A stretch of 64,000 bases of DNA from the NCBI GenBank assembly GCA_031308135.1, contig JAHLJT010008756.1, forward strand, positions 129,535,750-129,599,749. Direction: 5' to 3'. Position 1 is the stretch's first letter, and every line of letters starts with the position of its first letter. This DNA is from Acheta domesticus. Taxonomy: Eukaryota > Arthropoda > Insecta > Orthoptera > Gryllidae. Position numbers and translations under genes: made by a program. Positions 1 through 64,000 of this stretch are shown here, one piece after another. Under the pieces are notes generated by a model. The model was not told the DNA's origin, ran no database searches, and saw only the letters and a program-made list of their open reading frames with translations.

Positions 1-384
1 ATTGTTGCAGAAAAATTGTCGCGAGTGTAATGCACATTTATGTAGGAAGTCAAACAATTATGACTATTAATTAAGTTGGATTTTCAAAACTTTGAAACGT
101 GTGTAATATCTGTGACATTATTGAATTAGGAAGTGCCACTCACGCACATCTCGCGCAAATGGAGCAAAATGAAATTATAAGAAAAAATCTCTTAAATATC
201 GTGATATCATCATTAACCTGCCAGAGTGAGGAATGCTTGTGTGATTTAGAAAGCGGTGCACCACTGCCAAATCCCATTATTGTGGAGGCCCCGCGCTGCC
301 TCCGCACAAACGAGAAACAAACGAAATATTGGCTGGATTAAGAACGCAGCTACAATGGGCTACAGTAATAGATGATAGGTCTTC
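1..384. other. No recognised feature
   Basis: This stretch is AT-rich and shows no similarity I recognise. An 80-codon open frame at 99-341 lacks an ATG start and any domain signature, so I treat it as chance. Confidence 0.5.
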
Positions 385-975
385 TCCAGACGTTGCGATC
401 GCGAGAGATGGCTCAGTGCATCAACCTGACATTACTGCAGTCCCTCTGACCGGGAGGTCTTAGGTTCGAGTTTCGTCAGCAGCAGGATTTTCGATACTAG
501 CTTGTTAGCTAGGTCGAATTCAGTCGCTGTCTGGAGGAGAATTCTAGCGGTCGGCTGCTCTCGGTAGTTTTCCGTGGTTTCTCCCATCAACACCAGGCGA
601 ATACCGGAGCAGTACCCTAACAAACGGGCCATGGACCGCGCGCGATCTTTCCTTCCTCTTCCTTGTCCTATCCTATCATCTCCTCTTACACACACACACA
701 CACTAACATGCAGTACACTACCACACATGCCGGGAGACCGGTCGGGAGCTGAGTGCTTGTCCCGGCTGGGGCGGTGCCCCGCTGGTGGGAGATACCTGGT
801 TGAGGGGAAAACCCCACTAGTCGACGGTAGGTCGGCGCCAGATCTCGCCATTCAGTGAGGAAAAGATCATCGCCACCTACCGAGAGAATAACACGCACTA
901 CACTTACGGGACTAATGACCTGATTAGTTGACGCGCCCCGAAACACGAATCAATCAATCAAAAATCCAGACGTTG
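385..975 (+). mobile_element. SINE-A copy 1, full length, with 11-bp TSD
   Basis: This is a tRNA-derived SINE. A box A-like TGGCTCAGTGC lies at 409-419 and a box B-like GGTTCGAG at 463-470. The body then runs through a diagnostic GAATTCAGTCGCTGTCTGG segment, a CT-rich stretch and a short (AC)n tract, and ends in a (TCAA)n tail at about 950-962. The 11-bp sequence TCCAGACGTTG occurs at 385-395 and again at 965-975. It is a perfect TSD and gives an element of about 569 bp (396-964). Box B is degraded after GGTTCGAG. The family name is local to this report. The translated frames in this element are not genes. Confidence 0.9.
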
Positions 976-1004
976 TGTGGACATTTAGGTTCAGAAAGGA
1001 CGTG

Positions 1005-1070
1005 ACCCATCGGCTAAGGTGCCTCAGAGCATCAACTGATGACTGCAACGCCTCTGCCTTACAACATCCA
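1005..1070 (+). repeat. Diverged 5' fragment of SINE-A
   Basis: The stretch reading CTCAGAGCATCAACTGATGA, followed by ACTGCAACGCCTCTG, resembles the tRNA-like head of SINE-A (CTCAGTGCATCAA, then TGTCACTGCAGTCCCTCTG). No body follows. It lies about 40 bp downstream of the intact copy and may be an older truncated insertion. Confidence 0.35.
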
Positions 1071-1383
1071 CTCGCACGACAAACGCAGTGCACAGCTTCG
1101 CCGTTTCGAATCTCGTTCGCGAGGCAGAGTTCAGCTCCGGATGCAAAGGCTTTATGCACACGTTCCACATGAGTAATCGTTTCTTTTTTTCTATTCAGCG
1201 ACGACAAAGAAAGACGCGCAGATATTACGGTTGTAAAGATCGACCCTATTTTGGTACATCGTATTCCTCTTACATGTAACGCTACATTATAGTTTTATCA
1301 AGAGCACTTTTTTCCCAAGTGATGGATTTTAAAGACATTTCACGACAAAAAGCGATTTGTTACGATAATCTAAATTTAAAAAC

Positions 1384-1384
<1 letters not shown>

Positions 1385-1444
<60 letters not shown>
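1385..1444. repeat. (TTA)20 microsatellite
   Basis: Sixty bases of perfect TTA trinucleotide repeat. A looser ATT-rich tract follows at about 1728-1782. The poly-leucine frame across it is a by-product. Confidence 0.97.
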
Positions 1445-2909
1445 GCTACCATCTCCCAAGTCCTTCTTACAGTAAGGCAAATGTCTAGTATTAAAGATTT
1501 CCGAAATTTCGATCAATGTTTTTCGAATTCGTATGTTAATAAGTGTTTTTGCACTTTTTTTTTCAAATTGAGTTGTCAGATCGAAATGATGATTGGTCTA
1601 ATACAAACTTCCTCTACTTTCTGCAGTTTTTTATTTCATCCGCTAGATCCTTGTATCTTATTTTTCTGACATAGGTGTTGTCGATATTGGGAGAGAGTGG
1701 AATGGCTGTGTTAGATAGTCCCTTAATTTAATATTATTATTTTCCATATTATTATTTATTGTTATTATTACTATTATTATCACGAAAGGAAAATTCCACA
1801 ATTTTTCAAGTAAAATATTGTGATTGTGTAATGGTACAAATCGGACACTTTCTTGTTTCTTTCATTTAATTTCATTTCTTTTTGCTTAATTAAAGACTTG
1901 TCTAATTTCAGACATTTGAAAAAACGAAAAATTCTGAACGTAAATTGCAATTAGAATTAATTTTGCGCGTTAGTCGCAAAGTATGGTTTCCTTGCAGTTG
2001 AAGAAACGAGAATTACAGGATTTCATATTAAGGAATACAATAAAATGGTATAAATGTATCAGATTCGAGTAATCGTAGTGGAACATAAGAAATTGTTTAT
2101 TTAATATTAGTCAGAGGATGATATAAAAAGGAGTAAGCCTGACAAGGGGAGGGTGGTCTACTAAGGGATTTGATTCCAGTGACTTTTTTCGTGAAACGAT
2201 AGAAAGCAATTCAATGATAAAGGACTGATGATGATTTATCAAGGTGTTTACAAATGTTTTTGTGATATATTAAAATTTCAAACTACGAATTGTGAAATTA
2301 TGTCATAAATTACGGTTTGTGGAATTCTGATTTCAAGAAAGTCTTTTTAAAAACTTCGTCAGTGTAATCAACGCTAGTTTTATGCCAATCATATGATATT
2401 AATGAAAATGAGTTTTGTGCTTTCAAATTGCTTTCACTCTTCAGTGAAGTAGTTTTTCCTTAGCAACTTTAACATTTTGAGTTGAGCGCCAGATTGGTGA
2501 TTCCTTTGGGTTTATTAAACATTTTGTTTAACTTATTTAAAAAATATATTTTTACGTTAGACTTAAGAAATATTTAAAATGTTTATAACTAGAATAATAA
2601 AGTCTTTATGAGGGTTTTGGAGGTTTCAGAGAAGGTTCTTCTAGGATGTTGGCGCGATTCGCATTTAGGTAAAAAGTTTTAAAAAAATCACACTTCTAAT
2701 ATAGACTAACAAAGCTTTTAGAATATCTGTAGATAGATTTAACAACAACACATGACAGTTTTTGGTGAAGAACAAAATCTTCAAGTTCATCATTTCCCTC
2801 TGTTCCCCCTGATCCGTCTGGTCTGTCTAAGACCTTTTATCTAAGACATCTGGTTCAGTTCAGTCGCGTGTTCGTCCGCCAGCTCATAAACTGTGAACAG
2901 GATTTTCCA
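1445..2909. other. AT-rich intergenic DNA
   Basis: I see no gene, RNA or repeat boundary here. Stops are dense in all six frames. Confidence 0.5.
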
Positions 2910-2952
2910 AGAAATTGATACTTCCCCTTCGATTGGGGAAATATCAATTTCT
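2910..2952. repeat. Short near-perfect hairpin
   Basis: Arms at 2910-2927 and 2935-2952 are reverse complements with one mismatch (AGAAATTGATACTTCCCC against GGGGAAATATCAATTTCT) and leave a 7-base loop. No T-run follows. The stem is shorter than a typical microRNA precursor. Confidence 0.8.
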
Positions 2953-3274
2953 AGAAGCCCTGCTGAAAATTAAAAATAAACTTTTAATAATTAAAACTGT
3001 AGGATTTAGGGGTGCCGTTCATTTAACCTCCCATGCAAATGAGAAAAATCTGTTTTATGAGTTTGTTAAAAGTGTTGTATTGAATAATTGAATTTTATAG
3101 AAACTGTATTAAAAATAACGTAAACAAACTAGTTTCAATCAGGCATTTAAACGGGGTATAAATCTACAAAGAATTGTCCAGAAACAACACAAGAGACCCT
3201 TCCTCAGCGTTTCGTTTACTGATCATGAAAACTGGACAAAAAGGTGACCTTATATCGGCTAGCATCCAACCTGC

Positions 3275-3530
3275 CTGACTCGCCCCTTTTTTTTTTGCGC
3301 CCGAAAGCAGACGTGCTGTTGCCTCGGCAGGCCCCGATGTGTATGCAACCCGCAGCAGTTGCGCGTCGCTCGGGTTGCCGGCTGCGCCTGTGGAGCAGCT
3401 GGGCGTCGCGGCGCCGCGTGGGCACGTGCGATCGATAGACGCGCGAGGGCTGCCGAATTCCCCCCTCCCCCCTCACCACTACACCCCTTCGCCCATCGGG
3501 CCTCCGGGACTATTATGGACTACTTAGTCT
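3275..3530. other. Isolated CpG-rich block
   Basis: A sharply GC- and CpG-rich stretch sits in AT-rich surroundings. Several overlapping short frames on both strands follow from base composition. None carries a domain I recognise. It could be a CpG-rich regulatory patch or a repeat fragment. Confidence 0.35.
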
Positions 3531-3724
3531 CATCTATAAGCGGATGTAAACAGAGTCAGGGAAATTTGAAGCAGCGCCATTCTGGGAACCGCTTAACTCT
3601 GTACCTAAGGGCAGATAGTGGTCTGTGATAACAATTACATTGTTCAACGCAGCAAACAAAATATTCTGAACCAAAGTAAATTAATTAAGAGTTTTCTTAC
3701 CGAAAATTTGCTTTTATCCTATGC

Positions 3725-3777
3725 ACGATTATATAATTTTCTCTCTAACGATGTACCTTCGAAGGGGCGAGAAAGTA
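3725..3777 (+). repeat. R1 terminal fragment
   Basis: The sequence TTTTCTCTCTAAC, then a short loop, then GCGAGAAAGTAAAA matches the hairpin-ended 3' terminus of the R1 repeats at 5390-5445, 49780-49810 and 50205-50250. Only the end is recognisable. Confidence 0.45.
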
Positions 3778-3949
3778 AAATGAAATTTTAAAGTTACCCA
3801 ATGCATTGTTTCTTTAGAGTTCACTACTCTTTCATATAACTAGTGGTGTTACAGAATGGCACAGACTTTCCCGTATTAGTTTTCTCTTTCCTTGTGTCTT
3901 CGCTAGCTATTCGGAATTGCCACAAACTCTTTCTTGTCAGCTGTCATCT

Positions 3950-5447
3950 ATCACCGCCAAAAGTATATTTTTTGTCGTTTTCTTAATTTTTCGGTTTCCT
4001 ATTCGTAGAACGGAAACATTAATTTTAGAATATTAAAGAACACAAAAACCTAGTCATAAATGGCAATTTTCTTTTAAAAATTATGTGCCGTTTAAGAGAA
4101 AATGACGTTTTTGCGCTACTAAAAACGCGAAAGTTGAAGCTCGTTTTCACAGAAAATGTTTGAGTTTTCAAAATACTTTATTTGAAGTTATTTGAAGCAC
4201 TTACACTCACAAATATAATAATGTTTATAAATTGCTGATAATGTGCATATTAAAGATGTGAGAGGTCTTTCAGAAAAAATACAATTAGGTAATTTTTGAA
4301 AAAATAAAAAAAACTCAAAATAAACTTTACACTATACTAAAGAGTGTAATTAGCACTATCCGTTACAAAAGTTTCAAGAAAAATTTGCAGCCATATATAA
4401 GAAAATGAAGTTTGAGCGTTTCTGAAAATGCAAAATTTTGAGCTACTTTTCACAGAAAACGGTTGTGTTTTTGGTAAACTTCACTTGACATTATTTAAAG
4501 CACATGTAAATATAATAATGTGAACAAATCGCCGCTAATGTAAATATTATCAACGTGAGAAACATGTGAAAAAATTTACATTTTTGTAATTTTTGAAAAA
4601 AAACAACCTACAAAGCAATATGGCTTTTATGTCATCTGATAGAGTATATTTAGCACAATCCGTACCTAAAGTTTTAAAGAAAAAATTTGAAGCCGTTTTT
4701 GAGAAAATCTAGTTTTTGTAATTTTTTAATGTTGCACATATTGCACGCAATATTGCTCGCAAACTACTAAAATTTTGAAAAAACATGTACATGATCTTTA
4801 TGAAATAGCTCAATATACAGAACAAATTTTATTTGAAGAAAAAATCTCTATCTTCAATTTTGTAGTTGGAAAAAGACGCCGAAAAAAATTCAAACTTTTA
4901 CGATTTTCGAAAATTCAGAGTTATCCGTGAAAATCAGACCTATGCCATGTTAATAAGTGTATTTTACTCTACTCATACAAGAAATTCAAAGAAAAAATTT
5001 GGAGCCGTTTTTGAAAAAAAGGTTGGAAATGCCCGGGGGGCTTCATATAAAGTACCCCCAAATTTTGCAGAATCTTTTTCAAAATCTCAAAGCGTCGACT
5101 AGAATCAGAACGACCGGGGAATATTCATTTTGGAAGAAATCGTACGTATGGTTTAGGCGCTAGCAGTGTTTGCAGACGGACAGACAGACACGGACAGACG
5201 GATGTTTTTCTTTCAATTGGTTTCTCGGTATCAAAGACCTAGAAAACCGGGTTTCTGGATACACCACGTGTTGGGGGATTTTTTTCTTAATTTAGCAACT
5301 GGTTCTATCCACTTTTTCGTTTTCACGGCCCGGCAATAAGTTTTTTTCCGCCGAAAATTGGCCATTTTTTGGTGCAGCATTACATAACTTTCCCTATACT
5401 ACGTATATCACTCCGTATATACGTACGTATACGGGAAAGTAAAAATA
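3950..5447 (+). repeat. R1 dispersed repeat, copy a
   Basis: This long AT-rich repeat is built of diverged internal units. Each contains a GAAGCCGTTTTTGAGAAAAT-like core and spans some 250-300 bp. A conserved 3' module follows: GGTTTAGGCGCTAGCAGTG, a CAGACGGACAGACAG tract at about 5173-5200, CACCACGTGTTGGGGGATTT at about 5260, and a terminal hairpin (ACTTTCCC...GGGAAAGT) near 5388-5440. The same module order recurs at 49540-49815 and 49925-50250. The 5' boundary is not clear. No coding capacity is seen, so it is a non-autonomous element of unknown class. Confidence 0.65.
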
Positions 5448-6890
5448 CTGGATGATCTTCTTCTTGATGTCACTTTGTCAAGAACGTAGCTAACAATATT
5501 ATATGTTTTGCGAATGTGACCGTTAACGTCTGAAACACAATCTTGTAATGGAAAATGAGAAGTGGCACTGACAAAACTGTTTTTAAAGTGTGTAAACAAT
5601 TTACGGTGAGGCTTGTTTCGTGTAACCTAACGTGTCTTGATAGATTAATTTACAGGTAAAAAGAAAAACCGAATTTTATGTCCTCGTACACCGAGTAAAA
5701 CGCACCTCTCTGCCCTGAATATCTGCATTTACGTAAAGAGTGATAGTGCAAAAATGATTTTTCTCAAATGAATCTCCTACTTTGTAGAGATTTTTCCTCG
5801 TAGTGAATTTTGATGCAACCTCCAAATTAAAAGGACCATTTGACTAATTATTTTCTTAATAGTAGTTAAACGTAGGTTCCCATTGAAAGGCAAAATCTAG
5901 TTTTGCGATTCAATTTTAACGTCAACATTTTAATGAAAGCTCTTCCCATGTTGGCTGACGTTTACTTACGGGAACCCTAGATCGAAAACTTACTTCATTT
6001 GATGAAATCTGTTGACAAGTGAACAATTGTAAGTTTTCATAATTCGTGTTGCCAACCGTACTGCAATTAAGGTGCACAACACAACGTATGAATTGGATTA
6101 CCATAGTGATGACTATGGGAAAAGATAGTTATTTACAGTGGCGTCGAAAGGTACTACAAAACTACAGTCGCAGTATACAAAGTGGAAAGTATTAACACCT
6201 CTGATGTATCTGGGCTAGATTAATCGAAGCCGCAGATAACTTGCTACCGGCGGATAAATTGGCTCATGGTGTCTTGGGTGATCTGCTGGAAAGAGCCTGG
6301 TTTTATGATGCACACTAGAGAAGAGAAATCATAATTTTCAAAACGTAAACACCTCCATTGTCATCGACGAAAGTAATGACGCTGGCAATGAGCAAGGACT
6401 TCTGACTAGTTGATGGAGATCATTGGCTGAAGCTATGGGAAACTACCTCTCCAAAGTGACCCAAGTAGCATGGAAATAGATCTTAATGTTACAGGTATAC
6501 TTCACTTTAATGCATCACCCAAATAGAGAAAAGGTTTCTAAATAAGGGCGTAACCTCAAGAGGAAGAGAATGCAAGAATAAGCTCAAACATGGAAAAATT
6601 CTCATAGTGAAGCTCATAATCTCCGATATAAATTACTCATTTTTCGCAAAAATATTACAATGTTAATTCCATATGTTGACATCTTTGTGTTTGTTTAGCT
6701 CAACACTTGTATCTGCGATACAAATTTAGGGTTCATATGAAAAGTGTTACCTCTGATTATTTCACGTACAAAAATTCAAACAAATCGATTTAAAGTTTAG
6801 AGCATTCTAGAAAAAACTATTTAAAACGTGATTGGAGGTGATAAAAGTGTATCAAATTAATTAGTTTTAGTGATATGAAAAATATTACTT
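5448..6890. other. AT-rich intergenic DNA
   Basis: No gene is supported. A roughly 40-codon frame at 6205-6316 on + (reading RLIEAADNLLPADKLAHG near 6217) looks protein-like but is flanked by stops, and I cannot place it in a family. Confidence 0.4.
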
Positions 6891-6892
6891 TG

Positions 6893-7025
6893 TAAAGACT
6901 ATGAGAATGATATTGGCTGTCCGGGTGACGTCGCGTCGAAGGCTGTGTTGCCGACGTTTCGATCATCTTGTCGTGGTCCTTCTCAGGGCTAGCCGCGGAC
7001 ATGACTCTGGCCGCGGAAGCCTATG
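6893..7025 (-). repeat. Probable retroelement fragment
   Basis: On the minus strand the frame reads PEKDHDKMIETSATQPSTRR, with GATCGAAACGTCGGC at its core. Strings of the type CCTGAGGA...CGAAACGTCGG recur near the ends of retroelement open frames in many animals. The piece is too short to assign to a clade. Confidence 0.3.
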
Positions 7026-7069
7026 GCTTCATGTAAAGACCATGTTCTTATCGTTTACACGCGAAAAAT

Positions 7070-7160
7070 GAAGCTTTCCGCCTTTTCTGCGGAGAACGAA
7101 GCTTTCCGCCTTTTTCTGAGGAAAAGAAAGCTTTCCGCTTTTTCTGCGGAAAACGAAGGC
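7070..7160. repeat. 28-29 bp tandem repeat, 3 copies
   Basis: GAAGCTTTCCGCCTTTTCTG recurs from 7070, 7098 and about 7126 with small changes. Confidence 0.85.
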
Positions 7161-8205
7161 TGTTTTACGCAGAAACAAGTTTTCCTGTTTTAAAATAATT
7201 AAATGTGTTTCACCTTTTGCCTTTGGTCAGTATTACTTCCTAGCAGCCGTCTATTGGCTTCTGAGGGACCTGCTGGGATCTCTTGCGGTCACTACCGATT
7301 TCCTGGGAACTGTTTCCAGGAACCCCTCGTGTTCTCGAACGTCACGTCGAGGTAGCCCTTCTCGGTTCTGTACCTTTCTGAGGTATTCCGTGGGCTATTG
7401 TTGTGTGTGTAGGGAGCATTAATGCACACAGACAGAACGCGCATAGAAGTCGTGCAAGGTCAGAGAAAGGGATTAGTGTAGAATTAGAGTGTGTAGGTGA
7501 TACATTACGTACAGGGAATGGACCTCACGCTACAGCGCGTTTGAGGGTTTTAGGACATCGGCTGAGCCAGACGTAAAGCGTAAATGCGTTGCGGAAGCTC
7601 ATCAGCTAACCAATAATTTCTCGCGCTATGTTTTGTTACTCAAGAGCCAGCGCGACGTACTTCGTTCGCCAACTTCCATATGATAGCCAAATAAGTTTTA
7701 TGAAAGACAAAAACATTCAAAATTATATTTCATTATTGATATATTAATTAATATAAACAAATTACAATTTTCTTTAATAAGAAATTGTAAATTGAACTAT
7801 TTAGTTTGAGTGCAATTTTGTTTTCTTTACTTTTTGATTAATAATGGCTTCCTTTCACACGAAGTAGTTCGTAAGGGATATACAGTTGTATATAGTTCAT
7901 AATTATTGTTTTCAATGTATTTATTTGGGATTGTATGTACTATTGAGATGCAATGTATTCAATGTATTTTTTATTTATATTTATGAAGGGAACGTGTAAT
8001 TTGTCAACTGTGAAATTCTCTTTTTTTCACCTCATTTGCTACGATACCTTAGGTGTGAGAGCCGCAACAATATATTCTTCAAAAATTCTATATTAAATTG
8101 GTATATTAATGACGGTAGTAATAGCGGTAATTTCGATTTAGACATGTCGTAGCAAACGAGATGTTGTTTTCTAATCGCGAATCCGGAAGGAGCTCCCGTT
8201 GCGCA
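7161..8205. other. Unassigned DNA
   Basis: The first 450 bp are of mixed composition and may be decayed repeat. The rest is AT-rich. No gene, RNA or repeat edge is supported. Confidence 0.4.
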
Positions 8206-8720
8206 CTGCATGAGATGGCTCAGTGGCAACAACTGCTGCTCCTACAGCACCTCTGACCAAGAGGTCCTGTGGCTCAGGTTCTGAGGATGTCGGATTTTTA
8301 CACTAGTTAGGTCGAATTCAGCCGCAGCCTGGAGGAGAATTCTAACGGCCGGCTGGTTCGCCCGAAAATTTTCCGTAGTTTCTGCGAAGAATACACGACG
8401 AATGCCAAAGCAGTATCCTAACAAACAGGTCATGGACCGCGCGCGATTTCCTTTCCTTATCCTCGTCCCGTCGTCTCCCCTTATACATGTACACACATAC
8501 ACACCCACCCACACACAAACGCACACACACTTACACGGACTACACTCCTATACAAATCAAAAGACTACTAGCGAGCTTAAAGTTTGTCCCGACTGGCGCG
8601 AAGCCCTGCTGAGGGAGATCTCTACGGGAAGAAAGCCCCATGCCCACTGGTTTAATGTTCAGCTGAGAAGGAAAGCCTCCCTGCTATAACACGCACTATA
8701 CTCGCGGGAATAAAGACCAA
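8206..8720 (+). mobile_element. SINE-A copy 2, diverged
   Basis: It begins with GAGATGGCTCAGTGG and carries the family landmarks GTCGAATTCAGCCGC, TCCTAACAAACAGGTCATGG and CGCGCGATTTCC, then a (CA)-rich tract at 8485-8535. It is eroded near its 3' end (GGGAATAAAGACCAAAGTAAG) and lacks the (TCAA)n tail. Box B is disrupted. Confidence 0.8.
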
Positions 8721-8799
8721 AGTAAGCGAGGGGCTCACAAAAACACTCGTCAGCCGCACTATTTTTGTGGAGGAGGCTGCTGGCCCTTAGGACCTTAGC

Positions 8800-8838
8800 T
8801 CTTGGCTCTTGGCCCTTGGCCCTTGGCCCTTGGCACCT
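8800..8838. repeat. CTTGGCC heptamer repeat
   Basis: Short tandem repeat of CTTGG(C/CC)-type units just 3' of the SINE copy. Confidence 0.8.
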
Positions 8839-9037
8839 TGCTCTACGTGCGCTGCGGTGGTTGATCGCTCGCGATGCCAAGACCTCTGTTCTCGCAGTTC
8901 ATTCAGACCAACTCTCTGTTAACTAGCACTTACTACTCGGTTGCTAATTCTGTCATTCATCACAACGCGCAAGAGCATTCTATCATGCGTCGGAATTTCA
9001 CTACCATTCAATTCAGATACCCTCCAATTTCGTGTGG

Positions 9038-9121
9038 TCAGACGGAAGAGCAGGCCTAATGGCCTGAGTCTCGCCACGTAAAATAGGGCATCTATTCAAT
9101 TCAGTTCAATTCAATTCAATT
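9038..9121 (+). mobile_element. Probable LINE 3' end with (TTCAA)n tail
   Basis: The segment GAAGAGCAGGCCT...GGCCTGAGTCTCGCCACGTAAAA is followed by a simple TTCAA tail (9093-9121). The same segment lies in reverse at 21371-21430, also beside an AATTCAATT tail. A shared 3' UTR plus simple-repeat tail is typical of non-LTR retrotransposons. No coding part is attached. Confidence 0.45.
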
Positions 9122-9289
9122 TCTCCGCCTGCTGTCTTCCCTGAGAACATCCACAGATCCTGCCCGAAACTTATCTCCTTGGAGCACATTACGAAAGTAA
9201 GACAATACTTTAAACTACGCGTGTGGCCTTCACCCAGTAACTATTCTCGTATCATTTTTTTCTTCCCCATCCACGGGCCCGGCCATTAT

Positions 9290-10800
9290 TAGAGCCCTGA
9301 AGGTCAGGCTTCCGAGCGCGAGCAGGAACAATCCCACGGCCATTTGCAAAGGACACGCGGCGACAAAAAAAATTTCTGCCCCCCTTCCCTCCCCCCGTTC
9401 CGCCGGCGCCCTCTTTGATGTGGCCGATGCGGAGTGGCGCCGGCCGCTGGCGATGACCTAATTAAATTCCTTGGCGCCGTTGTCGACTGGCGCGTTGGCG
9501 CCGACCACGGGTGGCGGCGCCGCGGCCACCGTTGCTTCTGCGACGCCACCTCTGCGCCTGCGGAGAGAAGGCGTGTTATAATGAGAATACGTAGAACCGC
9601 AGAGGAATTTATTGTAGCCTCGCACTGCCGTCGTACGCAGAATGCTTCTAAAAACTAAATAGGCTTTTGTGTAATTTAAAATCACTCAATTGGACGCGTA
9701 ACTGAGGAAATGTGTAAAAATCTTCGAAAAAAATTAAAGACGGCTGTCAGGGGGCCCTGTTTGGCTCCCTGACACATTGAAATTAGGTAATTCGACTATT
9801 TTCTTATTAAATGTTTATATCTTTTCGTATTATTTTACATTTATTAAATTATATTTGGCCCATATATTGAGAACAGGCTATATTACTTACACGGAGCGTG
9901 AGAGAGAATGCGTGTTATAATGAGAATACGTAGAACCGCAGAGGAATTTATTGTAGCCTCACACTGCGGTCGTAAGGAGAATACTTCGACAAAAGAAGTA
10001 GGTTTTTGTGTAATTTAAAACCATTCAGTTCGACGCATAACTGAGAAAATGCGTAAATATCTTACAAAAAAAATTCAAGATGGCTGTCAGGGCTGTATGG
10101 GTCAAAGAAATTGTTGGCGCCAACCACGGATGGCGGCGCCGTAGCCACCTCTTCTTGTGCGACTCAGCCTTTGCGTCTGCAGAGCGCGAGAGAGAACGTG
10201 TGTTATAATGAGATTACGTAGAACCGCAGGGGAATATATTGTAACCTCACACTGCGGTCGTACGGAGAATGCTTCTAAAAACCAAGTAGGTTGTAGTGTA
10301 AGTTAAAATCACTCAGTTCGACGCGTAACTAAGGAAATGGGTAAAAATCTTACAAGAAAATTCAAAACTGCTCTCAGGAAGCCCTATATGGCTCAAAGAA
10401 ATCGTTGTTACTATTAATTATATCAATGGGGGTTAGAATGATAGAATACAATATTATTAATGAACAAGCAAAGAACAAACATTAGCAAAGAACAAACTTA
10501 TTGAAATTAGGTAAGTCGACTATTTTTTAATTTAATGTTCATATCTGTTCATATTATTTTATATTCATTAAATTATATTCCATTGGCCCATTTATTGAGA
10601 AAAGTTTATATTAATTGTGTAAATGTTTAAAAATCTTAGAAGAAAATTCAAGATGGCTTTCAGGGAACCCCGTGTGGCTCAAAGAAGTCGTTGTTACAAT
10701 GTATTGTTGGAATGGGGGTTAGAATGATAGAATATAACATTATTAAAGATCAAGTTCATTAGCAAAGAACAAAGTTCTCGAAATTCGGTAAGTCGAATAT
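9290..10800. repeat. Imperfect tandem complex, ~290-340 bp period
   Basis: The block GCGTGTTATAATGAGAATAC followed by GTAGAACCGCAGAGGAATTT starts at 9571, 9910 and about 10197. Further partial copies carry CAAGATGGCTTTCAGGG-like ends near 9745, 10078, 10367 and 10650. A CpG-rich block (GGCGCCGACCACGGGTGGCG) at about 9496 recurs in diverged form at 10114. A second AT-rich block recurs at 9801-9890 and 10520-10610. No gene is seen. The short frames at 9304-9685 follow the CpG-rich block. Confidence 0.75.
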
Positions 10801-13022
10801 TTTTTTCTTTCGAAATGAAATTTCAAGTATAGAAACTAGTCCAAATAGAAGCTAGAACATAAATGTGTTGGAATATTCACTGAACATGGATAAACTATTA
10901 AATTAAAATATAGAAGAAATCAAGCAACATAAATAAAAAAATAAGGGATATAACGGAACAATACGTTAACGTTGGATTTATTACATTAACCAACTGTTAA
11001 AGCAACCAATAAGATTTTAAGTGTGAATGGAAAACCTTCGTTCATTTGTCGTTGTTTTCTATATCTGTGTGTTTTATATTCTGTTATCTATGCATTCTAT
11101 GAAAATTAGTTTTGATATGAGTTCTGAAACATTTTTAAAACATTATTGTAAGTATTTTTAACTTGTTCAGCAACAGCTAAAGTTCAGGAGCTTAAATTAA
11201 CTCAATAATAGTATGTTTTATAATTTTTTCTTGCATTTCTTAATTTTTCAAAGAAACGAATTTGCTAAAAGATAGTTGAAAATTTTGTATTTTATATTAA
11301 TCCCTGAACTGTAATAATTTATTAAATTATGAAATAATAGTGTATATTAAAGCGGGAATTCAGCCTTAATAATGTTCGTAAAACGATTTGTATGAGTCTT
11401 AGAGTACATGTAACCAAAAATAACTTACATACATTTCCGTAATACAAAACTAAACATGCTGAAGTTATGTTGTTAACAATGAGATTTAATCGTATAATAG
11501 TGCAATCGTATTTGCTCTCTATTCGTAGTGAACCCCTTTTGTTTGCACGTTTTCTCGAGTTACTCCGTGCGTGAGGCTAAAGGCAGCTACAAATGAAACA
11601 ATAATGTCATCTCAGTATGCGAAATATGCTATATTAGTAATGGATTCTTTCCTTTGCAAAGCTGTACTACAGTAAGGTTTTTTTGTAGAACGATTACAAA
11701 GATGACAAATTTTTACAAGCGTTATAAATTTTCGTTGTATTATGCTTATAGTATATAATAAGAATACAGCAAGTGATCTTCTGCTGACGAAAATGAAAAA
11801 AGGTTCACCCCGACATTGGATAAGAAAGTATTGATATCCCCTTCTCGCTGTCCAAGTCATTTCTGGATGTTGAGCGTTGAACGCGTGCATGCTAAAATGT
11901 GCCAACAGTGACATTTCTACCAAAAGAAACTAAACACTTGAATAACAGCCCCGACGACCCCTGGCCTTATGAATTGTGTCTATTAAGGCGGTGTGTGTTC
12001 TATTAAGCGGAATCAGCCGATCTTGTTTGGAACGGCAAGTGCACTGCTACGTCTGTGTAAACGCAGCCCGCATGACTTCATTCATCCCCTATTACGTCAT
12101 GTGTGAAATAACATCTCTTAGCACGCAACTCACGCGTGATCGAGCAACAGCTTCTTTTCTCTACAAACTATACCAAAGTAAAGCGCTCATAGAGAACGAT
12201 TAGAAAGGTATAAGCAGTATTAGTACATTTTCCCTCATATTACAACAAAGGAAGCATGCTATGTTAGTAACAATATAGTACTTTAAATTAATCGAAAATG
12301 TTTCTTCGAAGATTTTGTGAGACGCTATATTGATTATACAAATTTTTCTCGTGGAACATTAATAGCACGATACTCAGTTCTTCAGAACTATTGTCACTCG
12401 CTGCTGCAGAATTAATATTTCTTTGTTCTGCATACATTGAACTCTTTTCTTTTAGTGTTTCGAAGATTTCTGGTAGATTTAAATGTGATCTGTAAATGGA
12501 TTGATATTTCGTCCACATTTATTGAAATATTTTGTTCTGATTAATTTATTTTTTATATTTTTATTGCTTTTGACGATGCTTTATTTATACTATTTTCCAT
12601 TTACCATTTGTGCATCGATGCCTGTGTTAAAATGTTTCTGATTTGTTGCTTCGGAGTTTCTTTTCTTAGTTTATAATTTATATTTTTGAGCTGATCTCTT
12701 GACATCATTTCACTCTATTAAAAAATGAAATCCATTTATATTTATCTTGTAAGACTTTTTATGACAGTTAAGTAAGATGTTACAGAACGAGAATTTCACT
12801 AAAGAATTTAAAATGTTCAATATAATAAATGTTAATTGAGTATCTCCTTGCGTATTTTTCCTCAGAAACGTCTCTCTTTTGAGATTCTAGCAGTCATCTA
12901 CCGACGTGCTTGAGCTCCTTTTTTTTCCATGCTTGAAATATCCTCATTCAAGTGCTCACCGTGCCCGTCGTTTTATACTCTCAGGTTATCAGGAAAGAAA
13001 TTCAAATGAGAGTGAAGGACGT
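10801..13022. other. AT-rich intergenic DNA
   Basis: No supported gene. The longest open frame, 103 codons on minus at 11612-11923, has no recognisable domain, codon bias or splice context. Confidence 0.5.
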
Positions 13023-13790
13023 GACTCATACTGAGCGAAGTGGCTCAGTGCGTAGCGTGGAGACTTCGCAATCGGGAGGTCCGGGCTCGATCCCCAGGCT
13101 GACTATCCTGAACGAGGTTTTCGTGGTTTCCCTCGGTCATAAGGTTGATTGATTGAGTCGTGTTTCCGGGCGCGTCAATTACTTAGGTCATTAGTCCCGT
13201 AAGTGTGGTGCGTGTTTTTTCTCTTGGAAGGTAGCGATGATCTTTTCCCCGCTGGATGGCGAGATCTGCGAGAGATGCGCCGACCTACCGTCTTCTAGCG
13301 GGGTTTTCCCCACCAGCGGGGCACCGCCCCAGCCTGGCTGAAAGAGGAACAAGTTGAAAGCTGCCGACCGGTCTCCCGGCATGTGTGCTAGTGTAGTGCT
13401 AGTGTAAGTGTGTGAGGATAGGACAAAGAACAGGAAGGAAAGCGCGCGCGGTCCGTTGTAGGGTACTGCTCCGGTATTCGCCTGGTGTTAATCACGGAAA
13501 CCACGGAAAACTACGGATCAGAGCAGTCGGCCGCTAGAATTCTCCTCTAATTCTCTCTTTAGACAGCGACTAAATTCGACCCAGCTCTCAAGCTAGTGTC
13601 GAAAATCGTACCTCCGTTGGGACTCGAATCTAGGACCTCCCGGTCAGAGGGACTGCAGTGACATTAGGTCAATGCACTGAGCCATCTCTCCCGGTCGGTC
13701 ATAAGGCGACTGCTGGGGTGGTTCAAAAAGCCCACGATCACCTCTCACCATTATTCTATCACCCCCTAATTCATTAATAATAATAATTCA
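13023..13790 (+). mobile_element. SINE-B, split by a SINE-A insertion
   Basis: A second tRNA-derived SINE. A box A-like TGGCTCAGTGC lies at about 13041 and a box B-like GGGCTCGATCCC at about 13083. It continues to 13144, is interrupted, and resumes at 13707 (CGACTGCTGGGGTGGTTCAA) to an AATAATAATAATTCAC tail at about 13775-13790. The body differs from SINE-A, so this is a distinct family. Confidence 0.8.
13133..13706 (-). mobile_element. SINE-A nested in SINE-B, with 12-bp TSD
   Basis: The perfect 12-bp TSD TCGGTCATAAGG lies at 13133-13144 and 13695-13706. The element (13145-13694, 550 bp) is complete on the minus strand. It starts CCGGGAGAGATGGCTCAGTG and ends in CAATCAATCAA. This copy fixes the termini of SINE-A and shows that it moved after SINE-B was in place. 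Confidence 0.95.
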
Positions 13791-14369
13791 CAGCGGGGAC
13801 AAAGTTACTCGCGTCCGTGGTGTACCACACGTGTCCCTTGGGTAATGACAAAATGAGTAACAGTGATTCTCCACCAAACGCGCTTGACCATTGTGGGCGT
13901 GCGAATCCCCTCACGTTGAGGGAAAACTGCATGTCTGTACTGGTCAACGCGTCACCAAATGGCTTACATGCCAATGGTGGGCGTTGGCTAACAACAACTC
14001 TTATGAGGCATATTACAGCGTAAACCTTCAAATGGTTTCAGTAACTGTTTTGTTAGTTCCCCTAGTTGTCAGATATGTAAATATCCTAAAAAGTGTTTCA
14101 TCAAACTTTTGTATGAAATTCAGGCGCATTTCTCTATTTTGTTTAAACGTTCCTATTTTTCGCTAATTTCCTTCTTTCTGGTCAGGCGCAAATTTCTCAT
14201 TTCATATTTGCTTTACTAATTTTCGGAAATTTCACTTTTAATTACAAGAAGTCCCTTCCATTTCTGTCAGTGGATTTTACGAAATTAGTCATCGAACCTA
14301 ATTTTATAAGAAGACACGGTAGAAACATATTTTTATCAACTAAGGCAGCAGCAGGCTGCACGGCATTAA
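13791..14369. other. No recognised feature
   Basis: Mixed-composition DNA. Short frames on both strands at 13774-14166 overlap each other and show no domain. Confidence 0.4.
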
Positions 14370-14600
14370 ATGGAAATGAGCGGGGCACGTCACAAGACTT
14401 CACAAGACAGACGGGCACAGAAGACCACCATGTGGGATACATACATCGGAAGCAGAAGCCGACGAATACCAAGAACCAGATGGGCCGACTATTTCAATAG
14501 ACTAGTGAGGCCACAATGGTCAAGTGCAGCGAGGTGTACAACAATTTGGAAGGATTATGAAAGACACCTGTTAGGAAGTACAGATGTTCAGAGCTAATTC
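14370..14600 (+). pseudogene. LINE reverse-transcriptase C-terminal remnant
   Basis: One + frame reads RSRRIPRTRWADYFNRLVRP, then QWSSAARCTTIWKDYERHLL. This matches the short C-terminal motif of many non-LTR retrotransposon ORF2 proteins, of the general form RGRPRTRW.DD..K..G..W...A.....W...EAY. Only about 50-70 codons are recognisable. No palm domain, endonuclease or 3' tail is preserved nearby. It is a dead fragment. I recognise the family from the motif alone, so the clade is uncertain. Confidence 0.65.
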
Positions 14601-16030
14601 GTTCTTACGTGGAATAGCTCAACAAGTGAGTTTTACCAGAGGTTCCCCTCTTGCAGGAGGCCTCGGCCCTTTATGGAACACATTATGCCAATTCATTCAT
14701 CCAAGGGAACTTACAAAACATTTCTTAAACCTGGTTTGAAAAATCTGTGCCTTCTTTTTGAAGTAACTTTCACACCCTCTACTTTAACACTCACACAAAA
14801 AACGGCAAAAATGTGTGTATCCAGTCTCTAAAACTAAAAGGGGAGCAATTATTTTAAGATATTACATATGTTTCAGCCAAATGTTTCATGAGTCTTATCT
14901 CAAGTTATTTACATATTTATTTATTTCATATTAATAATGCAGGTAAACTAAACTGATGGAAATATATTCCCCTTGTTGAGAAATGTAGATTTAAAGCTAA
15001 TTTTTGACGAATCAGTAAACAAACACAATATCTAAGGCCTGTGTGTAAACCATAAAGTAGCATATCTAGCATTGATGAAATATTCTTTCAGTAAGCCTAC
15101 TTTACATTTCCTTATTGTAAAAAATAATCCTTAAATTCCTCTTATCGATTTCAAAATCAGCATATCTTGGTTTCGTGAATTTAAAGTTACAGAGAATCAA
15201 TGCTCGAGAATACTAATTATCTTTTATCTGATATACAGATTTAGAACTCAAAATAGAATTCAGTACAACATATTTAAGATACTGTCAGGAATCAATGTAT
15301 GCCACAGTTGTCGTGTAGGAACGCGGGTCAATTATCATACGGTGGAGACGGTCCCTACAAAATTGGGTCGGAAGGGAACCTTATGTATAAAAAGCCTTCC
15401 ATACCTTATGTCTATGCCCTCCCATTCACTTGTCAATATAGAACTTAGCACAGATCCATATGTTACATATACTTTTATTTAGATTTTCCATATAAATAAA
15501 TAATAAGATGTTAATGAAAATAATGGCAAAAATAACCAATTTAATACAAATTTGATAATTTATTTAACCTCCAAAACTATATATGAAAGATAAAATTGAT
15601 AGTAGGGCTATATTACTCATTTAAAAGTAATATGTCAGAGGTAAAAACTATATTGTGTAGTGTAATAACTGGGGATGGATATGCGAATAAAAATCAATCT
15701 TGAAGAAAAAGAAACAAATAATACAGAACAATATAATTTTATTAACCAAATATCATTGTCGATTGGCGTTTCTATGTATATCCTTCGCTTGTTAAAAAGG
15801 TAAAACAGTGATTGTGAAACTAGATGCATAATTTATTAGAATTATTGTTTAGTGATCGCGTTTTGTTTGTTCAAATGTTACTGTAAAATTTTGTCACTCT
15901 GGTAGGTTACCTTGCCTTAAGAAGAGCCCTTCAAACTTCAAACCAACAGAAAGTTCATTACATCAATCTCTTTCTCTTTCAAACTTTCAGCTGTGATCAG
16001 AATTAAAACAGATCAATGCCCAATCAGACT
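14601..16030. other. AT-rich intergenic DNA
   Basis: No gene supported. A TATA-like string (TATGTATAAAAAGCC, about 15383) sits in a moderately GC-rich 120-bp patch starting TGTCAGGAATCAATG. I could find no paired LTR for it. Confidence 0.4.
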
Positions 16031-16345
16031 TTAAAGCTTATAATAGAGCTGAAATCGACCGTCAACTTTAACGGATAATTTCTTCTTGTAAAGTTCTCTG
16101 CCCCAGGTAGCTGATCCTTCGTGGAGAACACTCTCTCTCTGTTTTATAGCTTTTCCTGTCACGAGTGTTCTCTTCACTGAAACACATTCCTCATTCTGCT
16201 CTTTCAGATAATTTATCAACTTCTTCCTTCTTTTTATTCCTCCACCTTGCCTTCCAGAAAACTTCCTCCATCAAACAGCCTCCCTTTATACATGTCCAAT
16301 CCAACTTTTCTTACGTATTTATGCTGTTGTTAATTGCAATTTGTT
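16031..16345 (-). pseudogene. Decayed LINE RT tail
   Basis: On the minus strand, across frameshifts and stops, one can read KKSWIGHV, then CLMEEVFWKA, then INYLKEQNEECVSVKRT. This resembles the end of LINE ORF2 proteins of the RWIGHILR...LLKEVLEG type. The reading needs at least two frame changes, so it is a weak call. Confidence 0.3.
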
Positions 16346-17330
16346 TAACTTCTAAGTTTATTCACACACCTTCAATTCTCACTTTAATTGCCCACTTGAC
16401 AATTCCCGCTCTTCTGCATTTGCTTTGGTTGTATCTTGTTCTCAGTTCAGCGTTGTCCAAGGTTCTCAGTGCTACATCCATACAATCAATTTAACATATT
16501 TAATCAATCATTTTCTCAAACTATAGGATGCGTCACATTACTTTAGCACCTCACGTACTTTTTTGAACGGTTGAAGTTACTGCAATGCAGTTTTCACGGA
16601 AATGAAAGAAGGAATGTGGCTAATTGATAAATGTATTCGTCGTATTATATCACTTGTATTTTACGAGATTTTTGATTGAGATTTTTTTCAAATGGTACTA
16701 ACATATTTTTAGTAATATTAGCTAGTATTCATTAAACTTTGTAGAGATAAGTAATGACAAAAAAGTATTCTGTTCCATTCATGTATCACGAATTTGCGTA
16801 GTTATTTCTTGTATTTATATGCAATATGCAATGTTTGAAACTCATTTAAATTAACGCTGCCACGGTAAACCTTTCTGTACCTCATTTGTTCATTCGATGA
16901 CAATCAAAATATATTCACACAGTGACTGTACCTCGACGAAGAATTTTGGAGTCAAACCGTTGCGACGAATTATCATTATAGTGGGAATATCTTCTGTACC
17001 ATGACGACTTCAGTACAGCTTACCCATCTTGTGCTTCACTTTTAAGAATCACTTGATGACGCCGTCCGTGATCATCTGCACCTGACTTCTGACCGATGCG
17101 GTAGGAGGTCCTTGTTTGAGAAACCGAAAGAGAGGTCTCCCAGCAAATGCGGATGAAAGAAAAAAGAATGAGGAATATATTGATAAACTCAGTGGTGTGC
17201 TTTTACCTCGTACGCCGTAATCACATGATGCAAACTCGCGTGGCTTGTGTATAGGGGCAGAAACGAAGTGGTGGCAAGGCGGGATGGGGCGGGGAGCCTC
17301 CGGTTTCAAAACCGCCGCGTGTCGCCACTA
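16346..17330. other. AT-rich DNA leading into the C-rich block
   Basis: No gene supported. Composition changes abruptly at about 17240. Confidence 0.4.
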
Positions 17331-17339
17331 CGTGCACCT

Positions 17340-18090
17340 TGTTGTTGCTACCGCTTGCGCAACGCCTACCCCGCCCAAGCCCGTCCCGCCCCGCTTCTGC
17401 AAGCCTCGCCCCTCCCTGCTCTTCCCCGCCACGCCACCTTCCCCGTCCCGCCCCGACCCATCCGTCCCGCCCCGTCACTCCCCACCACGCCTCACCACTC
17501 ACCGCCAATCTCCGACACGACCCAATACGACACGACCCGCCACGCCACGCTTCCCCACCATGCCCCACCTCCATCACGCCCCGCCACTTCGCTGCACGCC
17601 CCGTCACTCCCCTCCGGACACGCCCCGCCCCGCCACGCCACTACATGCCAATCTCCGCCCCTCCCCGCCCCGCCACTACATGCCAATCTCCGCCCCTCCC
17701 CGCCACGCCACGCCATGCCCCGCCCCCCGCCATGCCCAGCCACTCTCCGTCCCGCCCCGCCACTTCGCGGCACGCCCCGACACGCCCCTCCGGACACGCC
17801 CCGTCACTCCACGCCACGCTCCGCTCCGCCCCATCCCGACACGCCACGCCCAGTCCCGCCCCGCCACTACACGCCAGCCTCCGCCCCGCCCCGCCCCGCC
17901 CCGCCTCGCCATGCCACGCCCCCCGCCTCGCCCCTTCAGTCACCGCCCCTCTTAGCCTCGCACCTTCCTTCCGTTTCTCACTTTGTCCCACCCCGCCTCG
18001 GCACGACCAACTGACCCGATTGTCTCGAACAGATTGGATTGGACTCGCCTCGTCGCGGCCGCCCTTGCCCTGGCTCGTCTTGCCCCAGTT
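17340..18090. repeat. C-rich low-complexity block, G-rich on minus
   Basis: Some 750 bases made of CCGCC, ACGCC and CCCCGCC units on the + strand, with very few runs of G. Local longer repeats are visible, such as CACTACATGCCAATCTCCGC at about 17639 and 17681, and CTCCGGACACGCCCCG at about 17612 and 17787. Frames of 236-257 codons are open in all three + phases because the composition excludes stops. They are not proteins. The minus strand has many short G runs. Confidence 0.9.
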
Positions 18091-18344
18091 CCCCTGCCCT
18101 CACCCTTCGTAATTTTTTCTTTCCTTCGCATGCTCAAGGGCAGCGAGGGAACGATTGCCTTTTAAAAGCGCTTTTGCCTTGATCTTCATACTGTGAGTCT
18201 ATGGTAAAAATAAGCTTCATACAGTCAATCTGGGTGATTATTAGATTTTAAACGCATTTCAATGTAGATGAAGGTTTGTGTGGCGAAAATGTTACTTTTT
18301 GCACGTTGATTAAAAGACTCGAACTCCTAGACCAACCTCCCTCC

Positions 18345-18605
18345 TGGATCTGTGCATCAATTGATGTCACTGCATTCCCTCTGACCGGGACGTCCTCCTA
18401 GGTTCGAGTCCCGACGGCGGCAGGATTTTCGACACTAGCTTGTTATATCGAATTCAGTCGCTGTCTGGAGGAGAATCCTAGCGGCCCGCTGCTCTGATCG
18501 GTAGTTTTCCGTGGTTTCTCCGATCAACAGAGCAGTACCGTAACAAACGGGCCACGGACCGGGCGCGATATTTCCTTCCTCTTCCTTGTTCTATCCTATC
18601 CTCTC

Positions 18606-18655
<50 letters not shown>

Positions 18656-18917
18656 CATGCACTACACTACTACACATGCCGGGAGACCGGTCGGGAGCTT
18701 ACTGCTTCTCCCGGCTGGGGCGGTGCCCCGCTGATGGAAGATACCTGTTTGAGGGGAAAACCCCGCTAGTCGACGGTAGGTCGGCGCCATATCGCGCCAT
18801 CCAGCGGGGAAAAGATCATCTCATGAAAAGCCACCTCCCGGAAAAAAACACGCACTACACTTACGGGACTAATGACCTAAGTAGTTGGCACGCCCGGAAA
18901 CACGAATCAATCAAGCT
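18345..18917 (+). mobile_element. SINE-A copy with long (AC)n
   Basis: A well-preserved SINE-A body ending CACGAATCAATCAA. The tRNA-like head is partly lost (it begins near CTGTGCATCAATTGATGTCA), but box B is a perfect GGTTCGAGTCC at about 18393. The internal (AC)n, about 10 bases or more in sister copies, is expanded to roughly 21 repeats at 18610-18653. I could not find a clear TSD. Confidence 0.88.
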
Positions 18918-19711
18918 ATAGATTGTTCTCTTCTAATTTTTTTCTCCTTCAAGTTGCAAGTTAGATGTGCCAATACGACGCAATTTTTCAACTATTTCAA
19001 CGCAATTTATCAAATATTTCAACGCAATTCTTTCTATTTATAACTCGCAATAGAAAAAGTGACGACTGAGTACGATTTGTATGTCCACAGCGATACAAAA
19101 TCTCATACATTTGGTACTGCGTAATTATAAATTATACACAGAATTGCATCAGACATATGCCTATTTTATCATCAAATGAAAATACTGGAACTTGTAATCG
19201 TGCTATGGAGAAAGTTCTTTTTAATTAATTAAATTATTTATTTATCGACAAATGTTACAAAAAATGTATGTGATGTATGGGGAATAACGTTTACGTGCGC
19301 TCATTTTTTTGGAGCGCCAGAATCCATGCCCAACAATTGATAAATAAATAAAAGTAACATCAACGCATGGTTAGCAATATTTGAAAACTAGATGTTTTCG
19401 CTCCCAAGAAATATAAAACGTATGTGCATCGGCAAACGAGATTTTGTTTTATGGTATTCCTAAAAATACATGATGTGTACGTAAGAGTACGTAAGAGTTT
19501 GGTATTGGTATCCAACTTTGTTGTCACACCGGCATATCTCCCGTTACGTTTAAACAAGACCGTGACAGGAAATCTCGATGGAATTTTCGCAAAGAGCAGG
19601 GAGAATTTTCGCTCATTACTATCTGCCAAAATTATTACCTTTCCGTAGGTTCAGGGGAATGTTTTTGTTCATTGTGGGGTTAGGCTGCGCAGATCTGCTT
19701 GTGTGCGCTTG
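18918..19711. other. AT-rich intergenic DNA
   Basis: No gene supported. Confidence 0.4.
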
Positions 19712-20506
19712 CTAATTTGCAGTGGCGTAGCGTGACTCGCACGTTTGAGGATGCTCAACAATTACACACAAAATGTCACTATCAACTACTTCATCTAACA
19801 GGCAAACGCAACATAAGGCAGATACATCGGAACTACTTACACGATCTCGATTGCTTTCGACGGTGTAGGCGCTTCCTACAAAATCCTCACAGCAGACAAT
19901 ATTGCCGATGTCTTCAAAGCAAATTATACAATGGCTTCGCTTTAATTCTTACACGCGAATGGCAATGAGACCACGTGTTAATTTACACATTGCAGACTAA
20001 AATAATACGTAATCTATTTAAGGAATAATTCGATTTCTTGGATATTAATTAAGAAATAGCAGACGGGCACTATTTCTACAGTTTGTGCCCATGACCAAGC
20101 GGGGACTTCCGAGTGAGAGAGAGAGACTGACCGCCTGAAATATGCTGCGCTCTCGTGCACAAACTAGCTTCTTTCCGCAGTGGATGCTAGCGTAAAGCAG
20201 TCGGGTTTTTCTGGGCCAGGGGTGAAGACGGGAGAGGGGAAACTCGCCATCTGCGCATGCGTCATTGATCGTCGCAACCTCGCGGCAGACGCTAGAAGCA
20301 TTTTAGCTTCCAAGCAATCACAGGCCAGCTTCAACAACCCGCCGAATTCAATCATAGGAAATCAACTTAAAGTTAATATAAAGCGTGTTTTGCTCAACGG
20401 GGCACTTGTAAGATTATCAATACAGTGTTTAGGGTTCTTTATTAATATTACATACGGGAATGCTCAGCATCTCAGGGTCCCCTGACGCTATGTCACTGCT
20501 AATTTG
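19712..20506 (+). mobile_element. hAT MITE copy 1, with 8-bp TSD
   Basis: The element spans 19720-20498 (779 bp). It starts CAGTGGCGTAGCGTGAC and ends GACGCTATGTCACTG, giving imperfect terminal inverted repeats of about 14 bp. The 8-bp TSD CTAATTTG occurs at 19712-19719 and 20499-20506. An 8-bp TSD with CAG...CTG ends is the signature of the hAT superfamily. There is no transposase, so it is non-autonomous. A sister copy lies at 25724-26495. Confidence 0.93.
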
Positions 20507-20814
20507 TTTGTTTGTGGGTAGTCATGTGGATGGTTGGAGGGTAAGTAGTGAGAATTTGGAAGCCAAGGAATTTGTGTCGTATTATACCGAAGAAAAACTG
20601 TTTTGAATCGTGATTGGTAGTAGTGATTGTGTTTTTGCTTTCGCGGTTGGACGGTTGGATAGCGTCACGGTGTGGCTAATATGTTGTCCAACCGTCTGAG
20701 TTGTGAACGACCTTTTTGAGCTTTCGAATGTATTGACCTAATCGATCGATATTCACACGAATGTGAAGGCTTTCCAAAGGTTGGCTGCAAGAGTATAAAG
20801 CGTAGAATTTGAGG
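20507..20814. other. Unassigned DNA
   Basis: About 300 bases of mixed composition with nothing recognised. Confidence 0.4.
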
Positions 20815-20922
20815 GTGTAAAGAATGTAACTCACGTTGGAAAGTGTAAAGAATGTAACTCACGTTGGAAAGTGTAAAGAATGTAACTCGCGTTGGAAAGT
20901 GTAAAGAATGTAACTCACGTTG
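20815..20922. repeat. 28-bp tandem repeat, 4 copies
   Basis: The unit begins GTGTAAAGAATGTAACTCAC and repeats at 20815, 20843, 20871 and 20899 with a single-base variant. Confidence 0.95.
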
Positions 20923-21370
20923 TCACCGTTCACAATTTGAACCACCGTTCATAATTCATTTATCAGTATTAGTGATGGATGAATGACCCTGAAAACAACT
21001 CGAGCAATTGCTCTCAAATGAACACTTGAAGGGCCTAGAAAAAACATACGGAGCCAACATTCTACCCCAAATTTCACTATATCCCAAAATTTGTGCCTCT
21101 GGAAACCCGCAATGCGAAGCATCGTTCCTAGCCATTGCAGGGCGTGGCCAGACTTGGTGCTGCGGATAAAGTAGGCGATGCGGACAGTTCGTTCTGTGCT
21201 GGTAGAGCAGTATGGGAGGCAGGTAGCGCATGGGAGGGAAGAGTGATAAATAGATAATTGTGATAAATAAATACCCGGACAATGCCTGGGTTCTTCATAA
21301 ATAAGAAAGTAATTCATAAATAACCACATGAAATACCGGAAGTATCCCTCTTCTTTCACATGATTTTTTA

Positions 21371-21430
21371 AATTCAATTGCCTTGTTTTACGTGGCGAGA
21401 TTCAGGCCACGAGGCCTGCTCTTCCGCACA
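21371..21430 (-). mobile_element. LINE 3' end, minus strand
   Basis: This is the reverse complement of the segment at 9038-9090: GAAGAGCAGGCCT, then GGCCTGAATCTCGCCACGTA, ending in an AATTGAATT tail. The body is missing. Confidence 0.4.
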
Positions 21431-21464
21431 TGATTCTCTCTGTATGGGAAAAATAGCCACAGGT

Positions 21465-22341
21465 CTAGCAGGCAGGGCCGTTTGGACAACTTTGGGGCCC
21501 CTTGGGCGTACGTTAATTCGGGGGCCCCTTATTTTTCCTTTCAACGAACTCTCCCCCCGCAATAGAAACACAAATTTTGTTTAAAAAAACTAAACTTCTG
21601 ATCACTGAGTGACATTCTTGCATCAACTAGCAACATTCCATGTTATAAATACTATCCAATCACACCGTTAAGCAAATTCTTTACGTATAGTTGAATCGTA
21701 ACTTTTTATAGTGTTTTTTCGAATTTTTTAGTATTAACTACTTTTTAAGAACTATTGGGGGCCCTTGAACATTGGGGGTCCTGGGCCCTGGGCCCAGGCC
21801 CTTTTATGGGGATTTTTATTTTATTTTTTGATAAATGTAGCTGGGTTAATGGTGTTTATTAATGGTGTTTCTATGAATATATTTGTAAGATATAACATAA
21901 TAGTATTAAATACTTTCATGTTGATGTGTACGCTGTTAACCCTTAGGCCTGGTTTTTCCAATTTCGGCAACTCCTTTGATCACTAATTGAAAGAACGACA
22001 ATGGTAATTTGATACGTTTGTTTGTCACATGACTGTAGGTATTTATTTAAAGGGAAAAAGTTCAATAAAAGTAATTGTTTTCCCCATTTGAAACTCTGTA
22101 TTCTCATTATGGACATGATTACTGCATGCCGTCACACAGCAGTCATTTCCTATTATAAACTTAAAAATACTCTTAAGAACCCGGAATCAGACACTCGGAA
22201 ACCAGATTCACCCCGTCATTGTGCGTTGTGACACTAAGTGGCGAAGGCAAACTAATAAATAATTTTTTAAGCATTATCGGGGCCCTTGAACATCGGGGGC
22301 CCTGGGCCCGAGCCCTTCGCTAACACGGGCCTGCTCGTAGG
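21465..22341. mobile_element. hAT-like MITE (possibly composite)
   Basis: It starts CAGGGCCGTTTGG at 21473 and ends ACACGGGCCTG at 22333. The flanking octamers are CTAGCAGG and CTCGTAGG (6 of 8 match). GC-rich subterminal blocks (GGGGCCC-type) lie near both ends. A further block at 21765-21805 (GGGGGCCCTTGAACATTGGG) repeats the right-hand subterminal block at 22278-22315, so two overlapping or nested elements are possible. No transposase frame is present. Confidence 0.55.
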
Positions 22342-23241
22342 GCTGCTGCCCCTTGGCGTGTCTGAGCGTCGTTCATTTGCCTGCTGCAGAGAGCGCGCGG
22401 TGGCGGGCGATTTGCTCCTGGGGGCTTAGCGTCGTTATTGGATGATCGCTGCTCCGCGCACTTGTTCGTCTTCTAGGGGGAGGCGGGTGAGGGCAGAGGG
22501 CCGCCGACTTGAGCGTTCGGTGGCGGAAGGGACGAGAGGCCCCCCACCCCCACCCCCGCAACGATCAACGTGGATCGACCCAAGCGGCTTAGCCATGCCC
22601 TTCCCCCCTCCCCCTCCCCTCCCCCTCCCACAAGGCTCGACGACGCTGTTGTCGCGCCCATTCGCGGCTGCCAACGAGGCAAAGCGACGCTCAGGGAAAG
22701 GGGGCGGGAAGCATCGAAACGCCCCGAGCTCTAATGACCTTGGCGCAGTAAATTAATACTTTATAATACCTTCAACCTCCCACAGTCGCGCACTGGTGAT
22801 ACGTATTATCGTGGTATAATTTGCCTTCGCCACTTAGTGTCACAACGCACAATGACGGGGTGAATCTGATTTCCGAGTGTCTGATTCCGGGTTCTTAAGA
22901 GTAGTTTTAAGTTTAATAGGAAATGACTGCTGTGTGACGGCATGCAGTAGTCATGTCCATAACGAGAATGCAGTGTTTCAATTGGGGAAAACAATTACTT
23001 TTAATGAATGTTTTTCCATTTAAATAAATGCCTGCAGTCATGTGACAAACAAAACACATCAAATTACCATCGTCTTTCTTTCAATTAATGATAAAAGAAG
23101 TTGACAAAATTGAAAAAACTAGGCCTATGGGTTAACAGCGTACACATCAACATGAAAGTATTTAATACTTTTGTGTTATATCATACAAACATATTCATAG
23201 AAACACCATTCAATATACAAAACTCTTTAAAAATCCTAACT
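21807..23241. repeat. Large inverted repeat, ~430-bp arms
   Basis: The left arm (about 21807-22255) and right arm (about 22819-23241) are reverse complements with scattered differences. For example GTTGATGTGTACGCTGTTAA at about 21919 is matched by TTAACAGCGTACACATCAAC at about 23132, and GACACTAAGTGGCGAAGGC by GCCTTCGCCACTTAGTGTC. The ~560-bp spacer includes a GC-rich block. It most likely arose from two hAT-like copies in opposite orientation. Confidence 0.85.
22342..22745. other. CpG-rich spacer of the inverted repeat
   Basis: GC-rich DNA with C runs such as CCCCCCACCCCCACCCCC near 22540. A 104-codon + frame and several minus frames overlap here, and none has a domain. They follow from low stop density. 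Confidence 0.5.
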
Positions 23242-24340
23242 TTAATTTAAAAATCTAATACAGATGGGAAATACCTTTAAAATTAATAATTGAAGACAAC
23301 AGAAAAATCCTTGAAAAGTTATTTTTACTACTCTTCACATTCCAGTTATAACATTTTGTTGCCACTTCCTGTATACAGCACCACTCGTTTCCATCATCCG
23401 ACAAAAGCAAATATATTAACTCATGAATTATCTTTATATTTACTTAAGCTGAAGTCGCCGGCTATCCGCCTAGTAACATTTCCCAATTCTACAAATTAGC
23501 ACCATTTTACAATTTTCTTGTTGTGACCACTGCCTCGATGACATTACGATATGTAAATGAAACATCTTGAAACTGATATGAAAATGAAACAACTTACGAA
23601 ACGAAACAACTTGAAAACAATTCGAATATTTAAATAAATTGTTGAACTTCCACATACTACAAATGTTGTTTATCTCGCTGATAGTTCCTTCCAATAAATT
23701 TTATAACTTAGTTTCAAATATTCTCCTTTTTAGCGTGTCTCTTCCATTGCACCTCAATCTCGGCTCTTCTTGCGCTAATCATCAACAGACGCAAAAGCTT
23801 TCCCTTTACTTTTTAATGGTTAGCTCTTACAATTCTGTGTTCTAACATTCTATTTATCTTCATTTATATTATCTCGAAAATATATCGCAAACATTTAAAA
23901 TTATTCTTACAAGTTCTTTATCCAATAATTAAATATTTATTGACCTCGCACGATCATTTAATATTCTAGCGTTATTTAACGTTTCTGTGTAGTTAATGAA
24001 AGCTTGCCGACTAAATCTGTAGGTCCTGACCTGAGCTACCGACATGGATCAAGGACGATATGGTCAATGATCTGTCTCGATCATGCTTTTGACCAGTTTC
24101 TCTCGATCTGTTGAGGCGAATTCGGGAATAGCTTCTTGCTTTGGTTGTGCACATGAATGTAATTTCAGTATGCGCACGTTTTGTTTGGCTTTGCTTTCGC
24201 TAAGAGTAGAGACGGAGGTTGTTATTTGTTTTTATTTAAAGTTGCATCAACATTTAGGTCATTAGCAACCTCTATTGGGTTTACCGTTATGGTAACTGCA
24301 AAGAAAGCATGATATAGTGATGATAGGGAGTGAAAGGACG
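23242..24340. other. AT-rich intergenic DNA
   Basis: No gene supported. Confidence 0.4.
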
Positions 24341-24344
24341 AACA

Positions 24345-24450
24345 CAAATACAACCATGCCCGAGGTTGGATTCGAACCCGCGACCATTCGGTCCGACATC
24401 ACTACGACACTATTGGCTTAGCGATCTCGGCCACCGGGTATCGGCGGTTA
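24345..24450 (-). mobile_element. tRNA-derived SINE head (SINE-C)
   Basis: On the minus strand: box A-like TGGCCGAGATCGCTAAGCC and box B GGTTCGAATCC, in the context GTCGCGGGTTCGAATCCAAC. The distance and order fit a pol III promoter. A tRNA-unrelated stretch continues toward about 24290. It is more likely a SINE head than a working tRNA gene, because I could not form a convincing acceptor stem. Confidence 0.6.
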
Positions 24451-25100
24451 TTATTTGATTAAAAATACCGTCCAAATTAAATCGGCAGCTCGCTTCCCAA
24501 TAAATATGTATCCTATTATTCGGGAGCGAATATTTTCTTGATTTTTTATATTTTTTATTTTGTAACATTTATTTACTTGCTGGTGTACAACCTGTCGGCA
24601 AGAGTTAACAGTAAAATGAAGTTAATTTACCTAATATATTTTTCCAATTGTACTGTTAATACAATTCTGTTATTACAATTAACAATAATTGTCTCCAAAA
24701 GTAATATGAGTTACTTATATTCTGAAGTTTTGAATCTGAATTGTTTTGTACATCGCCATGTTTTTCTTAACAAACAGCTGGCTTGTGATGAGTCGAAGGT
24801 TATTTATTTACGTTGCCAAGGGTGTGAAATTTCTTAATATACAGGTAGGTTCAAGTGCACCTAACAACCGGGTAGGTTTGCATGTTAACAGAGGTTAAAG
24901 ATGCATGTGACCGATAAAATACATTATGGCACAGTTTACATCCTTTAAATAATTTAGTAACTCAGCCAATTTATGGATATTATTATTTGACTTCAAGCTA
25001 ATCCCACCAAACAAAAATTAGTCCACAAAATACCAGCGTCTTTTTCTACTGCTTGTTGAAGAGAAATCTGCATTTGTTACCTCACAGGGCATGCGCGTTA
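24451..25100. other. AT-rich intergenic DNA
   Basis: No gene supported. The 99-codon + frame at 24538-24837 is AT-driven and has no domain. Confidence 0.4.
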
Positions 25101-25229
25101 ATATTACCCTAGTAAACGTTCCCTGACCATGGACGGGAGGAAACTTGAGTCCCGGCCGAGCCTCGGCTTTCGCCGTTAAACTGAATTATCTTTCGGCGGT
25201 TCGTTGAGCAACGCGAAAGTGAAATAGTT

Positions 25230-26600
25230 CGACACATACAGAGAAAGTAGGGAATGGAACATACAGAGAACGTAGAGAAGATAGAAAAAGAGAAAGAGAT
25301 GAAAAGGGACAAAAGAGCAGTCCCTGAAAATCGATTACATACGAAGTTGAGTTCGCTGACGATTAATGTATCAAATTTGCACACAGGTATGCATAGACGA
25401 CACACACGTTGATATATTATTTTCATTATTGTATCTGACCAAGGTGACTTCTTGTTTGGGGGCTCTAATAGTGGGTATATCCACCCATGGCTGCTGTTTA
25501 CCTTCCGTGACAAGCAAACAACATCGTAACGTGCCTTCTCGTTTAAGCGGGAATACGTACTTAATGAATAAGAAGAAAACCCAGGGAAGGATAGAGAAAT
25601 ATATTGAGATTAAAAGGAATAAAATAGTCCATGAATTTCGGTTCCATACGAAGTTGAATCCAATCGCACACACGATAGCATAGACGACACACATACAGAT
25701 ATATTTTCATTATTGCACCAGACCAGTGGCGTAGCGTGACACACGTTTGGGGATGCTCAACAATAACACACAAAATGTCACTATCAACTACTTCATCTAA
25801 CAGGCGAACGCAACACAAGGCAGATACACTGAGACTACTTCCACGATCTCGATTGCTTACGACGGTGTAGGCGCTTCCCACAAAATCCTCACAGCAGTCA
25901 GGGCTGCCGATGTCTTGAAAGCAAATTATACAATGGCTCAGCTTTAATTCTTATACGCGAATGGCAATAAGACCATTTGTTAATTATACATTGCAGACTT
26001 AAATAATATGTAATCTATTTAAGAGATAATACAATTTCTTGGATATTAAATAAGAAATAGTAGTCAGGCACTATTTCTACAGTTTGTACCCATGACCAAG
26101 CGGGGACTCCCGAGTGAGAGAGAGAAAGATAATTTACTGAACGCCTGAAGTGTGCTGCGCTCTCGTGCACAAACGAGCTTCTTTCCGCAGTAGACGCTAG
26201 CGTAAAGCAGTCGGGTTTCTCTGGGCCAGGGGTGAAGAGGGGAGGGGGACCTCGCCATCTGCGCATGCGTCATTGCTCGTCGCAATCTGGCGGCCGACGC
26301 TGAAGTATTTTAGCTTCCCACCAATCAGAGGCCAGCTTCAACAGCCCGCCGAATTCAATCATAGGAAATCAATTTTAAATTAATACAAAACGTGTTTCGC
26401 TCAACAGACCACTTGTAAGATTATCAATACAGTATTTAAGGTTCTTATATACGGGGATGCTCAGCATCTCAGCGTCCCCTGACGCTACGCCCCTGCACCA
26501 GACCAAGGCCAGGAGTTGAATACGTCCTATTTGGGTATCTAATAATGCGTATATTCACCCATGGCAGCCATTTACTTTCCGAGGCATGGGCACAAAGTCG
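25230..26600. repeat. ~285-bp tandem repeat interrupted by a hAT MITE
   Basis: Landmarks such as GCATAGACGACACACAC (25391 and about 25678), ATACGAAGTTGA (about 25338 and 25647), GACCAAGG (25437 and 26501) and CACCCATGGC (about 25481 and 26557) recur about 285 bp apart once the MITE insertion is removed. The units are diverged. The overlapping minus frames of 105-134 codons run through the repeat and are not supported as genes. Confidence 0.65.
25716..26503 (+). mobile_element. hAT MITE copy 2, with 8-bp TSD
   Basis: The element spans 25724-26495 (772 bp). It starts CAGTGGCGTAGCGTGAC and ends GACGCTACGCCCCTG. The perfect TSD CACCAGAC occurs at 25716-25723 and 26496-26503. It is colinear with copy 1 at 19720-20498, with small indels. 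No transposase. Confidence 0.95.
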
Positions 26601-26646
26601 TAGCGTGGCCTGTCGCAAAGTACGGCAGTACGTCTGCCTCGCTTGG

Positions 26647-26980
26647 TAGTGGGAACTGGAAAGAAAGGTTCCAATATCTTCGAATGTGCCTCATTCCTCA
26701 TTCTTGTGGCGTATAGCCTTGCTCGCTGTGTAACAAAGCGTGTCATATATTTTTTGACCGAGTGTGTTCTCAAACTTCTGACCAATCTGTCCCATGTTGT
26801 GGGATATAAGCGATAGTAGGAACTGGAAAGAAAGGTTCCACTGTCTTCGAATGTGCCTCTTTCCTCGTTCTTGTGGCGTATAGCCTTGCTCGCTGTGTAA
26901 CAGAACGTGACATATATTTTTTGACCGAGTGTGTTCTCAAACTTCTGGCCAATCCGTCCCATGTTGAGGGATATCAGCGC
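26647..26980. repeat. 167-bp direct duplication
   Basis: Two adjacent copies start at 26647 and 26814, beginning TAGTGGGAACTGGAAAGAAA and TAGTAGGAACTGGAAAGAAA. They share GCGTATAGCCTTGCTCGCTG and TTTTTTGACCGAGTGTGTTC. The 135-codon minus frame is a duplicated 56-residue reading and has no known domain. Confidence 0.92.
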
Positions 26981-29841
26981 TTGACGTCATCGCGGCTGGT
27001 GATGTGTGATTGAAGCTCCATCCGAAGGCCGATCAGACGTCTGGACGGTCGCAACGCAAAATAGAGAAAGGTTGATGAGTTTGTTGGGTGGCGAGGGCAC
27101 ACCTGTGGTGAATGTACGAGTTTCCAGGTAAGGCGGCGATCAGTCAAGATTAATAAGTATTTGAGGTGTTGCTGCTTAGGGAGAAGAATCCAATTTCTGA
27201 TTGGGCCAACAAATGGCGAATCAAATTCAACCCTGCGGAATATTAAAGAATGTTGGAGCGAAGAAGGAGCTACGACGCACACCACCGGCCAAAAGTAAAA
27301 GATCGGTTGCAAAGCGCGTCAGGAAGCTTTTAATTAGTAGAATGAGATACTGCGGGATGCCGGGTTTTTGGAGTTAGAAAAAATTATCCGGCATGCCATA
27401 CTGAGTCTAAGGCTTTATTCTTTAACCTTTATTCTTCATTCAAGGATTTATAGTAAAACGGTCGAGAATTTTGGAGCTCAAGTATACGTGCATAGATTAT
27501 ACTTCTCCCCCATACGTCACATACATTTTTACTGGTTTTTGTTGCAATAAATAACTCGAATAAATCAAATCACTGCTCTTTCTGCTTGGTTTATGCTATA
27601 AATTCACAGCTTGAACAACTTGGCAATCGAATATCGGGGATCCATCTGTTAACCTCGGAGTGCTCGCAATGCAAAATGTAACGTTAGTATATCTGTTGGG
27701 CAATGTATCTGTCAGCTACTACAGTCGTTTATAGTCGTTTTATCGATGTTTCCTACTTGTTTAAAGAAAAATTGCTTGAACCTAGCATTCATGTGATATT
27801 TCTTTTCGTAACGACATTCAGTTTGAAGCATTTACTTTATACAATTTATGTAACAACGACGATGCTTCTCAACAAGATATAACTAATGACACAACAGAAC
27901 GCTATGTATCTACGAGTATCAATGACACAACTTAGCGGACAGGCTTCTGCTCGTTCAGAGTTTACCATGAAAACTTCAGTTGAAAGAATTACTAATATAT
28001 TCATATGAACTTGAGGAGGATACAAGAAATCTCATCTTCCTACAAAATACCGTCCTTAAATTATTCAAAACTGTCTAAATCCCAAGTCTGACAAATACAT
28101 GACGTATATCTTTGGACTAAGGCTAGCGAGGACGTCTTTGTAATCTGAACCAACTTGCAGCTTCTGTCGCTTGTATCAATGAAATGGGGGCTATTTCTTA
28201 TTTGCGTGTGTGTTGCGTGTGTTGATGTATTTGTCAGGAGATACCCATTTCATTTCTAACATGATGAATAATTTTAGAATAAAATGATCTATAATTTTGG
28301 AGGAAAATATAAAATTTCACAAACCTTTTAAGTTTTAATATTCTATTTAAAATGAAATGCTTATTAAATGTGGTTGCGATATATACAGGTTACACCAATG
28401 AGCTCGTGACTAAGTCAAAAAATAGTATTAGAGAATTCTACTTTTTTCTCGTAATTGCGCGCTTCAGGCAAATGCCATTGAGTGGGGGAGGGGGGGGGGG
28501 CGTGAGAGGTAGCATGTATGCATTTGAAGAAGACGACTCACCTAAGGAATCCTTTATTTTAAATTGTTTATTTTCCAAAATGAACTGTTGTACTTACATT
28601 ACTACTTACGTTATCTCTTCCAAATGGAACAGAACACAAAAAGTTGAGACTTTTGCTTTACTACCAGTTTGAAATATTTTCCCTTCCTCCTCGAACTTTA
28701 CATTGAACGCCATTTATTATGTGTACCTTTGCTATTAGGTTGACAATAAAGATGGTAAACAGTCCACAACTAGAGTGATTTTAGCCTTTTTGCTATACGA
28801 AGAAAGCATTTTTTTGAAAGAACATGACAAACTTTCTCTCTGACAAGATTATCGGACGATCAAGATACAGGATTGTCGGGTATCTGGTCCCAATTCATAG
28901 AAAATGAAACTTGATGTTTGACGTTGCTCGTATCAAGGAAGTTGTGTTGTGAAACGTAGAATATTGGATAGTTCACAGAAAGAAATAACGCACTTGCTAG
29001 CTTTCCTAAATTGAAGAATGTAAATATGTGTGAAAAATGTTGTCATAATGCATGTTTATTATAATGAATAAACGATGTTTATTCATAGAGTAACCAGAAG
29101 ACGTTTATGAGTTTTTGTGATACCCAGAATGTACTATCTTTGAAAATATTTATTAGGAGAAATATATAATTAAGTTGGTCTTGTAATTATTAGGATATAA
29201 TTGGGCAGTCTAGTTAGTTTTGTTTTCAAACGCTGTACATTAAATGTCATGAGTTACATTTTGAACGGCGAATTGATGTTTGCCCAACATTTTATTTAAC
29301 GAAAGTACATGCCAGTATTTACGGAGAGGGAGAATATTGGATACATTAAAAAATGTAATTCTGTCATGTACGTATTTTGTGCCTTTGTTTGGCAAATATT
29401 AGCTAAAGATCTCACCTCGTAGTAATTGCCTTATTAATTGTAAAAATCTGTTTTAAGATATTTGCAAAAGAGATTAGTTGCTATTACGGCATTACCTCAA
29501 ATTTTTGGGGTTTTCCGTAGACTATTTGCACTGTTGAGGGCTTCAGAGTTCATTTGGCAACAGAACGGATGGAAACGTTTAAGTCAAACATGTTATTTTG
29601 TTTTTTAAAATTCTTTCCTTAACTTTATAAAACTTCTCTGTACAACATTTCAGAGTATTGAAAAAATTATGTAATAAACAATTAATAATTAATTTCTCAA
29701 ATAACATATGAATACCGTCTGTTGTTACTGATCCTGAATTCAAATAAGTAAATTATTATTCACAGATATTTAATTAATGGTAACTTTTATATTTTATTTT
29801 GATTAATCGCTTATCCATTGGTAAAAATTGCGTGAAAAATG
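26981..29841. other. Intergenic DNA, mostly AT-rich
   Basis: No gene supported. A minus frame of 112 codons at 26974-27312 shows no domain. A G-rich tract (GTGGGGGAGGGGGGGGGGC) lies at about 28482-28501. Confidence 0.4.
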
Positions 29842-29905
29842 CACTTCACTTACGGAACTGATGACCTTGACAGCTGACGCGCCCGAAATCACTAATCAGT
29901 CACTA
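29842..29905 (+). mobile_element. SINE-A 3' fragment
   Basis: CACTTACGGAACTGATGACC followed by TGACGCGCCCGAAATCAC matches the last ~60 bp of SINE-A. It sits just upstream of a fuller copy. Confidence 0.65.
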
Positions 29906-29930
29906 AGACAAGCCGAGCCGAGGCACGTGC

Positions 29931-30492
29931 CCGCTGAGCAATGCATCAATCTCATGTCACTGCAGTCCCTCTGACTGGGAGGTCCTAGGTTCGAGTCCCA
30001 ACGGCGCGGCGGCAGGATTTTCGACACTAGCTTGTCAGCTAGGTCGAATTCAGTCACTGTCTGGAGGAGAATTCGAGCGGCCGGCTGCTCTGATCGGTAG
30101 TTTTCCGTGGTTTTTCCAATCAACACCAGGCGAATGCCGGAGCAGTACCCCAACAAACGGGCCACGGACCGTGCGCGATCTTTCCTTCCTCTTCCTTGTC
30201 CTATCCTCTCCTCTTACACACACACTAACATGCACTACACTACCACACATGTCAGGATACCGGTCGGGAGCTTACGGCTTGTCCCGGCTGGGGCGGTGCC
30301 TCGCTGGTGGGAGATACCTGGTTGAAGGGAAACCCCGCTAGTCGACGGTAGGTCGACGCCAGATTTCGCCATCCAGCGGGGAAAAGATTATCGCCACCTC
30401 CCGAGAAAAACACACACTACACTTACGGGACTAACGACCAAAGTATTTGACGCGCCCGGAAACACGAATCAATCAATCAAACCGCTGAGCAA
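29931..30492 (+). mobile_element. SINE-A, 5'-truncated, with 11-bp TSD
   Basis: The TSD CCGCTGAGCAA occurs at 29931-29941 and 30482-30492. The element starts TGCATCAATCTCATGTCACT, so box A is lost, but box B (GGTTCGAGTCC, about 29988) is perfect. It runs to AATCAATCAATCAAA at 30481. Truncation at the target site fits incomplete reverse transcription. Confidence 0.88.
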
Positions 30493-33320
30493 CGGGCCGT
30501 CTAGAGTGACTGTTGAAGGCGACCTGAGCGCTTGTGCTGCTCTGCACTCGGTGGCTGGTGGCGGCTGCATGCGTGTTTCCCTACCCTGGTCTTTACATCC
30601 ACACAGTGGTCGAGGAGAAATATTTTATTGAAAGCTCCAGAACCATTAAAAGTTTAAAGACACTTGGAAAATAGTATATAAAACTATCTCAACTATGCTG
30701 ATCTTCATTTTGGGAATTGGATACGCACAGTAGCTATTCTCATCTCTTTCTCAGAACTGAAGAAAAAAAACAACCAAGATTTTCAAAATTTATCCTTGAC
30801 ATCGCAATCACCGGTGAAATTCCTTTTTATTCCTGCATAAAATTGTTACCTTGTACAACAGCCGTCTCAAATCGCTATCACGTAACGCTAAATAACGACC
30901 ACACTACTAAATACTTACATCCCTTCTGTTGAAAAAAACAACAACAAAATAGTACTTCAACTCGTTCATACAAAAAGAAAACCATTCATACATGCGCGCA
31001 TTCCTTTCTTTATGGCTATTTAGTTTCGAAACTCAATATCATATTTTACTGCTACAAGAACGTTCTTCGCCTTGTCCTATTGATTCGTCGAGTTAATTAA
31101 AATGTTCATTTCCTTTGTGCAGCGGCGCCGTCAGCTTCACCAGGGAAAGCCGCATGTGCTTCGCCATCTTTTATTAAAATTAGTTTCCATATCCATTCTC
31201 TTGTTTCCACATACCCAAATACACAGTCCTTTTACGCAACACTTTATAAAATAAACCACATTTTACGACTGCAAATCTAATATAGCCTCCCACACCAACT
31301 CTAGCCTCGTTCTCTTTGTTGCGATACCTTCCAATCAAGCTCCAAAACAATTGCTGTCTCCCTCGTTCGTCAATTATTTTAGAATGTTATTGCGTTTTCT
31401 CGTTTACTTTTGCTAGTACTGGATCCCATTCCCTTCTCTAATTCATTTAGATGTTCTTTTAGTTATTTTTTCTACATTTCATTATTTTATAATCCCGTTC
31501 AGCTTATTTTATCACTGTTACTTACATCAGAAACTTTCGCCGTGTAGAATTTGATTGCTTTCAGAATAATATTGTTCATTTTGACTTTTTTTGCAAAACT
31601 TAATATTCATATGGATGTTCATAACCATAAAACTCCCTTCTTTATTTACTTACCCCAGTTGTGTTGTTCAACACAGTACCTCAGCTCCCACTCAAAATTG
31701 CCATTTTTTAATTGCCAATATAAATTGCCATTTTTTTTAATTTTCTTCATTTGTTTATTTCAAACATGTCGCTTCCGGACGTGTTAAAACAAATGGAAAT
31801 TAATGTTTTTACGAATCCGCATGGATGATCACACTGGACCACATCGCCATCTACATAATATCGAGCTGCTCAGCCACTCGACACTCAACAATATGAATAT
31901 GTTCTTGCACTTAAAACAATAATTTTCCTTCTATACCCTTTATGTTAAGGCGGTTAATTGTCTCCCTAGTATATCACATACGTATCTGTAGGGCTTCCCT
32001 TCTACTACTAATTTGTTTGATATGCAAATGTATGTGAACGCAGCCAATAGCTGCATGATATCAAAGCAAATAGTGTCATGTGTCTAAATGCCTTTCAAAC
32101 ACTCCATGGAAACGTACGATAGTTTGAAATTCCAATTTGGTTAATGTGGCGACTCGCTATAAATGGGGGCAATGTGTATCTGCTGCACAATTACACTTAT
32201 GTACAGTCAAATATATCACAAACTTCGTCTCATTGTACTACATCAAGGCGTAAAATGAAGCTTTGACCATAAATTCTCAGAAAACAAGACAGAATATGAG
32301 ACACAGAACTGCGAGTTAGGTTTGAACAATGTAGACGGGAGGAGCAAACGATTCTAATAATAATTCGTCATTATTTTCCAACATCGTTATTTATAAGGAC
32401 GCGTGAGAGGTTAAAAAAAGTTTAATTGTAAAAACATCAGGAGTTTTACTGAAAACGTGGCTTCCGTACAACAAATCGACGTATCGTGCAATAAACATCC
32501 AAAAAGTTGTCAAAACATTTGTAACCAATTCTGAAAAAATGGAAAATTCAGAAAATTTGAATCGACATTCCGTAAAAGCTACTAATATTTGAAAAAGATA
32601 TACATGACATTTATACATTAAAAATATGTACATTAGCGAAGAAAACATTCGAAAGTGGAGAGTTTTAATAAAACTTGAACTATTAACACATTTCTAAGTG
32701 CAGTATCCTCTTTCCAAACAAGGAATTATTAAAAATTGTTTTTAAGTAAATTTATAAGTTCACATGAATCACACATCCGTTTGTGTGTCAGTCAGGTATC
32801 AGGAATGCCGATGCAAATGAAAAGAAGAGATATGAGACCTGGAAAAGTATAACTAAGTTGACGTGAAAACATCTATTCGCTCTTTAGTGGTGGCCGGTCG
32901 ATCTTTCTAGAAACAAAATATAATAAGTGTTGAATTTCTTATTCCTGCGAGACAGATATTGCGCGAGTAACCGTTGAGCCAATATCGGAAAAATAGCAGT
33001 ATGCGTTTGTCGCTCTGAGTGAAGTTCGCCTGTGAAATTAGCAAATGCGTACATGAGCGTGAAAGTCAGGAATTACCTTTGAGAGGAAATTTGCAACAGT
33101 ATAGCTCAGATACACTTTCAGCAAAACGTTGATTTTAATGACTTCGTGGCTCCAATTGGCGGCACTATGAAAATATGAAATGAAATCATAAAAATAAAAG
33201 CTAAAATAAAAGAGAAAATTTATTTTTCAGCTGATAAACTTTAAAATAATTCACAATAGTGTCGCATATGTTTAGAAAATTTAGTCTGAGAATAGTTAAA
33301 AGTACTCAGGTTAAAAGAAT
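30493..33320. other. AT-rich intergenic DNA
   Basis: No gene supported. Frames under 90 codons are scattered and without domains. Confidence 0.4.
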
Positions 33321-33326
33321 TGCAAT

Positions 33327-33613
33327 CGGGAGAGGCGGATCAGTGCATGAACAGATGTCACTGCAGTGCCTCTAACTGGGAGGTCCTAGGTTCGAGTTCC
33401 AACGGCAGCAGGATTTTGGACACTAGCTTGTCAGCTATATCGAATTCAGTCGCTGTCTGGAGGAGAATTCCCGATCAACACCAGACGAAAGCCGGAGCGG
33501 AACACTATTAAACGGGCTACGGACCACGCGCGATCTTTCCTTCCTGTTCCTTGTCCGATTTTCATCCTTACACACACAGATACACTAACATGCACTACAC
33601 TACCATACACACC
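33327..33613 (+). mobile_element. SINE-A, 3'-deleted copy
   Basis: It begins CGGGAGAGGCGGATCAGTGC with box B GGTTCGAGTTCC at about 33390. It has an internal deletion after GTCTGGAGGAGAATTC and stops at CACTACACTACCATACACAC, so the 3' half is missing. Confidence 0.85.
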
Positions 33614-34176
33614 CCTGCACAGATGCTATGTAGGGGTGGTATAAGAGTGACAATTTAATAATATTAATGCTAAAAATTTGTCATGATTTTATCACACGCT
33701 TTCAAGAAAAGTCGACGATGTGTATACAAACTGCGCCCACCCCTTTATTTGCATTTTCTTTTTGTATCGGTTCTCCCTTCTCTTTAATGGATTATTAAAT
33801 TATTTTTAATATTAAATTATTTATTCAATACTTCACTTTCAATTATTTTTTAATACTATACTGTTACATCGACATAAAACGTCCATCAAGGTCATAAATG
33901 CCGGTCTTGACGACCGGAGACAGTTAAGAAGTAAAACATCCTCTCTCTGTTTTGAAGAACGAAAAAAAACTCTTGTAGGTAAGATGAGGTATGAACATTT
34001 CCATTCCAAGAAAATATATTTCTTATTAACATGATTTTTTACAAAAACATAGTTTTATGAAATTTATTGTGCGACATACTTGGTTTACAGTAAAATTGGA
34101 CTGTCATGTCGGTTTACACACTTCAGGTGCTCCCGTCATTTGACGGAACTGGCCTACTGACGTTAATAACTACCAG
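33614..34176. other. AT-rich intergenic DNA
   Basis: Nothing recognised. Confidence 0.4.
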
Positions 34177-34711
34177 TTGAGGTAGCTCAGAGCATGAATT
34201 AATGTCATTATAGTACCGGGGGTCCTAGGGTTGGAGTCCCAACGGTGGCAACATTTTCGACACCAACTAGACAGAATTCAGCCGCTGTCTGGATGAAAAT
34301 TGTTGCGGCTGGCTGCTCTGTTCAGCAAATTTCCGTGGATTCTCCGATCTAAACCAGGCGATGGCAGGGTAGTACCTTAAGAAAAGATAGACCGCTCGCA
34401 ATCGATCCTTCCTCTTCGTGATTCTATCCTCACCCCTTACACACACACTTACATTAACATGCACTATACTAGCATACACGTTGGGAGATCGGTTGGGAGC
34501 TTAGAGATTGTCCCGTCTAGGGCAGCGCCCCACTGGTGAGATATACTTGGTTGGAGAAAACACAGCAAGGAAACATACAGGTCAGCACCGGTTCTCACAT
34601 TCCAAAGACGGCAGATCATCGCCACCACCCGTCATAAAACATGGTCTACACTTACGGCGCTAATTGCTGAAGCAGTCGACGCGCCCGGAAAAACAAAATA
34701 GTGAATCAACC
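34177..34711 (+). mobile_element. SINE-A, old diverged copy
   Basis: Family landmarks persist with many substitutions: GAGGTAGCTCAGAGCATGAA, then AGCCGCTGTCTGG, and a GACGCGCCCGGAAAAACAAA end. It lies about 58 bp from an oppositely oriented copy. Confidence 0.82.
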
Positions 34712-34768
34712 GTATCGTTAGGGCCAGCCCTGATGGAAGAAGAGGGTGAGCAAAGATTGATTAATTAA

Positions 34769-35321
34769 TTGATTGATTGTTCGTGATTTAGGGCGCGTCA
34801 ACTTCTGAGGTCTTTAGTCCCGTATTTTGTAGTGCGTGTTTTGTGATCGGGAGGTGGTAGTGATCTTCCCCCGCTGGATGGCAAGATCCGGCGCCGACCT
34901 ACCGTCGACGAGCGGGTTTTTCCCACAACCCAGGTCTCTCATCTCCCACTGGAAGACATCGTCCCAGCCGGGACAAGCTGAAAGCTCCCGACCGGTCTCC
35001 CGATGCGGGTGGTATTTTAGTGCATGTTAGTGTGTAAGGAACGAGAATAAGACAAGGAAGAGGAAGGAAAGATCGCGTGCAGCCCTTGGGCCGTTTGCTA
35101 GGGTCCTGCTCCGGCGTTCGCCTAGTGTTGATCGGAGAAACCTCGGAAAACTACCGATTAAAGCAGCCGGCTGCTAGAGTTCTCATCCAGACGGCGGCTG
35201 AATTCGACCTAGCTGACAAGCTAGTGTCGAAAATTCTGCCACCGTTGGGACTCGAACCTAGGACTTCCCGGTCAGAGTGACTGCAGTGACATCCATTGCT
35301 GCACTGAGCCATGTCTCCCGG
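34769..35321 (-). mobile_element. SINE-A, full-length minus copy
   Basis: It reads on the minus strand from CCGGGAGACATGGCTCAGTG (35321) to CAATCAATCAA (34769). Box B (GGTTCGAGTCC) is perfect. I could not identify a certain TSD. Confidence 0.9.
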
Positions 35322-35530
35322 TGCGGGCGAAGAGAGATTCCTCGGGCGCGCGGCTCCACCAAACGGTCTCTGCGCTTCCAGACTCGTCCCTCCGCGCGCC
35401 GTCTGTTCCTCTGCGGAGCAGAAGCACCACCCGCCCCCCCTCCTCGCCTTGCAGGACTGCACAATACACAGCGCGCTCTTTCAGCGCTTTCTCTGACGCA
35501 GCGCAAGACATTTCTTTGTGAGCTCCATGG
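35322..35530. other. GC-rich segment
   Basis: Short CpG-rich block next to the SINE. Five overlapping small frames on both strands follow from composition. Confidence 0.4.
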
Positions 35531-37200
35531 AGACCAGGGCCGCTAAACGGCCTGGATTCAAAGCATCGTGGCCCTCAAAATGCTGGGGACATCGACACGG
35601 ACCCTAATGTACTTCATCTCTCTCTCCTTCCGCACTCCTTATCACTCCTCTCGTGCTACTTTCCCTAAAACTTCTCTCCTGCCGCTCTCCGCATCATCTC
35701 TCACCTTCCACCCGCCCATCTCCTCTCTCCCACTCTCGCCATAATCTCTCACCTTCCATTCTCCCATCTTCTCTTTCCCCATCACCTCTGCCATGTGTTT
35801 ATTTGGTCAAAAAACAGTAAAAAATGTATATGACGTGTAGGGGAAGAGGTTGTCTGCGCACATGTTCTTTAGACCCAGAATTTAAAAAAAGGCGCGAAAT
35901 TAGTAACATTTGAAAAACTAGAAAAATAATTTACAAAAATTATTATTTTAGAAAAATAGAAATTAGAAAAATGTTTGTTCCCGAGTTATAGAGAATCAAT
36001 TTCAACGGTAAATAAACTGCTGATTTGATTTTTCTGCATTGCTAACAAAATAGTAACGAACATCGGTTCTACTTCTACTACTACAAGCAAAAGAAGTGCT
36101 CAACAAAACGTGCGCACGGTGAAGGTACATTTATGTCCAGAAGCAAAACAAGGGGCCATCTCAGCATTTGCTCAATGAATCAAGGAAACTAGACAAGAAC
36201 CTGATCGAGATGGGGGTCATTGACCCGGAAGGTGACATTCCATTCCCTTTCCCTCTTCGCCTCTAAGGGCGGACCGCAGCGCCGCGCACTCACATCTCAA
36301 TGGCATCACTTTTATTGTAATTTGAGGACCGTTCGCGGGTATGCCCGAGAACAAACTGGTTGAGGTTGTACAGAAGCTCCCGCAGACAAAATCAGCACAA
36401 ATGTGAAAAACGTTTCGATGACTAAGTTCATTAATCCTCTCGCATTCAGTATCCGTTAACTAATCCACAAACGAGACAGAAATATTCGTTGCCTGGAAGA
36501 CTGATGCAACAGTATGAGTACAAGTGCATCACTTTCGAGAGATGTACATGGACCAGGTGGAAAGACGTATGCCCACGGTTACACAGGATGAGTCATTTCA
36601 GGTGGTAAAACACACCAGCAAGTTCTTCGTAACATTAACAATAAATAATTCCTTTTCCGTTTTGTGTTCAGAAACATTTGAAAGTTTTTTTGTTCGTTTG
36701 TAAATTTTCAATTTCGTGGCAGCTTGTATCACCGCGACTTTGTACGAATTTCCAAGACTCGAAAGTGTTGTAGACTCAGGAGGTCATTTACGTTATTTGT
36801 GAGCAGCGAGTGCACTGTAATTGTAACGGCTGGCTCACGTTCAGACGGCCTAAAAGTGGGCCCGAACGCACGTACGGGCGCGATACAGAGCTGCCGTCAT
36901 TTTCACTCCAATTCCACCAATTCACTGTACGTTTTTCCTCGTTTTTATCCATTTTTTCCTTGGAAATATCCTAACTATCCTGAAACTTTCAAGTCACTTT
37001 ATACACAACTTTCTGAACGTTATAGAATAAGATAAATTGTCGATAAAGTGCTGTGCAGAAACAAATCTTTTCTCAGCAAAGTGTCATAGAAAACAATCGT
37101 TGATCTTACTGCGGAGAATAAGTTGGTGAATTTTCTTTCCTTCTGAAATGACTTACTTGGTAATGGGGCCCGCGGCTCCAACCTGAGAGAAGCTCTAGAA
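35531..37200. other. Intergenic DNA
   Basis: A CT-rich stretch (about 35610-35790, repeated CTCTCTCC and CCATC units) is followed by AT-rich DNA. A + frame at 36724-37035 has no domain. No gene supported. Confidence 0.4.
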
Positions 37201-37207
37201 CACTCAC

Positions 37208-37650
37208 CTTCTCCTTGCGTTGTCTTTGAGGGCCAGGCGGTAGCTTACAGCTCGGCAGACGCGGTGGGTTGCACTACCCGTGAGAGGTATAGGGGTTGTC
37301 CTCGGGGTCTTTACTGTTGGGAGGTGTTTTTTGCCATCATACCGTCTGTTTCTAGCATTACGCACATCCATAAACCTTCTGTCGAGTCGAGCTTTGCGGC
37401 AAAGCACTAGAGGAGGATGCAGTGCAACGCTGCCACGCTTCTCTTCTGTGAAGTCATTCATATTCTTAATGGACATCATACATGCCTTGTCTCTAACAAA
37501 CAAGAAAGCAGTGGTCGGGCAGAAAAGGTAGTTGCCATTAGGAGCGTTCGTGGCGTATTTTGTCATTTGCTCGGGTCGCTCTTCCGATATTCCCTTACAG
37601 TGCCAAGGTCTTCTACTCGTGGCAGTGGCACGCGTCGTGATGCTTGCCAC
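37208..37650 (-). CDS. Unrecognised open frame ending at a splice donor
   Basis: A 148-codon frame on the minus strand is open from at least 37650 down to 37204. It is basic and of normal complexity, unlike the repeat-driven frames nearby, and contains CRKARLDRRFMDVRNARNRR and TPIPLTGSATHRVCRAVSYR. Just before its stop the minus strand reads GAGAAG|GTGAGT, a perfect donor consensus, with the last exon base at 37208 (phase 2). There is no ATG at its upstream end, so as an exon it would be internal. About 38 bp of the upstream end fall in a repeat also found near 44920-45135, which may mean the frame belongs to a mobile element. I recognise no domain. A chance frame remains possible. Confidence 0.3.
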
Positions 37651-37828
37651 GAGCTTCTCTGCGCAACTAGCGTCGGGAGGGGAAACTATTAGTATCCCCG
37701 CCGTTTTACAATAGGGATGGCGTTGTCTCTGGTGGCGGGGTAATGAACTGCGTGGAGGGGAGATTTCGTCGTGGAACTAGTGCCGCGGACTCCTGCTCGT
37801 GGCATCGACCTTGACAACACTGCCTTAC
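37613..37828. repeat. Dispersed repeat D1, copy 1
   Basis: It shares long identical strings with 44917-45135, such as GCCGTTTTACAATAG, GGATGGCGTTGTCTCT/GTGATGGCGTTGTCTCT, GATTTCGTCGTGG and GCTCGTGGCATCGACCTTG. It lies immediately 5' of a SINE-A. The class is unknown. Confidence 0.8.
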
Positions 37829-37830
37829 AG

Positions 37831-38485
37831 GCTTAGGTGTCTCAAGCAGTGCCTGTGACCGGGAGGACCTACGGCTCGCGTCCCGACGATGGTAGGATTT
37901 TCCACGTTAATAGATAGCTAGGTCGAATTCTCAACCGCTGTCTGAAGGATAACTTCACTGATATTATCAAGAGACTGGTCCAGGATTTATTAATAGACGG
38001 ACAGTTATGTTTGTATTGTAACCTTTATTGACTAATGGAAAAGTTCAACAGACAGCTTAGGACACTAATCTAATAACTTCACTGACTCTGATCGGAAGTT
38101 TTCAGTGGTTTCTCCGATCATCACCAGGCGAATGCCAGAGCAGTATCCTATCAATCGGGCCACGAAACGCGTGCGATCTTTTCCTTTCCCTTCCTTGTCC
38201 TATCCTCACTCTTTACTTACATTTTCACTTACATGCACTACACAAGCACACGTCGGGTGGCTAGTCGGTAGCTTAGAGCTTGTCCCGGCAGGGGCGGTGC
38301 CCCGCTGGTGCGAGGTACCTGGTTGGGAAAACCCGCTCGCTGACGTTTAATTTGGCGCCAGTTTGGGTTGGATCTTGTCAATAAACGGGAAAGATCAGCG
38401 GCACCTCCCGAGGAAAATAATGTAGTACACTTACGGGACTAATGACTTTAGCCCTTGACGCGCCCGGAATCACGAAATAATCAAT
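37831..38485 (+). mobile_element. SINE-A carrying a 111-bp insert
   Basis: The SINE-A head (box B degraded to GGCTCGCGTCC) and body are split at 37961. The interruption of 111 bp (37962-38072) is flanked by the perfect 13-bp direct repeat ATAACTTCACTGA (37949-37961 and 38073-38085). The SINE then continues to GACGCGCCCGGAATCACGAA at about 38478. Confidence 0.85.
37949..38085. mobile_element. Small insertion with 13-bp TSD
   Basis: The insert starts TATTATCAAGAGACTGGTCC and ends GGACACTAATCTA. It has no terminal inverted repeats, poly(A) tail or pol III boxes that I can see. The 13-bp TSD length fits LINE-mediated retroposition. The parent sequence is unknown. Confidence 0.7.
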
Positions 38486-38609
38486 GTGTTACGTAAATCG
38501 AATCTCACGGGCGCTTTTTTAGTCGCAGGATTTGGAGCAGACATGATTATTATAAGGTAGTTATTTAATGGTTTTTAAATTTTACAAAACTTTGCGGCGT
38601 TGTTTCTAA

Positions 38610-38998
38610 ACCACTCTTCTTGAGGGCGCATTTGTGTCCGCACACAGGTCTTTTGTCATTATGAACTTTGGCGCGAAGAGAGCACTTTGCGGCACGCATT
38701 TTGGATGCTTTTCGGCCTTTCCGTGCAAGACTCTTTTCGTGGGAGCAGGTGGGGAGTCTCGTTGGAGTTGGGCCTCACGGGCGGGCGCCAGGAAGCGCGC
38801 TGCGGAGGCGAGCGGAGGCGCGGGCTGTGGAGGCGGAGCGTGGCCAAGGGCGACCGATTATTTTGTTTCTCTCGGAGCACTTCAACAGCTGAGGCTCTAT
38901 GTTCTGTAAGAGTAGAGCATGTTGTACATCAGGTGGGGGTTGTGGTGGCGGTGGCGGCGGTGGTGGTGGTTGTGGTGGTGGGCGTGTGATGGGCGTCA
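38610..38998. other. GC-rich block with a G-rich microsatellite
   Basis: CpG-rich DNA at 38610-38880 is followed by a GGT/GGC-rich tract (about 38932-38985). Frames of 74-100 codons on both strands are composition-driven. Confidence 0.5.
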
Positions 38999-38999
38999 T

Positions 39000-39177
39000 T
39001 TAGGCTTGAGGATCTTTTACATGCAGTAAATCTACTAACATGGGACAGCCGACTTTACTTCCCCTCCGAAAGAGGGCGAACGAAGAATTTTTTCGTCCCT
39101 AAAAATCCATGGCTTCGATCGGGTTTGAACCCGCTAACTTGGGTCCTATACGTTAACCGTTATACCATCGCCGCCAC
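39000..39177 (-). mobile_element. tRNA-derived SINE (SINE-D)
   Basis: On the minus strand the head reads GGCGGCGATGGTATAACGG (box A TGGTATAACGG), with box B GGTTCAAACCC about 40 bp later. An unrelated tail follows, containing TTCTTCGTTCGCCCTC, TTTCGGAGGGGAAGTAAAG and CATGTAAAAGATCCTCAAGC. The weak acceptor pairing and attached tail favour a SINE over a functional tRNA gene. Confidence 0.65.
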
Positions 39178-39470
39178 GGTGGGAAACAAAAGAAAACTGT
39201 AGTCCTTTCGGGTAGTCCATGGCCTCCATGCCCTCCCCCCTGAATCCACCACTGGCCCTGAGACATGTGAGCCGGTGGAGCGAAGACCACTGGCTGGGAG
39301 CTCACATGATGCGGGGCAGAGATCGGGCTGCGGGCAACGGTCGCCGTAAAGCGGGGCCGGAAACGCGAGCGGAAGCGGAAGTGGGAGCGGGAGCGGAGCA
39401 GCGTGATCAGAGATGCTGCACTGCATAAACTGTTGGTCTGAGACATTTGAGCCGGTGGAGCCCGATGGAT

Positions 39471-39977
39471 GGATTGATTCATTCGTGTTTCCGGACGCGT
39501 CAACCACTCAGGTCATTAGTCCCGTAAGTGTAGTGAGTATTTTTCTTGGGAGGTGGCGGTGATCTTTTCCCCACTGGATGGCGAGATCCGGCGCCGACCT
39601 ACCGTCGACCCCGCAACCAATCTTCCACCAGGGGGGCACTTCCCCAGCCGGGACAAGCTGTAAGCTCCTCGGTCTCCCGGCATGTGTGGTAGTGTAGTGT
39701 ATGTTAATGTAAGTGTGTGTGTAAGAGAAGAGGATATGACAAGGAAGAGGAAGGAAAGATCGCGCGCGGTCCGTGGCTCGTTTGTTAGGGTACTGCTTCG
39801 ACATTTGCCTGGTGTTGATCGGAGAAACCACGGAAAACTACCGATCAGAGCAACCGGCCGCTAGAATTCTCCTCCAGACAGCGACTGAATTCAACCTAGC
39901 TGATAAGCTAGTGTGGAAAATCCTCCCGCCGTCGGGACTCGAACCTAGGACCTCCCGGTCAGAGAGACTGCAGTGAC
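39471..39977 (-). mobile_element. SINE-A inside the minisatellite
   Basis: Minus-strand SINE-A, 3' end at 39471 (GAATCAATCC), running to CACTGCAGTCTCTCTGACCG near 39960. Box B is perfect but box A is missing, so it is 5'-truncated. It splits a minisatellite unit. No clean TSD was found. Confidence 0.88.
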
Positions 39978-40848
39978 GGAGTTTGCACATGATGTGTTGC
40001 GGAAACTGAGCAGCGGGGAACGGTTGGCGCGGAGCAGGAGCAGATGGGTCAGAGATGCTCCATCACAAACGATTGTTTTCCTGAGACATGTGAGCCGGTG
40101 GGACAGGGATCGCCCGTTGGAGGTTGCACGTGATATGTGGTAGAGGTGGTACAGCGGGGAACGGGCGGAAGGGAACGGTCGACATGAAGCGGACTCGGAA
40201 GCGAGAGCGGAGCAGCACGATCAGAGATGCTGTCTCGCAAAAACTGTTGATCAGAGACATCCGAGCCGGCGGAGCGAGGACTCCCGGCTGGAGGTTGCAC
40301 GTGATGCGATATAGAGATCGGGGCAGCGGCAGCGGGGAACGGTCAAGGCAGGCAGAGGCAGCGGGGAACGGTCGGTGCGGAGTGGTAGCGGGAGCGGTGG
40401 CGGAGCAGCGCGAGCAGAGATGCTGCATTACAAAAACTGTTGCTCTGAGACATCTGAGACGATGGAGCGGGGACTGCCGGCTGAGGAGTGTCGCGGAGCA
40501 GGAGTGGAAGCGGAAGCGGAAGCGGGAGCGGGAGCGGGAGCTGGTGCGGGAGCTGGTGCGGGTGTGGGAACGCAGCAGCGCGACCAGAGATGCTGCACTG
40601 GAAAACTGTCGGTCTGAGACATCGGAGCCGGTGGAGCGGGGACCGCCCGTTGGAGGTTGCGCATGATGCGTAGCGGAGACCGGGCAGCGGGGAACAGTCG
40701 GCGCGGAGCGGGAGCGGGGAACACAGCGGAGCAGGAGCAGGCGGCTCAGGGATGCTCCATCGCAAACGATTGTTGTACTGAGACCTGTGAGCCGATGGAG
40801 CGGGAACAGACGGCTGGAGATTGCACATGATAAGTGGTAATGATCGGA

Positions 40849-41043
40849 CAGAGGGGAACGGGCAGAGGGGAACGGGCAGAGGGGAACGGGCAGAGGGGAA
40901 CGGGCAGAGGGGAACGGGCAGAGGGGAACGGGCAGAGGGGAACGGGCAGAGGGGAACGGGCAGAGGGGAACGGGCAGAGGGGAACGGGCAGAGGGGAACG
41001 GGCAGAGGGGAACGGGCAGAGGGGAACGGGCAGAGGGGAACGG
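40849..41043. repeat. 14-bp tandem array, ~14 copies
   Basis: Nearly perfect repeats of CAGAGGGGAACGGG. It is a local expansion of the GCAGCGGGGAACGG motif present once in the other minisatellite units. Confidence 0.97.
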
Positions 41044-41395
41044 ACGCGGAAGCAGCGCGATCAGAGATGCTGTCTCGCAAAATCTGTTGGTCTGAGACAT
41101 CTCAGCCGGACCGCCGGCTGGGGGTTGCGGCGTGAGGCGTGGCAGCGATCGGCGCGGAGCGGGAGTGGAAGCGGAAGCGAATGCGGGAGGGGAAGCGGAA
41201 GCGGGTGCGGGAGCGGAGCAGCGCAAGCAGAGATGCTGCATTACAAAAACTGTTGGTCTGAGACATCGGAGCCGGTGGAGCGGGGACCGTCCGTGGAAGG
41301 TCGCACTTGATGCGTAGCGGAGACCGGGCAGCGGGGGACGGTCGGCGCGGAGCGGGAGCGGGGAACACAGCGGAGCGGAGCGGGCGCCGCGCCGG

Positions 41396-41590
41396 TGCGG
41401 GTGGATCAATACGCGTAGAGAAACGCGGCGCGGCGGCGGCGGCGGCTGCTGCTGCTCGAAAGGTCGAAGGTCACGGCAGCGCAACAGCCGCGACGCGCGC
41501 CCGTGGACCACTAGCTCGGCCCCGACGCGCAGCCAGGCGGCCGCCGCACCCTCCCCCCTCCTCCCTCACCCCCACACGCCGCCGCTGCGC
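41396..41590. other. CpG-rich DNA with (CGG)n
   Basis: It contains GGCGCGGCGGCGGCGGCGGC at about 41423 and then CTGCTGCTGCTCG. It ends abruptly at AT-rich DNA at 41592. No gene. Confidence 0.5.
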
Positions 41591-43556
41591 TCTAAAAATA
41601 AATATCGATTCATTGATATTGCCATGAATAGGAAATCCAAAGCGGATATGCTTTATGTATTGCGTTGCGATATGTTTTTATATAGCCACGTATTGATACG
41701 ATATCAGAATATCTAGGGCAGTGCATCCCGACAGATGCAGTGCACTCATATTAATGATAGTTACATAGTTCCATTATATATTCGTAGTGGGGTTGAACAT
41801 AAACTCGTTGAATTATTTTGTAAATAAAATTATGCTTTTGTCGAAGCGTTGCAAAATATTGCAACTGAGTTGAATTATCTGCCACCCTAGTGACAGAAAT
41901 ACTGATGTTTACGTGAAGGGACGTATTGCTGCCTTCCCTAGTCTTCATCCCTCCCGTGTCTTTTGCTTCATGTCCCATCATATTCGCACGCACTTGCACA
42001 CACGAAATATAATGCCTTGTTGTTATACTCTTAAATCATGAAACGGACTAACAAATCTTATTTCTCTTTCTTGATTCTCATAACCAGATTGTTTCATTCC
42101 ATGTTCAATACCAGTTTAATAATTGTCCTAGAAACACTCTGCTTCTGTCCCGGGGGAAAGCCGATATTTAAAAAAAATTTTATTTATTTATTTATTTATT
42201 GGCTTTAACGTCAGTTATACGCCAATATACAATTATGGAAATACTGAAGTCATTAATCAATGAAATAGTCAAATCAATAACAATACAGTTACTCAAAAAC
42301 ACAAAAATTACAAAAACCAAAATAACAAAAACACAAAAATTACAAAAACAAAAAAATACAAAAACACATTAATAACAAAAACTTAAAACTAACAACATTT
42401 TTACTATAATTACATTACACTTGTTTTTTAAAAAAACGTACACATGAACTAAATCTTCGTAAAAAAATCTTAAAATTAATTCAACAAACTTATATATTAC
42501 GCTGTAATTGTATTTATTAATTATTGTATTGTGAATTATTAATTATTGTATTGGGAATTGTATTATATTGTATTGGGGATATATGTTGACAGCGGAGTGA
42601 GTCGTTTGCAGAAAATGACAAGGAGATGTGTATAGCTATTCCTGTGGTCGGTGAGTGGCATTGGACAGTGTAGAAGGGGAGAGGACAGAAGCTGCTAACA
42701 TAGAGGATTGTTGGGAAAGCGGGTGGAAGAAAGCATGGCTCCTCTCATAACTTGTGAAATTGCGCGTTGCAAGTATGGAGGGAGTTAGAGGGAGTTGTTG
42801 GGAATGGAGAAAGTTGTGTCAAAATGAAACAATTTTATGTGACGCCGGTATGTGTCAGACCAACTGGAAATTAAAGTTATGGCTTAAACTGTTTTTATCT
42901 TGACGTAACTGCCCTTCGGTGACTTTCATTTTGCCTCAATTGCGTCATTCCTCCATTGATCATAGGAGCTACTAAACTCTCATTCTTGTCATTTCTTGCA
43001 AACGGCTCACTTTCCACTCAAATCGATTCTCAATACAATGTTTATAAAAAAAATCAGCCTTCCATCGAGAAAGCAACAGAGTGTATGTTTTCTTAAACTA
43101 CGAATTACAGAACTTGTGACAAAACCAACTGGTTATGTGCATAAAACGAGAAATAAGGGTTGTTAGTCTTTTTCCAAGATACATGAATATAACAACACGG
43201 TTTTGCCCGTACATTTCGTTTATGCATATGCATGCAAGTCGGGCTGGTCATACTATTTTGATAATTGCCATTTATCCAAGGCGCGAGACGTTTCAGACAT
43301 GCCTACATCACAAAAAGTAATTCAATTGTGCAACGTTCTGAAGGTCAAGCGCTTGAATGTTCTGTCACCAAACCGACATATAAAGGCCTAGTTTTGATTT
43401 AGACCTCAGATGCGGTGTAAGAACTATGAAACGTGCTGGAATCACTGTGGCTTATATACCTCCGATTATGAGAATACCTAGGCAAAAAGGGCGAATTGCT
43501 GGCACTTGATACGGCCTTGAGCACTCATGCCTTGAACTTTCGGGCCGTTTCAATCA
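41591..43556. other. AT-rich DNA with simple repeats
   Basis: A (TTTA)n tract lies at about 42179-42200. An A-rich stretch of ACAAAAAC/AAATTAC units lies at about 42290-42400. No gene supported. Confidence 0.5.
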
Positions 43557-44663
43557 GGGTTCAAGGTTATTTTGCCTTCCTGCGAGTATGATGTAATAAT
43601 TTTACGGTCTGAGTTCACCTTCTGAGCTCGTTTTTCCACATCAGAACCTCCAAGCCCTTCCTTTTGAAAGTTACATTGAATCTCAGGAATTTCGTCTTCT
43701 ATTCTATCACCAATAAATCCCACGGCGCTCAAATTCATTCTTCCTGGAATTCTGGATATAAAATGCTCCATTTTCGTCAAGGCAAAGGCCTCGATCTTAG
43801 CCAGAGAGCGGGAGAAAAAAAATTTTACGTCGTATTCAAATCAATATTCACTTAGTCGTATCTTCATTCTTATTTGCATACATTCTATTGCATGCAGAAT
43901 CAATTCATAGGACTGGTGTAATAGTGCCCTTCATCTTTTCCAATAAATAGAAACTTTCTGAATTTGTTTTCTAAATCTACAACGTAGCACTGTCTTAATC
44001 CAGGAAATCAGTATTTCACGTGAAGGTCACAATTTCAGGTTGCATATGATATTCAGTTGTGGAACAGCAATATAACTGCACTCTCTATAAATTTTCAAAG
44101 CCAGTACAAAAGACTCCAGGAACATGCTTCCTCTTACTTGAACTCAATATCACACACTTTTGAGATATGCCGTTGTTGGGGCTATTGAGAAATTTTTTCC
44201 CGTTCCTAGAGAAGATATGAACACGTTATAGATTTACAAAAATTCAGAACTTTTTCACTTATTGGAAAAGATGGAGGGTTATCATACAACAGTCCTACGA
44301 GTTGATTCTGCATGCAATAGACCGCTGTGCAAACAAGAACGGAGATACGACAGTACTAAATGAATATTGATTCGAATACGAAGTAAAAAAAGTAAAATTT
44401 CTTTCTCCCTCGCACTGCCAAAGATCGAGGACTTTGCCTAAACGCAAATGAATCTTTTATATCCAGGCTTCCAAGAAGGATGAATTTGAGCGCTGCGGCA
44501 GTTATTAGTGACAGAATTGAAGACGAAATTCCTGAGATTCGATGCAGCTTGCAGAATGGAGGGCTTGGAGGTTGTGACGTGAAAGAACGAGCTCAGAAGG
44601 TGAACTCGGACAGTAAAATTATTACATCATACTCCCAGGGAGGCAAGAGAACTTTAAACGTCT
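43557..44663. repeat. Inverted repeat, ~435-bp arms, ~230-bp spacer
   Basis: The left arm (about 43557-43990) is the reverse complement of the right arm (about 44222-44663) at roughly 80% identity by eye. Shared anchors include GAGTATGATGTAATAATTTTA, CTATTGCATGCAGAATCAA and CATCTTTTCCAATAA. A short frame is matched in both arms: RIEDEIPEIQCNFQKEGLGG on minus (left) and RIEDEIPEIRCSLQNGGLGG on + (right). Both are followed by RAQKVNSD and KIITSYSQ. The left frame has an upstream ATG (43780). The right arm is frame-disrupted upstream of its MNLSA. I recognise no protein family. It may be a foldback element or a hairpin-RNA locus. Confidence 0.85.
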
Positions 44664-44916
44664 CTGACCACTTGCATTCAAACCTAACCACGTACCTAAG
44701 CAATGTAGCCTAATGGCTGACAGCCGGCCGTCATGGAAGTTGAGTCCTGCCAAGAATTGTGCGGCGAAGTGGAAAAGGAAGAACGTGTGGTGGGGCAGGG
44801 GCATGCGGCGATGTCCGAGGACGCGAAGATAGAGGTTGTGGTTCCGAGTCCTCCAGTAGGCATGGTTGTTTTCTCTACATGCTATGAGCTTATAACAGTG
44901 GTGTCATAGTCTGTTA

Positions 44917-45135
44917 CTGGTAGCAGTGGCACGCCTCGCGGCAGCGTGCCATGCCACGAGCTTCTCTGCGCCACTAGCGTTGGGAGAGGAAACAATTAGT
45001 AACTCTGCCGTTTTACAATAGTGATGGCGTTGTCTCTTGCGGCGGGGTTGTGAACTGCGTGAAGAGACGATTTCGTCGTGGCACTCGTGCCACGGACTCC
45101 CGCTCGTGGCATCGACCTTGCCAACACTGGCTTAT
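44917..45135. repeat. Dispersed repeat D1, copy 2
   Basis: Counterpart of 37613-37828. It includes a small perfect hairpin GTGGCACTCGTGCCAC at about 45079. SINE-A fragments follow it closely. Confidence 0.8.
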
Positions 45136-45169
45136 GACGTGGTTGCCACGCTACCGCTCCACCATTCGC

Positions 45170-45578
45170 CTTAGCCGAAGCAACCACGGAAAACAAGCGA
45201 TCCAAGGAGCCGGCCGCTACAGTTCTTCTCCAGGCAGCGGCTAAATTCAATTAATTGATTGAGTTTTCCGGGCGCGTCAAAGGCTCAGGTCATTAGTTCC
45301 GTAAGTGTAGTGCACATTTTTATCGCATAAAGGGGTGGTAAACGTCCACCGCTAAATGGCGAGATACGATGCCGCCCTACAAATTTGTTTGCGGGGGGTT
45401 TCCCCAACCAGGTATGTCCCACCTACGGGCATTACCCCAGTCGGGACAAACTCTAAGCTCCGACTTATCTCCCGACATGTGAGGTAGTGTAGTGTAAGTA
45501 AGGAGTGAGAATACGGCAAGGAAGAGGAAGGAAAGATCGCGTGCGGTCCATGACTCGTTTGTTAGGGTACCGTTCCGG
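45170..45578 (-). mobile_element. Two SINE-A fragments, minus strand
   Basis: 45170-45249 matches the 5'-central part of SINE-A in reverse (CAACCACGGAAAACAAGCGA, GAGCCGGCCGCTACAG). It abuts the 3' half of another minus copy (45250-45578), which runs from TCAATTAAT-type tail sequence to GGTACCGTTCCGG. There the SINE breaks off exactly at the 15-bp array. Confidence 0.8.
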
Positions 45579-46011
45579 AGCGCAAGGCGGCGGAGCGCAA
45601 GGCGGCGGTGCGCAAGGCGGCGGTGCGAAAGGCGGCGGAGCGCAAGGCGGCGGAGCGCAAGGCGGCGGAGCGCAAGGCGGCGGAGCGCAAGGCGGCGGAG
45701 CGCAAGGCGGCGGAGCGCAAGGCGGCGGAGCGCAAGGCGGCGGAGCGCAAGGCGGCGGAGCGCAAGGCGGCGGAGCGCAAGGCGGCGGAGCGCAAGGCGG
45801 CGGAGCGCAAGGCGGCGGAGCGCAAGGCGGCGGAGCGCAAGGCGGCGGAGCGCAAGGCGGCGGAGCGCAAGGCGGCGGAGCGCAAGGCGGCGGAGCGCAA
45901 GGCGGCGGAGCGCAAGGCGGCGGAGCGCAAGGCGGCGGAGCGCAAGGCGGCGGAGCGCAAGGCGGCGGAGCGCAAGGCGGCGGAGCGCAAGGCGGCGGAG
46001 CGCAAGGCGGC
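45577..46011. repeat. 15-bp GC-rich minisatellite, 29 copies
   Basis: 435 bases of GGAGCGCAAGGCGGC, almost perfect. The only visible variants are near the left end (GGTGCGCAAGG, GGTGCGAAAGG). Because 15 is a multiple of 3, frames on both strands stay open (AQGGG, RKAAE, RLALR, SAALR readings). The apparent 180-277 codon proteins are artefacts. Confidence 0.98.
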
Positions 46012-46455
46012 CATGGCGTGCGCCCGCCGGCGCTGGCGGAGGAATAGACACAAGGCCCGGGGGCGCCCCGCGCCGCCCCGGTGCAAGAGAGACGACGACG
46101 GAGACGGCGCCGGGCATGCGCAGTCCGCGCCCGCGCGCAGGTTGTTGACCTGCGCGGGGAGGCGCCCCACTCTCTTTCGCGGATGAGCGTCGCGTCACGC
46201 GCGCAAACACAAGAAACGTTTTATCTAATAACGTAATTCGCTATTGTGGTTTTGATACTTAATCCTTCATTATCCGGATCTGAGTTGCGCAACTGACAGA
46301 TTAAGGGTATATATTCATGGAGTGTTATTATCTTTATTAATCTGTTTCTCTGAAAAATTAATTTAAAGATAAAGAAAATGTATCAAAGTGCATTTATAAT
46401 CAATATATACGTACTCTGATTATATTGAGTTCATTCAGCACGTGAGTAGAAACAT

Positions 46456-46457
<2 letters not shown>
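46012..46457. other. GC-rich flank, then AT-rich DNA
   Basis: CpG-rich to about 46200, then AT-rich. No gene. Confidence 0.4.
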
Positions 46458-46486
<29 letters not shown>

Positions 46487-46512
46487 TTTGTTTATTTATT
46501 TATTTATTTATC
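46455..46512. repeat. (TTTA)n microsatellite
   Basis: TTTA tetranucleotide repeat with one TTTG interruption near 46490. Confidence 0.95.
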
Positions 46513-48230
46513 AAACAGGCCATCAATCGATGCAAAAAAAATACACACACCTGCAAAAAACAAAAATTTCACCGCAACCATTTCCACCTAACAACTCGTC
46601 AAAACCACACAATTTCCTACCATCTCACATCACATCGCAAATAAAAAATAAAATAAAACATGCAAATCACTAATTACGTATTACAGAACTAAATAATTGT
46701 TTCTAACACAAATTATAGTAATTTTGTACCCACAATTTTCCGATTCTTTGGAAGTAAGTTACCAAAAATTTATTATGTTTTAAATACAAATATTTTAGAG
46801 AAAAATATAAATATTTAATATAAAAAATGATAATCATTGTAAAATTTGAAATTCTCATTGTTATCTTGACTCGACCGTCACTAGAAACAAACTAAGTAAT
46901 TATTACAAATGCGTTTTGTAAATTTATACTAATAAAAGTGAATTCAACGACATGTAACCGACATCGATACCACAAAGGAAGTGTATGAATACATAAGAAA
47001 TTTTTCCGGGCTGTTCTTCAGGATTGTTGCAGTGTTCTTGTAAAGTTTGGTAAAGATTAATTCAACACAAATGCGGAAAGTAAATAACTTAAGTAATGTA
47101 TTGGTTGAAGCACCATGATCATTATTTTTCGCCTATCCATAATAGCAGATTTGTTTCTAGTATATATCTCCAGAGGCCAGTAGTTGTGCGTAAGATAAAA
47201 ATGTTTAATCTAATAACAATGTATTGTGAAGTAAAATGAAAGAAAATTGTAGTATTTTATTCAAATGTGAACCAATTGCTTTAAAAGTAATAATATGAAA
47301 TACCGAGGCCTATATAAAATTAATTTTTTTCCTTTTCGACAGAGTTGGATATGAAGAAATCCATGGCGATGCTGGGTATTTTGCTAGAAGTCGGGGCCGC
47401 TTTAAGAATCCCTGAGAATCGCTTGGCCGATTCGAAAATAACACCGCACATACATATGTACAATACACATACATATTTTCATTTATTGATGAAGATACAT
47501 AAAATGTATCTGCTTTACTATCAATAAATAAGGGACTTCAGTGCTGCACCAAGAAAGGTAGAAGTATTTTGTTTTAATTTACCCATTGGGCATTAATAAA
47601 TGAAAATTATTATTACTTTAATTGAATAATCCAAAAACGTTGTATAAGTAAGCTACGTTTTATTTGTTTATCAATAACGTAGAAGGAAGTATTGTTTCCC
47701 AAAGTTGCGAAAGGGCAATAGCCATACTATTGTACAACGACGCTAAATTGGATTAAACAAACCGATAAACCGGGATCAAAAAAGCATTTCACCCACAAAG
47801 CAACAACTCCACAGAAGTTCCATTCAGATATGTAGAACTCGGTATACAAAATTGCATCAAAATTGGTGATGGTTTCGTTGGGCACTTTTCCAAAGTTTCT
47901 TGAAATGACTGTGTTAATACCTTCAGGGCATCTTTTTACTTCACATGTTTAAACATTGTATTCTGACTCAAAAACGTTACGAGATATCAAAAAGTGTGTA
48001 AGGATAGGTCATAAATAACACATTGTACTCTTTCATTTAAAACAAAAAGCAAAAAGATTGGACGTGGGACCACAAAGGTAACTGTGTTAAAACTACGTTA
48101 TTTTCCACCATCTACGCATAATGACGTCGCAAGTTAAGGCCGACCTCAATATTTGGTGACAACCTGCACGTGTGCATATACTGTTGAAACTAATAATTAA
48201 AAAAGGAACTGCAGGTTTTGCATACTTGCG
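46513..48230. other. AT-rich intergenic DNA
   Basis: No gene established. At 47317-47341 a pyrimidine tract ending TTTTCGACAG could act as a splice acceptor for a short + frame (MDMKKSMAMLGILLEVGAAL, 47348 onward). The frame degenerates into simple readings after about 35 codons, and I see no partner exon. Confidence 0.35.
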
Positions 48231-48234
48231 CGCC

Positions 48235-48408
48235 CAGAAGCGTATCTATGTTACGGCTGGCATGGCACGTGCCAAGGGGACCCTTAACACTGGGCGCTAT
48301 TTAGAGTATGCCGCTAAAAATGCAATAACAACCATGATTTAAAGAATTCTGGCAGGGGCGCAAATTCTTTGCTTGTCCTGGGCGCCTGACTGCATAGATA
48401 CGCCTCCG
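48235..48408. mobile_element. Short TIR element (MITE-like)
   Basis: The left end CAGAAGCGTATCTATG pairs with the right end CATAGATACGCCTCCG (14 of 16 complementary). The flanks show no convincing 8-bp TSD. The element is 174 bp and probably hAT-like from the CAGAGGCG-type start. Confidence 0.5.
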
Positions 48409-48439
48409 TGGTCCACTACGAGTGCCACTGCTCTTAAGC

Positions 48440-49815
48440 AGTGAAACATGTCTTTGATTAAACAAGTGGTGCTACATCTCATTCTTTTTTACATTGTTTC
48501 AAACTTTTGCAATTTTCAAAAATTCAGAAATTTCAACGAAAATGAGACTTGCGGCATTTTTAAGCAACCTTTGCTCTATCTAAGAAAAAAAATTAAAAAT
48601 TCTGGCCGTTTTCGAGAATATTTGTATACATTGCAGTAACGTCAAGCAAAAATTACAAGGAGCATGGCCTAATTTAAAGATCTAATTTTTAGGACTGGTT
48701 TTATTGAAGATAAAATTTTCTATCATCAATATTGTACTTTAGTAATATTATTTTTTTATAATTTTTGAAAATATGGAGAGTTTGATTTTGCAATGCGCAT
48801 CGGGCGCGAAAATGGGACCAGCACATTTTTTTTTCGCCCTTTGCTACTACATACGAGAAAAATATTTGAAGTCGTTTCGAGAAAATAATAATGGAAAAAT
48901 GTCTATTCGTCACGCAACATTACGGGAAGGCTACTCACATTTTTGGAAAATTGTACTTCACCATATATCAATATGTCTTTGAACAAGATTTTATTTTAAA
49001 AAATATCTCTATCTTAAATATTGTAGTTGTAAGTCGCCGCAAAAATTTTGAACTTTCGCAATTTTCGAAAAATCCGGAATTTTAAGGAAAATGAGACACG
49101 CACTGTTCTTTTGAGCGTTCATCATCTATGAACAAATTTTCATTAAAAACTAGTGGTGCTAAAATAGCTCGTACTTTCTCGTCCGTATTTTATGTAAAAT
49201 TACTCGAAAAGTATTCAAATTTTCGAAAAATTGTGCATGACCTTATTTCAAAATATATCCTTAAGTGACAAATTTAATTGAAAGAAAAAAATCTATCTTT
49301 AATATTTTAGTTGTAGGAAGACTCCGAAAAAAAATTTAAGTTTTGCAATTTTCAAAAAATGAGAGTTTTCAACGAACACGAGACAAAAACTTTTAATCAA
49401 AATCGATGGTGCCATTGTTTTGGAAATTTGAAAAATATGCCAGGGGCCTCATGTAAAGTACGCCCCTCCAATTAAAATATCAGTTTCAAATTCAAGGGGC
49501 CGCGACATCAGCCAGATCGACTGGGAGATATCAATTTTGGAGAAAATCGGCTAAACGGTTTAGCCGCTCGCGTTGTTCACAGACAGATGAACAGACGTTT
49601 TGCCGTCATTCGATTTTTCGGCATCAAATACCCACAAAACACGGCTTATGGCTACGCCACGTGTTAGAGGATTTTTTTCTAAATCCAGCAACTTGATTTA
49701 TCCACTTTCTCATTACCAGGGCCCTGTAATACGAGTTTTTCTGCCGAAAATTCGCCATTTTCTCGCGCAGCTTCACATAACTTTCTCTCTACTCCGCTGT
49801 GAGAAAGTAAAAATT
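48440..49815 (+). repeat. R1 dispersed repeat, copy b
   Basis: Same architecture as 3950-5447. Diverged internal units (CAATTTTCAAAAATTCAGAA-like) are followed by GGCTAAACGGTTTAGCCGCT, an ACAGACAGATGAACAGACG tract, CCACGTGTTAGAGGATTTTT and the terminal hairpin ACTTTCTC...GAGAAAGTAAAAA (about 49781-49812). Short frames inside are not supported. Confidence 0.7.
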
Positions 49816-50252
49816 GGAGTCATTTTTCAGAAAATTTTGAAAATGTGTGGCTTCGTATAAAGTAACCCAAAAAAGTGAAATATCCGTTTCACACTTGCAG
49901 GGCCTCGAGTTCCTTCAGATCAATTTTGTCAAAAATCGTCTGAACGGTTTAGCTATTAGCATTGATCACATACAGAGAGAACAGACGTACAGACGGACGT
50001 TTTGCCGTCAATCGGTTTTTTCGTTATCAAAAGCTCACAATTACCACCCGAAACACAAAGCAAAAAATGTTGATTCTGGTTACCAACGCGAAAGGAAAAA
50101 AATTACTACATATCGGGAAATATTTATCCACTTTTCCGTTACAGGTGCTCGACAAACCGAGGTCTTTCTGTCAAAATATCGCCGATTTCCACCGCAGCAT
50201 TTCAGTAATTTCTCTTTACTTCTTAGGAAGTAGGCGAGAAAGTAAAAAATAC
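49816..50252 (+). repeat. R1 dispersed repeat, copy c
   Basis: A shorter copy follows directly on copy b. It shows TCTGAACGGTTTAGC, ACAGACGTACAGACGGACG and an end hairpin TTTCTC...CGAGAAAGTAAAA. Confidence 0.7.
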
Positions 50253-51045
50253 ATTGTGGAGTACGTGTTTGTTATCTTCAATGTTTTGAGGACCCTTAAA
50301 GAGTGAGGCTCCGGGCGACCGCCGGGTTTGCCCATGCGTTAAATCGCCACCCCTTAGTATACGTGTATTATGGTATGCAGGAGGTTCAAATTTATGTTAT
50401 TGCAATGGTAGTGTGAAGTGATCCAATTTTTAAATTAATATTTCACAATGAAACAATTATTTCAGTACCGTTATTAAGTATTTTTCATGTAGAAACCCAC
50501 AAAATAAAACAGTTAAATTTTGACAGCATAGGAAACCTAACATATTTATATAACCTTGTACATCCTTATATATCCATTCTTGTATTTGATGATTGGCTGA
50601 AACTATTCGTTATCAAGATAAATTGCGTGTTTCTATTGAGTAGTTTTTTTAACAAGGCATGCACAATGTAATCTTTTGCCTTTATAATGTGCAAAGTTTC
50701 GTACTGGATAAAAATATTTCTAACAAATTTCAATCCGATTAAATTTAATTACGTTTGATGAAGTTTGAGAAGAAACGAATTATTTAATTAAAACCATTAG
50801 ACGGTAAAGTCATTACTCCCTTGGGATCATAAAACACCTGTGTGGGAGTTGAATACCACATATATTGAAATGGCGAGCACATATGCTTATCTAACGTCAC
50901 CTGCGTACTTTCGAGGGATTGCCATCCGGGGTCGAAGGGTAGATAAGTACCCTCCTCCTCCCCCACCCCAGAGGGCGAGAAAAGCAGCGCTTGCAGAGAG
51001 CGATAACTGCCACGAGCGGGAGATACCCTTCTTCCCCTTCCAGTG
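50253..51045. other. Unassigned DNA
   Basis: AT-rich, then a mixed segment with a C-rich run at about 50952-50972. Overlapping frames at 50784-51134 on minus have no domain. Confidence 0.4.
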
Positions 51046-51515
51046 AGAAGCAGCTTCAACAAGACCCTCCACAACGATCTTGCAATAGAACCAATTACCA
51101 CCTTTATTACAAAGCTGGCACATAATTTTTTCAATAATTTAAATCATGCACAAGGAGCAGTCACTTACGAAATAGGAACCGATCAGCCCCCACTCTCCCG
51201 CCTAAGAAACAGACTCCCATTCCACATTTTCCTTCAATATCTCTCTGACATTAGATAACCAAGAACATTCCTAGCAATTACCTGTCCCTCCCATCGTATT
51301 TCATTTAATCCTGTCATTGCTGTAACATAATTCCCTCGCAATAACCTTGGTTGAAGGTACAACACATGTAATCACTATCAGGGAGGTAACAAGCAGTTAC
51401 CCCCTTCACACTTTTCAGATACAAAGTTTCTCGGCCAATCAACTGAAGAGCCTCACGGCTGAACGTTGTACTGTCTGTAAATGTAAAATAAAATTAAAAA
51501 AAAAAAGAAGCAGCT
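51046..51515 (+). mobile_element. 5'-truncated LINE with 10-bp TSD
   Basis: The TSD AGAAGCAGCT occurs at 51046-51055 and 51506-51515. The insert (51056-51505) begins inside an ORF2 C-terminus: HNDLAIEPITTFITKLAHNF matches the LHxDLxIEPIxxFIxxLxxxF motif common at the end of Jockey/CR1-like reverse transcriptases. The frame stops at 51258. A ~230-bp 3' UTR and an A-rich tail (AAAATAAAATTAAAAAAAAA) follow. This is a dead-on-arrival copy. Confidence 0.85.
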
Positions 51516-51679
51516 AGCGGTTGCGAGGCGCCTCGCCCACTCCCGCTCTGCCGCCCACGAGTGTTGTGGCGGGCCTTGGGTTAGGGTACGGAGTTCGATG
51601 CGTCTGGTCAGCTTTCTCTTCATCTACGATGGTCATCTAATTCGATTGTTCAATTTTGCCTCATGAGACCAGTATATTC

Positions 51680-51799
51680 TTCAACGGGCGTAGAATGCTA
51701 GCTATTATTCACGAGTTGAAGTTTACGACACGAACGACGTAGGAGCCAGTGTCGGAATTTCTACGAGTGAATAATAGCTACCATTCTACGCGAGTAGAA
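51680..51799. repeat. Long imperfect hairpin
   Basis: Arms 51688-51712 and 51767-51791 are complementary with a single mismatch over 25 bp (left starts GCGTAGAATGCTAGC; right ends GCTACCATTCTACGC). Weaker pairing continues outward and into the loop (GACAC...GTGTC). It is a small foldback element or a possible small-RNA precursor. Confidence 0.8.
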
Positions 51800-51990
51800 G
51801 ACTGTACTTCCCTTATGACTTTAAAATTAAGATTTTAAAAATACTAAATGGGCGACTTAACCTTACAAAACGGCTACAGAACACTCACGACAGTTGCTAC
51901 CAGCCGCGGCAGAGCACGCAGCGCCCCTGTAGGCGACGGCGATAACCTTCTGTCGTGTATAATGAATTAAGACGAACGTGATTGATCGAC

Positions 51991-52021
51991 AGCCGTGCGA
52001 GAATAATATCCTCGCACGGCT
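51991..52021. repeat. 11-bp perfect hairpin
   Basis: AGCCGTGCGAG and CTCGCACGGCT flank a 9-base AT-rich loop. No T-run follows, so it does not look like a terminator. Confidence 0.8.
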
Positions 52022-52136
52022 TGTGGAATCGGCATCATTACTGCATCCGAAAACGTTTACAAATGTATACATTCTGCACTAGTCGTAGAGAAAAAATATT
52101 TCTCTCTCTTCGGCAGTACTCTAAATAAGAAAACTG

Positions 52137-52650
52137 GCAAAGGTAGCTTAGGGTATCAATTGATGTCCGTGCAGGACCTCTGACCGGGAGGTCCTAAGGT
52201 TCCGAGGGTGGCAGTATTTTCGACACTTGCAAAATAGCTAGGTCGAATTCAGTCTCTGTCTGGAGAAGAATTCTATCGGCGGCTGCTCTGATCGGTAGTT
52301 TTCCACGGCTTCTCTGATCAAGACCAAGAGAATGACGAAGCAGAACCCTAACAAACGGGCCACGGACCGCGCGCGATCTTTTCTTTGTCTTCCTTGTCCT
52401 ATCTTCACCCCTTGCACACACTTATCCCACCCTTAATTACATTTACACGTACACATGCTCTTACATACACACTTACGTGTACTACAGTACCGCACAAGTC
52501 GGGAGCTTAGAGTTTGTCCAGGCTGTGGAGGTGCCGCGAGAGATAGGTACTTGGGGGAAAACCCGCAAGACGTAGGCCGGATCTCGCCATCCAACGGAGA
52601 AAGACCGCCGCTATCTTCCGCGATAAAACATGCACTACACTTACGGGATA
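52137..52650 (+). mobile_element. SINE-A, diverged copy
   Basis: It carries AGGTAGCTTAGGGTATCAAT, GAATTCAGTCTCTGTCTGG, CTAACAAACGGGCCACGGAC and an ACACTTACGGGAT end. Box B is broken (AAGGTTCCGAGG), and the (TCAA)n tail is gone. Confidence 0.85.
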
Positions 52651-52754
52651 CCGTTAATAGCAGACCCGAACCAAAGAAACCAATGTAAGAACATACTAGT
52701 TTTTTTAAATAAAATATATAATACCAAGCGCAAATCATGTTAAACATAGCGTAA

Positions 52755-53600
52755 TGCTAGCACCAAAACCGTTCAGCCAATTGTCTCCAAAATTGATATT
52801 CCTTGATCAATTTGAGGGAACTCCAGTCCCACTAAGTTAGAAACGGATATTTTGATTTTTACAAGAAGCCTCAACATTTTCTCAAAAATAGCTTCATATT
52901 TTTTTAATTCAATTTTGTCCTAGGAGAGCGTAAATGCTTAAAAAATGAGTCAAGTCTAATTTTTATTGAAATCCCTAATTTTTTAAAAATTGTATAGGTT
53001 TAAAATTTTTTCGGCGTATTTGTACAACTACAATGTTGAAGGTGAAGATTTCTGAACAAAATCTGTTATTCAAAGACTGATCTTAAAAAATGTCAGGAAT
53101 AATTTTTCAGAAATATGAGTATTTTTCACGTAATTGTGTGCGAAAGATACACAAATTTTGAAAAGTTTAAAACAATTATTTTCTCAAAATTGGCTTCAAT
53201 TTTTGTCTTTAAATTTTCGTCTCATATGTATTAAAGGTCAGTAAAAAACTGGTGCTAGTCTCATTTCTGGAAAATCATCTGTATTTTTAAAAACTGCAGA
53301 AAGTTGACCTTTCAAAAATACAATATAGAAGATAAATATTTGTCAAAAAATTGTTCTGAAAACCGTTATTTAAAAAAGTTATCATCGATTTTTTAAAAGT
53401 AGTTTTGTGTTAATCTGCTTAAAGTTAATGTAATTCATAAAAAACTTTTCTTTAAAACAGCTCCAATTTGTTTCTTTTAATTTTTTCCTACGAATAGAAC
53501 ACGAGGCAGAGTTGTCATTTTCGTTGAAATCTCTGAATTTTCGAAAATTGCAAAATTTGGAAATATTGTGAGAAGGTACGTGCTCGTGTTGCATCACTAA
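52755..53600 (-). repeat. R1 dispersed repeat, copy d
   Basis: The reverse complement begins in AT-rich internal units and ends GGCTGAACGGTTTTGGTGCT, just after which the conserved 3' module is cut off. The terminal hairpin is missing. The 100-codon minus frame at 53382-53684 lies partly in this repeat. Confidence 0.6.
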
Positions 53601-54120
53601 TTTCCATTCGATAGCGTGCCAGAAAAGCCGCTGAACACAAGCATTTTCATCTTCTTTTTGTTGCTCTTTTCCGCCTATATCCAATATCTGTGTTCATTTT
53701 ACTTAATGTTCCATAAATTTGGATTCAACATTTTACATTTGAGTGGGTTCATTGTTTTTTCCTTTCACCATATAATTTTATTTAAAAATCAGGACATCCA
53801 AAGTCGCAATTGCAAGAATAGCTATGCGAACTCACAATCTTTACCTAAACTTACTGTTAATAAACGATTGACTTGGCATGTTTTCGTTCCTGCTGGAAAA
53901 CCTCCAACATGTTAAAAATGTTAAGTGTTGAATTGTTAACAGTTTACATGTTAAATACTGCAGACGTGGAAAATATATTTTTAGCATGTTTCTGTTAAAT
54001 GTCAAGTGGTGGAAATGCGCTCACAGTGACAATTGCCTTCTTCTGTTTTCATTGTATCCAGTGTATACATTCCACAATTATTTATCACTTGTGTCCTGTA
54101 GAAGCAAAAAAGGCTCCCGT
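53601..54120. other. AT-rich DNA
   Basis: No supported gene. Confidence 0.4.
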
Positions 54121-54339
54121 TAAATGTGTGGGATTTTGAATCATGCACTATCATCAGCAGAAGCAGCAGCAGGAGCAGAGTATATATCGTACATACAGGC
54201 AAATAAAATATATAAAAATCAATGTATGCTTGTATATTATGCGCTGCCTTACCGTTCATCTTGTTACGATAAAACTTTGTCAAATTATTGCTTGCACTTT
54301 CGCGAGGAATATAGGTGTAGCACAATAGGAATATCTGTC

Positions 54340-55762
54340 GCACATAGACGCAAAATGTGGGCGTTGTTGATGTTATACGTTTATTTTGACTTAAGCACCC
54401 CTGAACAGACGTTTTATCCAGTTTATGCTAAAGCAATTAAAAATACACAAGGAACAGAAGCAACAGTGGTAACGAAAGATGTATCAGTGAAACACCAACG
54501 TAACTACTATGCCAGCCATCTTACTGCCGCATTATGTGCTATCTTGACCGCCATGAAACTTATTAAAAATATTAACCACTCAAAGTTCAGTTTATACTCT
54601 AAGTCCCACACTGCAATAAAAAGCCTCAACAGTACGAAACTTTTAGTGAAATGATTATAACAATCCAAAAACTGCATCATGACATTACCACGTCAGGTTA
54701 AGAAGTAATATTGGTATGGGATATGAATGAATATACAGAAATGCAGAGGGGAAACTGCCAGAGTAGTTAGTGGAAGTACAACTGATATCCCAAACACTGT
54801 ACTGGAAATTTCGAATACACTCCAAGATCAAATGAAATATATTGGAAAAATATTAGAAGAAAAATGTTTCTCCATATGGACTACGCTTAAAAGAAGTGAC
54901 CTTCATAAAAACGTAATCAATTTTCAAAGTCTGAAACATAATAAAAAGCCAAGTGGCCATAACGAGAACACGAACAGGTCACTTTAAGCTAAGCCATCTA
55001 CATTTGATTGACGGATCCAATCCTCCATCATGTGACCACTGCAATACGGCTTAGTCCCTGTCCCACATAGTCAATCATTGCCCTACTTTCCAACACATCA
55101 GGCAGAGGTATCTTCACGACACAAGGTTGGAATGTATACTTGAATCTGAGAAGTATCAAGGAAGAATTATACAATTCAATAAGGACAGTGGAATATTCTG
55201 CCAAATCTGAATTTTTGAATACAATACCGGACAATCTGACAATTTCGAATTCAATACCGGACCCAGAAAAATGATTCATCATCTGACAAATCTTAAAGAT
55301 GTTTGACATGAGACACACTTGTTCTCTTTTTTCACCGTATCTTTATACTGAACCTATAAAATCCAAAAATGGTTCCTCATCTGCACAACACTTCAAAGAA
55401 GTGTAGTTTATCCCACACTATATCACTTTCTATGTAGTAGGATATCTTTGGCATACTGCCTTCCTATTAGTGCTTGTTGATGTACGAATGTATGTAGCTA
55501 ATGTATATGTAACTAATAGTTTACCAAGTGATTAAACTCTGCTTTTGCTCATATTTTGTTTTTGTTTGCGTATTTCATTAAGCATTATTGTTACTACTCT
55601 TTCCTTTTTTGCAATCCTGTAAACAATCTGTTTTATTGTACATTGTACTGAATCTGTAAACCTCCATTAATCATCTATGTATTAATGTTGTAATGTATTA
55701 TTTCTGAGTCGCTAATGACCTAGCTATCGATGCGACTTTAAATAAACAAAACAAAAAAAGAA
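54340..55762 (+). pseudogene. Decayed LINE with RNase H domain (I-like)
   Basis: A frame ending at 54654 contains TEATVVTKDVSVKHQRNYYA and LTAALCAILTAMKLIKNINH, then SKFSLYSKSHTAIKSL. This fits the RNase H domain of I-group LINEs. The three usual acidic residues are missing: the TDGS-type segment is absent, TAEL reads TAAL, and SDS reads SKS. After frame changes, 54965-55100 reads RTGHFKLSHLHLIDGSNPPS, then CDHCN and SLSHIVNHCPTF, the Cys/His motif found downstream of RNase H in such elements. A 3' UTR ends GACTTTAAATAAACAAAACA at about 55735-55762. It is inactive and 5'-truncated. Confidence 0.75.
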
Positions 55763-56994
55763 GTTCTACGCCACCCGCCGCACTCTCAAGTATTAAGCAC
55801 ATCTTCGCTGCATAATCTGCTCCTGCGATTGTGAAATATCGGTCAGAATTATTTCTTGAACGTTATCTCGGACAAGTAAATCAAATTTCTCCAAGACAGC
55901 CTCACAGCGAATGTATGCCCAAACTAGAGGGAGGACGTTTTAACAATAGTATACTTGACAACCCTGTCCAAACCAGAACATAGAATAAATACATACTCCC
56001 GAGGAAGTCTTTTATTTCTTTCCGGAGGAAGTCTTTCATGTCGAGGAAGTCTTTCATCAACTTTTGGAAAGCGTAGCGTAAAACGTGATTAAGTCACGTG
56101 ACCAGTAGCGTGTGAAGTGTAATGTATTGCACTAGCGAATCATTTCCGGGTCCATTACTAATATAAAAAATATAGCATGTTCTGAAATGGCACGAGCGAG
56201 TACTGATTAACACATAACCTCAGATTCCTTCCTTCTCGCATGGCGTCAGCTGTGTAGTAAGCAGTATCGCTCTGAGTACGAGAATATAGTCGTAGCATCA
56301 GGTATGAGAAAAGGGAAGTAAACAGAATAAAATATTTACATATTCAGTGAGATTCAAAACTGTTTCATTGTTTTTGAATTTATCCACTTTTTGTGAACAT
56401 CAAATGAAACTATTGACACCTCTTACGTGGTCAAAGGCTGCTTAAATTTCCGTCAGTTAGTGTATATTCAAACTTAGTAACATAGATTTCTCTTTGGAGG
56501 TATTGTATGTTTGTAACAAACTAAATTTAATAGATAGACGTAGTTATTCGGCCTGAATTAATGATGTTATGATGGAGGCGAAAGGCATACGCTACGTCGC
56601 GCAGCGTATTGAATACAATTGATAAAGAATGGAGAATGGTAAAGTAGGTGGACTCTCAATTGACCAGTTAGAGAGCATTCCTTAGGATACACATTTAAGA
56701 CAATACTTTGTAATAAATATGTAGAATCTACGATTGACCAGTGGCCAAACTCATTGGACATTGATTTTCTTGCAAGTAGAATAGAATCGCTTAACTCTTT
56801 TGTAAGCGAGGCCTAGTAAAACGTGCTCTTGGCTCCAGAGGTCGACAGCTTTCTATGCTATCGAACTAGACGCTTGCATTTGGTATCAGGGTTTGGTGCG
56901 GGTTCTTGAGCTCCTTCTAAGGACAGTATTTTTTGCATAGAGCTTCTCTTTGTGGCGCAGTGTGTGTGAGGTGGTGCATTGTGTGTTGCAGATC
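55763..56994. other. Intergenic DNA upstream of Shab
   Basis: AT-rich, with a small local triplication of GAGGAAGTCTTTCATC-like units at about 55999-56060. No gene supported. A Shab promoter or 5' UTR could lie here but I see no decisive motif. Confidence 0.35.
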
Positions 56995-57291
56995 AGGATG
57001 CGCCAGCGGCTGGGCGCGGCGGCGGCGGGGGGCGGATGAGGTCGCGCGCCGCCCCCGCTGCCCGCCTCCGGCCCCGCCCCCGCCCCCGCGCCCTTCGCCC
57101 ACGCGCCCTTCGCCCCCGCCGCGGCGGCGGCGCTTAGCGGCGGCGGCGGTGGTGGTGGTGGGTGTCGCCCTTCCGCCGCGCCCGCGCCCGCGCCCTCGCC
57201 TCCGCCCCCGCCCTCGCCCTCGCCCTCGCCTCCGGCCCGCGCCCGCGCCCGCGCCAGCGCCAGCCTCCTCGCCCCCGCCGCCGCGCCGCCC
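56995..57291 (+). other. CpG-rich region immediately 5' of Shab exon 1
   Basis: Strongly GC-rich (CCGCCCC, CGGCGG runs) and continuous with the coding exon. It is open in the exon frame for some distance upstream of the ATG at 57292 (reading ASLLAPAAAPP), so the true start could be further 5'. It may be 5' UTR, an N-terminal coding extension or a CpG-rich promoter. Confidence 0.45.
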
Positions 57292-57435
57292 ATGCTGGGC
57301 GAGCCGGCGCGCGAGCCGGCGGCCGGCGGCGTGCGCTGGGACATGGGCGGCGACCTGGGCGCGCCGTGCGCCGCCGAGGACGCGGGCGGCCCGGGCCCCG
57401 GCCCCGGCCCCGGCCCCGGCCCCGGCGGCAAGGAG
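57292..57435 (+). CDS. Shab: Shab (Kv2) potassium channel, probable first coding exon
   Basis: This would encode the cytoplasmic N-terminus of the channel: 48 codons from an ATG at 57292, starting MLGEPAREPAAGGVRWDMGG and ending in a Pro-Gly run and GGKE. The exon closes at GGAG|GTCAGT, a good donor. It ends in phase 0, which fits the phase-0 start of the T1 exon 2.6 kb downstream on the same strand. The residues themselves are low complexity and not diagnostic, since insect Shab N-termini are variable and rich in simple repeats. The assignment therefore rests on position, strand, phase and donor. The ATG context (GCCGCCC before ATG) is only fair, and an upstream start in the same open frame is possible. 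The exon's donor is the first unit of the 63-bp minisatellite that follows. Confidence 0.5.
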
Positions 57436-58497
57436 GTCAGTCAGCAGCCAACGCGCTCCCTTCAACCCTTTGCACTCGTACAATATGCGTGAAAGGAGGT
57501 CAGTCAGCAACCAACGCGCTCCCTTGAACCCTTTGCACTCGTAGAACATGCGTGAAAGGAGGTCAGTCAGCAACCAACGCGCTCCTTTGAACCCTTTGCA
57601 CTCGTAGAACATGCGTGAAAGGAGGTCAGTCAGCAGACAACGCGCTCCCTTCAACCCTTTGCGCTCGTAGAACATGCGTGAAAGGAGGTCAGTCAGCAAC
57701 CAACGCGCTCCCTTGAACCCTTTGCACTCGTAGAACATGCGTGAAAGGAGGTCAGTCAGCAGACAACGCGCTCCCTTCAACCCTTTGCGCTCGTAGAACA
57801 TGCGTGAAAGGAGGTCAGTCAGCAGCCAACGCGCTCGCTTCAACCCTTTGCACTCGTAGAACATGCGTGAAAGGAGGTCAGTCAGCAACCAACGCGCTCC
57901 TTTGAACCCTTTGCACTCGTAGGACATGCGTGAAAGGAGGTCAGTCAGCAGCCAACGCACTCCCTTGAACCCTTTGCACTCGTAGAACATGCGTGAAAGG
58001 AGGTCAGTCAGCAACCAACGCGCTCCCTTGAACCCTTTGCACTCGTAGAACATGCGTGAAAGGAGGTCAGTCAGCAGACAACGCGCTCCCTTCAACCCTT
58101 TGCGCTCGTAGAACATGCGTGAAAGGAGGTCAGTCAGCAGCCAACGCGCTCGCTTCAACCCTTTGCACTCGTAGAACATGCGTGAAAGGAGGTCAGTCAG
58201 CAACCAACGCGCTCCTTTGAACCCTTTGCACTCGTAGGACATGCGTGAAAGGAGGTCAGTCAGCAACCAACGCGCTCCCTTGAACCCTTTGCACTCGTAG
58301 AACATGCGTGAAAGGAGGTCAGTCAGCAACCAACGCGCTCCCTTGAACCCTTTGCACTCGTAGAACATGCGTGAAAGGAGGTCAGTCAGCAACCAACGCG
58401 CTCCCTTGAACCCTTTGCACTCGTAGAACATGCGTGAAAGGAGGTCAGTCAGCAACCAACGCGCTCCCTTGAACCCTTTGCACTCGTAGAAATGCGT
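57432..58497. repeat. 63-bp minisatellite repeating a splice donor, 17 units
   Basis: The unit begins GGAGGTCAGTCAGCAACCAA and contains CGCGCTCCCTTGAACCCTTT and ACTCGTAGAACATGCGTGAAA. Starts fall exactly every 63 bp from 57432 to 58440; the last unit is partial. The first unit overlaps the end of Shab exon 1. Every unit holds a GAG|GTCAGT donor-like site and an in-frame TGA (read from exon 1). The 512-codon minus frame (21-residue period LLTDLLSRMFYECKGFKGAR) results from the 63-bp period. Confidence 0.97.
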
Positions 58498-58819
58498 GAG
58501 ATGCCACCCGTGAATGCACTCTGCGGTCGGAGGTTTTTGAGCATTGCGAAGTCCTACAACTCGTAAGGCACGTCTAAGATGTCAATGGAATAAGGCTGCA
58601 CAGCTGAGAGCCGATACTTGGCATTCCAGCTGGTTTTTCACATTATTGCGTCAGCATTGTTTAAAAATAAAATAATGGTCCGGATTGATTCAACAATGAA
58701 AATTTTATTGCACATACCAGAAAAATACGTGGGCATCTGTAGCATGCCCTACGAGTTAATTGGGGATTTTGGTGTGGCATCTGAGACATGCCATACGAGT
58801 TGTAGAACGTATCACATTA
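58498..58819 (+). other. Shab intron 1, unassigned part
   Basis: No gene. Two diverged copies of a GGCATCTG..GCATGCCCTACGAGTT-type segment lie at about 58731-58758 and 58775-58804. Confidence 0.4.
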
Positions 58820-58824
58820 CATAC

Positions 58825-58925
58825 TGATACGAGGCCCCGGCGGTAAGGAGGTCAGTCAGCAACCAACCCTTTCAACCCAACCAAGTCAGTCAGCAACACG
58901 CTCCCTTTAACCCTCCGGCGGGCGC
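58825..58925 (+). repeat. Second copy of the Shab exon 1/intron junction
   Basis: CCCCGGCGGTAAGGAGGTCA, followed by GTCAGCAACC, repeats the 3' end of exon 1 plus the donor (CCCCGGCGGCAAGGAGGTCA at 57421). It is followed by fragments of the 63-bp unit (GTCAGTCAGCAACACGCTCC). The copy lies about 1.4 kb downstream of the original. Confidence 0.85.
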
Positions 58926-60058
58926 GTAGCGGCCCTCGGTGCCGCATTTTTACGTTTTTGTTGATTTCGTGTAAATAATTGGTGTCGCAGTATTGAGCTC
59001 ATAGTTATTTTTCATTGATTTTATTTTCAACCGGATGACACTCTAATCACGATTTTAGACACATCCGATCGACTGTTATGCATTCCAACTCTGCAACGGT
59101 TGCGACACTCCGTACGCGCTTTGTCATGTAAGAATATGTCCGTATTTTATCCATTAAAATTCTTACTGCTGTTTTGTTATTGAGCTTTATGACACAGATT
59201 TTGGAGTACTTACTACTAATGCAAATTTAAATGCGTTGTTTCCGGAGAAACGTTAGAACGCTTGTTTGCACCGTATTCATTCCCCGACACGTAACACATA
59301 CCAAGACACGAAGGGAGCCAGTGATGGATCAGATTCTTAATAATATAATTATTTTGTCTGGTATTTAGTTAGTTATTTTGAAATAAACTGTATAAAAACA
59401 TAAATAAAGCGTATTTCCTTCACATTCCCTAAAAAAAGTAATAACTATTGACGCGACCTGCTGGTGGGAAATGATGGGACCTTGGGACCTTACAAGTTGG
59501 ACACCCCTGTTAGATAGATATTTATTATTTCCGCAGATAGGTTTATGCAACCTGGTGGCAGAACACTAAAATTTGCATGTTATAAATAGGTATTAAATAC
59601 AAGGTAACTTAAAATTATTTTAAGACAATAATATTATTAATAATAACAATTATGACAATAAAGGCTTTAACAACAAAAAACCTATTAATTCTACATTTTA
59701 TGGCGGTCTTGTACAGATATTTTACACTAATAAATACACGACTTTTTATTACACTGAAGTCCACTCCACTTCACTTTACTTCATAACACTTGCATTTCAC
59801 TCCTCTTTATACTTCAGTATTTCACTACACATCACAACACGTCACCACACTTCAATACGAATACTAGTTAAAATATAATTATATATTTAATAAAGTAATG
59901 CATTTAATAATTATTACAATACTAATAATGGCATCGGTAATTAATAATAATAATAATAATGATAATAATAAAATTACGTTTAATTCTTTGAACACCTAGA
60001 GGTTGAAAGGGTTGTAGAAGCCGGTGCGGGGCGATGCACGGCGCGCGTGTGTGCGCAG
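58926..60058 (+). other. Shab intron 1, 3' part
   Basis: AT-rich, with an imperfect ACTTCAC-rich tract (about 59757-59860) and a TAATAATAA tract (about 59943-59965). A usable acceptor (GTGTGCGCAG) lies at 60049-60058, and an alternative (CACCTAG) ends at 59999. Confidence 0.5.
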
Positions 60059-60295
60059 GTGCGGTACGCGCCGTTCCCGCCGGTGGCCGCCGGGTCGCCG
60101 CCGCTGAGCGGCGCGCCGCCGCCGCCCCCGCTGCCGCCCCCGCTGCCGCCGCCGCCGCCCCTGCAGCCGCTGCAGCTGCAGCAGCGCGCCCACTCGCGCA
60201 GCATGTCGTCGCTGCCGCCCGAGCCCTTCATGATCATGCGCTCCAAGGCGCTCAACCGGCGCGTCTGCATCAACGTCGGCGGCGTCAAGCACGAG
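60059..60295 (+). CDS. Shab: Shab (Kv2) potassium channel exon, N-terminus and start of T1 domain
   Basis: This codes for part of a voltage-gated K+ channel subunit of the plasma membrane (delayed rectifier, Kv2/Shab). Residues 1-48 form a Pro/Gln-rich linker (VRYAPFPP, poly-Pro, [14 protein letters not shown]). Then comes [18 protein letters not shown] and [13 protein letters not shown], the start of the BTB-like T1 tetramerisation domain; the NVGG(V/L)xHEV motif is typical of Kv channels and the [15 protein letters not shown] lead-in points to Shab. The exon ends phase 0 at CACGAG|GTGCGC. The rest of T1, the S1-S6 membrane segments and the selectivity filter are not in this window and should lie 3' of 64000. 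The acceptor is inferred (GCGCAG|GTGCGG). The ATG at 60203 has A at -3 and could serve as an alternative start. Confidence 0.88.
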
Positions 60296-60609
60296 GTGCG
60301 CACCATTACACGCACGCGCGCGCGCTCGCTCGCTGCACGTGGGGACTCTAGGCTGGAGCGAGAGGCAGGAGTTGCATCCCCACGCGCCTACTATGGTCCG
60401 ATTAAAATAAGTTGGTGATTGACAGTTGCGAACAGAAGGGATTGACGTTGACAGTTTGACAGAACACTGAGCAAGTGTTCCCGGGACAAGAAAATAAACA
60501 CTTGAAATAAATACTTAATAAAGTAACCAAAACATACACTTACATTGTATGAAGCTACAGCTTCAGAAGCACAACTGTCAATCACCAACTTACTTTAATC
60601 GGACCATAG
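60296..60609 (+). other. Shab intron 2, 5' part
   Basis: Starts with the donor GTGCGC. An inverted duplication is visible: GGTCCGATTAAAATAAGTTG at about 60394 and CAACTTACTTTAATCGGACC at about 60586, arms about 190 bp apart. No gene. Confidence 0.5.
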
Positions 60610-62145
60610 TTAGCCCTTTCACATTTGTCCACCTCCGAAGGTGTAGTCCAATTGCATTCCTTCAGGAGGAGTTCCCCGATTGCACGTCTCCCTCCCACAC
60701 TCTTCCCAATTTGCCCTTTCACTTTTGGCTACCCCAGGATGTTTCAGGTTTCCTCCCACACGCCTCCCAGTCAGCCCTTTCACATTTGGCTATCTCAGAA
60801 GGTAGGGTATAATTGCATTCCTCCAGAAGGAGTTCCCTGATTGCACGTCTCCTTCCCACACTCTTCCCAATTACCCTTTCATTTTTTGCTACCTCAGAAG
60901 GTTTCAGGTTTCCTCCCACACGCCTTCCAGATAGCCCTTTCGCATGGCTACCTCAGGAGGTGTCAGGTTTTCTCTCACATGCCTCACAGTTAGCCCTTTC
61001 ACATTTGTCCACCTCCGAAGGTGTAGTCCAATTGCATTCCACCAGAAGGAGTTCCCCGATTGCAGGTCTCCCTCCCACACGCTTCCCAATTAATCCTTTC
61101 ACTTTTGGCTACCTCAGGAGGTTTCAGGTTTCCTCCCACACGCCTCCCATTTAGCCCTTTCACATTTGGCTACCTCAGAAGGTGGAGTGTAATTGCATTC
61201 CTACACAAGGTGTTCCCCGATTGCAGGTCCCCCTCCCTCTCATGCTTTCCAATTTGCCCTTTCACTTTTGCCTGTTTCTGGAGGTTTCAGGTTTCCTCCC
61301 ACACGCCTCCCAGATAGTCCTTTCGCATGTGACTACCCAGAAGGTGCCTGGTTTCCTCCTACACGCTTCCCAGCTAGCCCTTTCACATGGATACCTCAGG
61401 AGGTGTCAGGTTTTCTCTCACACGCCTCACAGTTAACCCTTTCACATTTGACTACCCCAGAAGATGTCAGGTTTACTCCCACACGCTTCCCAGCTAGCCC
61501 TTTTACATGGCTACCTTAGTAGGTGTCAGGTTTCCTCCCCCACGCCTCCCAGATAGCCCTTTCACTTACCTTTCACCTCACGATGTGTGCATTTCGCCCG
61601 AAGGAGATCCCCGATTGAAGATTTCCCTCCCACACGCTTCTCACCTAGCCCTTTTACATGGCTACTTCTGGAGGTGTCAGGTTTTCTCTCACATGCCTCA
61701 CAGTTAGCCCTTTCACATTTGTCCACCTCCGAAGGTGTAGTCCAATTGCATTCCACCAGAAGGAGTTCCCCGATTGCACGTCTCCCTCCCACACGCTTCC
61801 CAATTAATCCTTTCACTTTTGGTTACCTCAGGAGGTTTCAGGTTTCCTCGCACACGCCTCCCAGATAGCTCTTTCACTTACCTTTCACCTCAGGATGTGT
61901 AGTCCAATTGCATTCCGCCCGAAGGAGATCCCCGATTGAATATTTCCCTCTAACACGCTTCCCACCTAGCTCTTTCACTTGGGTACCTCAGAATTTTTTA
62001 GGTTTTCACTCACACGCCTCACATTTAGCCCTTTCACATTTGGCTACCTCAGAAGGTGTAGTCAAATTGCATTCCTACAGAAGGAGTTCCCTGATTGCAG
62101 GTCTCCCTCCCATATGCTTCCCAATTAGCCCTTTCACTTAAAATC
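60610..62145. repeat. Minisatellite with two unit lengths (~60 and ~102 bp)
   Basis: Some 21 units are anchored on (A)GCCCTTTCACATTTGGCTAC. Short units (58-62 bp) carry TCAGGTTTCCTCCCACACGC. Long units (93-102 bp) add GTCCAATTGCATTCCACCAG and GAGTTCCCCGATTGCA. Order by spacing from 60612: L S L S S L S L S S S S S L S L S L S L. Frames of 60-113 codons are open in places but do not stay in phase, so it is non-coding intronic DNA. Confidence 0.92.
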
Positions 62146-64000
62146 TCATAAAAAGGAAAGAGTGGATTTCCAAGATTACCTGAGCAATTTCTTCCTTGTA
62201 CTCAAGAGGAAAATGAACGAGGTGCAATCGGGCCATGCCTTTTTGGGAATGTGGCTAGACCCCGGGATGCAATTCGGATTCTTAATATGCGTGGTGTGTC
62301 CCTTATTCGTAATTAAGACAATATAGTAAAATGACATATTTGAGTGTATTGTAGAAGGCAAATAAGATGAGATCAACGCCAAACCCAAGGCGCTGACATT
62401 CCCCGCAATTATTAGGAGCACGTGAATCACGTACCTCGTTTTTCTAATTTGACTCAATTTATTCCAAACCTATTGATCGCAACAACTCACAAAGGAGTAT
62501 TACTACTACGCCAGAACGGGCAGTGTTGCAATAAGGAATTATTATTCTCAAAAGGTTATATATTTCTTGAATGGATTTGTTGAGTTGGGAGTCCTAATCG
62601 AAATTCACCCTAACAAACATTAACTTTGGCAACACTTTCTCGATCTGCCCCTGAGCACACCTATCAGGAAGCAAATTCAGACAGGTAAAGTTTTTGGAAG
62701 ATAACAGCGTAATGGAAATTCCAGTAACTTGCAAAGCTTCATTGGTATTTGATGACCGATGACATAAGCGTAAATTTTGTTACAGCAGTAATTGCGAGAA
62801 GTTGAAACAAGGTTAGAGCTGTTTTTATAAACCTTTTCAAAAACAAGATGTCATGCGAGGATATTCATCGAGATATGCGGATGCCTTATGATACACTGCA
62901 CTGCGCGCTAAAGTGTAGCTATGAATTAATTACGTATTTATTACGTTTTTCTCGCAAGTACTCATGCTGCGACACTATTACCCCCGATGGCGAGTAATGG
63001 TGACAATTACCATATTGAAAATAGGCAGGGATTTTATTCAGAATGCGATTAACTCAAAGAAAACCATCAGCTTTACGTCACTTCTTTAAAGGTTAACGCA
63101 TATTTTTTCAGATAACCATAGTATTACGTGAAGTTTTCGGTATAAAGGTCATTCACAATGAAAACGTAAATGTAGGCGCGAGGACTCGAACATGTGACTT
63201 GAGAACATGAACCTTCACAATGACCGTCAAGTAAACGAAAACACGTCCACTCATCTATCTCGACGGAATAAGTGTTAGTCACAGACAATCGAACGACATT
63301 AAGTGCGAGTAAAGTGGAGCGATCATGCTCCAATGCTAATTATTTTTTATAGCTTGAGCGCTGAGAAGAATTCAGGCGTTTCATGAGCAATTATGATGAT
63401 TGGCAATGAATTTTCTAAAACACTGCATTAATTTCTGTGACTAACTAATGAAAACACTAGAAATTGTTTATATTTTGCTAGACGTTATTTATGTTTTGTT
63501 GCTGCTTAGTACAATAGTGTGTTGTTCTCGGATGACAATGTAAACATGAAAGCTTGGTATTGGCGAAATTTCACGGTTACGTGTTCTGGTTATGTTCAAA
63601 TTTACGTTTGCGTTACGTATACCTTAAAGTTTCATTAGGGATGAAGTTTTATATTTTATTACACGAAAATTGTCCTCCATAACAACGCTGATTTACGAAT
63701 TTTTATGAGTGTAAGAAATGTATATTGTATTTGTTTCTTTTTTCGCTGAAGATGCGTTAAAGGTAGTGCTGGAAATTATTGGCGTCAAGATAGCAATGTT
63801 TTAATGTGTACCTACACTTGTGGATCAATGACAGTTGCTTCAGCAGTAACAAATTCTTACAGAAACGTTACAGCGTAATAAACCGTTTTATGAAGGAAGT
63901 AATACGTCGTGAAAAACCGTATATAATAGCGGTGTAACAAAAAATATTTCCCTTCTGGAAATTTTATAATACTGCGTGTACAATGTACGCGGTTCAAAAT
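62146..64000 (+). other. Shab intron 2, unassigned
   Basis: AT-rich, no further exon or repeat edge recognised. No continuation of the T1 domain (LWRTL...-type residues) was found to the end of the window. Confidence 0.5.

Follow-up and report, generated by a model that had tools for sequence, protein, structure and literature searches.

How does the splice donor of a conserved ion-channel gene become the first in a row of identical donors, and what may such a row do to the message? The question is raised by exon 1 of Shab in Acheta domesticus, the end of which lies inside a tandem array. The array was analysed in a stretch of 64,000 nucleotides (the window; plain positions below are counted from its first letter), and comparisons were extended to the neighbouring chromosome sequence, the whole assembly, and published work.

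The Shab exon 1/exon 2 junction

The coding part of Shab exon 1 occupies 57292..57435 on the plus strand (144 nt, 48 codons, MLGEP...GGKE), as recognised from its translation and the conserved KE|VRYAPFP junction, and its donor, GTCAGT, starts at 57436. The region 57001-57400 is 85-90% G+C. Exon 2 lies on the same strand at 60059..60295 (237 nt, VRYAPFP...NVGGVKHE) and leads into the T1 domain. When the two exons were joined, the product read ...GPGGKE|VRYAPFP...NVGGVKHE in phase 0.

A search with a Drosophila query yielded 1627 proteins, the matches themselves being database proteins. VR[YF]APF was present in 40 of the 120 proteins listed, and KE stood directly before it in 40 of 40; the holders included Drosophila (GKEVRYAPFP), Periplaneta (SKEVRYAPFP), Apis, and Carabus. 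The junction stretch was diverged, shorter, or absent in the remaining 80. When the window's own exons 1 and 2 were used as the query, 131 proteins were found. Among the 120 of them listed, three aligned over 100% of this query, namely two sandflies at 43% and 45% identity and Periplaneta at 52%, and by E value the best ten among the matches listed belonged to Hymenoptera, with Periplaneta eleventh. In the PDB, the last 37 residues of exon 2 plus the next one (38 residues) matched KCNB1 chains at E 2e-9. Exon 2 scanned by itself against Pfam gave nothing at E <= 1. Downstream on the same chromosome, exon 3 (VLWRTLERLP; C5655:129601401-129601583) and exon 4 (C5655:129605029-129605304) were 95% and 97% identical, respectively, to Periplaneta Shab. 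A Kv2 N-terminal motif is joined to conserved downstream exons at this locus, and the assignment to Shab made by the initial annotation holds. Since the protein is conserved across exons 1 and 2 and is followed by exons 3 and 4, the donor at 57436 is well supported, and exon 1 is predicted from protein conservation to be spliced to exon 2 at 57435, the exon end that had been proposed before.

Two further features of the gene were noted. Exon 3 appears to end at C5655:129601583 (about position 2580 of locus L009) with ACAG|GCAAGC, which would make a GC-AG intron. The S1-S6 exon was found twice in opposite orientation, at C5655:129640104-129640919 (plus strand, L013) and 129660924-129661765 (minus strand, L015). 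Both copies were frame-broken by many small indels and lay within about 10 kb of 1000-N gaps (129650413 and 129664497), and no intact S1-S6 exon was found within the 200 kb fetched. The duplicated inverted exon is probably an unpolished misassembly; it is possible that L013 and L015 are pseudogene copies.

A minisatellite that starts inside exon 1

TRF reported one tandem array at 57430-58499 (period 63, 17.0 copies, 95% matches), which starts within the last codons of exon 1. TRF, the unit boundaries, and the core pattern together defined a plus-strand minisatellite at 57430..58499, with 17 head-to-tail units in the 10-100 bp size range, each carrying GAG|GTCAGT. Units 1-16 are 63 nt each, and unit 17 has one base fewer (62 nt). 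The string GGAGGTCAGT was present in 17 of 17 units, plus once more at 58847, so that the earlier description of 17 tandem 63-bp units with the same donor string, that is, one donor and 16 decoys, was reproduced. Its tally needs a small correction, because the last unit is 62 nt and two further donor copies lie downstream of the array.

All 17 units open with a 17-nt donor core, AAGGAGGTCAGTCAGCA. The window contains 18 exact occurrences of the core, 17 of them within the array and one at 58845, against a chance expectation of 0.05 (100 dinucleotide shuffles), and a further one with 3 mismatches (58879). In the whole assembly of 2,328,301,720 bases there were 18 exact matches, all at the Shab locus, and 0 for a reversed-pattern control. 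The array itself, in this one assembly, gave 17 matches at 1 candidate place, all at the Shab locus.

Ten of the 63 columns are variable among the units. A stretch of 287 bp is identical within the array at a lag of five units, suggesting a recent duplication of a block of about five units. Given such a recent block duplication, the length of the array is likely to vary between individuals.

The copy number, or even the entire array, could have been created or distorted by assembly, and the apparent misassembly of Shab downstream, with its doubled, inverted, and frame-broken S1-S6 exon within about 10 kb of 1000-N gaps, lends this some weight. The window, however, is free of N, the unit spacing is exactly 63, and the unit variants recur as ordered blocks. 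An artefact could alter the unit count but hardly produce the composition of the unit described below, and we regard it as very improbable.

Tandem repeats are common in this part of the chromosome. Over 261,350 bp including the window, TRF gave 81 rows with a period of 10-120 and 5 or more copies, which cover 7.1% of the sequence, overlapping rows being counted separately. An array close to an exon is therefore unremarkable here, whereas an array of the exon's own donor is not. Other arrays in the window lie at 45576-46011 and 40845-41043 (29 x 15 bp and 14 x 14 bp, respectively, both with 99% matches), and a 59/160-bp tandem family occupies 60888-62140, downstream of exon 2. Because 63 is a multiple of 3, a minus-strand open frame of 554 codons (56917-58581) spans the whole array, and gene predictors could call it a repeat protein. 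Pfam gave four rows for this frame, one of them above the cut-off (HPIP_like, 49.5 vs 28.1 bits), and in none of the four did any stretch pass on its own. A 210-residue piece had one weak protein match (E 2.7e-5, 27% identity; 7995 candidates scored). The frame was rejected as spurious.

The sequence behind the array belongs to a dispersed MITE family

The 337 bp behind the array were compared with the genome. There were 1113 first-look candidates, and the 40 of them that were scored gave, besides the window copy itself, 39 genomic places that matched almost the whole query at 83-86% and a single partial match at 77%. Ten of the 39 copies were fetched with both flanks and the other 29 as 5' ends. 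The family starts with CCCTTTGCACTCGTAG, which the 5' ends of the ten fetched copies match with 0-3 mismatches; a recognisable end was absent in 4 of the 39 (L043, L060, L061, and L066). Three copies were extended to the right. Their right end, TTACGAGTGCAAAGGG in all three, differs from the reverse-complemented family start by 1 mismatch. The 5' end of the copy itself is intact in one of them (C6096); the other two show 1 and 3 mismatches there. The full-length element measures 455, 453, and 453 bp in these copies, with 16-bp inverted ends starting CCCT and a longest stop-free frame of 83-116 codons.

TTAA stands directly 5' of the element in 19 of the 39 copies and is one base off in 1 more; the other 5' flanks are CTAG (6), TTAG (2), TTAT (2), and single variants including TGAA and TCAA. 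The 3' flanks of the three extended copies are TTAA, TTGA, and TTCA, and TTAA on both sides was seen in none of the three. The hallmarks described for piggyBac-type elements are TTAA duplications and inverted ends that carry CC[C/T]T and measure 12-19 bp (PMC2872659). The inverted ends found here fall within that description, and at the level of the family the TTAA target is visible in the 5' flanks. Because of the 16-bp CCCT inverted ends and the 5' TTAA, the family was classed as piggyBac/TTAA type; by these sequence hallmarks, the dispersed 453-455-bp family is a MITE of that type.

The copy in the window lies at 58474..58833 on the plus strand (360 nt) and is contiguous with unit 17. It is 83-84% identical to the three full-length copies and therefore appears to be a decayed, truncated member of the family. 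About 85 nt are missing at its 3' end, the second inverted end included, and a TTAA duplication of its own is not seen, the 5' flank being TGAA/TCAA and the 3' end being gone. An internal inverted repeat (85%; 58551-58584 and 58775-58808) is separate from the terminal repeats.

Each unit joins the Shab junction to the MITE end

The alignments of the fetched MITE copies did not stop at the MITE remnant. All 10 continued leftward across the right border of unit 17 and reached column 37 of the unit, which identifies columns 37-63 as MITE nt 1-27. Each 63-nt unit is thus chimeric, columns 1-36 being host sequence (6 nt of exon and 30 nt of intron) and columns 37-63 the MITE end. The host columns consist of AAGGAG, the donor, and the intron up to T[G/C]AA. 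In unit 1, the host part is 57430..57465 (plus strand; 6 nt of exon end, then the donor with 30 nt of intron), as delimited by the alignment with the MITE copies, the unit columns, and a MITE-less copy downstream. The MITE part is 57466..57492 (plus strand), the first 27 nt of the element, CCCTTTGCACTCGTA...GCGTGA, and holds an in-frame TGA. The four bases before the MITE part are TCAA in 6 of the 17 units, unit 1 included, and TGAA in the other 11, so that the end of the host part looks like a decayed TTAA target.

Two copies of the junction lie behind the MITE remnant. The second junction copy (58833..58878, plus strand) was found by local alignment to 57418-57468 and contains the exon end and the donor, GGCCCCGGCGGTAAGGAG|GTCAGT..., without the MITE. 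The third, degenerate copy (58885..58913, plus strand) reads GTCAGTCAGCAACACGCTCCCTTTAACCC and ends in CTTTAACCC, with an intact, unoccupied TTAA. The segment 58833-58913 is read as junction copies with an empty target, which may be older than the insertion or may reflect a later loss of the element.

If the donor of exon 1 and the adjacent intron had expanded alone, the neighbouring repeat would be a mere bystander. The start of the unit inside the exon and the MITE-less junction copies at 58833-58913 would suit such an origin. However, the terminal sequence of a dispersed MITE makes up 27 of the 63 nt in every unit, and unit 17 runs without a break into the remainder of that MITE. An expansion of the junction alone is accordingly very unlikely and largely refuted. 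The initial annotation suggested that the expansion started from the junction itself; this stands for the left border of the unit, 6 nt inside the exon, but not for the right one, which lies in the MITE that also supplies the stop.

The invariance of the donor core might suggest selection. With 10 of 63 columns variable, the chance of no variable column among the first 17 is 0.03, and that of an invariant run of 25 or more columns is 0.06. Moreover, the between-unit difference is larger in the host part (5.7%) than in the MITE part (3.0%). The case for selection from invariance was therefore judged weak and was not adopted.

Close amplification of the MITE end is found at the Shab locus

The array could in principle have been brought in by a MITE with an internal minisatellite, since MITEs with tandem repeats are known (PMC9659126). 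The host 17-mer, however, is found nowhere else in the assembly. Exact single MITE ends numbered 264 genome-wide (control 5), whereas two exact ends 25-55 nt apart occurred 8 times, all in the Shab array (control 0). This pattern is strict: of the 16 neighbouring pairs in the Shab array it detects 8, so that tandem ends in other places could escape it if they have diverged. The 120-230 bp upstream of the other 39 copies showed no second 5' end; 4 of these copies have no recognisable end of their own. Arrival of a ready-made array with the element is thus next to impossible in our estimation, and close amplification, within the scope of these searches, belongs to the Shab locus and not to the MITE family. 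The viral contigs gave 0 matches for the 27-nt MITE part of the unit. At C5655:45613161-45613947 (L071 and L030), two MITEs stand side by side, the first (L071) partial, with their 5' ends about 270 bp apart.

Taken together, we favour the view, with a probability of roughly 0.8, that a MITE inserted near the donor and that the 63-bp segment bridging the two was then amplified, the first donor remaining functional. We infer the insertion, the order of the events, and the mechanism of amplification as follows. A MITE of the piggyBac/TTAA-type family would have entered intron 1 at a distance of 30 nt behind the donor. A segment of 63 bp, made up of 6 exon nt, the donor with 30 nt of intron, and the first 27 MITE nt, would then have been tandemly duplicated, and slippage or unequal exchange would have carried the array to 17 units, including the recent duplication of a block of about five units. 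The 3' end of the MITE would have been lost at some point. Against a MITE-seeded origin, the window copy has TGAA/TCAA at its 5' side and no 3' end, and its own target duplication is not demonstrable. The two MITE-less junction copies point to some duplication apart from the 63-bp unit, which makes the order of events given here tentative.

Every decoy donor would lead to a MITE-derived stop

The array overlaps the end of an exon and offers a donor in each unit. Between exon 1 and exon 2, 21 GT sites had 7 or more of 9 matches to CAGGTAAGT, and 19 of them belonged to the array or its copies: 17 to the array, one to the downstream copy (58851), and one to the degenerate copy (58885). The other two (59128 and 59604) were unrelated. 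The Shab donor GAG|GTCAGT itself has 7 of 9 consensus matches and is not optimal. The two donors beyond the array read GAG|GTCAGT (GT at 58851) and CAA|GTCAGT (GT at 58885).

Each of the 16 decoys shares 17 identical nt with the true donor, and all of them are in phase. When exon 1 was extended to any of donors 2-17 and joined to exon 2, the frame was unchanged and the first stop was a TGA after residue 66 in 16 of 16 joins, in agreement with the in-frame TGA announced by the initial annotation for any decoy. The two further donors led to the same TGA. These stops are transposon sequence and lie where the MITE part of each unit ends.

The openness of the donors was predicted by local folding. 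At W=120, donor 1 reached 0.031 vs 0.0001-0.0042 for decoys 2-17; in a wider window, decoy 17 was the highest, with 0.0134 vs 0.0077 for donor 1. Three folded pieces were no more stable than their shuffles (z 0.53, 0.58, and -0.19). Masking of the decoys by RNA structure was rejected, since donor 1 lost its lead to decoy 17 at the second window and the folds were no better than shuffles.

Discussion

The first donor, which lies beside the native GC-rich exon, would make the functional Shab message. The 16 decoys and the two further donors would give a variable fraction of longer transcripts, which would stop after 66 codons and would probably be degraded. From the sequence, an effect of the array on splicing is plausible; that decoy-derived longer transcripts would make up a measurable fraction falls somewhat short of an even chance. 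In human genes, SRSF1 bound just upstream of two competing donors is described as disfavouring the intron-distal one (PMC5585400). Such an effect would be harmful at Shab, so the native exon sequence would have to favour the first donor.

The array might also have acquired a function as a rheostat, in which unproductive splicing would tune Shab output in a length-dependent manner, more units drawing more U1 to stop-bearing decoys. This would be a function added to the MITE-seeded origin and not an alternative to it. Sixteen in-phase decoys, each followed by a stop and each matching the true donor at 17 nt, are what such a device would need, and downstream repeat units are reported as splice donors in human IFI6 (PMC4526556). 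On the other side, the decoys are predicted to be less open than donor 1 at W=120, though decoy 17 is the most open at the wider window, and the three folded pieces are no better than shuffles. We consider such tuning unlikely. A more speculative proposal, less likely still, treats the unit as a splicing cassette: an acceptor-like MITE start, CCCTTTGCACTCGTAG|, is followed 17 nt later by the host donor, so that each unit may offer a potential 17-nt poison microexon together with a decoy donor, and the array length may then act as a heritable dial on the level of functional Shab.

The nearest precedent concerns another gene in another animal. A minisatellite in the human IFI6 gene (6-16, G1P3) provides several splice donors (Turri, Cuin and Porter 1995, NAR 23:1854, as cited in PMC2915984, PMC4526556, and PMC2572611), and the use of two of its downstream repeat units as donors is reported (PMC4526556). 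To judge from the title of that work, the two arrays are alike in being minisatellites that offer multiple splice donors. They differ in that the 63-bp Shab unit is chimeric with a transposon end and brings a stop with each decoy, and in that the donors here are predicted from sequence; IFI6 is known to us by title and citations.

For the transposon side, coral CMITEs, which are TTAA MITEs with CC[C/T]T ends, are described in tandem arrays for which the authors suggest replication slippage; these arrays can include sequence between the elements, and one has gaps of similar sequence (PMC2872659). As described there, the coral arrays repeat full-sized MITEs, whereas the Shab array repeats 27 nt of one end together with 36 nt of host junction. 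Transposon-derived tandem repeats have been reviewed (PMC9659126), and in them, as at Shab, a dispersed element seeds a tandem repeat. Unlike those repeats in general, the Shab unit straddles the border between element and host and carries a splice site. No account of a Shab donor array was found in the open-licence literature, most subscription journals lying outside it, and no unit composed half of a splice junction and half of a transposon end was met in the literature searched, which covered related topics rather than that exact combination.

The locus illustrates in concrete form how a single MITE may give rise to a minisatellite linked to a gene. It suggests that, once a transposon has inserted next to a splice site, the site can become an array of identical donors in competition, each of which then has a transposon-made stop, inside a conserved ion-channel gene. 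Competition between duplicated donors is a classic in vitro design. The Shab array would be a natural version of this test, with 17-18 equal sites, in which the choice of donor by position alone can be tested.
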